From Deltaproteobacteria bacterium (lineage in GTDB: Bacteria > Myxococcota > Myxococcia > Myxococcales > 40CM-4-68-19): a stretch of 64,000 nt of DNA. Below the pieces are notes generated by a model. The model was not told the DNA's origin, did not search any database, and saw only the letters and a list, made by a program, of their open reading frames with translations. Numbering within the stretch: the first letter of the stretch is position 1; each line of letters starts with the position of its first letter. Positions 1-64,000 of this stretch are shown here, one piece after another. The DNA is taken from contig VBKI01000050.1 in NCBI GenBank assembly GCA_005879535.1, positions 1 to 64,000 of the forward strand, written 5' to 3'. The position numbers and the translations under genes are program-made.

Positions 1-250
1 CGGCAATGACGCCCTCGAAGCCGGTTGGCGTACTCATACCCTGCGAGAAGAGCAGACCGGTGGCGCTCGTGAACGTGCCCGTGCCGTCGACGATTTGGTC
101 GATCTCGAAGAAGCTGCCTTCCGCGGAGTCGAGGACGCCCTTGTCATGAATCGTGAGGGCACCATTCGGCGTGGTGATGACCAGATCCCCCTCATACTGG
201 AGCAGGTTGTCAGAATCACCGGGTTGGAGGTTCAGCAGAGCGAATCTCGT
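1..250 (-). pseudogene. C-terminal part of a secreted-type protein, 5' end missing, runs off the left edge
   Basis: Reading the minus strand from about position 250 down to 1 gives one uninterrupted frame with protein-like composition. It contains the segments QPGDSDNLLQYEGDLVITT, GSFFEIDQIVDGTGTFTSAT and GFEGVIA. Alternating hydrophobic and polar residues plus the GTGTFTSATG and GFEG turns resemble small secreted beta-barrel proteins whose family I cannot name. No start codon exists in this frame: upstream the frame enters DNA homologous to a DUF222 gene on the other strand and meets a stop near 345. The beginning of the gene therefore seems to have been lost at a rearrangement close to position 250-260. 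The 3' end lies outside the window. It could instead be an intact gene whose start is obscured by a frameshift. Confidence 0.4.
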
Positions 251-259
251 GGGCCCCCC

Positions 260-505
260 GCCAGCACCGCCCAGAAGACGGCCCGCTTCGCCCGAGGCTC
301 CGGAATAGCCCGGTGCTCCGCGAGGCCGTCCGGGGTAGCGAGGTCACCGTCCGGCAGGCCGAGGCGGTACTGCCGGTCGCTCGGGGCGAAGCAGAAGCGT
401 TCTGGGTGGCGCGAGCGCGGAAAGGGGAGACCGTTCGTCGGCTCAAAGCTGCAGTGAACCATCCCGGCGGTTGCGACCCCGACGAAGACGAGGAGTGGCA
501 TCGGC
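260..505 (+). pseudogene. Remnant of a DUF222/HNH endonuclease gene
   Basis: This stretch is clearly homologous at DNA and protein level to the middle of the DUF222 domain of the gene at 4550-6201 (its bases about 4811-5047). The shared peptides are STAQK-ARFAR in one frame, then, after a one-base loss around 296-313, REAVR-SEV-VRQAEAVLPVARG, WVARARK and DP-EDE-W in the next frame. One extra codon (R-K-G-E-T instead of R-K-E-T) is an in-frame difference. There is no start, no HNH half and no matching end, so it is a dead fragment. Its left edge abuts the unrelated minus-strand fragment that ends near 250. Confidence 0.75.
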
Positions 506-666
506 TGCTCCGCAGTAGGGCCCGTCACTCTCGATGTCCGCGCGGTGCTCAGATGCGCCACCATCGTGCCGCGCACGCACGAGACCATCGTACGCCCGAC
601 CGGTGACGGCAGTCGAGACCGAGTGACTGCACCCGGCGGCGTTCCTCACGGCGTCGAGCCAACCGA

Positions 667-2823
667 TCAGTACGCGGCTGGAGCTGTCACCGTGAGTATC
701 GCGGACCTCGAGCTGCCGTTGAAAGACGCCGAGATCGTCACTGGCATGGTGGAGGTCACCGGACCCGCGCTGATCGGAAAGGTCACACTCGTCTCACCCC
801 AAGGCACTTGAACGCTGCCGTTCGCCACGACGGCGGGATTGCTGCTCGAGTAGGATACGACCAGCGGCGGGTTCGCCGGGGCCGCCCCGTTGAGGGTCAC
901 GGTGACAGACGACGAAACGTTGCTGCCGCCGGGAATGGTGCTCGGATTCAGCGTCACTGACCTGATTCCGGTCGGCGGGGGCGTCACGATGATGATTGCG
1001 GACGTCGTCAAGTACTCGTCGTTGAGCATCCTCACTTGAGCGGTGATCATAATCGGAGTGTCGGTGGTCACCGCCCTGGTCGTAATCATGAAGTCGATGC
1101 CATACGTTCCAAAGGTCGAACCGTACCCTGGGACGTCAGCGACTGCCGGGTTGCTGCTCGAGAGCCAGAGGGGGACGAGCTGGTAAAATGGCGCACCGAC
1201 AACTCGTACGTTTCCCTGCGAGGGAGTTCCACCTGCGACGGCGTGACGGAGGGTCAACTCGAGGTGCGTCGGTTCGTACACCCAGGCGTGAGCGTGTCTG
1301 ACAGCGTCACCGAGGGTGGCGGATACGTCGATCGCGGTAACCGTGGTCACTCTGTGGGTCGAAACGGTGAAGGTCGCTCTTGTATCTCCCGCGGGCACCG
1401 TCGCTGTCGGGGGTACGGTGCCGATATCAGCGGGCGTGATCGAAAGCGCGATCGTGGCCCCACCTGCCGGTGCCGGCTGCGCGAGCGTGACCCACCCGGT
1501 GGCCGGCGTTCCACCATTCACGTCCGGCACGACGACGGACGCGAGCAACGAGTGCTGAAAGAGACCGGTAAGGCTCCAGCTCGCGCCTCCGTCCGTGCTC
1601 TTGAGAACCCCGCCGCTCGTTCCCGCATAGAGGCTCGACGGCGTCTTGGGGTCGATCGAAATGGCGCGGATATAGTCATCCAGGCCAAAGGCGCGGAGTC
1701 TGTCGGTCAACCCGCTGTTGACCGGGTTGAACGTGCCTCCGGCGTCCGTGCTTTTGAAGACGCCCGAAGAGTCCGGAGCCGGGGTCCAGAACCACGATTG
1801 CGGGTCCCACGTTGACGCGACGGCATAAAGGGTGGCTGGATTTACGGGATCGACGGCGAGTGCCGAGATCGTGGTGGCGGACCAGTAGTTGTCTCCCCAC
1901 AGCCCCGTGCCGTACCAGGTCGCGCCATCGTCCGGGCTCGCATAGAGCCCGTAGGTCGCGAGACCTGCGTAGGTGGCGCCATTGCCCGGCGCGATGGCCA
2001 ACACCTCGACAGCGTCGGCAAAGACGCTCGAGTCGGCCAACAGCACCCAGCTCCCGCCGCCGTCGACGCTCTTGTACATTTCTCCCCAACCCATTTCAGG
2101 CGATGCCCCCCACGCACCTGCATAGAGGGTGCTGGGGGTCAGAGGATCGATCGCGACTGACCGAACCTGACCGGACGTCTGTTCGTTCGACAGGGAGGTG
2201 TCCCAGGTCGCGGCTCCGTCGGTGCTCTTCAGGAGCCCGCCGCGGGGTCCGGCGACCGGCGAACCGCCAGCATCGTCGAGCACGGCATACAGGGTAGTCG
2301 GGGTCACGGGGTCAACGACAAGGCTGCGCACAGGACGGTTGGTCAAACCTGTGTTGCTCCAGGTAGCGCCCGAGTCCGTGCTCTTGAACACGCCTCCGGT
2401 CGCCGACGGATCAGTGCCCGCGGCATCGGGGCCATACCGGGAGGTGCCGACATAGACCGTGCCCGGGGTAACCGGGTTTATCGCCAGCGTCGTGACGCGA
2501 GCATCCGCTGCTCGGCTGGACGTCCAATTCGCGGCCCCATCGGTGCTCTTGAAGACGCGACCGTCGTCTGTTCCTGCGTACAGGGTGCTCGGAGTGAGCG
2601 GATCGATTGCCAACGCCTGGACGGGAGGAATACCAGGCGAATCAGTCGAGGCAGCCGGCGATTTTGCTCGCCGCGTCGCGAGGACTGCTCGTGGCTCAGC
2701 CGCTTTCCCGCATGAGAACGACGCTGGAATCGTCGCCAGCAAGCAAAGGCGTACCGCCAGGGCAAAGCGAGCGCTGCGCAGCGTCAGTACACCAATGGCA
2801 CTGCTCGACGTGATGCGTCGCAT
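667..2823 (-). CDS. Exported Asp-box (BNR/sialidase-like) beta-propeller protein with C-terminal Ig-like repeats
   Basis: About 718 residues. The start at 2823 is preceded by GAGG five bases away and opens a signal sequence ending LLATIPASFSC, so it may be a lipoprotein with Cys at about residue 30. The N-terminal two-thirds carries at least seven Asp-box motifs (S-x-D-x-G-x-x-W type: STDGAANW, STDSGATW, STDGAATW, SVDGGGSW, SPDDGATW, STDAGGTF, STDGGASW). Each belongs to a blade that opens with a variant of IDPLTPSTLYAGT. Such proteins form 6-8-bladed propellers (the 'exo-alpha-sialidase/VPS10-like' annotation class), but the motif is structural and does not prove glycosidase activity. The last ~270 residues form about three Ig-like repeats rich in SSNPAV and VPxGxTSxTF phrases, typical of surface proteins. 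A carbohydrate- or surface-binding role is an inference. Confidence 0.8.
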   Translation of the reverse strand: MRRITSSSAIGVLTLRSARFALAVRLCLLATIPASFSCGKAAEPRAVLATRRAKSPAASTDSPGIPPVQALAIDPLTPSTLYAGTDDGRVFKSTDGAANWTSSRAADARVTTLAINPVTPGTVYVGTSRYGPDAAGTDPSATGGVFKSTDSGATWSNTGLTNRPVRSLVVDPVTPTTLYAVLDDAGGSPVAGPRGGLLKSTDGAATWDTSLSNEQTSGQVRSVAIDPLTPSTLYAGAWGASPEMGWGEMYKSVDGGGSWVLLADSSVFADAVEVLAIAPGNGATYAGLATYGLYASPDDGATWYGTGLWGDNYWSATTISALAVDPVNPATLYAVASTWDPQSWFWTPAPDSSGVFKSTDAGGTFNPVNSGLTDRLRAFGLDDYIRAISIDPKTPSSLYAGTSGGVLKSTDGGASWSLTGLFQHSLLASVVVPDVNGGTPATGWVTLAQPAPAGGATIALSITPADIGTVPPTATVPAGDTRATFTVSTHRVTTVTAIDVSATLGDAVRHAHAWVYEPTHLELTLRHAVAGGTPSQGNVRVVGAPFYQLVPLWLSSSNPAVADVPGYGSTFGTYGIDFMITTRAVTTDTPIMITAQVRMLNDEYLTTSAIIIVTPPPTGIRSVTLNPSTIPGGSNVSSSVTVTLNGAAPANPPLVVSYSSSNPAVVANGSVQVPWGETSVTFPISAGPVTSTMPVTISASFNGSSRSAILTVTAPAAY

Positions 2824-3647
2824 CGAAGACCTCGCGGGAGTCGATCGAATCCTGGCTGGCATGTGCCGGGTGCGTGCGGATCCGTACCAGGCTGCATTGG
2901 CGCACCAGCAATCGCCGGGCCATTGCAGCGGTATCAGCTGAGCTCGAAATGAGTGCGCCGGGTTCGGGGTTGCGCTACCGCGGCGCCGCTGTGGCGCCCC
3001 CGGCTCGAGGCAGGCGTCGATCGAGTTCGATGGCCCGAGCAGTGGAGTGAAGCTTTCCGCCATCGTGGCTCCACGGCCATGCAATCCAGAGAGCGATTTC
3101 CGCGATACCCACCCGCCCCGGAGGTGCTCTCCATGCCGGCAATGCAATCCGAAAGCTCGTGCCGCCGTAGCGCTCCCGCGGGAGAGCGAGGAGCCTTCGC
3201 AATGACGGTGCTTACTCCGACGAAGGTACGAACCGCAAGACCGCATGCGTTATGAGCGCTTGGCCCGCCTTTTCGCGAGTTTCGCTCCACAATCGTCATC
3301 GCGATCAGGCTCGCAGCACACTTTACCGATTGAAAGGTCCGGAGAATCGCTCGCGGCATCAGTGGCGGCGGATGTCCCCGGCGGTGACGACGCCCGTGCT
3401 TGCAGTGAGCTGGTGCGTGAAGTTGGCGCGGATGAGTCGCCGCTTGCTCGGGTTCTCGGCGCCGTTGTCGGGCCCCGCGGTGGAAAGGGTCGAAGGCCAC
3501 CTGGAACAGATCGCCGAGGTTGCGGGGCGCTCATGAGCTCCTCCTCCGTTGTGCGCGCTGCGCTTATCCACGCTGGCGGGATGGCGGCAAGGCACTGCTC
3601 GCGCGCTCTTGTCCGTCGCACGACCGGGCTCGCCCGCCGTGCATCGC
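2824..3647 (+). other. Gene-poor stretch, no supported gene
   Basis: About 820 bases between two diverging genes. Open frames here are short, overlap one another on both strands, are rich in Arg/Ser/Pro and have no convincing start or family resemblance. The segment presumably holds the promoters of both flanking genes, but I could not pick out -35/-10 pairs. A degenerate direct repeat lies inside it (3069-3156). A minus-strand frame near 3360-3500 (ending TASTGVVTAGDIRRH) looks slightly protein-like but has no start and no recognisable relatives. Confidence 0.5.
3069..3156. repeat. Degenerate direct repeat, two units of 26-28 bases
   Basis: The unit at 3069-3094 (CTCCACGGCCATGCAATCC, then AGAGAGC) recurs at 3129-3156 (CTCCATGCCGGCAATGCAATCC in essence, then GAAAGC). 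Both share CTCCA, a CCGG-like middle, the exact block ATGCAATCC and an AGC end. The spacing is about 60 bases. They lie in the gene-free stretch and could be eroded copies of a dispersed intergenic element or paired regulatory sites. Confidence 0.35.
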
Positions 3648-4490
3648 ATGGGCGCTGCATTCATCAGGTCACGTGGGGAGTGGTTTCAGCTGCTGCTCGT
3701 CTCCTGCGCGTTGGCGTCTGCAGCGCGGTCGGCGCCCGCTGCGGCGAAGGACTTCGACGTCCCCCTCTCCGGCCACGGTCACATCCGCAGCTTCATGTAC
3801 TTCGACTGGGGCCCCGATAACTGGATCGACACCTTCATCGGCCTCGAGTCCGAGCTTCTCCGGTACAAGCGCTCCTTCCTCGTTTTCCGCTTCGAGAACG
3901 AGACCGACATGGGACGGGGCGCCGACCCGAAGATGATCTTCGACCCCAACCGCGGCCGGTGGACCTTCGGGGTTGGCGCCAGGACGGAGCTGCAGAAGCA
4001 TTTCCTCGAGCTGCTGGTCCGGCATGACTGCCATCACGGCATCGACCGGTGGTGGCCGGGACAGGATTACAAGATGACGTCGGCTGGGCTCGCCTTCGGG
4101 ACGCTCGCATACCTCCAGAAGTACCGGTACCCGGGCGACGTCGACGGAGGCGCGTCGCTCCCTCTGGGGCTTGCATACTTCGTGATGCCCACCTTCTACC
4201 TGCCGCGCGGCGACCCCTGGCAGCGCCAGCCCTATCTGATCAGGCTGGAGGCGAACACGCGGATCGACATCTTCCGCTGGAGCCGGCTTGGGCTGGGACT
4301 CGAATCAGCAAACGTCCTCTACTGGAGCGACAAGGGCCAGCTGCAGCGATCCCACGCGCTGAACCTCGACATGTTCCTCTATGGCGACCACGCGGCCCTG
4401 CTCCTGTTCGCCGGCTGGTGGCCTTACGACAATCAGGTCTTCCGGAATCGGGCCGGTAAGATCGTGTCCGGACTCGAGATTTCGTTCTAG
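3648..4490 (+). CDS. Exported beta-barrel-like protein of unknown function
   Basis: About 280 residues. The ATG at 3648 is chosen because it opens a signal peptide (hydrophobic core LLLVSCALASAA, then ARSAPAAA before the mature KDFDVPL). An in-frame ATG lies 99 bases upstream but would bury this signal. The mature part alternates aromatic and polar residues (FMYFDWGPDNW, FLVFRFENET, LLLFAGWWPYDN) and ends in Phe (GLEISF), all typical of an outer-membrane beta-barrel. A His/Asp-rich patch (VRHDCHHGIDRWW) sits in the middle. I do not recognise a named family. Codon use matches the neighbouring chromosomal genes. Confidence 0.65.
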   Translation: MGAAFIRSRGEWFQLLLVSCALASAARSAPAAAKDFDVPLSGHGHIRSFMYFDWGPDNWIDTFIGLESELLRYKRSFLVFRFENETDMGRGADPKMIFDPNRGRWTFGVGARTELQKHFLELLVRHDCHHGIDRWWPGQDYKMTSAGLAFGTLAYLQKYRYPGDVDGGASLPLGLAYFVMPTFYLPRGDPWQRQPYLIRLEANTRIDIFRWSRLGLGLESANVLYWSDKGQLQRSHALNLDMFLYGDHAALLLFAGWWPYDNQVFRNRAGKIVSGLEISF

Positions 4491-4549
4491 GCGCTGAAGG
4501 CGTCGGGCCCGTGGACTTGAATGTCAGAGGGTCCTGCTATCCAGAAAGA

Positions 4550-6201
4550 ATGAGCGAAGCGCCTGTCGATCCACCCAACCCCCGCCTGGCGGCGCTGGCC
4601 AAAGCCGCGGCGATGCTCCAGTGGCCCATCCTCCGCGTCCGGGACGAGGCCGTCGGCGTTCTCCTTGCGAAAGCCATCGACTCCGTCCTGGCCAGCGTCT
4701 CCCGCGGCCGCGGCGCCCTGGATATCGCCATCGGCGAACACCTCGACGTCCTCGGGACCGGCGACCGCGTCAGCGTCGGCGACTACGCCCGCGAAATGCT
4801 GGGAATCCGCGCCAGCACCGCCCAGAAGATGGCCCGATTCGCGCGCCGGCTCCGGGACTGCCCGCTGCTGGCCGAGGCCGTCCGGAGCGGGGAGGTCAGC
4901 GTGCGGCAGGCGGAGGCGGTGCTGCCGGTCGCCCGGGGTGAGGCCGAAGCGGATTGGGTGGCGCGGGCACGGAAGGAGACGGTCCGCGCGCTCCAGGCTG
5001 CGGTGAAGGATCCCAGCGGTCGCGACCCCGAGGAGGACGAGCAGTGGGACCGGGTCTGCATCGACATTCCGGCCGCAGGGCGGCAGCGCTTCGATGAAGC
5101 CATCGCGCTCGCCGGCAAGGCCCTCGGCGCCAACGTGCCGAAGTGGGAACGGCTCGTGGTGCTCTGCCAGGAATGCATCGGGGCGCATGCGACGCCCGAC
5201 GGCGAGGCCTCTCCGACCCGGTGCCGGCCGTGCCCGTCGACGACTGGATGGAGCCGGCGAAGAAATGGCTCGAGGAGCAGAGCGCGCGGTGGGCGGCGCT
5301 CATGCAGGTGAGTCCGGTGGCGGTCTGGGAGCCCATTCCCGATGTGCATGCCGATGCGCATGGGCTTCATGAGCAGCTGCGGCGGCTCGCCAGCCAGCGC
5401 GACGACTGGGACGGGCTCTTCGGCCATCTCGCGATGCTTTTGCAGAGGACGCAGGCCTGGCGCCTTCTCGGATTCGCGTCCTTCGGCCACTACTGCGATG
5501 AGCGGCTGGGGATGTCGGAGCGCGCGGTCCAGCAGCGCGCGTCGCTCGAGCGCCGCCTCTATGACCTGCCCTCGCTCCGCCAGGCCATGTGCGAGCGGCG
5601 GGTGTCGTACGAGAAGGCGCGGATCATCGCCCGTTACGCCGACGCAGGGTCATTGGACACCTGGATCGAGCGCGCCGGACGGATGAGCTGCGTCGCGCTC
5701 AGGGCCGCGCTGCAGGGCGAAGAGGAGGCGCAGATGTGCGCGCGGGGCAATGTCGAGATCGTGGTCCCCAGGCACATTCGCGGGCTGCTAGCCATGGCCT
5801 TTCACGCCGTTCGCAACGCCGCTGGGCAGTGGATTTCGCCCGGCGAATGCCTCGTGCGCATCGCCGAGCACTTCCTGGAGGTCTGGAAAGCCGCCTTGGA
5901 GGAGCCGAATACGGCCCGGAAGCGCGTCCTCGAGCGGGATCTCGGCTTGTGCCAGGTCTGGGGGTGTACTCGCGCAGCGGTGCACGTCCACCACATCCAG
6001 TTCCGCTCCGCAGGCGGCTCCGACGATCCAACGAACCTCGTCAGCCTCTGCGCCGCCCACCACCTGCAATGCGTGCACAACGGGTGGATCCGCGTCCGCG
6101 GCAAGGCACCCGATGGGCTCTACTGGGAGCTCGGGGTCCGCCCGGGAAGGGCGCCGCTCGTGGTCGTCGAGCCGGCAGCTGCCTCCGCGGAGACGAGGTG
6201 A
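4550..6201 (+). pseudogene. DUF222/HNH endonuclease gene interrupted by a frameshift
   Basis: Two frames together encode one recognisable protein of about 550 residues. The first (ATG 4550, MSEAPVDPP) carries the helical DUF222 region with STAQKMARFARRL and RQAEAVLPVARG. The second, one base earlier in phase, begins around PAVPVDDWMEPAKKW near 5220 and runs to 6201. It ends in an HNH nuclease module: RKRVLERDLGLCQ, the pair VHVHHIQF, then DDPTNLVSLCAAHH, i.e. the H-N-H metal finger is intact. Restoring a single base in about 5206-5222 would rejoin the frames. The family is common in actinobacteria and myxobacteria and its cellular role is not established. As written, the protein would stop 25-30 residues after the shift and lack the nuclease. 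The 3' end overlaps the opposing EIIC gene by 82 bases. Confidence 0.8.
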
Positions 6202-7359
6202 CGATCGTATCGGCGGACGAATGGCCACCAGATGATCAACGCGATGACCAGGTTCACGAGCTGCAACACCAGCGCCTTTAGATCGCCGCCGCTGCTCAGG
6301 TACCAGCGTCCACACCACCTCGATGTACGGTGGCCGCACGGCGCCGAAATGCATCGCGCACCACGAGATGACGGCCAGGATGACCGGCGCGGCGATGAAG
6401 GGCGGCGCGAGCTTGCCGTTCATCACCACCGGGGCGCCGAAGAGGAGCGGCTCGTTGATGTTGAAGACGGCGGGAACGATTCCGGCCTCGCCCACCAGCC
6501 GGAGCTGCTTCGAGCGCGCGAAGAGCAAGAGGATGGCAAAGGCGAGCGTCGTCCCCGACCCGCCCTGCCAGATGAACCAGATGAAGAACTCCTGTGTGAA
6601 CACGTGCGGGGGAGCGTGGCCGGCGCTGGCGGCGGTCATGTTCTCCGCCAGTGCCGCCAGCCAGAGGGGGCGCACCGCCGCAAGCACCGCGATGCCGTGG
6701 ACGCCGATGAGCCAGAGCGCGCTGTCGATGAGGACGACGATCACCACCGCGTACAGCGAATCGCCCCCGCGCAGCAGCGGCCGGAAGAGCGCCGCGATGC
6801 CGCCCGCCAGGTCGATGCCCAGCACGTGCACGACGAACCAGACCAGCACGACGCAGGTCACGCTGGGCAGCAGCGCCGCGAAGCTGCGCACCACCACGTC
6901 GGGCGCGCCGCCGCTCAGCTTGATTCCCCACTTCCGCTGCTGGAAGGCATGCAGGACTTCCACCGCGAAGATGGCTCCCGCGAAGGCCGGGAAGAGTCCG
7001 GCCGCGCCGAGAGCCGCCATCGACAGCATCTTGTTCACCGGGTACTGCGCGACGAGCAGGACGGCGAGCGCCGTGGTGGCGCCTGCGACGGGATCGCTCT
7101 CCCGCCGCCGCGACAGGGATAAGGCGGTGGCCACGCAGGCGTAGATGGAGACCAGCCCGGCGCAGGCCTGATACCCGGAGAGCAACGTCGAAGGCGCCGG
7201 CAAGAACCGGGACAGCGCCGGCCAAGGCGGCTGCGCCAGGAGGAGAAAGAGGCTGCCGAGGAGGATGAGCGGCAGGCTTCCGACCACGCCGTCGCGCACC
7301 GCCATCAAGTGCGGTTGCTTTCCCAGCGCGGTGCCGAGAGCGTGGAGCCGTTCCCGCAC
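6120..7359 (-). pseudogene. PTS EIIC permease (lactose/cellobiose family) with a C-terminal frameshift
   Basis: From a GTG at 7359 the first ~351 residues read as a typical sugar-PTS membrane subunit: RDGVVGSLPLILLGSLFLLL at the start, many hydrophobic segments, the active-site-region phrase FNINEPLLFGAPVVMN, and PPYIEVVWT near the end. After T351 (about position 6307) the frame departs into Arg-rich sequence. In the neighbouring frame the expected last helix reappears (WYLSSGGDLKALVLQLVNL, then IIWWPFVRRYDRHL), ending at a stop at 6120. Compared with family members as I recall them, roughly PAPxGA is missing, suggesting an out-of-frame deletion of about 17 bases. No EIIA, EIIB or HPr gene lies nearby, so the permease is an orphan. 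In the intact family it imports and helps phosphorylate beta-glucosides or chitobiose. Confidence 0.75.
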
Positions 7360-7433
7360 CCGTGCATTGTCGTGTGCGAAAGGCCTTTGCGCCAGTTTGA
7401 CACGCCGCGGTGCGCGCGCTAACTGCGCCCTCC

Positions 7434-8833
7434 ATGACGACGGTCGTGATGCCGCAGCTCGGCGAATCGGTCATGGAAGGCACGGTGGTCCGCTGGATCG
7501 CGCGGCCGGGTCAGAAGGTGGAGCGCGACGAGCCGCTGGTGGAGATCGCCACCGACAAGGCGAACACCGAGATTCCCTCGCCGAGCGCGGGCGTGCTGGT
7601 GGAGCAGCTCGCGAAGGAAGGGGCGGTGGTCACGGTGGGCGGGGCGCTGGCGCGACTCGACGAAGCAGGGGCCGCCGCCGCCGCTGCGGCGCCTCAGGCG
7701 AAGCCGGCGCCTAAGGCTGCCTCTCCCGCTGCGCCTTCCGGGGCCGCCACGGCGGAAGCCGATGCCGACGCAAACGGCGTCCGCGCCACGCCGGTCGGAC
7801 GCAACGTCGCGCAGGAGCACGGGTTGGATCTGAGCAAGGTGCCGGGATCTGGCGCGGGCGGCCGGGTGATGAAGTCCGACGTCACCACGTATCTGGAGAA
7901 GGGCGCCACCTCCTCCCAGCAGTCCGAGCTGCAGCCGCCTTTGAGCACGTTCCCCGGCCAGAAGGCGCCCACCGCGCCCCCGCCGCCATACGCGCAGCCG
8001 TATTCCCAGCCGCCGATCGCGCCGGTGTACTCGCAGCCCCCGCCGCCCAGCTTCGGGCCGGGTTACCAGGGATTCGGGCCCATCGCGATCACGCTGCGCG
8101 CGTACAAGCCGCCGCGGTACACGCCGAAGGAAGGCGACCAGGTGGTGCCGTTCGACCAGCGCCGGCGCCTCATCGCCGAGCACATGGTCTACAGCAAGGC
8201 CACGAGCCCGCACGTACCCTGCACGGCGGAAGTGGACATGACCAACCTGACCCGGCTGCGAGGGGAGTGGAAGCGGGCCAAGGAGACCGGAGGCAAGGCG
8301 CCCAGCTTCCTGGTCGGCGTCTGCCGCGCCACGGTGCAGGCCCTGGCCGAATTTCCCCGGCTGAACGCGGTGGTGCAGGACGAGAGCGTCATCCTGCGCA
8401 AGGACGTGAACCTGGGCGTCGCGGTGGAAACGGAGAAGGGGCTTTTGGTTCCGGTGATCCGCAAGGCCAACGAGCTCAGCGTCCTCGGTCTGGCGCGCGC
8501 CATCGACGACCTCGCCGCCCGCGGTCGCACCGGCAAGGTGACGGCCGACGAGCTCTCCGGCGGGTCGTTCACCGTCTCCAATCCGGGGCTGAAGGGAAAC
8601 CTCTTCGGCGCCGCCATCATCAACCAGCCGCAGGTCGGCATCCTGCGCATGGGCGAGATCGTCAAGCGGGCGGTGGTGCGCGAGCGCGACGGCGAGGACG
8701 CCATCGTCATCCGCTCGATGATGTACCTGACGCTCTCGTACGATCACCGCGTCATCTGATCGACGGCGTGACGGGGAACGGGTTCCTGCACCGCGTCCGC
8801 GAGCTGATCGAGGAAGCGAAGTTCGAGCTGTAG
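7434..8833 (+). pseudogene. 2-oxoacid dehydrogenase E2 (dihydrolipoamide acyltransferase) with a frame lesion in the catalytic motif
   Basis: Start ATG 7434 (MTTVVMPQLGESVMEGTVVR), as usual for lipoyl domains; an in-frame upstream start would add eight atypical residues. Order: lipoyl domain (residues ~1-75, lipoyl-lysine in EIATDKANTEI), Ala/Pro linker, peripheral-subunit-binding domain (VRATPVGRNVAQEHGLDLSK), a long Pro/Gln/Tyr-rich linker, and the catalytic acyltransferase domain. The catalytic segment reads SYDHRVI and then hits TGA at 8757. Removing five bases (TGATC, 8757-8761) restores DGVTGNGFLHRVREL to a stop at 8833. The motif DHRxxDG is therefore split: the catalytic His is kept but Asp-Gly and the last ~23 residues are lost. 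No E1 or E3 gene adjoins it. It may be a real null allele or a sequence error. The substrate class (pyruvate, oxoglutarate or branched-chain) cannot be told. Confidence 0.8.
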
Positions 8834-10171
8834 CTAAGGCGTCCACGTCACCGCGGCGCGGAGCCCTCCGCTCCAGCGTGTCGAGCCGTTCACCAGATCG
8901 GCGTTGTCGATGCCCTCGCCGAAGAGCCCCGCCGAGACGACCAACGGCGCCACCGTCGCCTGCGCGTCGATCCCGAGCCGGCGTCGATGCTCGACGGGTC
9001 CCCTCGCGACCACGAACACGCCGCGCGCCTGGTCGGAACCGTAAGTGTCGCCGGAGAAGCGCAGCCACTCGAACCAGGGCGAGATCGTCAGCGCCGCATG
9101 CTCGAAGTCGGCGCGGATCCACAAAGACGTACCGTCCGGGCCCAGCGCGGAGCCCAGGGTGCGGCCGGCATTTGTCATCCCGGTGGTGAAGACGCCGTGC
9201 TCCTGCGAGACCCAGCCGGTGTGCTCCAGCTCGACGAAGAGCCGCCGCCAGGGGCCGAGCCGGATGGCGCGCAGCTCGATGCCCAGCAGGTGATCGGCGT
9301 CGTACTCGACGGAGTTCCAGAAGGCCTTGCGTGTGTCCTCGAAGGCAATCTCGTAGTACAGCCGCGCGCCTCGCAGCTCCGGAAGGCGGACGGAGAGATC
9401 GAACGAGAGCCGGTTGTTCTCCGCCGTCCCGGTCGGTGTCTCGTGGGTGCGGCCGAAGTGCTCGAGGATGAAACCAGTGAAGCCGCCGTAGTCGGGGGCG
9501 CCTTCGCCGCCCAGCATCAGCATCCGCGAGCCCCCCAGCTGAACGCGATCTCCGAAGTCGAGCTGGGCGCGGGCGCAGTCGAGCAGCGTCCCCCGGAAGG
9601 TCTGTGGCTGCCGCAGGCGGTCGAGGAAGTAGAGCAACGAGATGCGGACGTCCTTGGCGAAGGGGAGGGCGACGGGCTTGAGCTGCGCGCGAAATCCATC
9701 CTGAGGAGCGGCGTTGGTCGAGAGCATCAGCGCCGCACGGACCGAAGGACCCAGCACGAGCACGTCACGGCCGACCTGCAGCGCGAACGGGTCGGATTCG
9801 AACTTGAGGTACGCGCGGTCGACGATGAAGCCGCTGGCGTAATGGTCCGTCCCGGCGGAGACGCGAAGGCGAGTTGCCGCGGTGACCAGTCCGCCCCAGC
9901 CGGCCGCGGAGTCGAGCTCCAGCGCGGTTCCGACGCCGTCGCCGCAGGGACGGCCCTCCTGATAGTCGCAACTGAGTGCGATGCCGCCGGCGATCTGGCG
10001 CGGGCGCACCGGCAGCGAGTAAGGGCGGTCGTGCTCGTCGGCGGCCGAGAGTCGCAGCGTGAGGCGGTCGAGGGGCGCCAGCCACCAGCCCTCGTCGTCG
10101 GCGCCGGCCTCCGCCCCTGTCGCGATGGAGAGCGCCACCGCAGCGCCGGCAACGCAGCAAAGCTCGCGCAT
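8834..10171 (-). CDS. Outer-membrane beta-barrel protein, capsule-assembly Wzi-like
   Basis: 445 residues with a cleavable signal peptide (MRELCCVAGAAVALSIATG, AEA before the mature chain). The rest alternates polar and hydrophobic residues with many aromatic strand ends. It has features I associate with the Wzi family: a GRDVLVLGPSVRAALMLSTN segment, an LDRLRQ stretch following barrel strands, an acidic LFVELEHTGW strand late in the chain, and a length close to the ~450-480 usual for the family. Wzi proteins hold capsular polysaccharide at the surface, but no capsule or O-antigen export genes lie nearby, so another barrel function is possible. The stop codon is directly adjacent to that of the opposing E2 gene. 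Confidence 0.6.
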   Translation of the reverse strand: MRELCCVAGAAVALSIATGAEAGADDEGWWLAPLDRLTLRLSAADEHDRPYSLPVRPRQIAGGIALSCDYQEGRPCGDGVGTALELDSAAGWGGLVTAATRLRVSAGTDHYASGFIVDRAYLKFESDPFALQVGRDVLVLGPSVRAALMLSTNAAPQDGFRAQLKPVALPFAKDVRISLLYFLDRLRQPQTFRGTLLDCARAQLDFGDRVQLGGSRMLMLGGEGAPDYGGFTGFILEHFGRTHETPTGTAENNRLSFDLSVRLPELRGARLYYEIAFEDTRKAFWNSVEYDADHLLGIELRAIRLGPWRRLFVELEHTGWVSQEHGVFTTGMTNAGRTLGSALGPDGTSLWIRADFEHAALTISPWFEWLRFSGDTYGSDQARGVFVVARGPVEHRRRLGIDAQATVAPLVVSAGLFGEGIDNADLVNGSTRWSGGLRAAVTWTP

Positions 10172-10186
10172 GGGCGCAGGCGTCTA

Positions 10187-11938
10187 TCACACGGGCGATC
10201 GGCTCCACATCATCTTCAAGAACTGGTCCGCCGGGCGCGCGTTGATCACGCGATCGCGTTCCGTCCAGCCGCGCCGCGCGGTGCCCACGGCGTAGTGCAG
10301 GTTCTCCAGCTCCTTGGTCGAGTGCGCGTCCACCGACAGGCAGATCTTCGCCTTGTGCTTGCGGGCGACGCGCAACAGCTCGGCGCTGAAGTCCAGCCGG
10401 TGCGGAGTCCCGTTGCACTCGATGGTCACACCGCGCTCGGCAGCGATCGCGATCAGCTCTTCCCAGCGCGCCGGCATCGGATCGCGGTCGCCGAGGTAGC
10501 GGCCCGTCGGGTGCCCCCAGATGCCGCACTTGGGGTGCAGCAGCGCGCGGCGGATGCGCTCGGTCTGGCGCGCCTCGTCGAGCTTGAAGCGCTGGTGGAC
10601 CGAGCAGATCACCACGTCGAGCTTGTCGAGGATGTCCGGCGGCCAGTCGAGGGCGCCGTCCTCGAGGATATCCACCTCGCTGCCGCGGAGGATTTGGACC
10701 TGCGGCACCTTCTCCTGCACTTCGGCGATCTCGTCCCACTGGCGGCGGAGCCGCTCCACGTCGAGGCCGTTGGCGTAATGAGCGGCGCGGGTGTGGTCGG
10801 TGATGGTGATGAACTCGGCCCCCAGGGCGCCGGCGGCGCGGACCATCTCCTCGATGGTCGCCTTGCCGTCGGACCAGGTCGAGTGGCAGTGCACGAAGCC
10901 GCGGATGTCGGGCTGTGCGACGAGCTGCGGGAGCTCGCGCTTTGCCGCCAGCTCCAGCTCGCCCAGATCCTCGCGGAGCTCCGGCGGCACCGGCTGCAGC
11001 CCGAGCATTCCGTACAGCGCCTCTTCCGATTCCGGCTGCAGTGGGGCGCCGCCGTCCAGCCGCGCCAGCCCGTACTCGGAGATGCTCAGCCCCTTGTCGC
11101 GCGCGATCCCGCGCAGCTTGACGTGATGCTGCTTGCTTCCGGTGAAGTGGTGGAGGGCGGTGGCGAATTGCGCCTCGGTGACCACGCGCAGGTCTGCCTG
11201 CAGGCCGTCGCGCAGGCGCACGGAGCACTTGGTGCCGCCGCGCGCCAGTACTTCGGCGACGCCGGCAGCGTCCGCGAACGCCTGCATGACCGGCTCGACC
11301 GGGCCCTTGACCGCGGCGACCACGTCGACGTCGCCGTTGGTCTCGTTGTAGCGCCGGACGCTGCCCGCGATCTCGGCCCGGACCACGCCGAGCGCCCTGC
11401 GAACGCTCGCCACCAGTTGCTCCGCCAGTGGCCGCGTCTCCCACAGCGGCTTTCGCGCTGTCTGGCGGACGCGCACCTTGGCGATGCCTTCGAGGATGGC
11501 CTGCTCGGTCTTCTCGCCGAATCCCTTGAGCACCCGCACCCGCCCTGCGTGCGCGGCCTTCTCCAGGTCGTCGAGGTTCACCACGTCGAGCTCCCGGATC
11601 AGGATCGCCGCCTTGCGCGGCCCGAGGCCGGGAATCTGGACCAGGTCGAGCGCGCCGCGCGGGAAGTCCAGCCGCAGCTTCTCCAGATATTCGAGCTTGC
11701 CGGTGTTGACGAGCTCGGTGACCTTCTGATCGATGGCCTTGCCGACGCCTTCCAGCTCCGACAACGTGCCGGCCTTGACGCGCTCATAGAGCCCGCCGGA
11801 CGCGGCCGGGTCCGGCGGAAGCGTCTCGAAGGCGTCCGCGCCCATGTCGTAGGCGCGCACCTTGAAGGCATTCTCTCCCTTGAGCTGCAGGAGCTGCGAG
11901 ATCTCCCGCAGCACCGCCGCCACTTCACGCGGGGTCAT
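10187..11938 (-). CDS. polX: DNA polymerase X family protein with PHP domain
   Basis: About 583 residues, the usual size for bacterial PolX. N-terminal helix-hairpin-helix segments (LSELEGVGKAI; LVQIPGLGPRKAAIL; RVLKGFGEKTEQAIL) precede the nucleotidyltransferase core with GSVRRYNETNGDVDVV (two catalytic Asp) and a third Asp in LQADLRVV. The C-terminal PHP phosphoesterase domain has all metal-site motifs: HCHSTWSDG, FITITDHT, GSEVDI, ICSVH, IWGHPTGR and SVDAHS. Such enzymes fill short gaps in base-excision repair and proofread with the PHP domain. The ATG at 11938 (MTPREVAAVL) is preferred to a TTG nine bases upstream; neither has a clear ribosome-binding site. The gene is divergent from the SCP2-like gene, with a short shared promoter region. 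Confidence 0.93.
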   Translation of the reverse strand: MTPREVAAVLREISQLLQLKGENAFKVRAYDMGADAFETLPPDPAASGGLYERVKAGTLSELEGVGKAIDQKVTELVNTGKLEYLEKLRLDFPRGALDLVQIPGLGPRKAAILIRELDVVNLDDLEKAAHAGRVRVLKGFGEKTEQAILEGIAKVRVRQTARKPLWETRPLAEQLVASVRRALGVVRAEIAGSVRRYNETNGDVDVVAAVKGPVEPVMQAFADAAGVAEVLARGGTKCSVRLRDGLQADLRVVTEAQFATALHHFTGSKQHHVKLRGIARDKGLSISEYGLARLDGGAPLQPESEEALYGMLGLQPVPPELREDLGELELAAKRELPQLVAQPDIRGFVHCHSTWSDGKATIEEMVRAAGALGAEFITITDHTRAAHYANGLDVERLRRQWDEIAEVQEKVPQVQILRGSEVDILEDGALDWPPDILDKLDVVICSVHQRFKLDEARQTERIRRALLHPKCGIWGHPTGRYLGDRDPMPARWEELIAIAAERGVTIECNGTPHRLDFSAELLRVARKHKAKICLSVDAHSTKELENLHYAVGTARRGWTERDRVINARPADQFLKMMWSRSPV

Positions 11939-11977
11939 GTTGCGCAATCATAGCAGGGCGCATAGCTTGCGGCGGGC

Positions 11978-12463
11978 ATGGCGACCGAGCAGACCCCCGA
12001 GCCCTCGAACGTGATCTTGCAGCGTTTCTTCGAGACCAGCGAGTCCGCCCGCAAAGCCGCCACGCACCTGAGATCCGCCGCCGAAGTGGGCGTGCAGTTC
12101 ACCGACATCAAGGGCGATTTCCGCTTCACGCTGGTCGACGGCAAGCCGCGCTTTCTCGACGGCAAGGCAAAGGACCCGGACTTCGAGCTGACCATGGCGC
12201 CCGGCGCGGTCACGGCCATTGCGGCGCAGCCCAACGCCGACGTCGGCGAGCTCGGGATCCTGTTCTTCCAGCACATCGTCGCGCAGGACCCGCAGAGGAA
12301 GATCCGGGTGAAGCTGCACAGCGGGCTGATCAAGCTGACCATGCGCGGTTGGGTCGGCGTGATGATGTCGGGCGGGGGCAAGGTCCTCGGCTGGCTGGCG
12401 TCGAAAGGTCTCAAGGGTCCTTCCGCCATCGCGCACGCCGTCAGCAGGCTGAGGAAGGGCTGA
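11978..12463 (+). CDS. SCP2 sterol-carrier-like domain protein
   Basis: 161 residues. From about residue 35 it shows the SCP2 fold pattern: a beta-strand run GDFRFTLVDGKPRF, the charged turn DPDFELTMAPGAVTAI, and the helix GLIKLTMRGWVG near the C-terminus. SCP2 domains bind lipids or acyl chains in a hydrophobic tunnel; the ligand here is unknown. There is no signal peptide, so it is cytosolic. It is followed after seven bases by cutA, probably on the same transcript. A Lys/Gly-rich tail (KGLKGPS, RLRKG) follows the domain. Confidence 0.7.
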   Translation: MATEQTPEPSNVILQRFFETSESARKAATHLRSAAEVGVQFTDIKGDFRFTLVDGKPRFLDGKAKDPDFELTMAPGAVTAIAAQPNADVGELGILFFQHIVAQDPQRKIRVKLHSGLIKLTMRGWVGVMMSGGGKVLGWLASKGLKGPSAIAHAVSRLRKG

Positions 12464-12470
12464 CCGCGCG

Positions 12471-12788
12471 ATGACCGACGCCCTCCTCGTGCTCACGACG
12501 TTGCCCACCGCCGACGCGGCGGCGCAGTTCGCGAAGGCCGTCGTCGGCGAGAGGCTCGCCGCCTGCGCGAACATCCTGCCCGCGCTCCGATCGATCTATC
12601 GCTGGGAGGGCAAGATCCAGGACGAGAACGAAGTGCTCGTGCTGCTCAAAACGCAAAAGACCCATCTCGCCCGCCTGATGGCGCGCATCCTCGAGCTCCA
12701 CCCGTACGAGGTGCCCGAGGTGCTGGCGATTCCCGTGGAGCAGGGGCACGCCGCGTACCTGGACTGGATCGCTCGCGAGACGGCGTAG
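12471..12788 (+). CDS. cutA: Divalent-cation tolerance protein CutA
   Basis: 105 residues, the normal length for the trimeric CutA1 family. It shows the family hallmarks LTTLPTADAA at the N-terminus, ERLAACANILPALRSIYRWE, the EVLVLLKT strand and HPYEVPEVLAIP. CutA trimers bind divalent metals and resemble PII proteins; the physiological role is still debated. It starts seven bases after the SCP2-like gene and is convergent with the REC-kinase gene, whose stop lies ten bases beyond. Confidence 0.93.
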   Translation: MTDALLVLTTLPTADAAAQFAKAVVGERLAACANILPALRSIYRWEGKIQDENEVLVLLKTQKTHLARLMARILELHPYEVPEVLAIPVEQGHAAYLDWIARETA

Positions 12789-12798
12789 CGCCGGGAGC

Positions 12799-14019
12799 TC
12801 AGGCGCACGCAGGCAGCGTGACCGTGAACCGCGCGCCGTTTCCGGATTCCGAGTCGACGGAGATCGAGCCACCGTGGGACTCCACGATGTTCTTGCAGAT
12901 GCTCAGTCCGAGCCCGGTGCCTCGTCCATTCTGCTTGGTAGTCACGAACGCCTCGAAGAGGCGGTTCCGGACCGCAGGGTCGATGCCGGGCCCGCTGTCG
13001 GAAACTTCCAGGTGGACCTTCCCTCCGCGCTCCCAGGTCCGGACGCGCACCGTCCGCAGCGTCGAGCTTTCGACTGCGTCGGCTGCGTTGACGAGGAGGT
13101 TCAACAGCACCTGCGCGATCTCCGGTCCTCGGCAGAGTACCGCCGGAATTGCTGTCAGGTCGCGTTCGAGCTCGATGCGGGACTTGAACCGATGCCTGAG
13201 CAAGGAAACGGCTGAGAGTACGCCTTGGTTGAGGTCGTACGGCGCAGGGTCCGGGGCGTCGCCCACGGCGCGCTTCATTCCCTCGATCACGGACCGCATC
13301 TGCATGCCTGCGGCGCCGATCGATGCGAGGATCTCGTTGAGGTCATCCGAATTGCGCTCCTGCATGCGGCCCGTCAGAACCGTGAGCTTCTCGAGCGCCT
13401 CCGCCGGGAATCCGGCCTCGACCGCCTGCGCACAGGCGCGAAACAGCTCGCGCAGGCGAACCACCTCTTCCCCCAGCCATTGCGCGTTCATCAACAGTGG
13501 CGTCGCCGCGTTTGCGAGCTCGTGACCGACGCCGGCGGACAACCGGCCGATCGTAGCGAGCCGCTCGGCGCGGACGAGCTCGTCGAATTGGGCGCTGAGC
13601 TTTGCCGCCATGCTTTCGTGCGCGTCCGCCAGCCGTTTGGCCTCGACGGCGCGCCGGACGCTCACGCGCATGTCATCCAGATCCCAGGGCTTGAGAACAA
13701 AGCGATAGACGAGGCCGTCGTTGATCGCGCGGAGCGCGACCTCCATCTCGGGGTAGGCGGTGAGCAGGATGCGGTGCGCCCGCGGCCTGCGCTCCCGGAC
13801 GCGGCCGAGAAAGGCGAGCCCGTCCATCTCGGGCATCCGCTGGTCGGTGATGATGAGGTCGAGCTCCTGCCGGTCGGCGATCTCGAGGCCCCTGATCGGC
13901 GAGGTCGTCACGCGGACGTCCATGTCCGCTTCTGCCGCGAACGTGCGCTCGATCAGATTCAGCGCGAGCGGCTCGTCGTCGACCACCAGCAGGCTGTAGG
14001 CGGTCCCCTTGGAGCCCAC
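12799..14019 (-). CDS. Receiver-histidine kinase fusion (REC at the N-terminus)
   Basis: 406 residues, no membrane segment. Residues 8-125 form a receiver domain: acidic pair D14-D15, phospho-acceptor D59 in IITDQRMPEMDG, and K110 in VLKPWD. A coiled linker leads to the dimerisation helix, with H166 in GVGHELANAATPL as the probable phospho-His; this is the HELxNxxxPL form rather than HExRTPL. The ATPase domain has the N box (LLVNAADAVE), DSGPGIDP and GRGTGLGLSI. With the receiver in front of the kinase, the protein probably takes phosphate or a conformational signal from a separate kinase and relays it onward, as in several myxobacterial systems. No response regulator adjoins it. Confidence 0.9.
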   Translation of the reverse strand: MGSKGTAYSLLVVDDEPLALNLIERTFAAEADMDVRVTTSPIRGLEIADRQELDLIITDQRMPEMDGLAFLGRVRERRPRAHRILLTAYPEMEVALRAINDGLVYRFVLKPWDLDDMRVSVRRAVEAKRLADAHESMAAKLSAQFDELVRAERLATIGRLSAGVGHELANAATPLLMNAQWLGEEVVRLRELFRACAQAVEAGFPAEALEKLTVLTGRMQERNSDDLNEILASIGAAGMQMRSVIEGMKRAVGDAPDPAPYDLNQGVLSAVSLLRHRFKSRIELERDLTAIPAVLCRGPEIAQVLLNLLVNAADAVESSTLRTVRVRTWERGGKVHLEVSDSGPGIDPAVRNRLFEAFVTTKQNGRGTGLGLSICKNIVESHGGSISVDSESGNGARFTVTLPACA

Positions 14020-14133
14020 GATTCAATGGCTTACCAGCCGTGGACAGTAGGTTGGGACGGGCGGGAGTGATGCCGTAGGCCGGGGATGCGTACCCGGCCA
14101 CACACATCCGTTGCGGAGAGCACAATCGCCGAC

Positions 14134-14436
14134 TCACTTCTTGAACAGCGCATCCAGTGCCGAGAGGGCCTTGGCGCGCGGGTCTTCTTCTTTGGCGGCG
14201 CGTTCGCCCTTCTTGAACACGAAAAGCTCGCAGGCGTTCGCGCGCTCCTTGTCGCTGGGCGGCTCGGCCTGCGGCTCGCGGCAGCCGTAGCGCATCGACG
14301 CGTCGTAGGCGTGGCAGTTGAAGCAGCAATGCAATGGCGCGCGGCAATGCGGGCAATCGTCCCGCCGCCCCGCGGCGCCGCTGACGCCGAGGTCCACTTC
14401 CTTGCGGCAGGCGTGGCAGACGTGCATGCGTCTCAT
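14134..14436 (-). CDS. Small cysteine-rich (zinc-ribbon-like) protein
   Basis: 100 residues. Cysteines are arranged in pairs: C-H-A-C near residue 7-10, C-P-H-C at about 28-31, C-C-F-N-C at about 37-41, and single Cys in RYGCREP and NACELF. This suggests two zinc sites. The C-terminal third is charged (FKKGERAAKEEDPRAKAL). A second in-frame ATG at 14427 (MHVCHAC) is equally likely as the start. The gene is divergent from the Ser/Thr kinase with only 34 bases between starts, so they share a control region. Function unknown; a nucleic-acid or protein adaptor role would be a guess. Confidence 0.65.
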   Translation of the reverse strand: MRRMHVCHACRKEVDLGVSGAAGRRDDCPHCRAPLHCCFNCHAYDASMRYGCREPQAEPPSDKERANACELFVFKKGERAAKEEDPRAKALSALDALFKK

Positions 14437-14470
14437 CTTGCCCGTTCCGACGCAGTGGCGCTACGCTGCA

Positions 14471-16441
14471 ATGCCCTCGGTCATGCGCCATCCCATCCGG
14501 TTCGGGAAATACCTCCTCCTCGAGCGCATTGCCGTCGGCGGCATGGCGGAGGTGTTCGTCGCCAAAGCCTTCGGCGCGGAAGGGTTCCAGCGGCTCCTGG
14601 CCATCAAGAAGATCCTCCCTACCATGGGCGAGGACGCCGAGTTCATCCGCATGTTCGTGGACGAGGCGCGCCTGGCGGTCCAGCTCGCGCACGCGAACAT
14701 CGTCCAGGTGCTCGAGCTGGGAAAGCACGACGAGAGCCTCTACATCGCCATGGAGTACATCTCCGGGCGCGATCTGCGGCAGCTCATGGAGCGCTTTCGC
14801 AAGCGGCAGCAGCCGATGCCGCTGCCGCAGGCCTGCCTGATCGTCGGGGAGGTCTGCGAGGCGCTCGACCACGCGCACCGCAAGCGCGACGCGCAGGGAC
14901 GGGCGCTGGGCATCGTGCACCGCGACGTCTCCCCCCAGAACGTGCTGGTCAGCTTCGACGGGGAAGTGAAGCTGATCGACTTCGGCATCGCCAAGGCGGA
15001 GAGCCGCCTGCAGAAGAAGACGCAGGCCGGCATTCTCAAGGGGAAGTTCAGCTACATGTCGCCGGAGCAGGTGAAGGGCTCCGCGCTGGATGGCCGCAGC
15101 GACGTGTTCGCCTGCGGCATCCTGCTCTGGGAGCTTGTCTGCGGCGAGAAGCTCTTCGTCGGCGACTCGGACTACGCGGTGCTGGAGAAGGTGCGCCTCG
15201 GCGCGATTCCGCCGCCGCGCTCACGCAATCCGGAGTGCCCGGAAGCGCTGGAGAAGGCCATCCTCCGCGCGATGGCGAACGATCCGGCGCGGCGGTACCA
15301 GACGGCATCCGAGCTGCACGACGATCTGATGCGCTTCACCGTGGGGCGGGGAGGAGTGTTCGGCGCGCGCCAGCTCGCCGCCTGGATCCGCGAGGAGTTC
15401 AAGGCGGAATTCGAGAGCGAGCAGCAGAGGCTGCGGACCTGGCTCGCCGCCGGGGCTGCCGAGGACCGCGATCCGGCACGGGCACGGGCCGCGCCCGGCA
15501 ACAGCTTGCCCGCCGTGATCGTCGCCGACCTGACGCAGACGCCGCGCGCGCCGGTCCCCGGCGATCCGCACGAGCTGCCGACCATCCAGATCGACGACGT
15601 CGCCCTGGCGGCCGCGGAGAAGAGCCGATTCGACGTCTCTGCGGACCGCACCGCGGCGCCGCGGACGATGCGTGCCGGAGCTCTGTCGAAGCCGCTGCGC
15701 GAGGAGCGGAACCGGACGAACCGGGCGCGGCGTCTCGCCCGCTACGTCGCCGCGCCAGCCGTGCTCGGGATCGTCGCCCTGGCGTACTCGCTGGCCCGCC
15801 GGGAGCCTCCGCCGGCGAAGGTGATCGTAACGCCCAGCCCGCCGGTGGCGGCCGATCTGGTCATCGACGGGCGCCCGTCGGGCCAGCTGCCGCCATTCGT
15901 GCACACGCTCGCGCCGGGAAAGCATCGCATCGAGCTGCGCGCGGAGGGATACAAGCCGTTCTCCGCGACGGTGGACGTCAAGGCAGGCGCGATGCCGATC
16001 GAGCTCACCGCGAAGCTCGAGGCGGATCACCCCTTGCAAGTCGAGGGCGTCGTGCTCGCGCCGTCGCGTTTGCCGCCGCCGCCGGCTGTCGCGCCGCCTC
16101 CGCCGCGCAAGCCGCAGGCGGCCCGCAAGCCAATGCGCGCTCCGGACAACGTTGCGCCGGTGGAGCAGCTCCTCCGCGCGGAGGGGCCGCCCATCGCGGC
16201 GGCAACGCCGGTCGCTCCCGGTACCATCGGCTACCTGGTCGTCCAGTCCAAGCCGGCGGCGCGGCTCACCATCGACGGACGCGACACCGGCCGCTGGACG
16301 CCGGTCCCGGCCGCGAACCCGATCGTGCTGCCCGCCGGATCGCACACCGTCGTTTTCGAGAGCGCAGACGGGCGGCGCCACGAGGAGAGGGTGGAGATCG
16401 AGGCGGGGAAGACGGCGCGGTTCGTCCGCGCGCTCCCCTAG
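14471..16441 (+). CDS. Membrane Ser/Thr protein kinase with C-terminal PEGA domains
   Basis: About 656 residues from the ATG at 14471 (MPSVMRHPIRFGKYLLLERI); longer readings have no kinase sequence. The Hanks-type domain covers residues ~12-280: glycine loop IAVGGMAEVF, ATP-binding K46 in LAIKK, catalytic loop GIVHRDVSPQN, DFG in LIDFGIAK, and SYMSPEQ in the activation segment, so it should be active. An acidic/Pro linker follows, then one membrane helix near residues 426-446 (VAAPAVLGIVALAYSLA). Two extracytoplasmic PEGA-type repeats follow (about 455-510 and 585-656, LVIDGRPSGQLPPF and LTIDGRDTGRWTP), separated by a Pro/Ala-rich stretch. This layout is typical of myxobacterial sensor kinases. 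The stop overlaps that of the opposing GNAT gene within CTAG. Confidence 0.93.
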   Translation: MPSVMRHPIRFGKYLLLERIAVGGMAEVFVAKAFGAEGFQRLLAIKKILPTMGEDAEFIRMFVDEARLAVQLAHANIVQVLELGKHDESLYIAMEYISGRDLRQLMERFRKRQQPMPLPQACLIVGEVCEALDHAHRKRDAQGRALGIVHRDVSPQNVLVSFDGEVKLIDFGIAKAESRLQKKTQAGILKGKFSYMSPEQVKGSALDGRSDVFACGILLWELVCGEKLFVGDSDYAVLEKVRLGAIPPPRSRNPECPEALEKAILRAMANDPARRYQTASELHDDLMRFTVGRGGVFGARQLAAWIREEFKAEFESEQQRLRTWLAAGAAEDRDPARARAAPGNSLPAVIVADLTQTPRAPVPGDPHELPTIQIDDVALAAAEKSRFDVSADRTAAPRTMRAGALSKPLREERNRTNRARRLARYVAAPAVLGIVALAYSLARREPPPAKVIVTPSPPVAADLVIDGRPSGQLPPFVHTLAPGKHRIELRAEGYKPFSATVDVKAGAMPIELTAKLEADHPLQVEGVVLAPSRLPPPPAVAPPPPRKPQAARKPMRAPDNVAPVEQLLRAEGPPIAAATPVAPGTIGYLVVQSKPAARLTIDGRDTGRWTPVPAANPIVLPAGSHTVVFESADGRRHEERVEIEAGKTARFVRALP

Positions 16442-16983
16442 CTGATCCCACGAACGTAGAGGTCGCGGCCGTTGTTGACGAACCCGTAGCTCTCGAAGAA
16501 CGCGTGCCGCTCGTCGCGCGCCTCGGGAAGCATCATCTCCACGCGCTTGCACGCGAGCGCCTCGCTGCGGCGCAGCGCCTGCGTCAGCAAGTCGTGCCCG
16601 ATGCCCTTGTGCCGGTGCTCGGCGGCGACCACGAAGAGATCGATCGACGCCACTCTTCCGCCGACGCGGAGCTGCGGTCGGTGCGACATCGTGATCATCG
16701 CCAGGATGCGCGTGTACGAGAGGGCGTCGTGCGCGACGAAGCTCTCGAGCTCCGGATGCTGGACGACCCAGGAAAGCACCGCTTCCTGGTCCTGCGCCGG
16801 CACCACCCAGCCGTCGGCGGCGAGCAGCTTGAAGGCTGCTTCGCGATCGCCGCGCTTCAGCGGCCGGATGCGCCACTCGTTGCTCGTCGACGGCGGCGGG
16901 CCGCTCGAGCGCGAAGGGCTGCCGACCGGAGAGGGGTTGCTGATCGAAGAGCGGGCGCTGACCGCCGGCGGAAAAGTGGCCAC
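16438..16983 (-). CDS. GNAT family N-acetyltransferase
   Basis: 181 residues from a GTG start. The first ~35 residues are Ser/Pro-rich and outside the fold; the domain begins at NEWRIRPLKRGD. Its acetyl-CoA site is the strand-loop-helix FVVAAEHRHKGIGHDLL (R/Q-x-x-G-x-G/A type), followed by a helix and the late strand FFESYGFVNNG common to GNATs. The substrate cannot be predicted. The N-terminal extension may be artefactual, because no better start is present between it and the domain. It lies 11 bases downstream of the triple-DsbA gene's stop and is oriented alike, but has its own promoter space only inside its upstream neighbour. Confidence 0.8.
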   Translation of the reverse strand: MATFPPAVSARSSISNPSPVGSPSRSSGPPPSTSNEWRIRPLKRGDREAAFKLLAADGWVVPAQDQEAVLSWVVQHPELESFVAHDALSYTRILAMITMSHRPQLRVGGRVASIDLFVVAAEHRHKGIGHDLLTQALRRSEALACKRVEMMLPEARDERHAFFESYGFVNNGRDLYVRGIS

Positions 16984-16994
16984 GGAAGCGCAGG

Positions 16995-18980
16995 TTACTT
17001 CTTTGCCACCTTTGAGGACAACTCCGCATCGATGATTTGCTTGAACGATTCGAACGGCCTGGCCCCGACCAGCCGCCGGCCGTTGATGAAGAAGGTGGGC
17101 GTTCCGTTGGCGCCGACCGCGTTCCCGGCGCTCATGTCGGCCTGGATGGCCGCCTGGCCGCTATGGGAATCGATCGCTTCCTTCCACCTGGGAACGTCCA
17201 GCCCGATCTCCCTCGCCACCTGCTCGTAGTAGGCGGGCGAAAGGTCCTGCTGATTCGTGAACAGCCGGTCGTGCATGGCCCAGAACTTGTCGTTTCCCTG
17301 GCCATAGGCGGCCATGGCGGCTTCCGCCGCGGGCATGGCGTTGGGATGGAAGGAGAGCGGCTGGTTCTTCCACACCAGCCGGACCTTGCCGCCGTACCGG
17401 GCCATCACCTGCTTCAGCGTCTCCTGGGCGCCGCCGCAGTACGGGCACTGGAAGTCGGAGAACTCGACGATGGTGACCGGCGCGTTCTTCGGACCCTTCG
17501 CCGGCGCGTTCCCTACCTGGACCTCGAATCTTTGGTCCGCGGCAGGAACGGCCGCGGCGGCCTGCGCCTGCGGCGATCCACCGGCGGCCTTGACGTTCTC
17601 TTCCACGAGCGCCTGGTAGAGCTTGTCCTGCTTCACGCCTTTCTTCAGCAGCTCGTCGGCCTTGCGCACCTGCTCGTCGATCACCGCCTTGAACGTCTCG
17701 AACGGCATGGCGCCGGAGATGAACTTGCCGTTGATGAAGAACGAGGGCGTTCCCTCGGCGCCGACCTGCTGCGCGTAGGAGTTGTCCTTCGCGATCAGCG
17801 CAGCGACTTCGGGCGACTCCTTGTCTTTCTTCCACTGGGCGAGATTGAGCCCGATCTGCTTTGCCCACTCCTCGTACTTCGCTTCCGACAGCTCGGTCTG
17901 GTGCGCGAACATCAGCGCGTGCATCTTCCAGAACTTCTCGTTCCCCTGCTTCGCGGCCGCCATCGCTGCCTTCGCCGCTGGCATCGCGTTCGGGTGGAAG
18001 CCGAGCGGCTCGTTGCGCCAGACCAGGCGGACGTTGTCCTTGTAGGTGTCGAGGATCTGCTTCAGCGTCGGCTCGACCCTTCCGCAGTACGGGCACTGGA
18101 AGTCGGACCATTCGACGATGGTCACCTTCGGCTTCTTCGAGCCCGCCCAGGGGCCGTCACCGGGGTCGACGTTGCGCGCCTGTGGTTGCGGGACGGCCGA
18201 GGGCGGCGGAGCGGGCGGACCGCTCTGGCCGTCCTTGATCAGGTGCTCGTACAGGTCCTTCCGCGCGACGCCGCTGCCCAGCGCCGCGTTGGCGCGCTTG
18301 AGCTGCCCCTCGAGGACTGCCTTGAACGACTCGAACGGCATCGCTCCCGAGACCCGCGCGCCGTTGATGAAGAAATGCGGCGTCCCATTGGCGCCCAGCT
18401 TTGCCGCCTGGGTCTGATCGTCGCGGATGGTCTGCGCGGTGTCCGCCGCGTTCACGTCGCGCTGGTAGCGCTCCATGTCGAGGCCGATGGCCTTGGCCAT
18501 CGCGTCGACTTTCTCCTGCTTGAGCGCGTCCGGCTGGCGCGAGTTGTTCGCCTCGAACAGCTTGTCGTGCATCTCCCAGAACTTGCCCTGCTTCTGGGCC
18601 GCGATGGCGGCCCTTGCCGCGTACGGCGCGTCGGGATGCATGGGTAGCGGGTTGTGCTTGAAGACGAAGCGGACGTCCGCGCCGTAGCTCTTCTCGATCT
18701 GGCGGAGCGTATCCATCACCCGGCCGCAGAACGGGCACTGGAAGTCCGACCACTCGACGATGGTGATCTTCGCCTCCGCGCTTCCCTTCTGCGGAGCGTC
18801 GCCGAGCGCGACCTTGTAGATCTGGTCCGCGCCTGCCGGCGCCGGGGTGGGGGCTGCCGGCGGCGCATTGCGCAGGGTGGTTCCCAGCCCGCCGCCCTTC
18901 GCGGCCATCTGCTGGCCGACGGCGAAGCCGGCGACAGCGCCTACGCAGACGGCGACAAAGACGTTCCAGTTGCTCTTCAC
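16995..18980 (-). CDS. Membrane-anchored protein with three tandem DsbA-like thioredoxin domains
   Basis: About 661 residues. The GTG at 18980 is chosen because GAAGGGG lies seven bases upstream; another GTG six codons earlier is possible. An N-terminal anchor (VFVAVCVGAVAGFAVGQQMA) is followed by three homologous DsbA/DSBA-like domains with active sites C82-PF-C85, C296-PY-C299 and C512-PY-C515. Each opens with TIVEWSDFQCP or TIVEFSDFQCP and contains the cis-Pro loop (GANGTPHFFING, GAEGTPSFFING, GANGTPTFFING) and a C-terminal PFESFK or PFETFK helix. Ala/Pro-rich linkers separate them. The protein should face the periplasm and oxidise or isomerise disulphides. All three sites look functional. 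No DsbB-type partner is nearby. Confidence 0.93.
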   Translation of the reverse strand: MKSNWNVFVAVCVGAVAGFAVGQQMAAKGGGLGTTLRNAPPAAPTPAPAGADQIYKVALGDAPQKGSAEAKITIVEWSDFQCPFCGRVMDTLRQIEKSYGADVRFVFKHNPLPMHPDAPYAARAAIAAQKQGKFWEMHDKLFEANNSRQPDALKQEKVDAMAKAIGLDMERYQRDVNAADTAQTIRDDQTQAAKLGANGTPHFFINGARVSGAMPFESFKAVLEGQLKRANAALGSGVARKDLYEHLIKDGQSGPPAPPPSAVPQPQARNVDPGDGPWAGSKKPKVTIVEWSDFQCPYCGRVEPTLKQILDTYKDNVRLVWRNEPLGFHPNAMPAAKAAMAAAKQGNEKFWKMHALMFAHQTELSEAKYEEWAKQIGLNLAQWKKDKESPEVAALIAKDNSYAQQVGAEGTPSFFINGKFISGAMPFETFKAVIDEQVRKADELLKKGVKQDKLYQALVEENVKAAGGSPQAQAAAAVPAADQRFEVQVGNAPAKGPKNAPVTIVEFSDFQCPYCGGAQETLKQVMARYGGKVRLVWKNQPLSFHPNAMPAAEAAMAAYGQGNDKFWAMHDRLFTNQQDLSPAYYEQVAREIGLDVPRWKEAIDSHSGQAAIQADMSAGNAVGANGTPTFFINGRRLVGARPFESFKQIIDAELSSKVAKK

Positions 18981-19085
18981 TTGGACCCCTTCGTTCACTG
19001 CCGGACGGCAGGCGGACGAAACGCTAACATGAAAAACATTGGCGTGCCGCCGCTCATTCCGCCGCCAAGAGCGCCGATTTGTGTC

Positions 19086-19916
19086 TCAAAGTGCGCGCCG
19101 GAACACGACCTGCGCCGCCCGGGCGAGCGCCTTCTGGACCAGCCGGTCCGCGGCCGGAGCGTCGGTGCAGGTGGCGACCAGCCGCAGCAGCGTTCCCCGC
19201 TCGTCGACGCGGACGTAATAGACCTCGGGCTCGGCGGCCGCATGATCGAGGTGCTCGTAGCTCTTCGCCAAGGCGAGCAGGGCGGAGCGCACGATCTCCG
19301 GGGAGCCCGCCGCGGGCACCAGCGCCTCCGCGCGGGCGACGCGCGTGACGCCGCCCATGGTGGCGTTCTTCACCACCTCCGACGCCAGCGCGTCGTTGGG
19401 GATGATGAGCCGTCGCCCGTCTCCGAGGCGAAGCACCGTGTACGTGAAGTGGATGTCCTCCACGATGCCGCGCTCGCCGCGCAGCTCCACGTCGTCGCCG
19501 ATGCGGATCGGCTGAGTGATCGAGATGGTCAGCCCGGCGATGGCGTTGCCGAGCGTGCCGCGGGCGGCGAACCCGACGATGATCCCGGAGATGCCGGCCG
19601 ATGCGAGAAGGCCGGCGGAGATCACGCGCAGCGCCTGGAACTGCGAGAGCACCACCGCCGTGGCAGTGATCCAGATGCCGACGTTCAAGAGCCGCCGGGT
19701 GAGCGCGAGCTGCGTGGCGGTTTCCGGAAGCAAGGTCCCGCGCTGGCGATGCCGCTCGAGCGTCCGCCGGAAGGCGAGATTGATGAAACGCGACAAGACA
19801 GAGGCGAGGGCCAGCAGCACCACGGCCGTGACCACGTGCCTGGGCTGCAGGTCTCCCACGAGGGCGGACCACAACGACGGTTTCGCCGGCGCAGCGACGT
19901 CGAGGGAAGAGAGCAC
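19086..19916 (-). CDS. Small-conductance mechanosensitive channel, MscS family
   Basis: 276 residues from GTG 19916. Two N-terminal membrane segments (VVTAVVLLALASVLSRFINL; VGIWITATAVVLSQF) precede the pore helix VISAGLLASAGISGIIVGFAARGTLGNAIAG region, with the Ala/Gly-packed pattern of TM3. The beta domain follows with QPIRIGDDVELRGERGIVED and LIIPNDALAS, both signature phrases of the family. The C-terminal alpha/beta domain is complete. The channel would open under membrane tension to release osmolytes. It is on the opposite strand from the PBP gene, with about 70 bases between their starts, so promoters face away from each other there. Confidence 0.92.
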   Translation of the reverse strand: MLSSLDVAAPAKPSLWSALVGDLQPRHVVTAVVLLALASVLSRFINLAFRRTLERHRQRGTLLPETATQLALTRRLLNVGIWITATAVVLSQFQALRVISAGLLASAGISGIIVGFAARGTLGNAIAGLTISITQPIRIGDDVELRGERGIVEDIHFTYTVLRLGDGRRLIIPNDALASEVVKNATMGGVTRVARAEALVPAAGSPEIVRSALLALAKSYEHLDHAAAEPEVYYVRVDERGTLLRLVATCTDAPAADRLVQKALARAAQVVFRRAL

Positions 19917-19988
19917 GGCGCCGGAAGGTTGATCCGGAGGACCGATCCGTCAACCGCAGAAGTTGCGGCACGTCCAACCCCCGGTACC

Positions 19989-21401
19989 ATGCCCACGGTG
20001 AACGACAACCGCCGCCGTTTGCGTCCGCGACCCGTCTTGATCGTCACAGCCTGCGCAGTCGCCGGCCTTTGCTTCGCCGCCCGCGGCCAGCAGGCCCCGG
20101 AACAGAGGCCTGGCGAAAGCCCGCCCGCCATGGACGCCGACGAGATCACTCCCGGCGAGCAGATGGGAGAGCCCGACGAGGCGAACGCCCAGGACATCGC
20201 CAACGCCGTGGGCGAGGCGCAGGCGGAGCTCGACGGCGGCGCCTCCGAGGCGCCGGCGGAGGTGAAGCAGGTTCCGGCCGCGGCGACGAACGCCGTCGTG
20301 CAGCACGTCGATCATCCGCAGGGGCTGGGGCTCTGGAAGAACGCGAAGATCGTCGGCGGCGCCTACGTGGCGAAAACTCCCGAAGGCAAGCAGGCCCGGC
20401 TGACGCTGGAGCCCAAGCTGCAGGGATCGATGGAGAAGCTCCTGCGCATGTACAGGCCGGTCGGCGCCGCCGTCGTGGCGCTCGACCCGAAGACCGGCAA
20501 GGTCCTGGCTCTGGCCGAGTACGGGGAAGGCGGGGCCACCCAGTCCCTTTATCCGGCCGCCTCCGTCTTCAAGATCATCACCGGCGCGGCCCTTTTGGAG
20601 AAGGGCGTCAACCCCGACGTGGAGACCTGCTACCACGGCGGCGTCCACCGCCTGGTGCGAAAGCTCCTCGAGGACAAGCCGCACCTCGACCGCCGGTGCC
20701 TTTCGCTGAGCATGGCCCTGGCCAAGAGCGCCAACGTGGTGTTCGCGAAGATGGCGGTGAAGCACCTCGACGCGGACGACCTGCGCAAGGCGGCCGAGCA
20801 GTTCCTCTTCAACCGGCCCATCTTCGACCAGCCGCTCGAGCAGTCGCGCGCGCAGATCCCCGAGACCGGGCTGGACTTCGCGAAGAGCGCCGCTGGATTC
20901 GGCGAGGTGAAGCTGTCGCCGATGCACGCGGCGCTGATCGCGGCCGCGGTCGGCAACGGCGGTGTGGCCATGGAGCCTTCGCTGATCGACTCCATCGACG
21001 GCGAGGCGGTGGAGCCCACGGGATCCATGCGCCTGCTCAACCCGGAGACGGCCGGCACGCTGCGCGACATGATGAAGCTGACCGTCTCGCAAGGAACCGC
21101 TACCTATATCTTCCGCGAGCGCCACCGCAACGTGCTCGGCGACATCCAGGTGGCCGGCAAGACCGGCTCGCTCAGCATCCACAAGCGCCCGTTCAAGGAC
21201 TACTCCTGGTTCGTAGGGTTCGCTCCCGCCGACGACCCGAAGATCGCCGTCGCCTCCGTGGTGGTGAACGGCCTCAAGTGGCGCATCCACGCGCCGTACA
21301 TTGCGCGCGAGGCGCTGAAGGCCTATCTGGTGGGCGGCCCGCTCGGCCAACCCCCGGTCGCCCGGGTGAAGCACTACAGGCGGAAGAAGAGAAAAATCTG
21401 A
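19989..21401 (+). CDS. Penicillin-binding protein transpeptidase
   Basis: 470 residues. The start at 19989 gives a signal/anchor (VLIVTACAVAGLCFAA); in-frame sequence further upstream belongs to the opposite strand's genes. An acidic, Ala/Glu-rich region (residues ~40-100) leads to the transpeptidase domain. Its motifs are S192-VF-K195 (YPAASVFKI), S247-A-N (AKSANVVFAK) and K391-T-G-S (VAGKTGSL). It lacks the long N-terminal dimerisation domain of FtsI/PBP2, so it is a short D,D-transpeptidase-type protein acting in the periplasm on peptidoglycan cross-links. A basic tail (HYRRKKRKI) ends the chain. It is followed after five bases by a glutaredoxin-like gene. Confidence 0.88.
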   Translation: MPTVNDNRRRLRPRPVLIVTACAVAGLCFAARGQQAPEQRPGESPPAMDADEITPGEQMGEPDEANAQDIANAVGEAQAELDGGASEAPAEVKQVPAAATNAVVQHVDHPQGLGLWKNAKIVGGAYVAKTPEGKQARLTLEPKLQGSMEKLLRMYRPVGAAVVALDPKTGKVLALAEYGEGGATQSLYPAASVFKIITGAALLEKGVNPDVETCYHGGVHRLVRKLLEDKPHLDRRCLSLSMALAKSANVVFAKMAVKHLDADDLRKAAEQFLFNRPIFDQPLEQSRAQIPETGLDFAKSAAGFGEVKLSPMHAALIAAAVGNGGVAMEPSLIDSIDGEAVEPTGSMRLLNPETAGTLRDMMKLTVSQGTATYIFRERHRNVLGDIQVAGKTGSLSIHKRPFKDYSWFVGFAPADDPKIAVASVVVNGLKWRIHAPYIAREALKAYLVGGPLGQPPVARVKHYRRKKRKI

Positions 21402-21406
21402 GCCGC

Positions 21407-21646
21407 ATGCACGAAGTCGTCCTCTATACCCGCGACCGATGCTCCTTGTGCCGCACGGCGAAAGCGGCCATTCTCGCCCTGCGCCGCGAGTTCGCCTTCG
21501 AGTTCCGCGAGATCGACATCGGCTGGTCCGGCGAGTTGTACGAGGAGCACAAGCACGACATCCCGGTGGTCGAGATCGACGGACAGCGGGCGTTCAAGCA
21601 CCGAGTCGACGCCGCGGTGCTGAAGGAGAGGCTGTCGCCGTCATGA
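21407..21646 (+). CDS. Glutaredoxin-family protein
   Basis: 79 residues with the thioredoxin-fold beginnings VVLYTRDRCSLCRTAK (active-site C-S-L-C), the FREIDIGWS strand and the cis-Pro segment DIPVVEIDGQ. This matches the short 'glutaredoxin family/DUF836' proteins used for thiol-disulphide exchange in the cytosol. It lies five bases after the PBP stop, and its stop overlaps the start of the TlpA-like gene (ATGA), so the three are co-transcribed. Confidence 0.88.
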   Translation: MHEVVLYTRDRCSLCRTAKAAILALRREFAFEFREIDIGWSGELYEEHKHDIPVVEIDGQRAFKHRVDAAVLKERLSPS

Positions 21647-22260
21647 GCAAGCCGTACTCGGGGATTCCGCTCGACGAGAAGCGCACCTGGGTGGTGCCGC
21701 GCTGGCTCAAGGAGGCGTTCGTCGCCTTCGCCATCGTGTCCGTGCTCGCCGTGGGCATCTCCAAAGGCGTCCAGCATTTCGGCGCTGTCAGCGACCGCGC
21801 TCGCAGCGCGGTGGAAGCCGATGAGATGGACGGCAAGCCCGCCTTCAGCTTCAAGCTGCCGGCGCGGGGAGGGGGCGAGATCGATCTCTCCTCGCTCCGC
21901 GGCAAGACCGTGCTGGTGAACTTCTGGGCGACCTGGTGCCCGCCCTGCCGCGAGGAGATGCCGAGCCTTTGGCGCCTGGCGCAGTCGTTCGATCCGCAGA
22001 GCTTCGAAGTGGTCACCGTCAGCGTGGACGACGGATGGGAGCCCGTCGAGAAGTTCCTCGCAGCGCCGAGGACGCCGTACCGGGTAGCGCTCGACGAGGG
22101 GGCCAAGGTGTCGCGCACGTACGGGACCACCAAGTACCCTGAAAGCTACTTAGTGGATCGAGACGGCAAGCTCCGGCTGAAATTCGTCGGCCCGCGCAAC
22201 TGGACCGACCCCAATGTCGCGACCTTGCTTCAGGAGTTCGGGGCGCGGCGCAAGGGCTAG
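21643..22260 (+). CDS. TlpA/ResA-like membrane-anchored thioredoxin
   Basis: 205 residues. One N-terminal membrane helix (EAFVAFAIVSVLAVGISKG, about residues 25-45) places the redoxin domain in the periplasm. The domain has the strand VLVNFWATWCPPCREEMP with active-site C-P-P-C, and the cis-Pro region TTKYPESYLVD. The arrangement is that of TlpA/ResA/CcmG reductants that deliver electrons to apocytochrome c or other exported thiols. Its neighbours (glutaredoxin, PBP; triple DsbA nearby) suggest envelope thiol homeostasis, but no cytochrome-maturation genes are present. Confidence 0.92.
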   Translation: MSKPYSGIPLDEKRTWVVPRWLKEAFVAFAIVSVLAVGISKGVQHFGAVSDRARSAVEADEMDGKPAFSFKLPARGGGEIDLSSLRGKTVLVNFWATWCPPCREEMPSLWRLAQSFDPQSFEVVTVSVDDGWEPVEKFLAAPRTPYRVALDEGAKVSRTYGTTKYPESYLVDRDGKLRLKFVGPRNWTDPNVATLLQEFGARRKG

Positions 22261-22300
22261 CCCGTCCCCCGCGGGTACGACCAGGGGCTTCGGACAGTCC

Positions 22301-22327
22301 GTTTGAAATTTATATATTTTTAAAAAA
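22301..22327. other. AT-rich tract in the leader of the dehydrogenase operon
   Basis: The stretch starting GTTTGAAATTTATATATTTT and continuing through TAAAAAA is almost pure A/T in otherwise ~70% GC DNA. It follows a weak dyad (CGGACAGTCCG, 22291-22301), so it might serve as the 3' terminator tail of the TlpA gene, as a bendable or UP-element-like region, or as a binding site for an AT-preferring nucleoid protein. Confidence 0.45.
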
Positions 22328-22479
22328 TCCTGTTCCCGTTGTGGGTTGCGACGAGCCCGGCCGGAAAGCGCAAAAAGCCGCCATTTCCCTGGAAATACGG
22401 CAGGTTGGCGCCCTGACGACGCAACACGCCAAGTGAAATTCCCAACGAATCCGCCCCCTGCCGCGGGCCGGCTTTCGGC

Positions 22480-22509
22480 TTGTTTCGCCCAAGATTGGCG
22501 GGCTATAAG
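22480..22509 (+). promoter_or_regulatory. Candidate promoter for the dehydrogenase-MaoC operon
   Basis: TATAAG (22504-22509, five of six matches to the -10 consensus) lies 18 bases downstream of TTGTTT (22480-22485). Transcription would begin around 22516, giving a short leader of about 45 bases that contains the palindrome at 22521-22538 and the ribosome-binding site at 22548-22553. Confidence 0.45.
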
Positions 22510-22520
22510 GCATTGCGCCC

Positions 22521-22538
22521 GGGAATTTGCAAATTTCC
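22521..22538. promoter_or_regulatory. Operator-like palindrome GGGAATTTGCAAATTTCC
   Basis: An 18-base dyad whose central 12 bases (AATTTGCAAATT) are perfectly self-complementary; only the third pair from each end mismatches. It sits just after the predicted transcription start and before the ribosome-binding site of the dehydrogenase gene. This is a position typical of repressor operators. No regulator gene is adjacent. Confidence 0.5.
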
Positions 22539-22547
22539 AAACCGGGC

Positions 22548-22553
22548 AGGAGG
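22548..22553 (+). promoter_or_regulatory. Ribosome-binding site AGGAGG that fixes a TTG start
   Basis: A perfect AGGAGG lies six bases before TTG at 22560. This decides the start of the dehydrogenase gene over another TTG at 22527, which has no such site. Confidence 0.8.
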
Positions 22554-22559
22554 CGCAGC

Positions 22560-23543
22560 TTGGCGATCAAAGTCGCACTGATGGGCCTCGGGGCCATCGG
22601 CCGCGGCATTGCTCGCTGCGCGCTCCAGAAGCACGATCTGGAGATCGTCGCCGCTATCGATCTCGACCACCACCGTGTAGGCAAGAAGTTGTCGGACGTA
22701 GTGGACGCTCCGACGCCGGACGTCGTGATCGGGTCCGACGCAAGCGCGGAGATGCGCAAAGCCCAGGGCGGCATCCTCTTGCACGCGACGGGCAGTCGGC
22801 TCGACCGGGTCGAGGGCGAGCTCGCGCAGGCCCTCACCGCGGGCCTCTCCGTCGTTTCCACCTGCGAGGAGCTTTCCTATCCCTGGCTGCGGCATCCGGA
22901 GATCGCCGAGCGGCTCGACAAGCTGGCACAGAAGCGCAAGCGGGCGCTCCTCGGCACCGGCGTCAATCCGGGTTTCGTGATGGATCGGCTGCCTGCCACC
23001 CTGGGAGCGGTCTGTGGCCGCGTCGACCGGGTCCGCGTCACGCGGGTAGTGGATTCGCGGACCCGCCGCAAGCAGCTGCAGCTCAAGACGGGCGCGGGAC
23101 TGAACGAGGAAGAGTTCGACCGGGGCGTCGACGAGGGCACCATCGGGCACGTCGGCTTGATGGAATCCGCCGCGCTGGCGTCGCTGGGGGTGGGCTTGGA
23201 GGTCGACGAGGTCGACGAGTCCATCGATCCGGTGGAAGCGGACGAGGACCTGCAGGGCGACGGCTTCACGGTGCCGAAAGGCGGGATCGTCGGGCTCAAG
23301 CAGGTGGCGCGCGCTTTCCACGACGGCAAGGAGGTGGCGGTGCTCGACCTCACCATCGCGCTCGGCGCTCTGGAGCCGCGCGACGCCATCGAGCTCGAGG
23401 GAGACCCCGGGATCCGCGTCATCATCCCGGGCGGCACGCATGGCGACAAGGCGACCGCCTGGACGGTGGTCCACGCGGCGCCGCTGGTCCAAGGGTCCGA
23501 GCCAGGCCTGATCAGCGTTCTGGATCTGCCGGCGGGGAGATAG
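22560..23543 (+). CDS. NAD(P)-dependent dehydrogenase, DapB-N-like (2,4-diaminopentanoate-dehydrogenase type)
   Basis: About 327 residues from TTG 22560. The N-terminus is a Rossmann fold, AIKVALMGLGAIGRGIARCA (G-x-G-x-x-G), with the acidic strand end VAAIDLD. It continues with LLHATGS, VVSTCEELSYPW and GTGVNPGFVMDRLPATL, phrases typical of the dihydrodipicolinate-reductase-N superfamily that includes 2,4-diaminopentanoate dehydrogenase. Ornithine-fermentation genes are absent, so the substrate is probably different. It heads a tight operon with two MaoC-type hydratases and a lipoprotein. This suggests an oxidoreductase acting on the same acyl or hydroxy-acid intermediates, though that is inference. 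Confidence 0.75.
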   Translation: MAIKVALMGLGAIGRGIARCALQKHDLEIVAAIDLDHHRVGKKLSDVVDAPTPDVVIGSDASAEMRKAQGGILLHATGSRLDRVEGELAQALTAGLSVVSTCEELSYPWLRHPEIAERLDKLAQKRKRALLGTGVNPGFVMDRLPATLGAVCGRVDRVRVTRVVDSRTRRKQLQLKTGAGLNEEEFDRGVDEGTIGHVGLMESAALASLGVGLEVDEVDESIDPVEADEDLQGDGFTVPKGGIVGLKQVARAFHDGKEVAVLDLTIALGALEPRDAIELEGDPGIRVIIPGGTHGDKATAWTVVHAAPLVQGSEPGLISVLDLPAGR

Positions 23544-23552
23544 GGAGCGAAC

Positions 23553-24023
23553 GTGGTCGATCGCAGCGCAACAGGGCGGGAAGCGAAAGCCGCCGTCAAC
23601 GAGGTGGAGAGGGGCGCGATCCGGCGCTTCGCCGAGGCCATCGGCGAGACCAACCCCATCTACTTCGAAGAGGCCGCCGCGCGCGCCGCCGGGTATCGGA
23701 GCGTCGTTGCTCCGCCGACCTTCCCCACCACGCTCAGGGCCGCGTCCGATCTGCGCGAAGGCCTGATGCTCTCGCCGGGCAAGCACCTGTTACAAGCGGA
23801 GCAGAGCTTCGAATACGCCCGGCCGATCGTGGCCGGCGACAAGTTGACGGTCCGCAGCAAGGTGGCGGGCATCGAGAGCCGCCCGACGCCCAGCGGCCCT
23901 ACCGACGTCGTGATCATCGAGGACGAGGGCCGGGACGAAGCCGGCGAGCTCGTCTACCGCTCCCGCCAGCTCTGGGTGGTGCGGATGGCGCCCAAGCACG
24001 CGCCAGGAGAAATCCATGACTAG
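23553..24023 (+). CDS. MaoC-type dehydratase, N-terminal-domain subunit (FAS1-like)
   Basis: 156 residues from GTG 23553. It matches the 'MaoC dehydratase N-terminal' hot-dog fold: FAEAIGETNPIYFEEAAARA, the GYRSVVAPPTFPTTL loop, the LLQAEQSFEYARPIVAGDKL strand and the late VVIIEDEG strand. Such subunits bind the acyl chain and pair with a catalytic MaoC partner. The next gene, overlapping by eight bases, is that partner, so the two probably form a heteromeric (R)-specific enoyl-thioester hydratase. Confidence 0.85.
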   Translation: MVDRSATGREAKAAVNEVERGAIRRFAEAIGETNPIYFEEAAARAAGYRSVVAPPTFPTTLRAASDLREGLMLSPGKHLLQAEQSFEYARPIVAGDKLTVRSKVAGIESRPTPSGPTDVVIIEDEGRDEAGELVYRSRQLWVVRMAPKHAPGEIHD

Positions 24024-24825
24024 CCGCAGCACGGCCAAGAAAATGGCCAGGCCGGGGCACAAGCCCGCGTCGAAGTCGGCTTCGAAGAAGCCGAAGGCGA
24101 AGCTCGCCAGGGTGACGAACTTTCCCACCGCGAGCGTGAAGAAGCCGCTGCCGGCGGCAAAGAGGTCCTCTCCGCCTCCCGCCTCCCAGGCGCGCAAGTC
24201 GGATCCGCCGCCGCGCGGAATGCCGGCGCTGACGCCTCCCAAGCAGGTGCAGGAGCCGAAGCAGAGCCTGGCCCGGAGCTTCTACTGGAGCGAGCTGCGG
24301 GTCGGCGACGACCTGCCTCCTTTGACGAAGCCGGCCATCGACCGGGTCCAGATCGTCCGTTATGCGGCCTCTTCCGGCGACTTCAACCGGCTCCATCTCG
24401 ACGAGCCTTACGCGCACGCCGTCGGATTTCCGGGCCTGTTTGCGCCGGGCATGCTGGCGATGGCGTTCGTCGGGCAGCTGCTCACCGCCTGGCTGCGGCG
24501 CGGGCATGTGCGCAAGCTCGGGGCGCGCTTCATCAAGATCGTCTGGCCCGGCGACGAGCTGACCTGCCACGGCCGCATCGCCGAGCTGCGCCGGGAGACC
24601 GGCGCCTGCTACGCCGACGTCGAGCTGTGGGCGGAGAACCAGAAGGGCGAGCTGGTGCTGCGCGGCCAGGCCACCTGCGAGTTGTACGAGTCGCCGCAGA
24701 ACGGCGGCGCCGACGGCGGCGGGTTGCTCTTCGCGCTGCAGCAGTCGGGACCGGCAGCGACGGCGGCACAGAAGCCCAAGTCGTCTCCTCCGCAGCCGCC
24801 GTCGAAGCCGCCGAAGAAGAAGTAG
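24016..24825 (+). CDS. MaoC-type hydratase with Lys/Pro-rich N- and C-terminal extensions
   Basis: 269 residues, about 130 more than the domain needs. Residues ~85-235 are the hot-dog hydratase with the catalytic motif SSGDFNRLHLDEPYA (D122 and H127) and GLFAPGMLAMAF. Residues 1-80 are low-complexity and basic (SKSASKKPKAKLA, VKKPLPAAKRSS). The tail is again Lys/Pro/Ser-rich (KPKSSPPQPPSKPPKKK). Such tails are unusual for this family and recall histone-H1-like sequences; they could tether the enzyme to DNA, polyanions or an envelope polymer. Start ATG 24016 overlaps the previous gene, and no later start would keep the domain with a good ribosome-binding site. Confidence 0.82.
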   Translation: MTSRSTAKKMARPGHKPASKSASKKPKAKLARVTNFPTASVKKPLPAAKRSSPPPASQARKSDPPPRGMPALTPPKQVQEPKQSLARSFYWSELRVGDDLPPLTKPAIDRVQIVRYAASSGDFNRLHLDEPYAHAVGFPGLFAPGMLAMAFVGQLLTAWLRRGHVRKLGARFIKIVWPGDELTCHGRIAELRRETGACYADVELWAENQKGELVLRGQATCELYESPQNGGADGGGLLFALQQSGPAATAAQKPKSSPPQPPSKPPKKK

Positions 24826-24827
24826 GA

Positions 24828-25607
24828 GTGAAGCGGGGCACGCTCCTTCCTGCTGCGCTCCTGGCGGCGGCGGGATGTCATTCGCAGAAGCCTGCGGCGC
24901 CGCCTCCCGCTTCGCCCCCCGCGAGGGCGGCGTCCGCTCCGGATCGCGCCGAACGTGCCCGAGCCCATCTCGGCGCCGCGCGGGACCTGCGGGCGCGCAT
25001 CGCCCAGGCGGAACAGCGGCTCGACCCCGACACGGCGGCGATCGCCGGCGATGCACAAGCGTGCGCGGCGGAAGCGCACCAGTCGTGGACCTGCCTCTAT
25101 CAGGAAGCTGCCGGCGTGGCGGATCCCGCGGCGAAGATCGGCCGCGAAGGAGCGGAACCGCTCTACCTCCAGGCGGTATGCACGGCGATCTGGGCGCGGA
25201 TGCAGGGATTCACTCCATTGATCGAAAGGCGCGGCGAGCTCATGGCCGCCTTCGCGCGGGTAGCGCAGCTCGCGCCCGATCTCGACGGAGCGGGAGCGGA
25301 CCGCGAGCTCGGCGCCCTGTACGCCGCGTTGCCGGCGTATGCCGGGGGCGAGCTGGACGAGGCACGCCGGCACCTGCTGGCGGCGGTGGAGCGCGCGCCG
25401 AAGGAATCGCGCAATCACCTGGTCCTGGCCCGGACGGTGGCGGTGAAGGCCCAGGATCGCGCGCTCTTCCGGGAACACGCGGCGATTGCCGCCAGCTCCG
25501 GCGATCCGGCCGTCGCCGCCCAGGCGCAGGCGTTGCTCCAGCGCGAGAGGGATCTCTTCGGGCCGGCGGAAGCGGCGCAGCCGATACCCGGCGGGCCGCA
25601 GAAGTGA
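24828..25607 (+). CDS. TatT-like (TRAP-transporter T-component family) lipoprotein
   Basis: About 259 residues from GTG 24828, two bases after the preceding stop. A lipoprotein signal (LLPAALLAAAGC) is followed by a Pro/Ala-rich linker and an all-helical domain. The C-terminal part (AGGELDEARRHLLAAVERAP, then RNHLVLARTVAVKAQDRALF, and QRERDLF at the end) follows the pattern of the TatT family, a TPR-like trimeric periplasmic lipoprotein found with some TRAP transporters. No TRAP permease or solute-binding protein is nearby. It is the last gene of the dehydrogenase-MaoC operon, and its stop faces that of the Ig-domain lipoprotein. Confidence 0.7.
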   Translation: MKRGTLLPAALLAAAGCHSQKPAAPPPASPPARAASAPDRAERARAHLGAARDLRARIAQAEQRLDPDTAAIAGDAQACAAEAHQSWTCLYQEAAGVADPAAKIGREGAEPLYLQAVCTAIWARMQGFTPLIERRGELMAAFARVAQLAPDLDGAGADRELGALYAALPAYAGGELDEARRHLLAAVERAPKESRNHLVLARTVAVKAQDRALFREHAAIAASSGDPAVAAQAQALLQRERDLFGPAEAAQPIPGGPQK

Positions 25608-25613
25608 AGCGGT

Positions 25614-27395
25614 CTACTCCGGTCTCGTCGCCTCCCACGTTCCCGGCAGCTTGCGGTCCAGGGGGAAGAAGAAATCGCCGGTCCATTTTCCGTCCTCCAG
25701 CCGCGCTTCGTCCGCCACGCCGGAGACGTTCGCGCTGCCGCTGAACTCGAGCGTGTCGGCCGAAACCGGCCAGGCGCGCGCCAGCGCCTGCGCAACGCCG
25801 TCGCCGATCGCGCGCATTCCCCGGCCGCAGAGCGCCTGCACGGTGCCCTCGTCGACGATGCCGTCCGTGGCGCTCTCCACGTCGCGCGCCAGGCCGTCGC
25901 AGTCGACGATGCACCCCATCCCGGGAGCGCACTCGGTCGCTTCCTCGATGCACTGGAACTCCCCGCCCGTGACGACGCCCAGGAGCTGGTCGTAGAGGAT
26001 GAGGAGCACCTTTCCCATCGTCAGCCGCGCGCGACGCTGATTTATCTGGAGGCCGTAGTCCGCGCCGTCCTTCACCAGCGTCGCGTTGAAGGGCGAAAGC
26101 TCGACGCTGACCGACGGCAGGACCTCTCCCCTGCATTGCGCGGTCTCGTCGAAACCCGAATCGTGGGTGAGGACGTCGATGCGGGCGCACTCCGGCGGCT
26201 TGTCCGGATCGCCGGCGATCTCCCCGTCGCAGAGCGGTAGCCAGTAGAAGACCAGGCTCGTCCAGACTTCGGTGCCGCTCAGGTGCGCCAGGTCGGTGGT
26301 GCGCGTCAGGCGCATCGCTCCTTCGCTGCGAAGGTTTCCCAGAATGGTGGCGAAGTCGTCGCAGAGGTGGATGAGCTGCTGCATCCAGGCGGGTAGATAC
26401 TGCTGCAAGAGCCGCGCGACGAACGCGTTGACGATCGCCTGGAGCCAGCCCGGGATTCCCGGGATGGTGAGCTGGCCGAGGAGCGTCTGATCCATCAAGC
26501 GCAGCGCCTTGAAGATCTCCTGTGCCGAGAACGGCAGGACATCGTGGATGCGGAAGTCGTGTCGCGTCAGCCAGAGGCCGGTCACGTCAGGGACGTCCTC
26601 GATCGGGCATGCACCGCCACAAGGCGGCGGCTCGCAGATCCCGAAGGCGCAGCGGATGGTGACGTCGAACGTCACCTGCGCGTCCCCCGCCGCCGACTCG
26701 GCGACCACCCGCCAAGGGCCTTCCGCCGCTTGGGAGGTGACGAGAAAGGCCTGCGCCTTGCCGCCGGCGCCGGTCTTCGCGGTGGCCGTCCGGGAGACGC
26801 CCGCGCTCCAGTGGGCGTTGGCGATGGCCGGGAGCGTAAACGTGATGGTGTCGCCTTCGATGGGCGCCCCCGTGTCCGCGTCGAGCTCGCGGACCTTCAA
26901 GGAAACGGTGCCTGCGACGCCGGCGAGCGTCGAGCCGTGCGCGCCGTCGGCGGAGACGGACGTCGCGGGCGTGGGAACCACGCGGAGGGTGCGGCGCAGC
27001 GGCACGACGTCGACCGCGAACGCGACGGGCGCGGCCGCGCGCTCCGGCGCCGTGACGGCCAGATGAAAGGCGGCCGGCGTGGACCCGGCGGTCAGACGCA
27101 CGGTGGCGACCCCTTCGTCGTCGGTCACGACGTCGCCGGCGTCGATCCTGGCGCCCGCCGGATTGCCGTCGAGAAAGGCGAAATGAATCCGCGCGCTGGC
27201 GACAGGGCCGTCTTCGCTGGCCGCGAGCAATGCCTGCAGCGCGCGGACCTCCCCGGGATGGAGGGTGATGGCGGGGTCGCCGATGAGCGCAAGTGTGTAC
27301 CTGCGTGCATCTGCCCCGGCCGTCGGAGTGGCGATCTCGTCTCCGCATGCGACAAGCAGGGAAGCCAGCGAGGCGATGAGGACGCGGGAGGACAT
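25614..27395 (-). CDS. Lipoprotein with Ig-like (Big-1-type) domains
   Basis: About 593 residues. The ATG at 27395 opens a lipoprotein signal (VLIASLASLLVACGDE). Residues ~25-240 resemble two bacterial Ig-like domains (VVTDDEGVATVRLTAGSTP; TAKTGAGGKAQAFLVTSQ), the type found in intimin-like and other surface proteins. A Cys-rich hinge (CAFGICEPPPCGGACP) separates them from a C-terminal region of unknown fold with scattered Cys pairs and a hydrophobic helix set (LQAIVNAFVARLLQQYLP). It resembles large outer-membrane lipoproteins of myxobacteria with no assigned function. It stands alone, convergent with the TatT-like gene and divergent from the pseudokinase gene. Confidence 0.75.
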   Translation of the reverse strand: MSSRVLIASLASLLVACGDEIATPTAGADARRYTLALIGDPAITLHPGEVRALQALLAASEDGPVASARIHFAFLDGNPAGARIDAGDVVTDDEGVATVRLTAGSTPAAFHLAVTAPERAAAPVAFAVDVVPLRRTLRVVPTPATSVSADGAHGSTLAGVAGTVSLKVRELDADTGAPIEGDTITFTLPAIANAHWSAGVSRTATAKTGAGGKAQAFLVTSQAAEGPWRVVAESAAGDAQVTFDVTIRCAFGICEPPPCGGACPIEDVPDVTGLWLTRHDFRIHDVLPFSAQEIFKALRLMDQTLLGQLTIPGIPGWLQAIVNAFVARLLQQYLPAWMQQLIHLCDDFATILGNLRSEGAMRLTRTTDLAHLSGTEVWTSLVFYWLPLCDGEIAGDPDKPPECARIDVLTHDSGFDETAQCRGEVLPSVSVELSPFNATLVKDGADYGLQINQRRARLTMGKVLLILYDQLLGVVTGGEFQCIEEATECAPGMGCIVDCDGLARDVESATDGIVDEGTVQALCGRGMRAIGDGVAQALARAWPVSADTLEFSGSANVSGVADEARLEDGKWTGDFFFPLDRKLPGTWEATRPE

Positions 27396-27512
27396 GGGAT
27401 GTCCGGCCTCCAGGAGCAGTCTGCGGCGATCGTGAACGACGCGGCGTCGCTCGACCATCGGTCAGACAGCGGTCCCCTTCGCGGCGTTGTTCCAGGGTGG
27501 TACAGAGTCAGG

Positions 27513-28376
27513 ATGTCGCTGCGCGGCCAGGCGCTGCAGGAATTCGACCTGCCCGTGGCACCGCAGCGCATCGACGAGCTCGCTCCCACGACGCCCGATT
27601 CCGAAGCCCTCCGCGTGCACGCTCCAGCGGGGCGATTCCTCCTCTTCTGCGGCGCCGGCGCGCTCTCGCTCGCATTCGAGGCCACGCTGTTCGACCTGCT
27701 CGCGGAAGCGCGCTATCCGGCGCCGAGGCCGCGCCGCGCGCGCCGCGGGTCGTTCATCGCGGTGCTCGGAGGGCAGCGCGCGGCGTCGTGCTACGCGTGG
27801 CCGCCGGGCGAGGAGCTCGTGGTCAGGGATGCGACGGTGCCGCAGGCGATGGAGGTGGGCAGGCTCCTGGCCCGCCTGCACCAGCTCGGCGAGACGCATC
27901 CGGCGGCGGTCGCCGACCCTTGCGACGCCCCGGCGCTCCTCGCGCGCTCGCCCTCCGGCCCCGAGCGGGAGGTGCTGGAAACGGTCATCCGCGAGCCGCT
28001 GCCCCCGCTTCCTTCGGGTGCCGGCCACGGCGGTCTCAGTCCGGCGCGGGCGCTGTTCATCGGCGACCGGTGCAGCGCGGTGCTTCCGTCCGGATTGTCC
28101 GGGTCCGGAGCGCTCGTCGTGGATCTGGCCGAGACCGCCGTCGGTTGGATGGCGGGAGCGAACCGGCCGTCCGCAGCGCTGCGCGCGCTGACCTCCGGAT
28201 ACCAGGCTTTGCGCCGGCTCCTGCCGGAGGAGAAGGACGCCTTCTTCGCGGCGCTTCGCTTTGCCGCCGCCCGGGACGGAGCGCGGCGCCTTGCCACCGG
28301 CCGCTCCGGAGCGCTGGACGCGCTGCGCGCCGTCGAATCCGTAGGCGAGCTGGAGGCGCGCGCCGCCGCCGGCTGA
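27513..28376 (+). CDS. APH/choline-kinase-fold protein lacking catalytic residues (probable pseudokinase)
   Basis: 287 residues. Overall order matches aminoglycoside/homoserine-kinase-type phosphotransferases: an N-lobe, the hinge CYAWPPGEE, the helix MEVGRLLARLHQLGETHP, and a catalytic-loop equivalent at GAGHGGLSPARALF. The Brenner motif HGDxxxxN is altered: H172 and G173 are kept, but the catalytic Asp is G174 and the Asn is R179. The N-lobe strand GRFLLFCG has no Lys/Arg at the ATP-anchoring place. A later DFG-like Asp remains in VVDLAETAVG. It therefore probably binds a ligand without phosphorylating it, or scaffolds a partner. Start at ATG 27513; upstream open sequence belongs opposite the lipoprotein gene. 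Confidence 0.65.
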   Translation: MSLRGQALQEFDLPVAPQRIDELAPTTPDSEALRVHAPAGRFLLFCGAGALSLAFEATLFDLLAEARYPAPRPRRARRGSFIAVLGGQRAASCYAWPPGEELVVRDATVPQAMEVGRLLARLHQLGETHPAAVADPCDAPALLARSPSGPEREVLETVIREPLPPLPSGAGHGGLSPARALFIGDRCSAVLPSGLSGSGALVVDLAETAVGWMAGANRPSAALRALTSGYQALRRLLPEEKDAFFAALRFAAARDGARRLATGRSGALDALRAVESVGELEARAAAG

Positions 28377-28389
28377 ACCGGGGAGCGCC

Positions 28390-28851
28390 CTACAGTCCGG
28401 AGGCGATCTTCCACTCGCCGTTCAGGCGAACGAAGCGCATGCGGGCGTCGTCGCTCTCGCTCTTCCACTTCTCGCCGCTCGGCGTCGCCACCGCGTAGCG
28501 GAGGACCTGGAAGTAGTCGAGGCGGGCCTGCTCGCCCTTCACCTCGAGGTCCTTGATCGTCGCCTCCAGGCGCAGGCCGGTAACCTTCGACAGGTCGCCC
28601 TTCAGCCTGTCCTGGAGCGTGCCGTGATCGGCGGGGCCGATGCCGCGCGAGGGGTCACCCGGATCGGTGTAGTCCGGCGTGGCCAGCGCGAGGATGGCGG
28701 TCGGATCGCGCGCCTCCAGGGCCAGCTTGAATCGGCCGAACACGTCCAGCACGGCGCGGTTCTGCGCCGTGTCGCGGATGTTGGTTCCGGGCAGCGTCGC
28801 GTGGGAGCAGGCGGCGCCGATCAGGCAAGCGAGCGCGACTCCGAGTCTCAT
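28390..28851 (-). CDS. Lipoprotein with NTF2/SnoaL-like fold
   Basis: 153 residues from ATG 28851. The signal MRLGVALACLIGAAC has a lipobox (IGAAC). The mature part follows the cone-shaped NTF2 pattern: helix RAVLDVFGRFKLALEARDP, the TPDYTDPG turn, then strands ending DARMRFVRLNGEWKIAS, the usual last strand of SnoaL-like proteins. The ligand is unknown. It is convergent with the pseudokinase gene (13 bases between stops) and divergent from the Rieske gene, with about 50 bases between starts. Confidence 0.72.
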   Translation of the reverse strand: MRLGVALACLIGAACSHATLPGTNIRDTAQNRAVLDVFGRFKLALEARDPTAILALATPDYTDPGDPSRGIGPADHGTLQDRLKGDLSKVTGLRLEATIKDLEVKGEQARLDYFQVLRYAVATPSGEKWKSESDDARMRFVRLNGEWKIASGL

Positions 28852-28900
28852 AGTCGCAGGATGTAGGCACAAAATGCGGATCGGTGGTAGCGAGAACGCG

Positions 28901-29221
28901 ATGGAACGGTGGATCGACGTCGGTCCCGCCGATCTGATGGAAGGAGAGCTGCGAGGCCTGGAGGTCGGGGAACGGCTGGTGCTGCTCGCGCGCCATCTCG
29001 GCCGCATCACCGCGATGGACGATTCCTGCAACCACGCCGGGTGCCTTCTCTCCGGCGGCTGGATGCAGGACAAGAAAGGCGCGGTGGTGTGCCCCTGCCA
29101 CGAGTACGCCTTCGAGCTGGGCAGCGGCCGGAACGTCACCTTTCCGCGCCTGTGCGACGATCAGCCGGTCTTCGAGGTGCGCGTCGAGCGCGGTCGCGTC
29201 ATGATCCGTCTTCCGGAGTAA
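28901..29221 (+). CDS. Rieske [2Fe-2S] ferredoxin-like protein
   Basis: 106 residues from ATG 28901 (MERWIDVGPADL); an ATG at 28874 would add nine residues. Cluster ligands are C-N-H-A-G-C at about residues 43-48 and C-P-C-H-E-Y about 19 residues later: Cys-x-His and Cys-x-x-His, with an extra Cys in each loop as in disulphide-bearing Rieske proteins. It has no membrane segment, so it is a soluble electron carrier, probably for an oxygenase or reductase encoded elsewhere. The next gene, moaB, begins three bases after the stop. Confidence 0.88.
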   Translation: MERWIDVGPADLMEGELRGLEVGERLVLLARHLGRITAMDDSCNHAGCLLSGGWMQDKKGAVVCPCHEYAFELGSGRNVTFPRLCDDQPVFEVRVERGRVMIRLPE

Positions 29222-29224
29222 GCC

Positions 29225-29758
29225 ATGCCGCACGACCACGCGCACGGCCACGGCGATGTGCCGCATCAGCACAAGGCTCGCGCCCCGGCGCACGCCAAGG
29301 TCTACGTCATCACCTGCTCGGATTCGCGGACGACCGAGAGCGACGAGGGCGGCCGCATCATCCGGGCGCAGCTCGCGGATGCCGGCCACGCGATCGCCGG
29401 TTCGGTCATCGTGCCCGACGAGCCGTCGCGGATTGCCCAGGAGCTCCAGCGCGCCCGCGAGGCGGGAGCCCAGGTCGCGCTGATCACGGGTGGCACGGGC
29501 ATTACCTCCCGCGACAGCACGTTCGAGGCGGTGAGCGCCGCCATCGCGCGGCCGCTGCCCGGATTCGGCGAGCTCTTCCGGATGCTTTCCTTCGCGGAGA
29601 TCGGCAGCGCCGCCATGCTGTCGCGGGCGGTCGCCGGCGTCAGCAAGGAGGGGCTGATCGTGTTCGCGATGCCGGGAAGTCCCGCCGCCGTCCGGCTCGC
29701 CTGCGAGCGGCTGATCCTGCCGGAGCTGGGGCATCTGCTCGAGGAGCTCGGACGGTGA
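29225..29758 (+). CDS. moaB: Molybdopterin adenylyltransferase MoaB/MogA-type, with His-rich N-terminus
   Basis: 177 residues. From residue 24 it shows the MoaB/MogA fold: KVYVITCSDSRTTESDEGG, the substrate loop ALITGGTGITSRDSTFEA, and FAMPGSPAAVRLACERLILP near the end. It activates molybdopterin by adenylation before molybdenum insertion. The N-terminal 18 residues (MPHDHAHGHGDVPHQH) hold seven histidines, unusual for the family, and could bind metal. A molybdenum hydroxylase operon starts only 2 kb downstream. It overlaps the next start (GTGA). Confidence 0.9.
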   Translation: MPHDHAHGHGDVPHQHKARAPAHAKVYVITCSDSRTTESDEGGRIIRAQLADAGHAIAGSVIVPDEPSRIAQELQRAREAGAQVALITGGTGITSRDSTFEAVSAAIARPLPGFGELFRMLSFAEIGSAAMLSRAVAGVSKEGLIVFAMPGSPAAVRLACERLILPELGHLLEELGR

Positions 29759-30627
29759 AGAGCTGGGCGCGCGCGGAGCTCCTGCGTCCCGCGCTGGAGG
29801 CGCTTCTTCTGGCGACGGATGCGCCGGAGAGGATGCGCGGCGACCCGGTGGAGCTGCCGCACCAATACGCGGATGCGCCGGACGTGGAGGTGACGGCGCT
29901 GCTCTGCGCGGCGCTGGCGTACGGGCGCGTCGATCTCTTCAAGCCGCGCCTGCGTGTGCTGCTCGATGCGCTCGGGCCTTCACCGTCGCAGCTGGCGAGG
30001 TCGTCGGGGCCGAAGGAGCTGCTGCGGCGCGCGAGCGGCTTCTCGTACCGGATGACCGACGCGCGCGACGTCGCCTGCCTCCTGCACGGAGCGGGCGCCA
30101 TCCTTCGCCGCCACGGATCGCTGGGGGCGTGCTTCACTGCACACTATCGGAAGCTGGGGACGGTGCGCGGCGCCCTCGGCGCATTCGTCGACGACCTTTG
30201 CGCGCCCGACTTCCGCCCCATCACCGGCCAGCGCGGGCCCACGCGGCGCCTCAAGCATCTGCTCCCACACCCCGATCGCGGCAGCGCCTGCAAGCGCATG
30301 AACCTGTTCCTGCGCTGGATGGTGCGCGGGCCCGACGGAGTCGACTTCGGCCTCTGGCGCGAAGTGCCGGCGGCGGAGCTGGTGGTGCCGCTCGATACAC
30401 ATGTCCACCGGATCGGCCGCTTCATCGGCCTCACCCGCCGCAAGGATCTCTCCTGGAAGACCGCCGAGGACGTGACCCGAAAGCTGCGCCTGCTCGACGC
30501 CGCAGACCCGGTCCGTTACGACTTCGCCCTCAGCCATCTCGGCATCAGCGGGACCTGCGCAGCCCGGAAGGATGCCCGTCGCTGCGCAGGCTGCCCGTTG
30601 AAGCCTATTTGCAGATACTGGGTTTGA
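29755..30627 (+). CDS. TIGR02757/DUF2400 family protein (HhH-GPD-like) with C-terminal four-Cys motif
   Basis: 290 residues from GTG 29755, which overlaps the moaB stop. Family phrases include LLCAALAYGRVDLF, GSACKRMNLFLRWMVR, PLDTHVHRIGRFIGL and the terminal CAxRKDxxRCxxCPLKxxC. The Asp in LDTHVHRI and the four cysteines C268, C277, C280 and C286 (C-x8-C-x2-C-x5-C) resemble the catalytic Asp and [4Fe-4S] loop of endonuclease III (C-x6-C-x2-C-x5-C). A DNA-glycosylase-related role is therefore plausible but unproven. Many bacteria carry one copy as a conserved gene of unknown function. Confidence 0.85.
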   Translation: MKSWARAELLRPALEALLLATDAPERMRGDPVELPHQYADAPDVEVTALLCAALAYGRVDLFKPRLRVLLDALGPSPSQLARSSGPKELLRRASGFSYRMTDARDVACLLHGAGAILRRHGSLGACFTAHYRKLGTVRGALGAFVDDLCAPDFRPITGQRGPTRRLKHLLPHPDRGSACKRMNLFLRWMVRGPDGVDFGLWREVPAAELVVPLDTHVHRIGRFIGLTRRKDLSWKTAEDVTRKLRLLDAADPVRYDFALSHLGISGTCAARKDARRCAGCPLKPICRYWV

Positions 30628-30633
30628 CCGCGG

Positions 30634-30855
30634 TCAGTCGACCTCGTGCGTCGGCTGGATCTTCGGCTTCTCCTCGAGATTGGGCTCTCGCCCCATTCCA
30701 CCGCGCTGCTTCTCCTGATCGCGCTTCTCGATGTTCTTGCCCTGGCCCGGCCGTTCCTGGCCAACGCGCTGCGCATCGCGCTGCGGGGTGCCTTCGCCGA
30801 GCTCGCCTTCCTGACCGAGCGTGCCGCCTCGTTCCAATCCCTTGTCCTTTGGCAT
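30634..30855 (-). CDS. Small, highly hydrophilic protein of unknown function
   Basis: 73 residues with an excellent ribosome-binding site: AGGAGGT lies four bases before the ATG at 30855. The sequence has no hydrophobic core and consists mainly of Gly, Glu, Lys, Gln, Arg and Pro (GTLGQEGELGEGTPQRDAQR; KNIEKRDQEKQRGG), so it is probably disordered. Such proteins are sometimes stress- or desiccation-related, which is only a suggestion. It is convergent with the DUF2400 gene (six bases between stops) and divergent from the helical exported protein. Confidence 0.65.
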   Translation of the reverse strand: MPKDKGLERGGTLGQEGELGEGTPQRDAQRVGQERPGQGKNIEKRDQEKQRGGMGREPNLEEKPKIQPTHEVD

Positions 30856-30982
30856 GGTGACCTCCTACGAAAATGTTCTTGGCTCGCTGCGTAACCGACA
30901 AGGCACGGTGGCGCGGGCGCCCGCCCGCCCGTAGCTCGCTGCAGCGCAGGCGCGGTGCTCACGTTTACGGAGGAGGAAGCCC

Positions 30983-31606
30983 ATGAAGACCGTTCTGGCG
31001 ATCGCCCTCTCGCTCGCGCTCGCGGCTGTCGCGGCGAAGGAGGAAATGCAGATCCGCAACCAGGGCGTGGTGAAGGCCAAAGTCTGGTTGGCCGCGGCGG
31101 ACCTGGAAGGTGCGCGCGTCAACCTCCGCGTGTTGACGGCGTTGTCCAACGACGCGACGGCCTGGAACTCGCGCCAGGCGGGGGCGTTGCTCAAGGACGC
31201 CAAGGAAGATCTGACGACGGCGCGGACGCACGCGCGCAGCCTGAAGTCGCTCCGCAGCAAGGACGCGCCGGAAGACCTGACCCGGCTCGACGCAAACCTC
31301 GGAACCGCCATCGCGCTCGTCGACAAGCTTCAGGCGCCCGTCGCGCGCGGCGTGAGCCCGAAGGGGGCGCATACGCGCGCCGACAACACCATGCTCGGCG
31401 GGGCGGCGAAGGATCGCGGAATGCCGCCGGGAAAGGGCGGCGACGTCACCAGCGACTCCGGCCGGGGACAGCGCGGCGGCACGCCCGAGGTGCAGCAGCT
31501 TCGCGACGGCATCAAGGCGGCTTGGGAAAAGCTCGAAGAGGCGAAGAGCGATCTCGACAAGGTGGCCCGCGCCTACGACACGACGGCCAAGCTTCCGGAG
31601 CCGTAG
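30983..31606 (+). CDS. Exported helical protein of unknown function
   Basis: 207 residues. GGAGGAGG precedes the ATG at 30983. A short signal (VLAIALSLALAAVAA) is cut near AAVAA-KEE. The mature protein is almost all helix with regular heptad-like spacing (WLAAADLEGARVNLRVL; LLKDAKEDLTTARTHARSL), then a Gly-rich stretch (GMPPGKGGDVTSDSGRGQRG) and a final helix (LEEAKSDLDKVARAY). I do not recognise a family. It may be a coiled, periplasmic structural or stress protein. Confidence 0.65.
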   Translation: MKTVLAIALSLALAAVAAKEEMQIRNQGVVKAKVWLAAADLEGARVNLRVLTALSNDATAWNSRQAGALLKDAKEDLTTARTHARSLKSLRSKDAPEDLTRLDANLGTAIALVDKLQAPVARGVSPKGAHTRADNTMLGGAAKDRGMPPGKGGDVTSDSGRGQRGGTPEVQQLRDGIKAAWEKLEEAKSDLDKVARAYDTTAKLPEP

Positions 31607-31647
31607 TTGCCGTTGAGTTGGCGCGGGTATTGGCTTAAAGACCCCGC

Positions 31648-32223
31648 GTGCGTCCCTCGGTCTTCATACGTCTGTTTGTGAACGGCGAAGAGCACGCGCT
31701 CGCCGTGCCGGCGCAGCGCACCTTGCTCGAGGCGCTGCGCTACGACCTGGGGCTCACCGGGTCGAAGCAGGGGTGCGACAAGGGCGACTGCGGCGCCTGT
31801 ACCGTTCTCGCGCACGAGCGCGGTGGCAAGGGCCGGGGCGAGGCGATCCTCTCCTGCATCACGTTGGCGCAGGACGCGCAGGATCTGGAGATCACCACCA
31901 TCGAGGGCCTGGCGGGGCCACAGGGGCTCGATCCGGTGCAGCGCGCGTTCGCCGACTGCGGCGCGCTCCAGTGCGGCTTCTGCCAGCCGGGGATGATGCT
32001 GTCGGCGCGCGCGCTGCTCGACAAGAATCCCCGGCCGACGCTGCCGCAGATCCAGGAAGCCCTGAGCGGCAATCTCTGCCGCTGCACCGGTTACACCAAG
32101 ATCTACGAGGCGGTGCAGGTCGCCGCCGGATTGCGGGAGCCCGCGCGGCGCGCCCCGGTTCCCTCCGAGCGGGCGGCGCCGAGCGACTCGAAAGCGCAAG
32201 TGGTCAAGGAGATCGTCCCGTGA
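31648..32223 (+). CDS. hcrC: Molybdenum hydroxylase small subunit, two [2Fe-2S] clusters (4-hydroxybenzoyl-CoA reductase gamma type)
   Basis: 191 residues from GTG 31648. The N-terminal plant-ferredoxin-like domain has GCDKGDCGACTVL plus a distant Cys in LSC (first cluster). The C-terminal helical domain has CGFCQPGMMLSA and NLCRCTGYTKI (second cluster). The extra ~30 residues at the end are Pro/Ala-rich. It carries electrons from the molybdenum site towards FAD and the external donor or acceptor. It overlaps the large-subunit gene by four bases (GTGA). The symbol is used by analogy because of the FAD subunit described at 34436. Confidence 0.85.
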   Translation: MRPSVFIRLFVNGEEHALAVPAQRTLLEALRYDLGLTGSKQGCDKGDCGACTVLAHERGGKGRGEAILSCITLAQDAQDLEITTIEGLAGPQGLDPVQRAFADCGALQCGFCQPGMMLSARALLDKNPRPTLPQIQEALSGNLCRCTGYTKIYEAVQVAAGLREPARRAPVPSERAAPSDSKAQVVKEIVP

Positions 32224-34439
32224 GCATCGGCGCGCGCTTTCCCAAGTCGGACGGCGTCGCGAAGGCCGACGGCTCCGGGATCTATGCCGACGACATCTCG
32301 CTCCCGCGGATGCTGTACGCGAAGATCCTCCGCTCCCCGCACGCGCACGCCCGCATCCGCGGGATCGACCTCGGCGCTGCGCTGGCGCATCCGGGCGTGG
32401 TGGCGACGCTTGTCGGCGCCGAGCTGCCGGCAAAGTACGGCGTCATTCCCTGGACGCAGGACGAGACGGCGCTGGCGGTGGAGAAGGTGCGCCATGTCGG
32501 AGACGCCGTCGCCTGTGTCGCGGCGGTCGACGAGCGGACGGCGGACGAGGCGCTGGCGCTCATCCAGGTCGACTACGAGGTCCTTCCGGCGGTGCTCTCG
32601 CCCGAGGACGCTCTCGAGCATCCGGAAATCAAGGTCAACGAGAAGGCGAAGATCGGCAACATCACCAAGCACGTCCACCTCCAGTTCGGCGAGGTGGACG
32701 AGGCGGTCGCCTCGGCGGCCGCGGTGGCGCGCGAGACGTACCGGTACGCCGGCTCCACGCACGTCCCCATCGAGCCGCATTGCGCCGTCGCGCGCATCGA
32801 CGCCGACGGCAACCTCACCGTCTGGAGCTCGACGCAGATTCCCCATTACGTGCACCGCGAGCTGTCGCGCGTGCTCGGGCTGCCCCAGAGCAAGGTGCGG
32901 GTCATCCAGCCGCTGTTGGGCGGCGCCTTCGGCGGCAAGAGCGACCCGTTCGCGCTGGAGTTCTGCGTCGCCAAGCTGGCGATGAAGACCGGCCGGCCGG
33001 TGAAGATCCTCTACACCCGCGAGGAAGTCTTCTACGCGCACCGGGGCCGGCACCCGATGAAGATGGACGTGACGCTGGCGCTGGACGCGGACGGCCGCAT
33101 CTCCGCCGTGGACAACAAGATCCTCATCGACGGCGGCGCATACGCTTCGTTCGGGCTGGTCACCGCGTACTACGCGGGCCAGCTTCTGACCGGCCCCTAC
33201 CGTTTCGGGACCTATCGCTTCGACAGCTACCGCATGTACACGAACAAGCCGCCCTGCGGTCCCAAGCGGGGTCACGGGTCGGTCCAGCCGCGCTTCGCCT
33301 TCGAGGTCGCGCTCGACGAGGCCGCCGAGAAGCTCGGGATCGATCCCATGGAGGTGCGGCGGCGCAACTTCATCGGCGAGTTCGTGGAGACGGTGAACGG
33401 CCAGAAGATCACCTCCAACGGCTTCCTCAAGTGCCTGGAGCTGGTGGAGAAGGCCTCGGCCTGGAAGGAGCGCCACGGGAAGCTCGGCCGCGGGCGCGGG
33501 CTTGGGGTCGCGGGCTCGATGTACATCAGCGGCACCGCATATCCCGTCTACCCGAACGAGATGCCGCAGAGCGGGGTGCTGGTGAAGCTGGACCGTTCCG
33601 GCCGGGTCGCGATCTTCAGCGGCGCCTCCGACATCGGCCAGGGCGTGAACACGCTGCTCTGCCAGATCGCCGCAGAAGAGCTGCACTGCGATCCGTACGA
33701 CGTGACCGTCGTCGCCGCGGACACCGACCTGACGCCGGTGGATCTCGGCGCCTACTCCAGCCGCGTGACGTTCATGGTCGGCCTCGCCGCCCGCGAGGCC
33801 TGCCAGAAGCTGGCGGCGAAGCTGCGCGCGGCGGGAGGGTCCACGTTCGCCGAGGCGTGTCAGAAGGCGGAGGCGGCGGAAGGCGCGCCGCTGGCGGCCG
33901 CCGGCGGATACCGGACGCAGAAGCTCGGCGGCGACTACCGCGGCGGCACCATCGGCGCCTCCCCGGCGTACTCGTTCACCGCCCACGTCGCGGAAGTCTC
34001 GGTGGACGAGGAGACCGGCATCTGGAAGGTGGAGCGGATCTGGGCGGCGCACGACTGCGGCAAGGCGCTGAACCCGACGCTCGTCGAGGGACAGATCGAA
34101 GGCAGCGTCTACATGGGCGCGGCCGAGGCGCAGATGGAGGAGATGGTCTACAACGACAAGGGACTGTTGTTCGGACCGTCGCTCCTCGACTACCGCATCC
34201 CCACCAGCCTCGACACGCCGGATCTGGACTCGTACATCGTCGAGAGCAACGACCCCGGCGGCCCCTACGGCGCGAAGGAGGCCGGGGAGGGCCCGCTGCA
34301 TCCGGCGATTCCGGCCATCGCCAACGCCATCCACGACGCCTGCGGGATCCGCATCCGCGAGCTGCCCTTCTATCCGCAGCGCATCCTCAAGCTGCTCCGC
34401 GAGCGCGGCCGCCGCGGCGAGGAGCGGGTCGCCTCATGA
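32220..34439 (+). CDS. hcrA: Molybdenum hydroxylase large (molybdopterin-binding) subunit
   Basis: 739 residues from GTG 32220, close to the ~770 of 4-hydroxybenzoyl-CoA reductase alpha. The fumarylacetoacetase-like 'a/b hammerhead' domain opens with ADGSGIYADDISLPRML. The Mo-binding regions show GGAFGGKSDPFALE, CGPKRGHGSVQPRFAFE, GASDIGQGVNTLL and, near the end, GPYGAKEAGEGPLHPAIPAI, where the Glu of AGEGP is the expected catalytic base. No twin-arginine signal is present, so the complex is cytosolic. The natural substrate may be an aromatic CoA thioester, judged from the partner FAD subunit; no ligase gene for making one is in the window. Confidence 0.85.
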   Translation: MSIGARFPKSDGVAKADGSGIYADDISLPRMLYAKILRSPHAHARIRGIDLGAALAHPGVVATLVGAELPAKYGVIPWTQDETALAVEKVRHVGDAVACVAAVDERTADEALALIQVDYEVLPAVLSPEDALEHPEIKVNEKAKIGNITKHVHLQFGEVDEAVASAAAVARETYRYAGSTHVPIEPHCAVARIDADGNLTVWSSTQIPHYVHRELSRVLGLPQSKVRVIQPLLGGAFGGKSDPFALEFCVAKLAMKTGRPVKILYTREEVFYAHRGRHPMKMDVTLALDADGRISAVDNKILIDGGAYASFGLVTAYYAGQLLTGPYRFGTYRFDSYRMYTNKPPCGPKRGHGSVQPRFAFEVALDEAAEKLGIDPMEVRRRNFIGEFVETVNGQKITSNGFLKCLELVEKASAWKERHGKLGRGRGLGVAGSMYISGTAYPVYPNEMPQSGVLVKLDRSGRVAIFSGASDIGQGVNTLLCQIAAEELHCDPYDVTVVAADTDLTPVDLGAYSSRVTFMVGLAAREACQKLAAKLRAAGGSTFAEACQKAEAAEGAPLAAAGGYRTQKLGGDYRGGTIGASPAYSFTAHVAEVSVDEETGIWKVERIWAAHDCGKALNPTLVEGQIEGSVYMGAAEAQMEEMVYNDKGLLFGPSLLDYRIPTSLDTPDLDSYIVESNDPGGPYGAKEAGEGPLHPAIPAIANAIHDACGIRIRELPFYPQRILKLLRERGRRGEERVAS

Positions 34440-35413
34440 TGACGCTGCCCGACCTGACCGTGCTGCGCCCCGCCTCGGTGGCGGAGGCGGTGGAGGCGCT
34501 GCGCGCGAACCCCGGGGCGCGGCTGCTCGCCGGCGGGACCGACATCGTGCCGAATCTCAAGTACGGCATGTACGACACGCGCCACCTCGTCGCCCTTCGC
34601 GGTCTCTCCCGGGAGCTGCGCTACGTGCGCGAGGAGTCAGGGGACGTGCTGCTCGGCGCGCTCTGCAACATCGAGGAGCTGGCGCACAGCGAGGTCGTCA
34701 AGGCGCGGCTTCCCGCGCTGGCCGACGCCTGCAGGCAGATCGCCGGCCCGCAGTTGCGACGGATGGGGACGCTGGGCGGCAACCTCTGCCTCGACACCCG
34801 CTGCGTCTACATCAACCAGACCTATTTCTGGCGCAGCGCCCTCGGCTTCTGCCTGAAGAAGGACGGCAGCCTCTGCCACGTCGTGGCGGGCGGACAGCGG
34901 TGTGTGGCCGCGGCCTCGAACGATACGGCGCCGGTACTGCTGTCCCTCGACGCCACGGTGAAGACGGTCTCGCCGCGGGGCGGCCGCGTCATCCCGCTGC
35001 GGGAGTTCTACCTCGCCGACGGCATCCACAACACGGTGATCGAGCCCGACGAGCTGTTGACCGAAGTGCGCGTGCCCGCGGCGGCGTCGCAGCGGAGGCA
35101 GGCGTTTGCGAAGCTGCGCACGCGCGCCGCCATCGACTTTCCCGCTCTGAACCTGGCGGTCGCGCTCGAGCTGGACGGCAAGTCGGTGCGCTCGGTGGCG
35201 CTCGCGGTGGGCGCGTTGGCGGCGCGACCGGCGCTGATCAAGGGCCTCGAGGATCTGCAGGGGCGTCCGGCCGACGCACGCTTTGCCGAAGAGCTGGGCC
35301 GCCGGGCGCACAAGCAGTGCAAGCCTCTCACGAACATCGGCGTCGATCCCGATTGGCGGCGTGAGATCCTGCCCGTGCTGGTGCGCAGGGCTACGTTACG
35401 GGCTCTGGGTTAG
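34436..35413 (+). CDS. hcrB: Molybdenum hydroxylase FAD subunit with [4Fe-4S] insertion (4-hydroxybenzoyl-CoA reductase beta type)
   Basis: 325 residues, ATGA overlap with the large subunit. FAD-binding phrases are LLAGGTDIVPNLKYG and RMGTLGGNLCLDTRC. Between them and NDTAPVLLSLDA lies an insertion bearing C123, C139, C147 and C156 (also C118). The spacing 16-8-9 equals that recalled for the four [4Fe-4S] ligands of Thauera 4-hydroxybenzoyl-CoA reductase beta. This insertion is the distinguishing feature of that enzyme, in which electrons run from ferredoxin to the Mo site for reductive dehydroxylation. Its presence is the best evidence that this operon is HcrABC-like rather than xanthine or CO dehydrogenase. 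The end overlaps the opposing ferritin-like gene by 18 bases. Confidence 0.88.
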   Translation: MMTLPDLTVLRPASVAEAVEALRANPGARLLAGGTDIVPNLKYGMYDTRHLVALRGLSRELRYVREESGDVLLGALCNIEELAHSEVVKARLPALADACRQIAGPQLRRMGTLGGNLCLDTRCVYINQTYFWRSALGFCLKKDGSLCHVVAGGQRCVAAASNDTAPVLLSLDATVKTVSPRGGRVIPLREFYLADGIHNTVIEPDELLTEVRVPAAASQRRQAFAKLRTRAAIDFPALNLAVALELDGKSVRSVALAVGALAARPALIKGLEDLQGRPADARFAEELGRRAHKQCKPLTNIGVDPDWRREILPVLVRRATLRALG

Positions 35414-36232
35414 CCGCGGGCGCACCACGCCGGGATCGCGCAGGTACGTCTCCGTCAGCCGCTTTCTGGGCAAGAGCCGCAGCGGCGCGCTCACGATCGA
35501 CGTGGCATACGCTTCCGCGACGGCGAGCGCCTTTGCGGCCGCGCCGAGCTCCGCCAACGGCTTCGTCAATACCCCCATCCGCAACAGCCGCCGTTCCGCG
35601 CAGGCGACCGAGAAGCGGAGGAACTCCGGAAGTTGCGAGAGCACTTCGTGCTCCGGCAGCCGCTTGCGCATGAAGCTCGCCAGACGGCGGACCGCCCACA
35701 TCGAGACCAACGACAGCCCCAGCAGACGCCGGCGCAGCGCTGGACGTCCGCGGATCGCTTCCATCGTGCGCTGCTCGCCGAACTCGACGTGCCGCTCCTC
35801 CTGCTTGACGGCGCGGGAGAGGATGGCGCGGATCTCCTCGTGATCGACGGTGTCGATCACGCCGTACAGAGCCATCAGCACGAAGCCCTCGCCGAGCGCC
35901 ATCTCCAGGCAGACGTGCTCCTCGAAGCTGCCGGGCATCATTCCCGTGCTGAGGAACCGCACCATGCGGTGCGCCGGCGCGGGCGGCTCGCCGAGCAGCT
36001 CGAGGATCCGGACGAAGTTCTCGACGTGCTGGAACTCCTCGACTGCCTGGCGGGAGAAGAAGCGGGCGGCCTCCAGGTCCGGTGCCCGGTACAGCCAGTG
36101 TCCGCACTGGATCCCCGTCACCTCGCCGTACAGGAACTGGTTCGTCATCCAGCCGAGCAGGCGCCGGTCGCGATCCGGGTGCAGCCGCGCTCCGCGGAAA
36201 TCGAACGTCATCTCTTCCCGCGAGAGCAGCAT
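35396..36232 (-). CDS. Ferritin-like di-iron superfamily protein
   Basis: About 278 residues from ATG 36232 (MLLSREEMTFDFRGARL); a start 39 bases upstream is possible. The central four-helix bundle has two E-x-x-H pairs, EEFQHVENF and KQEERHVEFGEQ, plus additional acidic helix positions (FEEHVCLEMALGEGF), as in di-iron oxygenases and ferritin-like proteins. The C-terminal ~90 residues form further amphipathic, basic helices. It may be an oxygenase, oxidase or iron store; its place beside an iron-sulphur molybdoenzyme is suggestive but not proof. The start is about 70 bases from that of the divergent unknown gene at 36306. Confidence 0.7.
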   Translation of the reverse strand: MLLSREEMTFDFRGARLHPDRDRRLLGWMTNQFLYGEVTGIQCGHWLYRAPDLEAARFFSRQAVEEFQHVENFVRILELLGEPPAPAHRMVRFLSTGMMPGSFEEHVCLEMALGEGFVLMALYGVIDTVDHEEIRAILSRAVKQEERHVEFGEQRTMEAIRGRPALRRRLLGLSLVSMWAVRRLASFMRKRLPEHEVLSQLPEFLRFSVACAERRLLRMGVLTKPLAELGAAAKALAVAEAYATSIVSAPLRLLPRKRLTETYLRDPGVVRPRLTQSP

Positions 36233-36305
36233 GTGGGGAAAGTTAGCACGTGTCGGCGCCCGGCTCGGCACTTGCGGAGGCGCTGCTTAGGGGTACCATC
36301 CTGCG

Positions 36306-37115
36306 ATGCGCAGGTTGCACGACGAGCTCCGCGAGATCCGTGTTCCCTCGGAACAGCTCGCCCGCTGGGCGCTCGAGACACCGGTCGCGTTGCAGGAGGC
36401 CACGGCCGTCGCGCTCGCTTTCCTGGTCCATGCCGAGCACGCCGCGGCGACGCTGCTGCCGGTGCCGACGCTCCTGCGCAGCGAGCAGGCCATCCTCGAT
36501 CCCGACGGTTTCCTCCGGCAGCCTCGGGGCGCCGTGGAGCACTTCCGGCTGCGCGCCCACCGCGCCATCGCCTGGATGGACCTGTTCATCTTCTTCCGCG
36601 AGCGCTTTCCGGTTCCGGCGCAGCGGCATACCCCGGACGCGCTCTACAACATGGGCCAGCTGTTCGGCAGCCACGGCGACGAGGTGGAAGCGGCCGTCGA
36701 CCTGCTCATCCGCGAGTGCGTGATGGCGGAGATCGAGGAGATCCTTTCGCGCACCTTGACCTACCCGCCACTGCAGATGCTGCTGCAGATCCTCCGGGAG
36801 ACCGACCCGCAGCGCAGCGCCGAGGCGCGGCGCCTCGCCGCACCCATCCTGGGGGATCTCTCCGGCGCCCGGCTCTGGAAGGTGCGGACGCGGCTGGTCA
36901 CCACCAGCACCCGCGCGCTGCTCGCCGCAAAGCCGTTGCTCGACGAGGTCGAGCGCGGGGGGCTGAAGGTTGACCGGACCCGGGCTGCGCGCGGATTTGC
37001 CCGCCGATTGGAAGAGGCAATCTCCGAATTGCCGGCTGCTTCGGTGCTGCAATCCATCCTGCGGCAACTCGCCGGATCTGCCGATGGCGACGCTTCGCGT
37101 CAGCCGCCCGCCTGA
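36306..37115 (+). CDS. Helical protein of unknown function
   Basis: 269 residues, predicted all-helical and soluble, with no signal peptide. It starts MRRLHDELREIRVPSEQ and includes AVALAFLVHAEHAAATLLPVP, HRAIAWMDLFIFFRERF and LLIRECVMAEIEEILSRTL. The N-terminal two-thirds contains several E/H pairs but no complete metal motif that I trust. I do not recognise a family. It is divergent from the ferritin-like gene, and a tiny gene lies convergently at its end. Confidence 0.65.
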   Translation: MRRLHDELREIRVPSEQLARWALETPVALQEATAVALAFLVHAEHAAATLLPVPTLLRSEQAILDPDGFLRQPRGAVEHFRLRAHRAIAWMDLFIFFRERFPVPAQRHTPDALYNMGQLFGSHGDEVEAAVDLLIRECVMAEIEEILSRTLTYPPLQMLLQILRETDPQRSAEARRLAAPILGDLSGARLWKVRTRLVTTSTRALLAAKPLLDEVERGGLKVDRTRAARGFARRLEEAISELPAASVLQSILRQLAGSADGDASRQPPA

Positions 37116-37124
37116 TAGATTGGC

Positions 37125-37262
37125 TCAGCGCCCTCTCTCCGCGTAGATATGCCCCCGCGGGGGACCGAATTTCCACATGCTGGCGACGCCCGCCGCCATC
37201 AGGCAGAGGAGTCCGGCGACGAGCAACCAGATCGTCTGGCGCGGAGGAAGCAGCCGGCGCAT
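37125..37262 (-). CDS. Small single-pass membrane protein (45 residues)
   Basis: ATG 37262 to TGA 37125. The chain begins with a basic segment (MRRLLPPRQT), has one clear membrane helix (IWLLVAGLLCLMAAGVASMW) and ends with a short polar tail (FGPPRGHIYAERGR). Third codon positions are nearly all G or C, as in real genes here. No ribosome-binding site is obvious. It fills the otherwise empty gap between the unknown protein and the efflux operon, but it could be chance. Confidence 0.45.
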   Translation of the reverse strand: MRRLLPPRQTIWLLVAGLLCLMAAGVASMWKFGPPRGHIYAERGR

Positions 37263-37360
37263 ACGTCGCCATCGTAACTCCGCACCGATTCGAAGTCACA
37301 TCCCGCAAACGAAATAGCGGTGGGCCCGTGTCGTAGAGGCGGCAACCGCGGAGGTTTGTC

Positions 37361-38095
37361 TTGATCGTGTCGAGCGAAGCCGAGCTCCCACAACCCACGC
37401 GTGCCGCGCCGCCAGCCCTGGTGGCGTTGGTGGCGCCGGATTCCGGCATGGAGCGGCAGGCCAAGGTGGGCAAGGCGGGGCTGGCGGTGGCCATCGCCAT
37501 CGCTTGCTCGCTGTTCGCGGCCTTTGGCCATTCCATGCGCGTCGACGCGCAGTCCGCGACGCTGCAGAAGCTGGACGCGGCAGGTCAGCTCGCTTCGATG
37601 AGCGACCGGGCCATCGAGGACGAGACGCGCAATGCCGAGCGCCTGTTCCAGGTGATGCGCGTCGCCTGGGGAGCGCTGGAGACGCCCGTCTTCCTTCTGC
37701 TCGGCGCGCTCGCCGTGGTCGTCCTGGTGTGGTTCCTGCGGGGCAAGGTGAAGGGGCGGGGAGTATTCCCTGTCGCGGCAGCTGTTCTTCTCCCCGGCGC
37801 CATCGCCAACCTGCTCGACGGCATCACGGCGCTACGCCAGGAGTCCCTGCCCGCGGGCCCAGCCGTCCTGACTCCGCGGAACGTCAGCGCGGTCCTTGCG
37901 GCCCTCGGGCACACGCTGTCGGGCGCCGCCCTGAAGCTCGGCAATGCAATCGACTTCTTCTCGCTCTGGGCCGCGGTCATGATGGCGTTTGGCGTGGCGG
38001 CGGTGGGGGACGTGTCCGCGAAGCGCGCGCTGATCGGGACGCTCGCCGCCTGGCTCTGTCTTCGGCTGGTCGTCAGCGTCGCAATGGGGGGATAG
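37361..38095 (+). CDS. YIP1-like membrane protein heading the efflux operon
   Basis: 244 residues from TTG 37361, with GGAGG six bases upstream. Five or so membrane segments are seen (GLAVAIAIACSLFAAFG; VFLLLGALAVVVLVWFLRG; VFPVAAAVLLPGAIANLLDG; AIDFFSLWAAVMMAFGVAAVG; LIGTLAAWLCLRLVVSVA). The pattern of a charged loop followed by short hydrophobic hairpins resembles YIP1-domain proteins, which often precede TolC/MacAB-type genes in myxobacteria and acidobacteria. The role is unknown; it may help assembly. A gap of only two bases separates it from the TolC gene. Confidence 0.6.
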   Translation: MIVSSEAELPQPTRAAPPALVALVAPDSGMERQAKVGKAGLAVAIAIACSLFAAFGHSMRVDAQSATLQKLDAAGQLASMSDRAIEDETRNAERLFQVMRVAWGALETPVFLLLGALAVVVLVWFLRGKVKGRGVFPVAAAVLLPGAIANLLDGITALRQESLPAGPAVLTPRNVSAVLAALGHTLSGAALKLGNAIDFFSLWAAVMMAFGVAAVGDVSAKRALIGTLAAWLCLRLVVSVAMGG

Positions 38096-38097
38096 CG

Positions 38098-39405
38098 GTG
38101 GTCCGCGGATTCATCTTTGCAATGATTGTCTCGGCCGCTGCGGTGGCGCAGCCTCCTCCTCTCACCCTGGACGACGCGGTGAAGCTCGCGCTGCAGCGCA
38201 ATTCGGATCTGCAGCGCCAGATCCTGCTCACCCTCTCGGCCGAGCAAGACCGCGTCATCGCCCGCTCCGCCGTCCTGCCCCGTCTTGACTTCAACGCGTC
38301 CGTCGGACGGACGCGACAGGGCGCCGGCGACGTCGTCGTCTCCGGCGTGTCTTTTCCGCAGTCGGCCTCGAACTTCAGCAGCGGCAGCGCCGGTCTCAAT
38401 CTCCGCCAGTTGATCTTCGACGGCGGCAAGTGGTGGAACAACGTCTCGGCCGCCAACCTCGCCTTCGACGCCAACGTGGCGCAAGTCGATGAGCAGCGGC
38501 TGCAGATTACCTACCTGGTCGAGCAGCGCTTCTACGAGTTGGTGCGCGCACAGCGACAATTGCTGGTGCTGTCCGACGCGGCGAAGCGCAGCCGCGACCA
38601 GGCCGATTACACGCAGCGCCTGTTCGAGGGCGGCCGCGCCACGCAGGCGGACGTATACGCGGCGCGGGCGAATCGCGACAACGACGAAGTCACGCGGCTC
38701 GGCCAGGAGCGCCAGGTCGAGCTGGCGCGCGCCGACCTTTCCGTCGCTATCGGCCTCGATCCCGGGGCGCCCCTGACCGTCGCGGAGCCCCGCAACATGC
38801 TCGCCGCGCCTAATCAGCCTCCCCAGCTGCAACCTGCCGTCGAGCAGGCCCTGACCAATCGGCCCAGTCTCAAGGCGTTCGCGCTGACGGCTGAGTCCAA
38901 CCGCAAGCTCGCCAGCGCGGCACAAGGCGATTATTGGCCGACGGTCTCGGTGAACGGTTTCTGGCAGCGCGGCACGCGCGATGACCTGAACAAGCTCTTC
39001 GAGACGCCCGCTCGCGAAAGCCAGGCCGGGTGGAGCTTCAACCTGAGCTGGAACTTGTTCAACGGCCTTTCGACCCAGGCCAACGTCCGCAAGGCGGAGC
39101 TCCAGACCGCGCTGGCGGAGAACGACCTGGCGAGCGGGCGGCGTGCAGTCGCCTCCGACGTCGAAAAGGCGGTGGCGCAGCTGGCAACAGCGCGCGCGCA
39201 GGTGCAGGTAGCGCAGCAGGCGGAGCAGACCGCGCGTGAAGGTCTGCGTCTTGCGCGCACGCGCCAGGAAGTGGGCGTGGGGACTCAGCTGGAAGTGCGG
39301 GACGCGGAGCTGAAGCTCACGCAGGCGCAGTTGAACGTCGTCGGATCACTGGTGGACGGCCGCGAGGCCGAGGCGGCCCTTCGCAGGGCACAGGGTGGAA
39401 CATGA
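38098..39405 (+). CDS. TolC-family outer-membrane efflux protein
   Basis: 435 residues from GTG 38098 with a signal peptide (FIFAMIVSAAAVAQ). It shows the TolC pattern of two long coiled-coil halves: LTLDDAVKLALQRNSDLQRQ starts the first repeat, GGRATQADVYAARANRDNDE its return helix, NRPSLKAFALTAESNRKLA the second repeat, and LRLARTRQEVGVGTQLEVRDAE the last return. WSFNLSWNLFNG is a barrel strand. Trimers form the outer-membrane exit duct for the adaptor and ABC transporter encoded next. The stop overlaps the adaptor start (ATGA). Confidence 0.92.
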   Translation: MVRGFIFAMIVSAAAVAQPPPLTLDDAVKLALQRNSDLQRQILLTLSAEQDRVIARSAVLPRLDFNASVGRTRQGAGDVVVSGVSFPQSASNFSSGSAGLNLRQLIFDGGKWWNNVSAANLAFDANVAQVDEQRLQITYLVEQRFYELVRAQRQLLVLSDAAKRSRDQADYTQRLFEGGRATQADVYAARANRDNDEVTRLGQERQVELARADLSVAIGLDPGAPLTVAEPRNMLAAPNQPPQLQPAVEQALTNRPSLKAFALTAESNRKLASAAQGDYWPTVSVNGFWQRGTRDDLNKLFETPARESQAGWSFNLSWNLFNGLSTQANVRKAELQTALAENDLASGRRAVASDVEKAVAQLATARAQVQVAQQAEQTAREGLRLARTRQEVGVGTQLEVRDAELKLTQAQLNVVGSLVDGREAEAALRRAQGGT

Positions 39406-40748
39406 CGAAGGGACGCTGGATCCTCGCCGGATTGGTGGTGGCGCTGGTGGGTTTCGCCACCGTGATGGGCTTGCGGCCGAAGGCGCCGCCGCCGGTGGAG
39501 GTGACCACTTCGGCGGCGAAGAAGGGGACCGTCACCCGGGTGGTGACGGCCGCCGGACACCTGCAGGCCCGCGAGACGGTGAAGGTGAGCAGCAACGTCA
39601 CCGGCGACCTGCTCTCCCTGAGCGTGAAGGAGGGCGATCACGTCAACCGCGGGCAGGTGCTGGGTCAGATCGACAAGCGCTTCTACGAGACGCAGGTGAC
39701 GCAGTTCCGCGGCGCGGTGGCCTCTGCGCGCGCGTCGATCGCCCAGATCGAGGTGGCCATCGAGCAGGACAAGCGCGACGTCGAGCGGATGAGGCGGCTG
39801 ACCGACGAGAGGCTGGCGAGCGCCGCCGAGCTGGACAAGCTGGTGACGCAGCTGAAGATGGACGAAGGCCGCCTCGCCGCGCAGAAGGAGCTGGTGGCGC
39901 AGAACGTCGGCCAGCTGGAGACCGCGCTCTACAACCTCTCGCGCGCGACGCTGACGGCGCCCATCGACGGCACCGTCCTCGAGCTCAGCCACAAGGTGGG
40001 CGAGCGCATCCGCGGCTCCGACTTCTCCGAGGACGTCGTGATGCTGATGGGTGGCCTCGCGGACATGGAGGTCAAGGCGGAGGTCGGGGAGCACGAGGTC
40101 GTGGCCATCCACGTCGGCGACGACACGGCGGTGGAGATCGACGCCATTCCCGACAAGCAGTTCAAGGGGCACGTGGTCGCGGTGGGCAAGAACGCCCAGA
40201 TCAAGAACCCCGGCACCGACGCGGAAGTGACCACCTTCTTCGTCCGCGTGGGGCTCGACGTTCCACCCGAGAGCGCGCTGCCGGGCATGTCCAGCGCGGT
40301 GTCGATCTCGACGGCCACGCACGACAACGTGGTGATGATCCCGATCCAGGCGGTCACCTCGCGCGAGGCGAAGAAGAAGGAGCAGAAAGCCGCGCCGCGC
40401 GAGGGCGAGATCAAGGTGGCCGACGCCACCACCACGACCGGGACCAGCGGGACGAACGGGGGGTACGGCAAGGACGATCCGCCCACCAAGGCGGCGACCG
40501 GCAAGCCCAAGCCGGTCAAGGTGGTCTTCGTGGTCGACAAGGACGGCGTGACGCAGATGCGCGAGGTGCAAACCGGCATCGCCAGCCGCACCGACGTGGA
40601 GGTGCTGAGCGGCATCGCCGAGGGCGAGACGGTGGTGGACGGCCCGTATCGGACGCTCGCCCGCGAGCTGCAGGAGGGCCAGAAGGTCAAGCCGCAGAAG
40701 CCCGGCCAGGGGGCCGGGGACAAGGGCCCTCAGGGCGGCCGTAGCTGA
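39402..40748 (+). CDS. Periplasmic adaptor (HlyD/MacA-like)
   Basis: 448 residues. An N-terminal anchor ([18 protein letters not shown]) is followed by the split lipoyl domain ([20 protein letters not shown] and [18 protein letters not shown]), a coiled-coil hairpin (residues ~105-190, [20 protein letters not shown]) and a beta-barrel domain. The C-terminal membrane-proximal domain contains a low-complexity insertion at about 325-365 rich in Lys, Thr and Gly ([27 protein letters not shown]) that ordinary MacA lacks. It bridges the ABC permeases and TolC. About 30 bases separate it from the ATPase gene. Confidence 0.92.
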
Positions 40749-40777
40749 TCAGGCACTTGGCTACGGCCGGAGAACAC

Positions 40778-41556
<779 letters not shown>

Positions 41557-41560
<4 letters not shown>

Positions 41561-42798
41561 AAGGCATCCGGAGGTTTTTCGCGGAGCTGCGCGACGCGAT
41601 CGTGCAGGCGGCGTTTTCGCTCGTGTCGCACAAGCTCCGGGCGCTGTTGACCATCAGCGGGATCGCCATCGGCATCATGACGGTGATCCTGATCTTCATG
41701 GTGCAGGCGGGAATGTCGTCGAGCTTCGCCCGGCAGCTCAGCACACTGGGGCCGAATACCCTCTTCGTGCACAAGTGGAAGTGGGGCGTGAGCGGCAACG
41801 ACTGGTGGAAGTACAAGAACCGGCCGCACGTGAACATGCTCGACCTGCGCGCGCTGCAGGCGAACACGACTCTGCCGGTGGCCATCGCTCCCCTGGTGAA
41901 TACGCAAGCCACCGTCTCGTACGGCGGGAAGGACGTGAAAGGCGTCGACGTGCGCGGGACCACTGATGGTTATCTCGACGCCACCGGCTGGCAGATCCGG
42001 CGCGGACGCTTCCTGACGGCGCTGGACCAGGAGATCGGCGCCAACGTCTGCATCATCGGGGCGGACATCGAGGATGCCTACTTCAAGAGGCAGGAGCCGC
42101 TCGGTCAGCAGATCCGGGTAGGCCCCAACCTGCGCTGCAGCATCGTGGGCATCTTCGCGCGCAAGGGGAATGCGTTCGGGCAGACGCAGGACCTGCGGGT
42201 GATCCTCCCGCTGTCCGCCTTCATCCAGACCTTCGGCAGCAAGCGCGGCCTGGTGGTCGCCGTGGTGGCGCCGGAAGGCAAGGTGCGCGAGACCGAGGAC
42301 GAGGTCACCGCCGTGATGCGCAACGCGCGGCACCTGGCGCCAGACCAGGAGGAGAACTTCTCGGTCAACCGGCAGGACAAGCTGCTCGAAGGGTTCAACC
42401 AGATGATGATGGCCACCAACGTCACCGGCATCCTGGTGGGCATCATCACCGCCATCGTGGCCGGCATCGGGATCATGAACATCCTTTTGGTCTCGGTGAA
42501 GGAGCGCACGCGGGAGATCGGCATCCGGCGCGCGATCGGGGCGCGGCGGGGGACCATCCTCTGGCAGTTCCTCTGCGAGGCGGTGATGGTGGCGGTGGTG
42601 GGAGGGATGGTTGGGATCGTGCTCGCGTCGGGAGCGGCGTCAATCATCGATCTGATCTCGCCCTTGCCGGCGAGGGTGGATCCGCGCGTGATGCTCGGCG
42701 GGGTGATCGGGTCTGCAGTGCTGGGAATGGGATTCGGGCTCTGGCCTGCGCTGACGGCGGCGATGCTGCAGCCGATCGAGGCGCTGCGCTATGAGTGA
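41557..42798 (+). CDS. FtsX/MacB-type ABC permease, first of two
   Basis: 413 residues. The topology is that of MacB: TM1 ([20 protein letters not shown]), a ~220-residue periplasmic domain, then three TM helices ([60 protein letters not shown]). The phrase [18 protein letters not shown] is the cytosolic coupling region facing the ATPase. ATGA overlap with the ATPase gene. Its periplasmic domain differs substantially from that of the next permease. Confidence 0.93.
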
Positions 42799-44083
42799 GG
42801 TAGCGGTCCAGGCGCCCGGAGTCGAGGCGCCGGTCTCGTCCGGCCGGTTGCGGCGCGGATGGACCGCGCGCCACGACGACCTGCGGCTCGCCCTCGACTC
42901 GCTCTCCTCGCACAAGCTGCGATCGGGGCTCACGCTGCTGGGCATCGTGATCGGCGTGTTCACGGTGGTGGCGATGATGGGCCTGTTGAACGGGCTGCGG
43001 AAGTCGATCGACAAGCAGCTCGGAGAGCTTGGAGCGAACGTCTTCCAGATCCAGCGCTGGCCGGCGGTGCAGTTCGGGAACTTCTCGCCCGAGATCCAGG
43101 CGCGCAAGAAGCTCACTCTCTCGCACATGCGCCAGCTCAAGGAGCTGCTGCCGCAAGCGAGCCAGGTGGGGGCGCAGATCTGGGAGTACGGCAAGACCGC
43201 GACCGCGAACGGGAACACCGACCTCGGCGTGCAGGTCGCCGGCGGCACTCCGGAGTTCTTCACGCTCACCAATCTGTCGATCGCCAGTGGCCATGGATAC
43301 ACCGAGGCGGAAGTGATCGCCGCGACCCGGGTGGCGGTGATCGGCGCGAACGTCATCGACTCCCTGTTCCCGGGTCAAGATCCGATCGGGCAGAAGCTCA
43401 GGCTGGGCCGGATGGAGCTGGAGGTCATCGGCACCATCGAGCGGCAGGGCGGGCTGCCGATCGACACCAACCCGGACAACACGGTGTCCGTCCCGATTTC
43501 GCTCTTCATGGAGCTGTACGGGACCTCGCGCACGGTGGACATCGGCGTCATGGCGCACGAGCCCGAATCGATGAAGAAGCTGCAGGACCAGGCCGTCGCC
43601 GCCTTCCGGAAGGTGCGGGGGCTGGACAACTCGAAGGAGAACGACTTCGAGGTCTTCTCCAACGAGTCGATGCGCGGCATGTTCGACAACCTGGCCACCG
43701 TGGTGACCATTGCCAGCGCGTTCATGTGCTTCCTCTCATTGATCGTGGGTGGCATCGGCGTCATGAACATCATGCTGGTCGCGGTGACCGAGCGGACCCG
43801 CGAGATCGGTCTGCGCAAGGCCCTCGGCGCTCGCCGGATGCGGATCCTGATGCAGTTCGTGATCGAAGCGGTGTTTTTGGCGGCCTTCGGCGGAGCGATC
43901 GGAGTCGCGCTCGGGTATTGCGCATCGTGGGTCGGCCAGTTCCTGAAGTTCCCCGCACAGGTGCCGCTCTGGGCCGTGGCGCTGGGGATCGGCGTGTCGA
44001 GCGGAGTGGGCCTCGTTGCAGGGATCTATCCGGCGTGGCGCGCGTCGCGGCTCGATCCGGCGGTGGCGCTCCGCGACGAGTAG
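42791..44083 (+). CDS. FtsX/MacB-type ABC permease, second of two
   Basis: 430 residues, overlapping the first permease by eight bases. It has a ~45-residue cytosolic lead, TM1 (LTLLGIVIGVFTVVAMMGLL), a periplasmic MacB_PCD-like domain (GANVFQIQRWPAVQFGNF), and TM2-4 ending with GLVAGIYPAWRASRLDPAVA, the conserved final phrase of the family. The coupling helix is VTERTREIGLRKALGARR. With the first permease it could form a heterodimer around the single ATPase type encoded upstream. The likely substrates are small hydrophobic compounds, peptides or lipoproteins; nothing local decides between them. Confidence 0.93.
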   Translation: MSEVAVQAPGVEAPVSSGRLRRGWTARHDDLRLALDSLSSHKLRSGLTLLGIVIGVFTVVAMMGLLNGLRKSIDKQLGELGANVFQIQRWPAVQFGNFSPEIQARKKLTLSHMRQLKELLPQASQVGAQIWEYGKTATANGNTDLGVQVAGGTPEFFTLTNLSIASGHGYTEAEVIAATRVAVIGANVIDSLFPGQDPIGQKLRLGRMELEVIGTIERQGGLPIDTNPDNTVSVPISLFMELYGTSRTVDIGVMAHEPESMKKLQDQAVAAFRKVRGLDNSKENDFEVFSNESMRGMFDNLATVVTIASAFMCFLSLIVGGIGVMNIMLVAVTERTREIGLRKALGARRMRILMQFVIEAVFLAAFGGAIGVALGYCASWVGQFLKFPAQVPLWAVALGIGVSSGVGLVAGIYPAWRASRLDPAVALRDE

Positions 44084-44130
44084 TCGCCGGGCTTGCGCGA
44101 ATAAGTCCCGGGGCGCACCGTCAGAGAGTC

Positions 44131-44583
44131 ATGCGCGCGATCTTCTTGCTCGCGGCCGCTTGCGCCACGGGTGGTTCGAACTACGGGACGGTAGCGATCA
44201 AGTCATTCTCCAACGCCGCCGCGCCAGCGGCCCGGTTCTCGGTCGGGGAGCGGACCATCTCCGGATCGAGTCTGTATGCCGTCCTCGACCAGGGGTGCAT
44301 CCGGGGGAGCGTCGGCAGGGCGCCGATCGGTTTCTGCAGCGATCCGGCGGACCCGAATCATTGGTCAGGAATCAGCGGCGACTTCACCGCGGTGGCGAAC
44401 CCGGACGGGCACAGCGTCAACGTGGATGGCTACCTCACGCTGGATACGAGGCGGCAGGCGTCGATGACGCAGGTGGTCCGGCTCGGCGACGGGCCGCAGT
44501 GGGATGAGCTGCGGAAGAATCCCGCGCTGGCGGCCATCGCGGCCACGGCGGCGGATCTGCAGGCAGCGCACATCCGCTACTGA
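44131..44583 (+). CDS. Small lipoprotein of unknown function
   Basis: 150 residues from ATG 44131. The beginning MRAIFLLAAACATGG has a lipobox-like LAAAC. The body is rich in beta-prone and polar residues with one Cys pair (DQGCIRGS and IGFCSD) and a repeated strand motif (SVNVDGYLTLDTRRQ). No family is recognised. It follows the second permease by 47 bases and may be read through from the efflux operon. Confidence 0.6.
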   Translation: MRAIFLLAAACATGGSNYGTVAIKSFSNAAAPAARFSVGERTISGSSLYAVLDQGCIRGSVGRAPIGFCSDPADPNHWSGISGDFTAVANPDGHSVNVDGYLTLDTRRQASMTQVVRLGDGPQWDELRKNPALAAIAATAADLQAAHIRY

Positions 44584-44602
44584 GGTGGCGCAGCGCGTCC
44601 GG

Positions 44603-45049
44603 CTACAGATCCAGGGTCAGGCGGTCCCGCGCCACCGCGCTGAAGCCGGCTGCGCGGTAGAGGGCGAACGCGGCAGTCTGGGTGCGCACGACTTCGAGGT
44701 CGAGGGCGCGCAGGCGACGGCGGCGCGCTTCCTCGAGCACGCGGGCGAGGATCGCGCGCGCTACGCCGGTGCGGCGTGCCTCGGGCGTGACATAGAGCTC
44801 CTCGATCCAGAGCGTTTCGCCTCCCTTCTCGACCGAGACGATCTGATTCGCCAGCAGGACGCCGACGGGTTTGCCGTCGCGCTCGGCGATCAGCAGCCAG
44901 GCCGGGGTTCCGGCCCGGAAGGCCGCGTCGAGGCCGCGGTCGATGCGGGCCGGCTCGGCCGGGAGCTGGTGCTCGATCATCTGGGCCGTGAGCAGAGCGT
45001 GCACGATGACGCGGTCAGCGGGTTCGGCGCTTCGGACGCGGAGGCTCAT
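44603..45049 (-). CDS. GNAT family N-acetyltransferase
   Basis: 148 residues from ATG 45049 (MSLRVRSAEPADRVIVHALL). The acetyl-CoA site is LYVTPEARRTGVARAIL, preceded by the strand GVLLANQIVSVEKGG and followed by ALDLEVVRTQTAAFALYRAAGF, a complete GNAT order. The substrate is unknown. It is the last gene of a three-gene minus-strand set (methyltransferase, metallophosphoesterase, GNAT), 14 bases after the phosphoesterase stop. Confidence 0.88.
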   Translation of the reverse strand: MSLRVRSAEPADRVIVHALLTAQMIEHQLPAEPARIDRGLDAAFRAGTPAWLLIAERDGKPVGVLLANQIVSVEKGGETLWIEELYVTPEARRTGVARAILARVLEEARRRRLRALDLEVVRTQTAAFALYRAAGFSAVARDRLTLDL

Positions 45050-45063
45050 CGGAGAGAAGGTAC

Positions 45064-45810
45064 TCAAGACGCTGGCACGGCGCCCGGCCGATATTGCGCG
45101 ATGTCGGCGACTCGCCCCGGGGCGAGGTCCAGCAGCCAGTAGCCCTCGGCGTCGCGTTCCGTCGAGGAACCGGCGCAGATCACGTTGCCCGAGCGGAAGC
45201 GCTCGTGGATGTGGCCGCAGAGCACCGCTGCCGCGTCGCGCGTGGCCTCGAGCAGCTTGCGGGCTCCGCGGAGGCGGTGCCAGGGCCAGTCGGGGATGCC
45301 GCCCGTCCGGAACGGGGCGTGGTGCACGAGGACAATCTTGCCGTGGAAGTCCTGGGCCAGATCCCGGTCGACGATGCGGCCCTGGGTGATCACCGGCCAG
45401 CACACGTCTCCGCAGGAGTCGAGCGCCGCGAAGCCCGCCGGCAGCGGGCGAGGCGGAAAGTACGACTCGTAGAGGGTGTTGGGCCGGCCGGCCACGGGAT
45501 ACCGGTCGTGATTCCCGGCGATGCACAAGAGGCGGTCCTTGAGCGGCGCGAGGGCGTCCTGGGCAAGCGCGAACTCCTCCTCCATCGCGAGCTGCGTCAG
45601 ATCCCCGGTGCAGACCACGAAGTCGGCCCGCAGCTCGTCCGCGTCGCGGACGATCTGGCGGAGCTTCTCCAGGGCGTCCTCGTAATCGTGACCGCGCCCC
45701 TTCCACAGCTCGACCGTGGCGAGCGCGCGGAGAGGACCCAGCTCGCGCAGGGGCCGCTCGCGCCAGCGAGGGAGCTGCACATGCGGATCCGAGAAGTGCA
45801 GGATCCTCAC
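45064..45810 (-). CDS. Calcineurin-like metallophosphoesterase
   Basis: 248 residues from GTG 45810, which overlaps the stop of the methyltransferase gene (GTGA). All five family motifs are present in order: SDPHVQ, CTGDLTQ, AGNHDR, VHHAPFR and CGHIHER, so a two-metal site should form. It is cytosolic, without a signal peptide. Proteins of this size act on phosphodiesters such as cyclic nucleotides or nucleotide-derived metabolites; the substrate cannot be told. Confidence 0.88.
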   Translation of the reverse strand: MRILHFSDPHVQLPRWRERPLRELGPLRALATVELWKGRGHDYEDALEKLRQIVRDADELRADFVVCTGDLTQLAMEEEFALAQDALAPLKDRLLCIAGNHDRYPVAGRPNTLYESYFPPRPLPAGFAALDSCGDVCWPVITQGRIVDRDLAQDFHGKIVLVHHAPFRTGGIPDWPWHRLRGARKLLEATRDAAAVLCGHIHERFRSGNVICAGSSTERDAEGYWLLDLAPGRVADIAQYRPGAVPAS

Positions 45811-46427
45811 GGCTTCTCCGCCACCGCCAGCAGGCCGAGGCCGCCCAGGGTCTCGTCGATCCGCAGCACCCGCAGGCCGGCAGCTTCCAGAGCGTTCCAA
45901 AGCGACTGCGCCGTAGGACGGCCGTAGAGCCCGCTCATGATCCGCCAGAGCGCGGCGGTGGCCGCCCAGCGGACGTCGGGAAGGGCGCGGGCCAGGCCCA
46001 GCATCGTCGCGCGCGGCCCGGCCTGTGGCTCGAGCAGCACGGCGCGGCCGCCGGGCCGCAGGACGCGCGCGATCTCGCGGAGCGCGGCCGGCTGGTCGGG
46101 GAGCAGGTACAGGACGCTGTGCAGCGTCACCGCGTCGAGCGCTCCCGACCGCACCGGCAATGCCGCCGCGTCGAGCGCGACGAGCGGCATCCGCGGGTCA
46201 TGACGGCGGGCTCGCCGGAGCATCGACATGGCGGAGTCGCCGCCGACGGTTCCCGCCGGTAGCTTCGCGGTGGAGATGCCCGGTCCGCAACCAAGATCGA
46301 GGACGTGCCGCGCACCCTCGGGAAGCTCCTGCGCCATCCGCTCTCGATGCCGCTGCCAGACCGGATGCCGCGTCAACAGATCATACGGCAGCGCGAGCGC
46401 ATCGAACACCGCCGACGACCGGAGCAT
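45807..46427 (-). CDS. Class I SAM-dependent methyltransferase
   Basis: 206 residues from ATG 46427. Motif I is VLDLGCGPGIST, the acidic strand 2 end is GGDSAMSML, the LDAAALPVRSGALDAVTL stretch corresponds to motifs II-III, and REIARVLRPGGRAVLLEP is the usual post-III helix and strand. This is the UbiE/methyltransferase-11 type. The acceptor is unknown; the C-terminal helix SLWNALEAAGLRVLRIDE is common in enzymes acting on small lipophilic molecules. Confidence 0.88.
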   Translation of the reverse strand: MLRSSAVFDALALPYDLLTRHPVWQRHRERMAQELPEGARHVLDLGCGPGISTAKLPAGTVGGDSAMSMLRRARRHDPRMPLVALDAAALPVRSGALDAVTLHSVLYLLPDQPAALREIARVLRPGGRAVLLEPQAGPRATMLGLARALPDVRWAATAALWRIMSGLYGRPTAQSLWNALEAAGLRVLRIDETLGGLGLLAVAEKP

Positions 46428-46461
46428 CGCCGCTCCATAGCAGATGCGTTACAACCGTGGC

Positions 46462-46797
46462 ATGGGGCTGCTCGACAAGATCAAGCCGCAGAGGCCGCAA
46501 CCGAAGCCCACCGATCTGGCGTTCGACGCCGACGGCAACCTGCTCGTCCGCTGGGACGACGGCCGGGAATCGAAGTTCGCGCCGCGGTGGCTGCGCGCCC
46601 GGTGCCCGTGCGCGGAGTGCGTGGAGGAATGGAGCGGCAAGCGCGTGGTGGGGGAGGAGCAGGTGAAGCAAGACGTAAAGCCGCAGGGGATGCATGAAGT
46701 CGGCCGGTACGCGATGCAGGTGCAGTGGTCAGATGGCCATTCGACCGGGATCTATTCCTGGGACTACCTGCTGAAACTGCGGGAAGAGCAGCCTTGA
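46462..46797 (+). CDS. DUF971 (GBBH-like N-terminal domain) protein
   Basis: 111 residues from ATG 46462 (MGLLDKIKP). Family features are WDDGRESKFAPRWLRARCPCAEC, VKPQGMHEVGRYAMQVQWSDGHSTGIYSWDYLL. In gamma-butyrobetaine hydroxylase this domain binds zinc through Cys/His; here the Cys cluster C-P-C-A-E-C is kept. Stand-alone bacterial forms are linked to Fe-S or Mrp proteins in some genomes, but none is next to it here. The starts of this gene and the divergent methyltransferase gene are 34 bases apart. Confidence 0.88.
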   Translation: MGLLDKIKPQRPQPKPTDLAFDADGNLLVRWDDGRESKFAPRWLRARCPCAECVEEWSGKRVVGEEQVKQDVKPQGMHEVGRYAMQVQWSDGHSTGIYSWDYLLKLREEQP

Positions 46798-46825
46798 ACG
46801 GTCTCCCTTCTTTGTAACGTGTCCC

Positions 46826-46845
46826 GCCGGGGCCTCCGCCCCGGC
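46826..46845 (+). terminator. GC hairpin after the DUF971 gene
   Basis: GCCGGGGC-CTCC-GCCCCGGC forms a perfect 8-bp stem with a 4-base loop, 29 bases after the DUF971 stop. The following bases (CGGTGTTTGTT) are only moderately T-rich, so intrinsic termination would be weak; a Rho-assisted or processing function is possible. Confidence 0.4.
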
Positions 46846-46854
46846 CGGTGTTTG

Positions 46855-46883
46855 TTGACTCGGCGCGTTAGCGCCGTTATGAC
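46855..46883 (+). promoter_or_regulatory. Promoter of fadI-fadJ with a dyad in the spacer
   Basis: TTGACT (-35, 46855-46860) and TATGAC (-10, 46878-46883) are exactly 17 bases apart. The spacer contains CGGCGC-GTTA-GCGCCG (46861-46876), a perfect 6-bp inverted repeat. A dimeric regulator bound there would block or reshape the promoter. The ribosome-binding site CGGAGGAA follows closely and the leader would be only about 15 bases. Confidence 0.55.
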
Positions 46884-46904
46884 GCGCGCCACCCGGAGGA
46901 ACCC

Positions 46905-48200
46905 ATGCCCCCCCGCCCAGGCCGCCGCGTCGCCATCGTCGCCGGCCTACGCACCCCATTCGTCAAAGCAAACACCTCGTTCAAGGATCTCTCGGCGCTG
47001 GAGCTGGGAAAGCAGGTCGTCGGGGAGCTGGTCCAGCGGGCGGAGATTCCCGCAAAGGCCATCGACCAGATCGTGTTCGGGACCGTGATTCCCTCGGTGG
47101 AGCTCCCCAATATCGCGCGCGAGGTGGGGCTGGCGGCGGGGCTGCCCAAGAATGTGGATGCGCACTCCGTGGTCCGGGCCTGCGCCACCAGCCTGCAGGC
47201 GATGACCAGCGCCGCCGACGCGATCGCGCTCGGCGAGATCGACCTCGCCGTCGTTGGTGGGTCGGAGGCGATGAGCGACGTTCCCATCACCTACTCGCGC
47301 CCGGTCGCCCAGGCCGTACTGGCGGCGAGCCGCGGCCGTTCCCTGGTGGAGAAGCTGCAAGCGTTCCAGCACGTCAGCGCCAAGGATCTGCTGCCGGTAC
47401 CGCCCGCAATCGCCGAGTACTCCACCGGACTCTCCATGGGCGAGTCGGCGGAGAAGATGGCGAAGGAGAACGGCATCTCCCGCGAGGCGCAGGACGCCTG
47501 GGCGCACCGATCGCACTTCCTCGCCGCGCAGGCGTGGGAGGGCGGCAAGTTCCGTCACGAGGTCATGCGGGTCCTCACCGGGAAGGACTTCGAGACCGTG
47601 GTCGCCGAGGACAACATCGTGCGCAAGGACTCCAAGCTCGAGGGCTACGGCAAGCTCAAGCCGGTGTTCGACAAGAGGTACGGCTCGATCACCGCGGGCA
47701 ACTCGTCGCCCTTGACCGACGGCGCCGCGGCCCTCGTGGTCTGCGCCGAGGAGCGCGTCCGCGAGCTCGGGCTCCGTCCGCTCGGCTTCCTGCGCGCGTA
47801 CGCGTACGCCGCCGTCGACCCCGGTTGGCAACTCCTGCAGGCGCCCGCGTTCTCCGCGCCGAAAGCGCTCAAGCGCGCAGGGATGAAGCTGAGCGACATC
47901 GACCTCGTCGAGATCCACGAGGCCTTCGCCGCGCAGGTGCTCTCCAACCTCCAGGCCTGGAGCTCGAAGAAGTTCGCCGACGAGCACCTCGGCGGCGCGG
48001 AGCCCATCGGCGACGTCCCGGACGAAAAGCTGAACCCACGGGGCGGAAGCATCGCTCTCGGCCACCCCTTCGCCGCCACCGGCGCGCGCCTCGTGCATCA
48101 GGCGCTGCGCGAGCTGGACGAAAAGGGCAAGAACACGGCGCTGATCTCCATCTGCGCCGCCGGAGGCCTCGGCGCAGCCTGCGTCCTGGAGCGGACGTAG
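46905..48200 (+). CDS. fadI: 3-ketoacyl-CoA thiolase (FadI-type)
   Basis: 431 residues, matching the longer FadI branch (~436) rather than FadA (~390). Nucleophile C93 lies in SVVRACATS; other site residues are EIHEAFAA, GHPFAATGAR (His) and the second cysteine in ISICAAGGLG. It cleaves 3-ketoacyl-CoA to acetyl-CoA in fatty-acid beta-oxidation. GGAGGAA precedes the ATG. The stop is immediately followed by the fadJ start, so the pair forms a trifunctional alpha2-beta2 complex. Confidence 0.94.
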   Translation: MPPRPGRRVAIVAGLRTPFVKANTSFKDLSALELGKQVVGELVQRAEIPAKAIDQIVFGTVIPSVELPNIAREVGLAAGLPKNVDAHSVVRACATSLQAMTSAADAIALGEIDLAVVGGSEAMSDVPITYSRPVAQAVLAASRGRSLVEKLQAFQHVSAKDLLPVPPAIAEYSTGLSMGESAEKMAKENGISREAQDAWAHRSHFLAAQAWEGGKFRHEVMRVLTGKDFETVVAEDNIVRKDSKLEGYGKLKPVFDKRYGSITAGNSSPLTDGAAALVVCAEERVRELGLRPLGFLRAYAYAAVDPGWQLLQAPAFSAPKALKRAGMKLSDIDLVEIHEAFAAQVLSNLQAWSSKKFADEHLGGAEPIGDVPDEKLNPRGGSIALGHPFAATGARLVHQALRELDEKGKNTALISICAAGGLGAACVLERT

Positions 48201-50369
48201 ATGGGCGCCCTTCGCGCAGAGACAGGGCCGGACGGCATCGCGCTCGTCCTCTACGACGTTCCCGGCGAGCGCGTGAATACGCTGCGCGACACCTTCCAGC
48301 AGGACTTCCATGAGATTTTCGGCAGGCTCGCCGAGGATTCGGCGGTCAAGGGAGTTGTGGTCGCCTCCGCCAAGCCCGACAACTTCGTGGTCGGCGCCGA
48401 CGTGGAGATGCTGGCGCGGACGAAGAGCGCCATCGAGGCGACGGCGCTGGCCCGCGGGGCGCAGCAGGCGCTGCAGCGGCTCGAAGATCTGGGCAAGCGC
48501 AAGCCGGTGGTCGCCGCCATCCACGGGCCCGCGTTGGGCGGCGGGCTGGAGCTGGCCCTGGCCTGCACGTACCGGATCGCTTCCGACGATCGCAAGACGC
48601 AGCTCGGACAGCCCGAGGTGCAGCTCGGGCTCATCCCGGGCGGCGGTGGAACACAGCGGCTGCCGGCGCTGATCGGCATCGCGCAGGCCATCGACCTGAT
48701 CCTCACCGGCAAGTCCGTGCGGGCCGCGAAGGCGCGCAAGCTCGGCCTGGTGGACGACGTGGTGCCCAGGGCGATCCTGGTCGAGGTTGCGCGCCGGCGG
48801 GCCCGCGAGCTGGCCGAAGGCGAGCTGCGCATCGAGCGCAACAAGGTCGAGCTCAAGCTGCCGAAGCTGTTGCGCACGGAGGTGCTCCAGCAGATCGCCC
48901 TCGAGGACAACCCCGTGGGCCGGAAGATCCTCTTCCAGCAGGCGCGCAAGGCGCTCCTGGCGAAGACCCACGGACACTATCCAGCTCCGGAGCGCGCCCT
49001 GGAGGCCATCCGCATCGGCGTGGAGAAGGGAACCGAGGAAGGCTACCGCGCGGAGGCGAACTTCTTCGGCGAGCTCGTCGCGAGCGACGTCTCCCGCCGC
49101 CTGGTGGAGATCTTCTTCGCCACGCAGACGCTGAAGAAGGACACCGGCGTCGACGAGCCGTCGGTGAAGCCGCGCGACGTGGAGAAGGCGGCGATCCTGG
49201 GCGCCGGCCTGATGGGCGCCGGCATCGCGTACGTGACGGCGGATGCCGGGATCACGGTGCGGCTGAAGGACAAGGACGATGCGGCGCTCGGCCGGGGGCT
49301 GAAGCAGATCGCGGGCATCCTCGACGAGCGCCTCCGGCGGAAGCGGCTCAGCCCGCGCGAGCGCGAGGAGAAGCTGGCGCTGATCACCGGCACCACCGAT
49401 TACAGCGGCATGCGGAACGCGGACGTCGTGATCGAGGCCGTGTTCGAGGACCTCTCCGTCAAGCACGGCGTCGTCCGCGACGTGGAGCGCGAGGCCGCCA
49501 ACGCGATCTTCGCTTCCAATACCTCGTCCATTCCGATCGGCCTCATCGCCGAGGCTGCCTCGCGGCCCGACAAGATCGTGGGCATGCACTTCTTCTCCCC
49601 GGTCAACAAGATGCCGCTTCTGGAGGTCATCCGCGGCCGGAGCACCGGCGCCGAAGCGGTGGCGACGGTCGTCGCCCTGGGGAAGCGGATCGGCAAGACC
49701 GTCATCGTGGTGAACGACGGGCCGGGCTTCTACACCTCGCGCATCCTCGCTCCCTACATCAACGAGGCGGCGTTCATCTTCACCGACGGCGCGGCGGTCG
49801 AGGACATCGACCGGGCGCTGGTCGACTTCGGTTTTCCGGTCGGCCCCATGCAGCTGCTCGACGAGGTGGGCATCGACGTCGCCGCCAAGGTCGCGCACGT
49901 CATGCACGACGCTTTCGGCGGCCGGTTGGCATCGCCGGCGGGTTTCGAGAAGCTGGTGGAGAGCGGACGCCTGGGGCGCAAGACGAAGAAGGGCTTCTAT
50001 CTGTACGGCGAGTCGAAGACCAAAGAGGTGGACCGCGCGGTCTACGAGCTCACCCCGCAGGGCCACAAGCGCAACTCGCCGACCACGGGCGAGATCGCCG
50101 AGCGCTGCGTGCTGCAGATGGTGAACGAGGCCGCGCATTGCCTCGGCGACGGCATCCTCCGCTCCGCGCGCGACGGCGACGTCGGCGCGGTCTTCGGGCT
50201 CGGCTGGCCTCCGTTCCGCGGCGGTCCTTTCCGGTATGCGGATTCCCTGGGAGCGGCGCAGGTGGTCGAGCGCCTGCGGAGCTACCAGGACAAGTTCGGC
50301 GTCCGTTTCACCCCGGCCCCGAAGCTGGTGCAGCTCGCCAGCTCGGGCGGGAAGTTCCACGGCAGGTAG
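48201..50369 (+). CDS. fadJ: Multifunctional beta-oxidation enzyme: enoyl-CoA hydratase/3-hydroxyacyl-CoA dehydrogenase (FadJ-type)
   Basis: 722 residues, typical for FadJ. The hydratase half (~1-190) has GPALGGGLELALACTYRI and the catalytic Glu regions QPEVQLGLIPGGGGTQRL. A linker helix leads to the dehydrogenase Rossmann domain AAILGAGLMGAGIAYVTADA with VVIEAVFEDL and NTSSIPIGLIAEA, the catalytic His region GMHFFSPVNKMPLLEVI, and C-terminal helical domains (NDGPGFYTSRILAPYINEAA; FGLGWPPFRGGPFRYAD). It performs hydration and oxidation of enoyl-CoA intermediates before FadI thiolysis. Confidence 0.95.
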   Translation: MGALRAETGPDGIALVLYDVPGERVNTLRDTFQQDFHEIFGRLAEDSAVKGVVVASAKPDNFVVGADVEMLARTKSAIEATALARGAQQALQRLEDLGKRKPVVAAIHGPALGGGLELALACTYRIASDDRKTQLGQPEVQLGLIPGGGGTQRLPALIGIAQAIDLILTGKSVRAAKARKLGLVDDVVPRAILVEVARRRARELAEGELRIERNKVELKLPKLLRTEVLQQIALEDNPVGRKILFQQARKALLAKTHGHYPAPERALEAIRIGVEKGTEEGYRAEANFFGELVASDVSRRLVEIFFATQTLKKDTGVDEPSVKPRDVEKAAILGAGLMGAGIAYVTADAGITVRLKDKDDAALGRGLKQIAGILDERLRRKRLSPREREEKLALITGTTDYSGMRNADVVIEAVFEDLSVKHGVVRDVEREAANAIFASNTSSIPIGLIAEAASRPDKIVGMHFFSPVNKMPLLEVIRGRSTGAEAVATVVALGKRIGKTVIVVNDGPGFYTSRILAPYINEAAFIFTDGAAVEDIDRALVDFGFPVGPMQLLDEVGIDVAAKVAHVMHDAFGGRLASPAGFEKLVESGRLGRKTKKGFYLYGESKTKEVDRAVYELTPQGHKRNSPTTGEIAERCVLQMVNEAAHCLGDGILRSARDGDVGAVFGLGWPPFRGGPFRYADSLGAAQVVERLRSYQDKFGVRFTPAPKLVQLASSGGKFHGR

Positions 50370-50382
50370 AACCGCGGCTCGT

Positions 50383-51090
50383 TCAGGTCACGGTGACGTT
50401 GAACAGCTTCCCCGCGCCCCAGGTGGCTGCGGCGGCGACGGCCAACACCAGTACCTGCCGCGCCGCGCTCCAGAGGACGTTCCGGCCGCCCAGGTAGCCG
50501 AGCACGGCCCCCACCGCCACCGCCGCGACGCCGCCGAGTACGATCGAGGCCAAAGCCGCCTCGGTGCCGCTACGGAAGAACCAGGGGACGAGAGGCACCA
50601 GCGCACCGCCGGCGAAGGTGAGCAGCGAGCTCGACGCTGCCTTCCACGGCGAGCCCAGCTCGTCTGGATCCAGTCCGAGCGACCGCGCATACACCGCCAG
50701 CGCGCGATCCGGGATCATCGCGATCTGCTGGGAGGCGTTGTGCGCCGTCGCCTGCGCGACGCCACCGCGCTGGATGAACTCCTCCAGCTCCTGCCGGGCC
50801 CGCTCGGGAGCGCGCTTGAGATGCTCGCGGTAGTCGGCCAGCAGGCGCTGCAGGAGCTCCACCTGCGCCGACATGGAGACGTACTCGCCGACCGCCATCG
50901 AGGCCGCGCCCGCGACCAACGAGGCCAGCCCGGCGAGCAGCACGAAATGGCCGCTCGCCTCCGCGCCCGCGACGCCGAGGATCAGCGAGACGTTGGTGAC
51001 CAGTCCGTCGCTGACCCCGAGCACCGCCGCGCGCGTCGCCCCGCTCTGCACCTCTCGCGCGCGCTGCCGATCGGGCCGCCCCTGCGGCAT
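50383..51090 (-). CDS. VIT1/CCC1-family transporter
   Basis: 235 residues from ATG 51090, sharing one base with the rfbC stop (TGATG). The start motif AAVLGVSDGLVTNVSLILGV is the family signature, followed by a TM pair containing the GAASMAVGEYVSM loop. A charged cytosolic helical segment (LLQRLLADYREHLKRAPERA) with many Glu follows; in VIT1 this forms the metal-binding domain. Three further hydrophobic helices end the protein. Relatives export Fe(II)/Mn(II) from the cytosol. It is the last gene of a four-gene operon and is convergent with fadJ (13 bases apart). Confidence 0.88.
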   Translation of the reverse strand: MPQGRPDRQRAREVQSGATRAAVLGVSDGLVTNVSLILGVAGAEASGHFVLLAGLASLVAGAASMAVGEYVSMSAQVELLQRLLADYREHLKRAPERARQELEEFIQRGGVAQATAHNASQQIAMIPDRALAVYARSLGLDPDELGSPWKAASSSLLTFAGGALVPLVPWFFRSGTEAALASIVLGGVAAVAVGAVLGYLGGRNVLWSAARQVLVLAVAAAATWGAGKLFNVTVT

Positions 51091-51629
51091 CAACTCTCCA
51101 GCATCGTGCGCAGCTCGGAGAGGGTGGGGAGGGCAGCGTCCTTCGGCGACAGCAGCGGGTCGTCGATCGGCCAGTCGATCCCCGCGCTGTCCCAGCGTGC
51201 GCCGATCTCGTCGGCGCGGTCGTAGTAGTCGGTGCACTTGTACTCGACCTCGGCCACGTCGCTGAGCGCGCAGAACCCGTGGGCGAACCCCGGCGGGACG
51301 AAGATCTGGCGGAAGTTCTCCTCGCTGAGGCGGCTGCCCACCCACTTGCCGAACGTCGAAGAGCGCAGGCGGATGTCGACGGCGACGTCGAAGATCTCGC
51401 CCCGCACCACCCGCACCAGCTTCCCTTGCGGGCGGGTGCGCTGCGCATGCAGGCCGCGAAGCGTCCTTCGCACCGAGCGCGAATGATTGTCCTGGACGAA
51501 GGAGAAGGGGATGCCGCCTTCGCGGTAGCGGTCGGCGCGGAAGGTTTCGAGGAAGAAGCCGCGCGCGTCGCGGAACACGTCGGGCTCCACGATCACGACG
51601 CCGGGCAGCTCGGTCTGAAGAAACTTCAA
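51090..51629 (-). CDS. rfbC: dTDP-4-dehydrorhamnose 3,5-epimerase
   Basis: 179 residues, normal length. RmlC motifs: VFRDARGFFLETF, FVQDNHSRSVRRTLRGLHAQ (catalytic His in GLH), GKLVRVVRGEIFDVAVDIR, FVPPGFAHGFCAL and YKCTDYYDRADEIGARWD. It epimerises C3 and C5 of dTDP-4-keto-6-deoxyglucose on the way to dTDP-L-rhamnose. The other rml genes (A, B, D) are absent here, so either they lie elsewhere or this enzyme serves another deoxysugar. It lies four bases after the response-regulator gene. Confidence 0.93.
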   Translation of the reverse strand: MKFLQTELPGVVIVEPDVFRDARGFFLETFRADRYREGGIPFSFVQDNHSRSVRRTLRGLHAQRTRPQGKLVRVVRGEIFDVAVDIRLRSSTFGKWVGSRLSEENFRQIFVPPGFAHGFCALSDVAEVEYKCTDYYDRADEIGARWDSAGIDWPIDDPLLSPKDAALPTLSELRTMLES

Positions 51630-51633
51630 TGGC

Positions 51634-52314
51634 TCACCTCTCGAACCGGTATCCGTGCCCGCGCACGGTGAGGAAATGGCGCGGCTCCTCCGCGTTCACC
51701 TCCAGCTTGACGCGCAGCGAGCGGACGAAGTTGTCGACCGTTCGCGGCGTGCCCTCGTACTCCGCCCCCCAGCAGCGCGCAAGGATGTCGTCGCGGCTGA
51801 GGGCGCGGCCGTTCGAGGTGAGGAAGAGCCGCAGCACCTTGAACTCCTGCGGGCTGACGTCCAGCTGGGTCCCCTCGCGGGCGACGATCTGGCGGTCGAG
51901 GTCGACCTCCACCTGCCCGAACCGGATGACCGCGTTCTTCTCGGGCGCAGCGGGCCTGCGCCGCAGGAGCGCTTCCACCCGCGCCAGGAGCTCCCCGAGG
52001 CCGAACGGCTTGCTCAGATAGTCGTCGGCGCCGAGCTTGAGCCCGAGGATCTTGTCGCTCTCCATTCCCTTGGCGGTGAGCATCAGGATCGAGGCGGTCG
52101 ATCCACGCCTGCGCAGCTCCTTGAGCACCTCGAACCCGTTGAGCCCGGGGAGCATCACGTCGAGCACGATCAGGTCGACGTCCGACTCCAGCGCCATGCG
52201 CAGGCCGGTCTCGCCGTCCTCGGCGATGCGCACCTCGTGGCCGTCCTTGCGCAGGTTCAGGCGCAGGCCCAGCGCGATGGCGCGGTCGTCTTCGATGATC
52301 AGGAGGCAGGGCAT
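51634..52314 (-). CDS. OmpR/PhoB-family response regulator
   Basis: 226 residues. Receiver domain with D9-D10, phospho-acceptor D52 in VLDVMLPGLNGF, T in LMLTAKG and K in YLSKPFG. After a short linker (LRRRPAAPEKN) comes the winged-helix DNA-binding domain: VSPQEFKVLRLFL, LSRDDILARCWG, RTVDNFVRSLRVKLE and TVRGHGYRFE. It is read from the same transcript as the kinase upstream (nine-base gap) and probably controls this operon among other targets. Confidence 0.95.
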   Translation of the reverse strand: MPCLLIIEDDRAIALGLRLNLRKDGHEVRIAEDGETGLRMALESDVDLIVLDVMLPGLNGFEVLKELRRRGSTASILMLTAKGMESDKILGLKLGADDYLSKPFGLGELLARVEALLRRRPAAPEKNAVIRFGQVEVDLDRQIVAREGTQLDVSPQEFKVLRLFLTSNGRALSRDDILARCWGAEYEGTPRTVDNFVRSLRVKLEVNAEEPRHFLTVRGHGYRFER

Positions 52315-52323
52315 GCCGGGGCC

Positions 52324-53772
52324 CTATGCGGCGGGGAGGACGACGCGGAAGGTGCTCCCCTCTCCGACCCTGCTGTCCAACTCGATGTGGCCGCCGTGCA
52401 GCTCGACGATCTTCTTGGCGATGGCCAGCCCCAGGCCGGTGCCCTCCGTGCGCCGCGAGAGCAGATCGTCGGCGCGATAGAACCGCTCGAAGATACGCTT
52501 GCGGTCGTGAGGTCGCACGCCAGGTCCGTTGTCCTCCACTTCGATGGCGACGTTGCGCCCCGCGCGGCGGGCGCGCACGCGGATGCGCTTCTGATCGCCA
52601 GTGTACTTCACCGCGTTGTGGAGCAGGTTGAGGACCACCTGCGCCATCGCGTCGCGGTCGACGTTCACCGCCGGAAGCTGCGGGTCGAGCTCGGTCTGGT
52701 AGGTGGCCGGCAGCTGCTGGGCACGGTAGGCCTGCCCGATGCGGTCGAGCAGCGCCGCGACGTCGGTGCGCTCGAGGTCGAGCGCCGCCCCGCCCGATTC
52801 CAGCCGCGACCAGTCGAGAAGCTTTCCGACCATGCGCGAGAGGCGGTCCGCCTCCCGCGAGAGCATCGTCACGCACTCGCGGACCTCCTCCGGTCCCTCC
52901 GCCCGCCCTTCGCGCAGGGTCTCGGCAAAGAGACGAACGCTGGTGAGCGGCGTGCGCAGCTCATGGGAGATGTTGGCGACGAAGTCCGTCTTCATGCGCG
53001 AGAGCTTGTAGGCGCGGCGCATCTCGCGGATGGTGAGCCCGAATCCCACGCCGATTCCGACGTACAGCAGGACGAGGAGCGCGATGTAGAGCGTCCGGTT
53101 CCGGAACGCGAGCGGCGCGGCCGGATCGCCCGGCAGCTCGGCCGCGAGGACGAATCCTTCCAGGGGAGGTCCGAGCGAGGTGCGGGCAACCACGGTGGAA
53201 GTCTGTCCCGCCTCCGCCACGATCCGCCGCAGGGCCGCGAGCGCGGCCACCGGCTCGCGCGGCGGTACCAGCCGGAACAAAGCCCGCTCGCGGGGAAACC
53301 GCGCCTCCGCGAGCCGGTGCACCTCTTCCGCCAGGGCCGGAATGTCGAACTGGGCAAGCAACGTCCGTTCGCCCTTCGGTTGCACCGCCCGAACCAACGC
53401 GACCGCGCGCCGCTCGCCTTCGATCTCCGTGTTCGCGAAGACGTGGCCGCCGATGGGGAGCGTCGCCGCGCGCCGCGCCGCATCGGCGAGCTCGGCAGGG
53501 GGCGAATCGAGCGGCCGCACCGAGTAGACCAGCGGATCCCTGCCGGTGGCAGCGATCGTCTCCGCGGACTTGTCCAGGCGCGCGAGAAGCTCCAGACCGA
53601 GCGCGCGAAGCCGCGCGTCGTACTCCTCCGCCAGCCGGCGCTCGACGGCCGCTCGCTCGTTCGCCACCGCCACCACGCCGAAGGCCACCAGCGCGACGCT
53701 GGGGAGCAGCATGCCGCAGAGCAGCCAGACGAAGGCGCGGCGAAATTCGATCAGCTCGGAGGTCCCAGCCAT
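52324..53772 (-). CDS. Membrane sensor histidine kinase
   Basis: 482 residues. The ATG at 53772 has AAGGA seven bases upstream. TM1 (FVWLLCGMLLPSVALVAFGVV) and TM2 (LYIALLVLLYVGIGVGFGLTI) flank a ~200-residue periplasmic sensor domain rich in Ala/Arg with no recognised fold. The kinase core has H270 in VANISHELRTPLTSVRLFAE, the N box NLLHNAVKYT, DNGPGV, FERFYRADD and GTGLGLAIAKKIVELHGG. The cognate regulator gene follows. It is divergent from a small membrane-protein gene (43 bases between starts). Confidence 0.95.
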   Translation of the reverse strand: MAGTSELIEFRRAFVWLLCGMLLPSVALVAFGVVAVANERAAVERRLAEEYDARLRALGLELLARLDKSAETIAATGRDPLVYSVRPLDSPPAELADAARRAATLPIGGHVFANTEIEGERRAVALVRAVQPKGERTLLAQFDIPALAEEVHRLAEARFPRERALFRLVPPREPVAALAALRRIVAEAGQTSTVVARTSLGPPLEGFVLAAELPGDPAAPLAFRNRTLYIALLVLLYVGIGVGFGLTIREMRRAYKLSRMKTDFVANISHELRTPLTSVRLFAETLREGRAEGPEEVRECVTMLSREADRLSRMVGKLLDWSRLESGGAALDLERTDVAALLDRIGQAYRAQQLPATYQTELDPQLPAVNVDRDAMAQVVLNLLHNAVKYTGDQKRIRVRARRAGRNVAIEVEDNGPGVRPHDRKRIFERFYRADDLLSRRTEGTGLGLAIAKKIVELHGGHIELDSRVGEGSTFRVVLPAA

Positions 53773-53815
53773 CCGCTTTCCTTCTATCAGCGATGGTGTA
53801 AGGTGCGCGCCCCGA

Positions 53816-54091
53816 ATGGCAATGAAAGGCAAGCAGCCCCGCGTTGCGGCTTCGCCGCCGCAGCCGCAGACGCCGCTCGCCAAGGCGCGCTGGGCGCTGG
53901 AAGCGGGGGACATCCGCCGGGCGCGGCAACTGGCGAACGAGGCCGCCCGCTCCGGCCCGGAGTCGGAGCGGGCGGAGGCCGAGGCACTGCTGCGCAAGCT
54001 GGGGCCGGATCCACGCGCGCTGCTGGTCGCCGCCATCGTCCTGGTGATGATTGTGATCGCCGCCTGGCTGGCGATTCTGCGGAAGGGCTAG
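53816..54091 (+). CDS. Small tail-anchored membrane protein
   Basis: 91 residues from ATG 53816. The N-terminal part is a TPR-like helix pair (PLAKARWALEAGDIRRARQL; ESERAEAEALLRKLG) and the C-terminus is a single membrane helix (ALLVAAIVLVMIVIAAWLAIL) ending in RKG. The soluble part should therefore face the cytosol. Function unknown; its place back-to-back with the sensor kinase gives it a shared control region. Confidence 0.65.
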   Translation: MAMKGKQPRVAASPPQPQTPLAKARWALEAGDIRRARQLANEAARSGPESERAEAEALLRKLGPDPRALLVAAIVLVMIVIAAWLAILRKG

Positions 54092-54158
54092 AATCGCCGG
54101 CGCCAGCAAGCAACCGGCTGACGTTGGAGGCGATCATGCTGCGTATTGGGCGTGCACG

Positions 54159-54527
54159 GTGCTCGCATGCGCCACATCCCGGCCAGCTTCGGTGGACGTG
54201 GTGCAGCGGCAACTCGAGGCTTTCAACGCACAGAATCTCGACGCCTTTGCAGCGACGTACGCGGACGACGTGCTCATCACGAGGGGCCCTGAAAAGAAGC
54301 CGTTCGTGCAGGGCAAGCAGGAGCTGCGCGACGTGTACGGCAAGATGTTTGCGAAATACCCGAATTGCCGGGCGCGACTCGCCGAGCGCAAGACCGAAGG
54401 CGAGAAGGTGGTGCTCGACCACGAGATCATCACGGGCCGCGGCCCGGAGCGCCCGGATCCGTGGGACATCGGGTTCGTCCGCTACGTGGTGGAGAACGGC
54501 AAGATCAAGGCCGTCGAGCTGCCCTGA
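54159..54527 (+). CDS. SnoaL/NTF2-like protein, possibly a lipoprotein
   Basis: 122 residues from GTG 54159. The first residues MLACATSRPAS could be a very short lipoprotein signal whose hydrophobic part begins upstream in the same frame (AYWACTVLACAT), so the true start may be earlier. The fold pattern is clear: VVQRQLEAFNAQNLDAFAAT, YADDVLITRGPE, then FVQGKQELRDVYGKMFAKYP and a last strand VRYVVENGKIKAVELP. Relatives include steroid isomerase-like and polyketide-cyclase-like proteins; the function here is unknown. Confidence 0.7.
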   Translation: MLACATSRPASVDVVQRQLEAFNAQNLDAFAATYADDVLITRGPEKKPFVQGKQELRDVYGKMFAKYPNCRARLAERKTEGEKVVLDHEIITGRGPERPDPWDIGFVRYVVENGKIKAVELP

Positions 54528-54533
54528 AGCTTC

Positions 54534-57500
54534 TCATTCCGGGTAGCACCGCCGGAAGAACCCGCAGCCGATCTCCCGGCAGCGCGCCGGCTCCACCAGC
54601 GGCCACACGCCGGTGCGGCGTCCATCGGCGATGGCTTGCGCCGCGTCGAGCAACCTCGCGCGCGTTTCGTCGGGTGGCGCCGGAGCACGCTCGACGAACG
54701 GAGCGGCCTTCGAGCGCAAGAAGACGATGCCCGTCCGCACCGGCAGCGGCACTTCCGCCACGAGCTCGCGCGCGGCCAGCGCATACGCATCGAGCTGGGC
54801 GGCATACCGGGCAGTGTCGCGCGCCTGCGAGAGCTTGTAGTCGACCACCGTGACGTCCTCGTCGACGAGCAGGGCGTCGATCTGCCCGCGCAGCAGCAGC
54901 TCCGGGGCTCCGGCGCGCTCGAGGCGCAGCACGAACCGGAGCTCGCGGTAGAGCCGGTTCGCGGGCGCGGCGGCCATGCGGCGCGCCAGCGGCGAGTCCA
55001 GGAACGCGCAAGCGGCGTCCAGGACCTCCGCATGCGCCGTGGGATCCTCCCCTTCGAGCCGAAGCACGGCCTCGAGCTCCGCGCGCCGCGTTTTGGGGTC
55101 TACGTTCAGCGGGATCAGCTCGAGCAGCCGGTGCGCCAGCGTTCCCAGCGCAGCCGGGGGACTGGCGTCGTCGCCGAGCGGATCGGCCAGCGGATGTTCC
55201 GCCTCGGGCCGCTCTTCGAGCCGCAGCTCGTGGAGCAGCTGGTACCGCCGGGCACAGGCCTGTGCATCGGCGAGCTGCGTCACCGGCGCCGAGATCGTCA
55301 CCTGCGCCGCTGGAACGGCGGCCTGGACGCGATCGACGTCGGCGTGCTGCGCGGGCGCGAGCTTGCCGAGCTCGGTGGGTTCGACCGCTGGCCCTGCCGC
55401 CGAAAGCGGCTGCGCCGCCCCGACGTCCCGGACGACGCGCAACAGCCCGCGGCCGGCCGCTTCGTCCGCGACCTGATCCACCCAGGAGCGCCAGGATTCC
55501 TCCTTCCGCGCTGCCCGCCCCGACAGGACCAGCAGATCGCGTGCGCGCGTGACGGCGACGTAGAAAAGGCGCCGCGACTGGGCCAGCTCCCGCGCCTTGC
55601 GCTTCTGGTCGAGCGCCTCCCCGCTTCTGCCCCAGCGCCGCTTGCCATCGGCTCCGCGCGCCTTGACCGCGAGCCCGAGCTCGCGGTCGACGAGCACCCG
55701 CTCGGCGCCCGGATTGAACGAGGCCGCCGCGCACTCCGGAACGAACACCACCGGGAACTCGAGACCTTTCGCTGCGTGGACGGTGAGGAGCCGGACCGCG
55801 TGCGGATCGCGCTCCTCCACCACCGCCCCCTCCGCCTCTCGCGTCTCGTCGTCGGCGAGGCGGCGCAGGCCGGCGGCGAACGCGCGGACGCTCACGCCCC
55901 GGACCTCCGCCTCGCGCGCGAGCGCGAACAACTTGTCGACGTTCGCGGCGGCTTGTTCGCCATGGAGCCCGCCAGCACAGGCGGCGACGTAGTCGGTGGC
56001 GGCGACGGCTGCCTCGAGCAGGCTGGCCGGCCCGAGCCGGTCGGCCTCGTGCCGCAGCCCGCGCAGCAGCGTTCGCACGCGCGCCATCGCCTCGGCGTCG
56101 TCGGGCTCGAGGTCCGAGGCGTCGTCCAGCGACCAGCGCCTCCGCGCGAGCAGCACCAGCGCATCGTCCGAGAGCGGTCCGAAAGGAGCGCGCAGCACGG
56201 AAGCGAGCGACAGATGGTCATCCGGGTCGGCGGATGCGCTGAGCAGGGCGACCAGATCCATCACCTCGCGCGCGAGATGGAAGCCCCGCCCCCTGTAGAC
56301 CAGATGCGGCACCCGCCTGCGCAACAGCGCCCGCCGGAACGTTTCCAGATTCGTGAACCGGCGCAGGAGCACGGCGACGTCGCCGCCGCGCACCGGCCGC
56401 GCCCGGCCGTCGTGGTCGTACACGCGCTCCGGAGCGCCCGGAGAAAGAAGCGCGGCGATGCGGGCGGCAACCATTTCCGCCTCCGCCTCGACTCCGGCGC
56501 CAGGCACGTCGAGCAGTTCCGCGCAGGGGTCCGGCGATCCGGCCTCGCGGATCGCCGTCAGCGCGTCGTCCGGCGAGAACGGCGTGTCGAACGGCGCTCC
56601 GGACGCCGCGAGCGCGCGCCCGAAGATGAGATTGGCGAGCTTCACCAGCGCGGGCCGGGAACGCCGGGATTCCCGCAGCACGAACCGGTCCGCGCCCCGC
56701 GCGAGCAACCGGCCGGCATAGGCCTGCGCTCCGGCGACGTCGGCTCCGCGGAAGTCGTAGATCGACTGTTTGCGGTCGCCGACGACGATCACCGGCCGGT
56801 CGCCCGCGAGCTTCTCGAAGATCGCGATCTGCGCGCCGCTCGTGTCCTGGAACTCGTCGACGAGCAGGGCACCGACCCGCTCGCGCTCCGCCGCGCACGC
56901 GGCCGCGTCGTCGGTCAACAGATTGCGGCACAGCCGGGTGAGATCGTCGAAGTCGAGCGCGCCGCGGCGGCTCTTCGATTCCCGGTGCCGTTGCGAGGCG
57001 TATTCGGCGAGGGCCGCCAGATCGCGGGCGAGCGCGGCGCCGCGCACGCCCGCGTCGGCGTTGAGTACCCCTGCGAAGGCGTCGCGCGCCGCGACGATGA
57101 GATCCTTCTCCAGCCCCTGGGCGCGCAACGTCCAAGGCGAGGCTCGCCGCACCTCTCGCCACGCCTGCGCAAGCTGACCCGGAGCGTACGCTTCCAGCGC
57201 CGGCCCCGGTGCCGGAGGTGCTTCCTTCCCCGCAGCCTGCAGCGCGCCGCGCAGCTCCGCCAGGGTACGATCGAACTGGCGCCGCGCGCGCGCGTCCTCG
57301 TCGAAAGCCGCCTGTGGATCGGCGAGCAGCGACGCCGCCGGCGTTCCGGTCTCCGCGAGCTTCTGCATCAGCCCGGCCAGCTCATCGGCGAGCCCGAGGG
57401 CGAACTTCCCCTGCGTGCCCAGACCCATCTCCGCGCACAGACGCCGCGCCGAATCGCGCAGCGCGTCTCCAAGCGCGCCTTCCAGCGCCCGCAACGCGGT

Positions 57501-57887
57501 GGTCTCACACGCCTCGCGCAGCATCGTGCGCGCCTCGTCCTCCGCCAGGAGGGCGAATCCGGGATCGATTCCCGCCGCCGCGGCGTGGCGTCTCAGAATC
57601 TGCCCGCAGAGCGCGTGGATGGTCCCGATCTGCGCCAGCCCGAGATCACGGCGGACGCGCATCCACGACGGGCCCTGCGCGGCCAGCTCGTCCACCCGAG
57701 CCCGGATCCGTCCCTTCAGCTCCGCCGCCGCTTTCTCCGTGAACGTGACCGCCCACAGCTTCGCCGGCGGCAGCGGGTTCGCGCCCCCGAGAAGGTCGAT
57801 GCAGATGGCGACCAGCCGGTGCGTCTTCCCGGTGCCCGCTCCCGCCTGGATCACGGCGCTGCCGCGCGCGGCCAAAAGATCAGGCAC
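54534..57887 (-). CDS. addA: UvrD/Rep-type helicase-nuclease AddA
   Basis: 1117 residues from GTG 57887, which overlaps the addB stop by eight bases. Walker A is QAGAGTGKTHR (K21), followed by AVTFTEKAAAELKGRI (motif Ia), LLVDEFQDTSGAQ (motif II), VVGDRKQSIYDFRGA (motif III), LTVHAAKGLEFPVVF (motif V) and LFYVAVTRARDLLVL (motif VI). The C-terminal RecB-like nuclease has GQIDALLVDEDVTVVDYK (around residues 1000-1016) with the Asp and D-Y-K of the active site. With AddB it resects double-strand breaks for homologous recombination. Cysteines near the end (CREIGCGFFRRC) may be structural. Confidence 0.94.
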   Translation of the reverse strand: MPDLLAARGSAVIQAGAGTGKTHRLVAICIDLLGGANPLPPAKLWAVTFTEKAAAELKGRIRARVDELAAQGPSWMRVRRDLGLAQIGTIHALCGQILRRHAAAAGIDPGFALLAEDEARTMLREACETTALRALEGALGDALRDSARRLCAEMGLGTQGKFALGLADELAGLMQKLAETGTPAASLLADPQAAFDEDARARRQFDRTLAELRGALQAAGKEAPPAPGPALEAYAPGQLAQAWREVRRASPWTLRAQGLEKDLIVAARDAFAGVLNADAGVRGAALARDLAALAEYASQRHRESKSRRGALDFDDLTRLCRNLLTDDAAACAAERERVGALLVDEFQDTSGAQIAIFEKLAGDRPVIVVGDRKQSIYDFRGADVAGAQAYAGRLLARGADRFVLRESRRSRPALVKLANLIFGRALAASGAPFDTPFSPDDALTAIREAGSPDPCAELLDVPGAGVEAEAEMVAARIAALLSPGAPERVYDHDGRARPVRGGDVAVLLRRFTNLETFRRALLRRRVPHLVYRGRGFHLAREVMDLVALLSASADPDDHLSLASVLRAPFGPLSDDALVLLARRRWSLDDASDLEPDDAEAMARVRTLLRGLRHEADRLGPASLLEAAVAATDYVAACAGGLHGEQAAANVDKLFALAREAEVRGVSVRAFAAGLRRLADDETREAEGAVVEERDPHAVRLLTVHAAKGLEFPVVFVPECAAASFNPGAERVLVDRELGLAVKARGADGKRRWGRSGEALDQKRKARELAQSRRLFYVAVTRARDLLVLSGRAARKEESWRSWVDQVADEAAGRGLLRVVRDVGAAQPLSAAGPAVEPTELGKLAPAQHADVDRVQAAVPAAQVTISAPVTQLADAQACARRYQLLHELRLEERPEAEHPLADPLGDDASPPAALGTLAHRLLELIPLNVDPKTRRAELEAVLRLEGEDPTAHAEVLDAACAFLDSPLARRMAAAPANRLYRELRFVLRLERAGAPELLLRGQIDALLVDEDVTVVDYKLSQARDTARYAAQLDAYALAARELVAEVPLPVRTGIVFLRSKAAPFVERAPAPPDETRARLLDAAQAIADGRRTGVWPLVEPARCREIGCGFFRRCYPE

Positions 57888-60800
57888 GGGGCACCTCGCC
57901 GCCGTTTTCCTCGGGGTCGGTGGGCAGCGCCACCAGCCGGCAGACGGGCTTCAAGTCGCAGTAGTCGCAGCTCAGAGGACGGACCGCGAAATACCCGGAG
58001 CGCATCCTCGACACCCGATCCTGGACCGCCGCCGCCAGCGGAAGGGCGGCGGGATCGATGCCGTTGTCGCGCAGCGTGGCCGTACGCCTCGCGTCGCGCA
58101 GCGAGACGTAGGCCGCATCGACGCGGGCCGACGGGTATCGCTGCCGCACCATCTCGGCGTACAGCACGAGCTGGAATTCGGGAGCGAGCAAAGCCTCCGC
58201 TTTCACCCGCGGCGAGAGCGTCGTGAGCCGACCTGACTTGTAGTCGAGCACCAGCAGGGTTCCGTCCGGGAGCCGATCGATCCGGTCCACGATGCCGCGC
58301 ACGTGCACGTCGCCGATCCGCAGCGCGGGCCAGGAGTCTTCATCGTCGAATCCGAACGAACGCTCCAGCTCCAGGGGAGTGGCCTCGCGCTCCGACTCCA
58401 CGACTGCCACGAGCCGCTCCAGCAGCTCGATCCGCTTCAATTCCCACAGCGCGCGATGACCGACGTGCTGCTCCTCGGCGAACGCGTCCATCTCCGCCCC
58501 CGCGATCTCGCGCAGCAGGGCGATCTCCTCGGCCGTGCCGCGCAACGGCAGCCGCGCCTCGTCGCGCATGCGGCGGAAGAACTTCTCCAGGCAGCGATGG
58601 AGCAGCGTGCCGCGTTCGCGGGCGCCGAGCTCGGCATCGTCGCGGTCGTCGACCTCGATGTGCAGCAGTCGTTTGCCGAGGGTCCGGAACGCGCAGGTCG
58701 CGTGGTCCTCGAGCTGATGCGCGGAGAGCGGAGCTTCTTCCCCGAACGCGAACGCCGCCCGCGCATGATCAAGCGCTGCTCCCGAGAGCTGGCCTGAGAA
58801 GCGCCCCGGGGGAATTTCGCCGACGAACGCCCGGACGCGCTCGCGCTCCGCCGCGGCGGCCCGGGCGATGCGGTGGAAGCGAACCGCAAGCGGAGAAGCT
58901 GCGACGGCTGCCGCGAGACCGCGCGCTGCGACCGCGTCGGCCGGCGGAGTGATCCGGTACGCCGGATCGGCGAATGCATCGAGCGCTGCGCGGGTCAGCA
59001 GCTCGGACGCGTCGGCGCACGCGAAAGGCGCGGGAATGGCGAGCAGCGGCAGCGCCTCCGGCTTTTGGCCGAGGGCACGGATCGCTTCCTCGGCGAAGGG
59101 CGAGGCCAGGAGATCCCGCCCCTGTGAATCCGCGCGCGGCCAGAGCAATGAGACGGAGCTTTGCGCGGAGCAGAGCGCGAGGTGGAAGAGGAGCGGCTCT
59201 TCGGCCTGACGCGGCGGAAGAAGGGCTGCCTCCGCGGAATCGGCCGGGACCCGGAACACCGGCCTGCGGGCGCCGCGGTTGATGGCGCGCCGCTCGTCGT
59301 CGGACAGGAGAGCATCCACCGGCGGCCGCGCCGGCAGCTCGCCGTCGACGAGGCCGGCGACGAACAGATGCTGAAAGGTCCTCCCCGGCAGCTCGCGCAG
59401 CTCGAGGAGCTGTACCGCGGCTCCGCGGGCGCCGGAGCCGGGCAGCGACGCGTCCGACAGCGCTTGGGAGAGAAGTTGCGCGAACTCCGCCCGGGAAAGT
59501 CTCACCTCGCCGAGACGCGCCGCGGCGCGCGCAAGTCCGGCGCAAGCCTGTTCCAATGCGCGCGCGGCCGCCTGGTCGCGCGCCAGGGCCGCCGCGGCGG
59601 CACGCTGCAGGGCGTGTCCGGCTTCAACGGGCTCGGGCGCGCGCAGCCGCCGCCACAATCCCCAGTGCGCGAGCAGGCCGAGCAGTGCGGCGCCATGCTC
59701 CCGGAGAGACGCTTGCGCAGGCAGCCTCCGGAGCTCGTTGACGATCCGCTGCACGCGCCGCGACGTTTCGGCGACGGGTTCCGCGTCGCGTTCCTGGCGC
59801 AGCAACCGGGCTGAAAGCGCCGCAAGCGCCGCCGCGTATCCGCCCGCCGTCGCGTCGTCCCGGACGTGCGACTGCCGCAGGACCCGCGCCAGCGCCTGCG
59901 GCGGAAGCCGGTCGCTGTCCTCCGCGAGCCAGAGCAGACGCGAACAGAGCAGGTCGATGAGGGGCTCGCGGGGAAAGTCCTGGTCGACCAGCTCCAGGAT
60001 CGACAGCGCAAGTCGCACCGGCGAGGCCTGCACCGCCGGCCGGCCACGCCGCTCGCGGAAGGGAACGCCGAGCCGATGCAGCGCGGCGCCGATCTCCTCG
60101 GCGACCCCGTTTCCCAGGCTCCGGGCGGCGATCCCGATGCCATCCGGCGCCGCTCCCCGGCGGATCAGCGCCGCGCAGCTCCGGGCGATCTCCCGCGCCT
60201 GCGCCGGGGGCGAGGCGCATTCGAGCAGAGCGACGGGCGCGGCTGCCGGTGGACCTTCCGGCGCGAACAGGCGGCGGAGAAAAGGCAAAAGCGGCGAGCC
60301 TTCGGCAGGGTCGAACAGCGCCAGCTCCGGGGCAGGCTCCGGGAGCTTCTCGATGGCCCGCAGTACCGGATCGAGCGACTCCGTCAGCTCGGGCCGCCCC
60401 GCCGACCAGGGCAAGCGAATCCGGACGCGCAGCCGCGCCGCAAGGGCGGTAGCGAGGCGCAGCCGGAGTGGCGTCCAGTCGAGGACACCCTCGAACTCGA
60501 CCTCCGCCGCCCGGGCCAGCTCGGAGGGCAGCGGGCCGCCGCGCTCGAGATGCTCGACCGCCAGCCGCAGCGCCTGGTGCGGATCCACGAGCGCGGCCCG
60601 ATCGAGCGCCGCCCGCGCGGCGATCAGCGTGCGCCCCAGGGCGACCGGCCGCTCGGGAACGTCGAGCGCGGCGAGCTCGACCGGCTCGAGCAACCCCTCC
60701 GTCAAGGCGGCCAGCAGGTCGCCGAGGGCGCGGGCATATCCGGCATGGTTACGGATGCCGAAGTACGGTCCCGGCGAGTGCTCGCGGGCCGCCTGCCGCA

Positions 60801-61032
60801 GCGCGAGCTCGAGCGCGAACGGCGAGGCAACCTCGGGGCAGGCTCCCGCGCGTTGCGCTTCGCGGATCAGCTCGCGTCCGAGCTCGGCAAGGCTGTACGC
60901 GACCCTGCCGGGAACGAAACCGCGCTCGCGCGCGAGGCGCCCCAGCCGCTCCTCGACGCGCGCCGCGTCGGGCAGGACCGCAATCCTCGGCCCGCGCCGG
61001 CGGGCCTCGGCGAAGCTGAGCTGCCTGTGCAT
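57880..61032 (-). CDS. addB: AddB-type nuclease/inactive-helicase partner
   Basis: 1050 residues. The N-terminal domain lacks Walker A, as in proteobacterial AddB. The C-terminal PD-(D/E)xK nuclease has ERGTLLHRCLEKFF, VDRIDRLPDGTLLVLDYKSG and QLVLYAEMVRQRYP. An iron-sulphur cluster is expected from Cys in HATCAF (~774) and the terminal C-DY-C-DLKPV-C. Together with AddA it unwinds and degrades DNA ends until a recombination hotspot is reached. The gene begins at ATG 61032, 36 bases after the TPR gene's stop, and could be co-transcribed with it. Confidence 0.9.
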   Translation of the reverse strand: MHRQLSFAEARRRGPRIAVLPDAARVEERLGRLARERGFVPGRVAYSLAELGRELIREAQRAGACPEVASPFALELALRQAAREHSPGPYFGIRNHAGYARALGDLLAALTEGLLEPVELAALDVPERPVALGRTLIAARAALDRAALVDPHQALRLAVEHLERGGPLPSELARAAEVEFEGVLDWTPLRLRLATALAARLRVRIRLPWSAGRPELTESLDPVLRAIEKLPEPAPELALFDPAEGSPLLPFLRRLFAPEGPPAAAPVALLECASPPAQAREIARSCAALIRRGAAPDGIGIAARSLGNGVAEEIGAALHRLGVPFRERRGRPAVQASPVRLALSILELVDQDFPREPLIDLLCSRLLWLAEDSDRLPPQALARVLRQSHVRDDATAGGYAAALAALSARLLRQERDAEPVAETSRRVQRIVNELRRLPAQASLREHGAALLGLLAHWGLWRRLRAPEPVEAGHALQRAAAAALARDQAAARALEQACAGLARAAARLGEVRLSRAEFAQLLSQALSDASLPGSGARGAAVQLLELRELPGRTFQHLFVAGLVDGELPARPPVDALLSDDERRAINRGARRPVFRVPADSAEAALLPPRQAEEPLLFHLALCSAQSSVSLLWPRADSQGRDLLASPFAEEAIRALGQKPEALPLLAIPAPFACADASELLTRAALDAFADPAYRITPPADAVAARGLAAAVAASPLAVRFHRIARAAAAERERVRAFVGEIPPGRFSGQLSGAALDHARAAFAFGEEAPLSAHQLEDHATCAFRTLGKRLLHIEVDDRDDAELGARERGTLLHRCLEKFFRRMRDEARLPLRGTAEEIALLREIAGAEMDAFAEEQHVGHRALWELKRIELLERLVAVVESEREATPLELERSFGFDDEDSWPALRIGDVHVRGIVDRIDRLPDGTLLVLDYKSGRLTTLSPRVKAEALLAPEFQLVLYAEMVRQRYPSARVDAAYVSLRDARRTATLRDNGIDPAALPLAAAVQDRVSRMRSGYFAVRPLSCDYCDLKPVCRLVALPTDPEENGGEVPRA

Positions 61033-61068
61033 CCTCCCCTCTTACCCGAGGGGTCCGACATCCGCCGA

Positions 61069-61563
61069 CTACTTCTTGTCCGAACCCGGCTGCGCGTCCG
61101 GCGCGAGGCTGCTGGCCGGGGGCTGCGGCGCCGGCGCCGCAACCCTCTTCTGTGGCGGCTTCACGCTCGCCATGCCCCACAGCGACTTGCGGGCATCGCT
61201 GAAGTTCTTCGCGATCCGCGGCGAAGTGCCCTCCGGTACCTCCGCCCAGGGGCGGATGGCCAGCGCCCGCTTGAACTGGTCGGAGGCTCCGCTCAGCTTG
61301 CCGGTCTCCGAGAAGATCAGGCCGCGGTAGATGAGGACCTGCACCCTGTCGTCCTCGCTGTCCTTCGCGCTCTCATCCGCGAGCTGGAGCTCGGCGAGCG
61401 CTGCGTCCAGGTCGAGCTTCTGGTACAGGCGCATGGCGGCGGCGAGGTGGGCATTGCCGGAGACGTCCTTCACGGACATCGTGGCGGACGCGGCCGATTC
61501 CTCTGCGGCAGCGACTGCGGAAGCGGTGCAGACGAGCAGGGCGGCGGAAAGAGAGAATCTCAT
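61069..61563 (-). CDS. Exported TPR-like protein
   Basis: 164 residues from ATG 61563 with a signal peptide (SLSAALLVCTASAVAAA). Helix pairs HLAAAMRLYQKLDLDAALAE and VLIYRGLIFSETGKLSGASD, then QFKRALAIRPWAEVPEGTSP form about two TPR-like units. The C-terminus is a Pro/Ala-rich tail ending DAQPGSDKK. A periplasmic scaffold role is likely, partner unknown. It is divergent from the phosphatase-like gene, with 89 bases between starts that contain the tandem repeat GCGAAAAAC (61596-61613). Confidence 0.75.
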   Translation of the reverse strand: MRFSLSAALLVCTASAVAAAEESAASATMSVKDVSGNAHLAAAMRLYQKLDLDAALAELQLADESAKDSEDDRVQVLIYRGLIFSETGKLSGASDQFKRALAIRPWAEVPEGTSPRIAKNFSDARKSLWGMASVKPPQKRVAAPAPQPPASSLAPDAQPGSDKK

Positions 61564-61652
61564 CTCTCCACGGTAGCAGAGGGCAGCGCGCGCCGCGAAA
61601 AACGCGAAAAACGGAAGTGGCCGGCCCCCGGGTGTCGCTGTAAGGTCGCGTC

Positions 61653-62978
61653 ATGCCTCTGAAAGGCCGCAGCGGGGCGCTGCTGGTACTGCTCGTTCTC
61701 GCAGGGTGCGACAAGCTGCGCCTGTTGCCCGGCTTCGAGCCGGCGGCCATCGTCCCGCCACCAGGCCCGCCGGCGATGGCCATCGGTCCATGGCTGCTCG
61801 AGCCGCAGCCCGGAAAAATGACGGTAGCGTGGACGACGCTGGAGCCCTCCGTCGGCCGAGTCTGGTACGGCACGCCGGAGCCGGATCGGCTGGCGACCGA
61901 GGAGGGTCCGCCGGTCACCGATCACCGCGTGGTGCTGGCCTCGCTGCAGCCCTCGACGCAATACCGCTATCGCGTCGAGGGGGGATACGAAACCGCCTGG
62001 TTCACCAGCGCGCCGGCAGCGGGGGCGGAAGGCCCCGTCCACGTGCTCGTCTACGGCAACAACCGGAGCAACGACGGGGATCACGCGCTCCTGGCGAGAG
62101 CGGCGGCCGCCGAGCGGCCACAGCTTGCGCTTCACACCGGCGACATGGTGGCGAACGCGCGCGAGGAATCGCTGTGGCGGGTCTGGTTCCAGGAGGAGCA
62201 TGATCTGTTGGCGCACGCCCCCATCGTTGCCACTCTCGGCAACCACGAGATCACGGACACCGGCGCCGCCTACGCGCGTTTCTTCCAGCGCCGTGAATTC
62301 CCCGCCTACGCGTCGCTCGATTACGGTCCCGTGCACGTGGTCGTGCTCAACGCCTTCGAGATGCAGGCCGGCGGGACGCCGCATTGGGGCGGCATCTCGG
62401 ATGCGCAGAAGGCCTGGTTCGACGAAGATTTGCGCCGCATCCCTCCCGATCGGCACGTCTGGGTGCTCGTGCACCAGGGTCCCTTCGCGCATCCGGCGGA
62501 GTCGCGGCCTGAGCACGGCGGCAGCGACGAGGTCCGCGCGGTCATCGCCGGCGCGCAGAAGGTGCATCGTATACAGGCTGTCTTCGCCGGTCACGAAGGG
62601 TTCTACGAGCGCGGCGAGGTCGACGGACTGCGCTACTTCGTCGTCGGAGGCGGTGGGGCGCCGATGGAGGAACCCGACGCGAGGTCCCCCGGGGTACAGA
62701 AGACCGCTACGGCGCTGTCGTATGCCAGCCTCGAGGTGTGTGGTTGCCACACCCGCGGCACCGTCAAGGACATCGCCGGGAAGGTCATCGACGCCTTCAC
62801 GCTGTCGGACTGTGCGACGCCGTGCAGCGTGCCGCTTTCGCCGCAGGTCGCCGTTTCCGCGGCCACGTCCGGGCAGGATGCGGACGACTCCCGCGGCTCG
62901 CGGCGGCGCTCGCACAAGCGCCGCCGGCGCGGCCCGCTCGACGACAGCGCGTCGGCGGCGGAGAATCGGAGCCGATGA
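61653..62978 (+). CDS. Purple-acid-phosphatase-like lipoprotein with altered metal-site motifs
   Basis: 441 residues. Lipoprotein signal LVLLVLAGCDK. Residues ~40-130 resemble the Fn3-like N-domain of purple acid phosphatases (MTVAWTTLEPSVGRVWYGTP; LQPSTQYRYRVEGG). The metallophosphoesterase domain has HTGDMVAN, LGNHEI and VHQGPF, but motif I reads VYGNNRSND (Asn where Asp is usual) and motif V reads FAGHEGFYER (Gly where the second His is usual). Activity may thus be changed or lost. A basic, Ser/Arg-rich tail (RRRSHKRRRRG) ends the protein. The stop overlaps metF (ATGA). Confidence 0.8.
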   Translation: MPLKGRSGALLVLLVLAGCDKLRLLPGFEPAAIVPPPGPPAMAIGPWLLEPQPGKMTVAWTTLEPSVGRVWYGTPEPDRLATEEGPPVTDHRVVLASLQPSTQYRYRVEGGYETAWFTSAPAAGAEGPVHVLVYGNNRSNDGDHALLARAAAAERPQLALHTGDMVANAREESLWRVWFQEEHDLLAHAPIVATLGNHEITDTGAAYARFFQRREFPAYASLDYGPVHVVVLNAFEMQAGGTPHWGGISDAQKAWFDEDLRRIPPDRHVWVLVHQGPFAHPAESRPEHGGSDEVRAVIAGAQKVHRIQAVFAGHEGFYERGEVDGLRYFVVGGGGAPMEEPDARSPGVQKTATALSYASLEVCGCHTRGTVKDIAGKVIDAFTLSDCATPCSVPLSPQVAVSAATSGQDADDSRGSRRRSHKRRRRGPLDDSASAAENRSR

Positions 62979-63886
62979 AGATCACCGACATGCTCCGCTT
63001 CGCGGCGGAGCGGGGCGAGCCGGTCTTCTCCTTCGAGTTCTTCCCGCCGAAGAACGACGCAGGGGTGTCCGGGCTGTTCGAAACGCTGCGCGCGCTGCGT
63101 CCCCTCGCGCCTTCGTTCGTCAGCGTCACCTGGGGGGCGGGCGGGTCCTCACGGGGCCGGACGCTGGAGATGGTCACGCGCATCAAGCGCGAGACCGAGA
63201 TCGAGGCGATGGCGCACCTCACCTGCGTGGGCGCCTCGCGCAAGGAGCTGGAGGAGCAGCTCGCGGTGATCTGCGATGCCGGCATCACCAACGTGCTCGC
63301 CTTGCGCGGCGATCCCCCGCGGGGCCAGCGCGAGTTCATCGTCCATCCCGAAGGGCTCGCCCACTCGAACGACCTGGTGAAGCTCGCGCGGGAGGTGGCG
63401 AATGCGCGCGGCGTCGATCTCTGCATCGGAGGCGCTTGCTACCCGGAGGGTCATCCCGAGATGCGGGACCTGTCGCAGGACCTGCGCCACTGCAAGCTGA
63501 AGGTCGAAGCGGGCGCGGACTTCCTCATCACGCAACTCTTCTTCGACAACCGCCGTTACTTCGAGTTCGTCGGGCGCGCGCGCGCCGCGGGGATCGACGT
63601 GCCGATCCTCCCCGGCCTCATGCCGGTCACCAACGTCGACCAGATCGAGCGGTTCACCGCCCTCTGCGGCGCGCACATTCCGGCCGGTCTCTCCGCTGCG
63701 CTGCGGGCGCGGCGCGACGATCCGGACGCAGCCCTGCAGCTCGGGGTCGCCTACGCCGCGCTGCAGAGCGCGGATCTGCTCAGGTCCGGCGCGCCGGGGG
63801 TCCATTTCTACACGCTGAACCGCAGCACCGCGACGCGCGCCATCCTTGCCGCGCTGCGCGCGCAGGAACCCTGGCGAGAAGGCTAG
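62975..63886 (+). CDS. metF: 5,10-methylenetetrahydrofolate reductase
   Basis: 303 residues, standard bacterial MetF size. Motifs: FSFEFFPPKND at the N-terminus (catalytic Glu), VSVTWGAGGSSR, MAHLTCVGASRKEL, VLALRGDPPRG, GGACYPEGHPE, FLITQLFFDNRRYFEFV and ILPGLMPVTN. It makes methyltetrahydrofolate for methionine synthesis, using FAD. Overlap with the phosphatase-like lipoprotein gene implies co-transcription, an odd pairing with no obvious functional link. No S-box or other riboswitch is seen upstream. Confidence 0.95.
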   Translation: MKITDMLRFAAERGEPVFSFEFFPPKNDAGVSGLFETLRALRPLAPSFVSVTWGAGGSSRGRTLEMVTRIKRETEIEAMAHLTCVGASRKELEEQLAVICDAGITNVLALRGDPPRGQREFIVHPEGLAHSNDLVKLAREVANARGVDLCIGGACYPEGHPEMRDLSQDLRHCKLKVEAGADFLITQLFFDNRRYFEFVGRARAAGIDVPILPGLMPVTNVDQIERFTALCGAHIPAGLSAALRARRDDPDAALQLGVAYAALQSADLLRSGAPGVHFYTLNRSTATRAILAALRAQEPWREG

Positions 63887-63944
63887 GCGTAATCCAATCC
63901 TCGGTGCAGCCGTAAAGCCGCACTTTCGCTGCGAGGGCGGTGGT

Positions 63945-63973
63945 TTGCAACTGAAACGAACGCGCGTTATCTT
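63945..63973 (+). promoter_or_regulatory. Candidate promoter at the right edge
   Basis: TTGCAA (63945-63950) and TATCTT (63968-63973) are 17 bases apart in a locally AT-richer stretch, followed by GGAAGGGA as ribosome-binding site and an ATG at 63996. Each box matches its consensus at four positions. Confidence 0.45.
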
Positions 63974-63995
63974 TCATTTGAAAGGAAGGGACCGG

Positions 63996-64000
63996 ATGCG
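63996..64000 (+). CDS. Start of a gene cut by the window edge
   Basis: Only ATGCG is inside the window. It is called because GGAAGGGA lies four to eleven bases upstream and a plausible promoter precedes it. Nothing can be said about the product. Confidence 0.35.

Follow-up and report, generated by a model that had tools for sequence, protein, structure and literature searches.

The frames of three consecutive genes in the window are broken, as had been claimed from the sequence alone. The breaks in the PTS EIIC gene and the E2 acyltransferase gene, recognised by comparison with intact relatives, are likely to be faulty joins of the draft assembly, while that in the HNH endonuclease-family gene, recognised by a change of frame, is plausibly real decay within a lineage-specific insertion. 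In the organism itself, EIIC and E2 are probably undamaged.

The window comprises the first 64 kb of an 87.6-kb contig (C50), in a draft genome of 5.16 Mb in 118 contigs whose closest relatives with names are bins of uncultured Deltaproteobacteria and Myxococcales. The comparison genomes include a congener (G001) and a member of another family of the same order (G015). Genome-wide rates were taken from a 1.03-Mb sample, mostly contig starts, in which 18 N runs of irregular lengths, odd-length gaps included, mark the genome as a scaffolded draft. Positions 2501-7500 of contig C65 consist of exactly 5000 N, compared with short irregular gaps elsewhere, and may represent withheld sequence rather than a scaffold gap.

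Three interrupted genes

The HNH endonuclease-family gene (approximately 4550 to 6201, plus strand) lies in lineage-specific accessory DNA (1 to 6180, the right edge being approximate), which also holds an HNH-family fragment, a BNR-type ORF and an orphan ORF. The gene is read in frame +2 up to approximately 5207 and from there to 6201 in frame +1, and each half aligns collinearly with intact copies. One missing base near 5210 had been proposed; the frame change agrees with that position, but the lesion sits in a poorly conserved linker where the exact indel cannot be fixed. The C-terminal part contains an HNH domain (PF01844, 24 bits versus a cut-off of 21.4), and the N-terminal part has no Pfam match. 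Residues 88-187 of the N-terminal half resemble the C-terminal half with about 32% identity, forming an internal repeat in the family. Identity as an IscB RNA-guided endonuclease was rejected, as only the HNH stretch matches, with 37 bits versus a curated cut-off of 175, and a search for the gene on plasmids gave no match.

The HNH family is multi-copy in the source genome. Copies on contigs C12 and C13, and one in the relative G008, are also frameshifted; open frames are found in the copy on C112 and in one G010 copy. The fragment in the accessory DNA, reported originally as a dead HNH gene at 260-505, spans 256 to 504 on the plus strand and shows 80% DNA identity to 4807-5053. Because other copies in this multi-copy family are broken, the HNH lesion may be real, in a dispensable gene that is often broken anyway.

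The EIIC gene (6120 to 7359, minus strand), recognised by its PF02378 domain, may be of the lactose/cellobiose family. Its frame changes after the residues WTL, at approximately 6304, where 17 bases are absent relative to G004, which matches the deficit of about 17 bases suspected near 6306. The frame past the lesion (YLSSGGDLKALVLQLVNLVIALIIWWPFVRRYDR; WWPFVRRYDR) agrees with the C-termini of relatives. Scored without this C-terminal tail, the protein reaches 217 bits against TIGR00410, a little under the cut-off of 236.

The 2-oxoacid dehydrogenase E2 acyltransferase gene (7437 to 8833, plus strand) contains five surplus bases at approximately 8756, between DHRVI and DG of the DHRVIDG motif, relative to all six relatives compared; the original prediction had placed five extra bases at 8757. 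Alignment to these relatives shows that the frame downstream of the lesion is kept to the stop, and the lipoyl, E3-binding and catalytic domains (PF00364, PF02817 and PF00198) all score above their cut-offs. The extra bases resemble a second allele, with GTC and GTG both present among relatives, though such a match often arises by chance. Contigs of five relatives (G002, G004, G007, G010 and G011) end within the E2 gene or a few hundred bases from it, which suggests that assembly is difficult around E2.

Frameshift candidates elsewhere in the genome

Between 8.8 and 64 kb of the window no gene lesion was detected with a codon-usage frameshift HMM, which recovered 123 of 150 simulated single-base indels (82% sensitivity) and misses about one-fifth of indels. 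The statement that no genes are broken elsewhere is thus valid for this part of the window, but not for the genome, where conserved genes of further contigs carry similar lesions. The 1.03-Mb sample contains 38 strong frameshift candidates, of which 34 are located away from N runs. These 34 stand beside two in-frame stop candidates, compared with three frameshift and two stop candidates in 373 kb of the congener G001. The number 34 is an upper bound, as domain searches show many of the candidates to be adjacent genes run together. Two complete neighbouring genes account for the candidates at tldD/pmbA, livH/livM-like, thioesterase/phosphotransferase and dehydrogenase/hydrolase genes, and a complete gene plus its neighbour for those at priA and IMPDH, all of which are likely false positives.

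Other candidates are lesions in conserved genes. Of the two clpX genes, one contains a clean tandem duplication of 8 bp (+8). The gltB gene, which is single-copy in the source genome, has lost about 63 bp, a speE-like gene lacks 31 bp compared with its own paralogue, and one further gene has two surplus bases. These indels are multi-base and non-homopolymer, of the same kind as the lesions in EIIC and E2. Near-tandem duplication was considered as a mark common to the lesions and rejected, since only clpX stands out and a match such as that in E2 is common by chance. A candidate lesion in a histidine kinase gene is located at position 72359 of C50, beyond the window and 75 bp from an N gap, and a candidate in ftsK counts for less because it lies approximately 70 bp from an N gap. 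Candidates are weakly enriched toward contig ends, and farther than 1 kb from an end the enrichment is no longer significant. Mapping of more G001 contigs onto the sample aligned 76 kb and gave few new comparisons. A gene with a small indel in the source genome (C12:1581) is also one in which G004 contigs end.

Origin of the lesions

Decay is expected to yield stops as well as indels, together with relaxed selection. EIIC and E2 are conserved neighbours both within the family and outside it. Their alignment to related genomes, the check proposed originally, reveals intact orthologues within the genus and the family. The frame-breaking lesions stand where orthologues are intact, and in the same alignments no stops were found in the conserved frames of either gene outside the lesions. 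The dN/dS of EIIC is 0.18, equal to the value between intact relatives, and that of E2 is 0.15-0.16 within the genus versus 0.13-0.17 between intact relatives, with no excess on the source-genome branch for either gene in tests that are blind to very recent loss. Elsewhere in the genome, similar indels occur in conserved genes with no accompanying excess of stops. We infer faulty joins in preference to decay, because frameshifts are in excess and stops are not, and because dN/dS is as in intact orthologues. On joining, 17 bases would have dropped out at one junction, in EIIC, and a few bases would have been left in excess at the other, in E2, while the lineage-specific insertion adjoining EIIC would carry a dispensable HNH copy, for which real decay is plausible.

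Of the two explanations offered originally, a locally bad assembly appears to apply to EIIC and E2, except that it is not local, as similar indels occur genome-wide. A decaying accessory segment fits what lies left of approximately 6.18 kb, together with the HNH gene, but not EIIC and E2, which are conserved neighbours with no relaxed selection. Some observations weigh against faulty joins. No N run or other mark is present at the three lesion sites, the enrichment toward contig ends is weak, and the true frameshift rate is lower than the 34 candidates imply, many of these being fusions of adjacent genes.

In addition, three lesions within 4.3 kb still form a cluster. By a rough Poisson estimate, the raw candidate density predicts 0.14 lesions per 4.3 kb and about half a cluster of three in the genome as a whole; one lesion per 100 kb would give approximately 0.02 such clusters. 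The HNH gene is probably to be counted apart from EIIC and E2 in this cluster. The earlier argument, that random errors would be spread evenly, does not hold, because faulty joins fall at few junctions. As part of the explanation by faulty joins, the clustering is likely coincidental, or reflects local assembly difficulty near a contig end, rather than a single decaying segment.

Real recent decay would mean that, after a fresh lineage-specific insertion of accessory DNA between nuoI and EIIC, the HNH, EIIC and E2 genes were rapidly inactivated in the source lineage. The insertion bordering EIIC is indeed lineage-specific, other HNH-family sequences (the copies on C12 and C13, one G008 copy and the 256-504 fragment) are likewise broken, and very recent loss would be invisible to the selection tests. 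Such a course of events is nevertheless unlikely, given that EIIC and E2 show no relaxed selection, that the genome has no excess of nonsense changes, and that lesions of the same types are found in housekeeping genes such as the single-copy gltB.

The junction with EIIC

The accessory DNA stands in place of the nuoI neighbourhood that adjoins EIIC in G001, G004 and G015. The block beyond EIIC in these three genomes is putatively the nuo operon, named from its nuoI-like ferredoxin sequence. In the source genome the nuo block reaches the end of contig C69 and continues for approximately 300 bp at the start of C21 (1-320). Past nuoI, C21 runs into polysaccharide-type genes, and past EIIC the window runs into HNH and lineage-specific orphan DNA. 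The junction falls inside the last EIIC codons, so that the 3′ ends of the EIIC and HNH genes overlap. No target-site duplication longer than 7-mers was found at the insertion edges. In the stretches retrieved from G008, G009 and G011 there is no nuoI past EIIC; the nuoI-EIIC junction seems labile. The junction at approximately 6.18 kb may stem from a single large insertion or from a rearrangement.

Within the accessory segment, a large ORF on the minus strand (667-3246) contains Sortilin-Vps10/BNR-type repeats, and only 1427-2607 of it is coding according to the HMM. No match to the ORF at 3729-4487 was found among 15 relatives.

A chimeric join, in which the contig left of approximately 6.18 kb would come from another genome site or another organism and nuoI would still follow EIIC, would account for the scattering over C69, C21 and C50 of a neighbourhood that three relatives share, G015 of another family among them, but is improbable. 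Past nuoI, C21 likewise enters DNA without homology, which is what a real insertion or rearrangement predicts; the G008, G009 and G011 stretches have no nuoI after EIIC; further contigs of the source genome carry HNH relatives; and the junction coincides with none of the three lesions.

Comparison with known systems

If the EIIC and E2 lesions are faulty joins, inferring gene loss from the source genome would be mistaken here and at further loci, clpX and gltB among them. For other draft genomes, the number of frameshift candidates per stop candidate, set against that of a congener, offers a cheap check. The observation itself looks ordinary: two apparently working genes that bad joins probably damaged, and an often-broken nuclease gene.

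Spurious pseudogenes arising from assembly have been documented (Cooley and Wright 2024, PMC11017572). Unlike those artefactual pseudogenes, the source genome shows an excess of frameshifts but not of internal stops. The likeness lies in apparent pseudogenes where relatives are intact, in raised number across one assembly. The HNH gene, in turn, resembles the multi-copy HNH endonuclease-family genes in its C-terminal PF01844 domain, its internal repeat and the occurrence of several intact and broken copies per genome.
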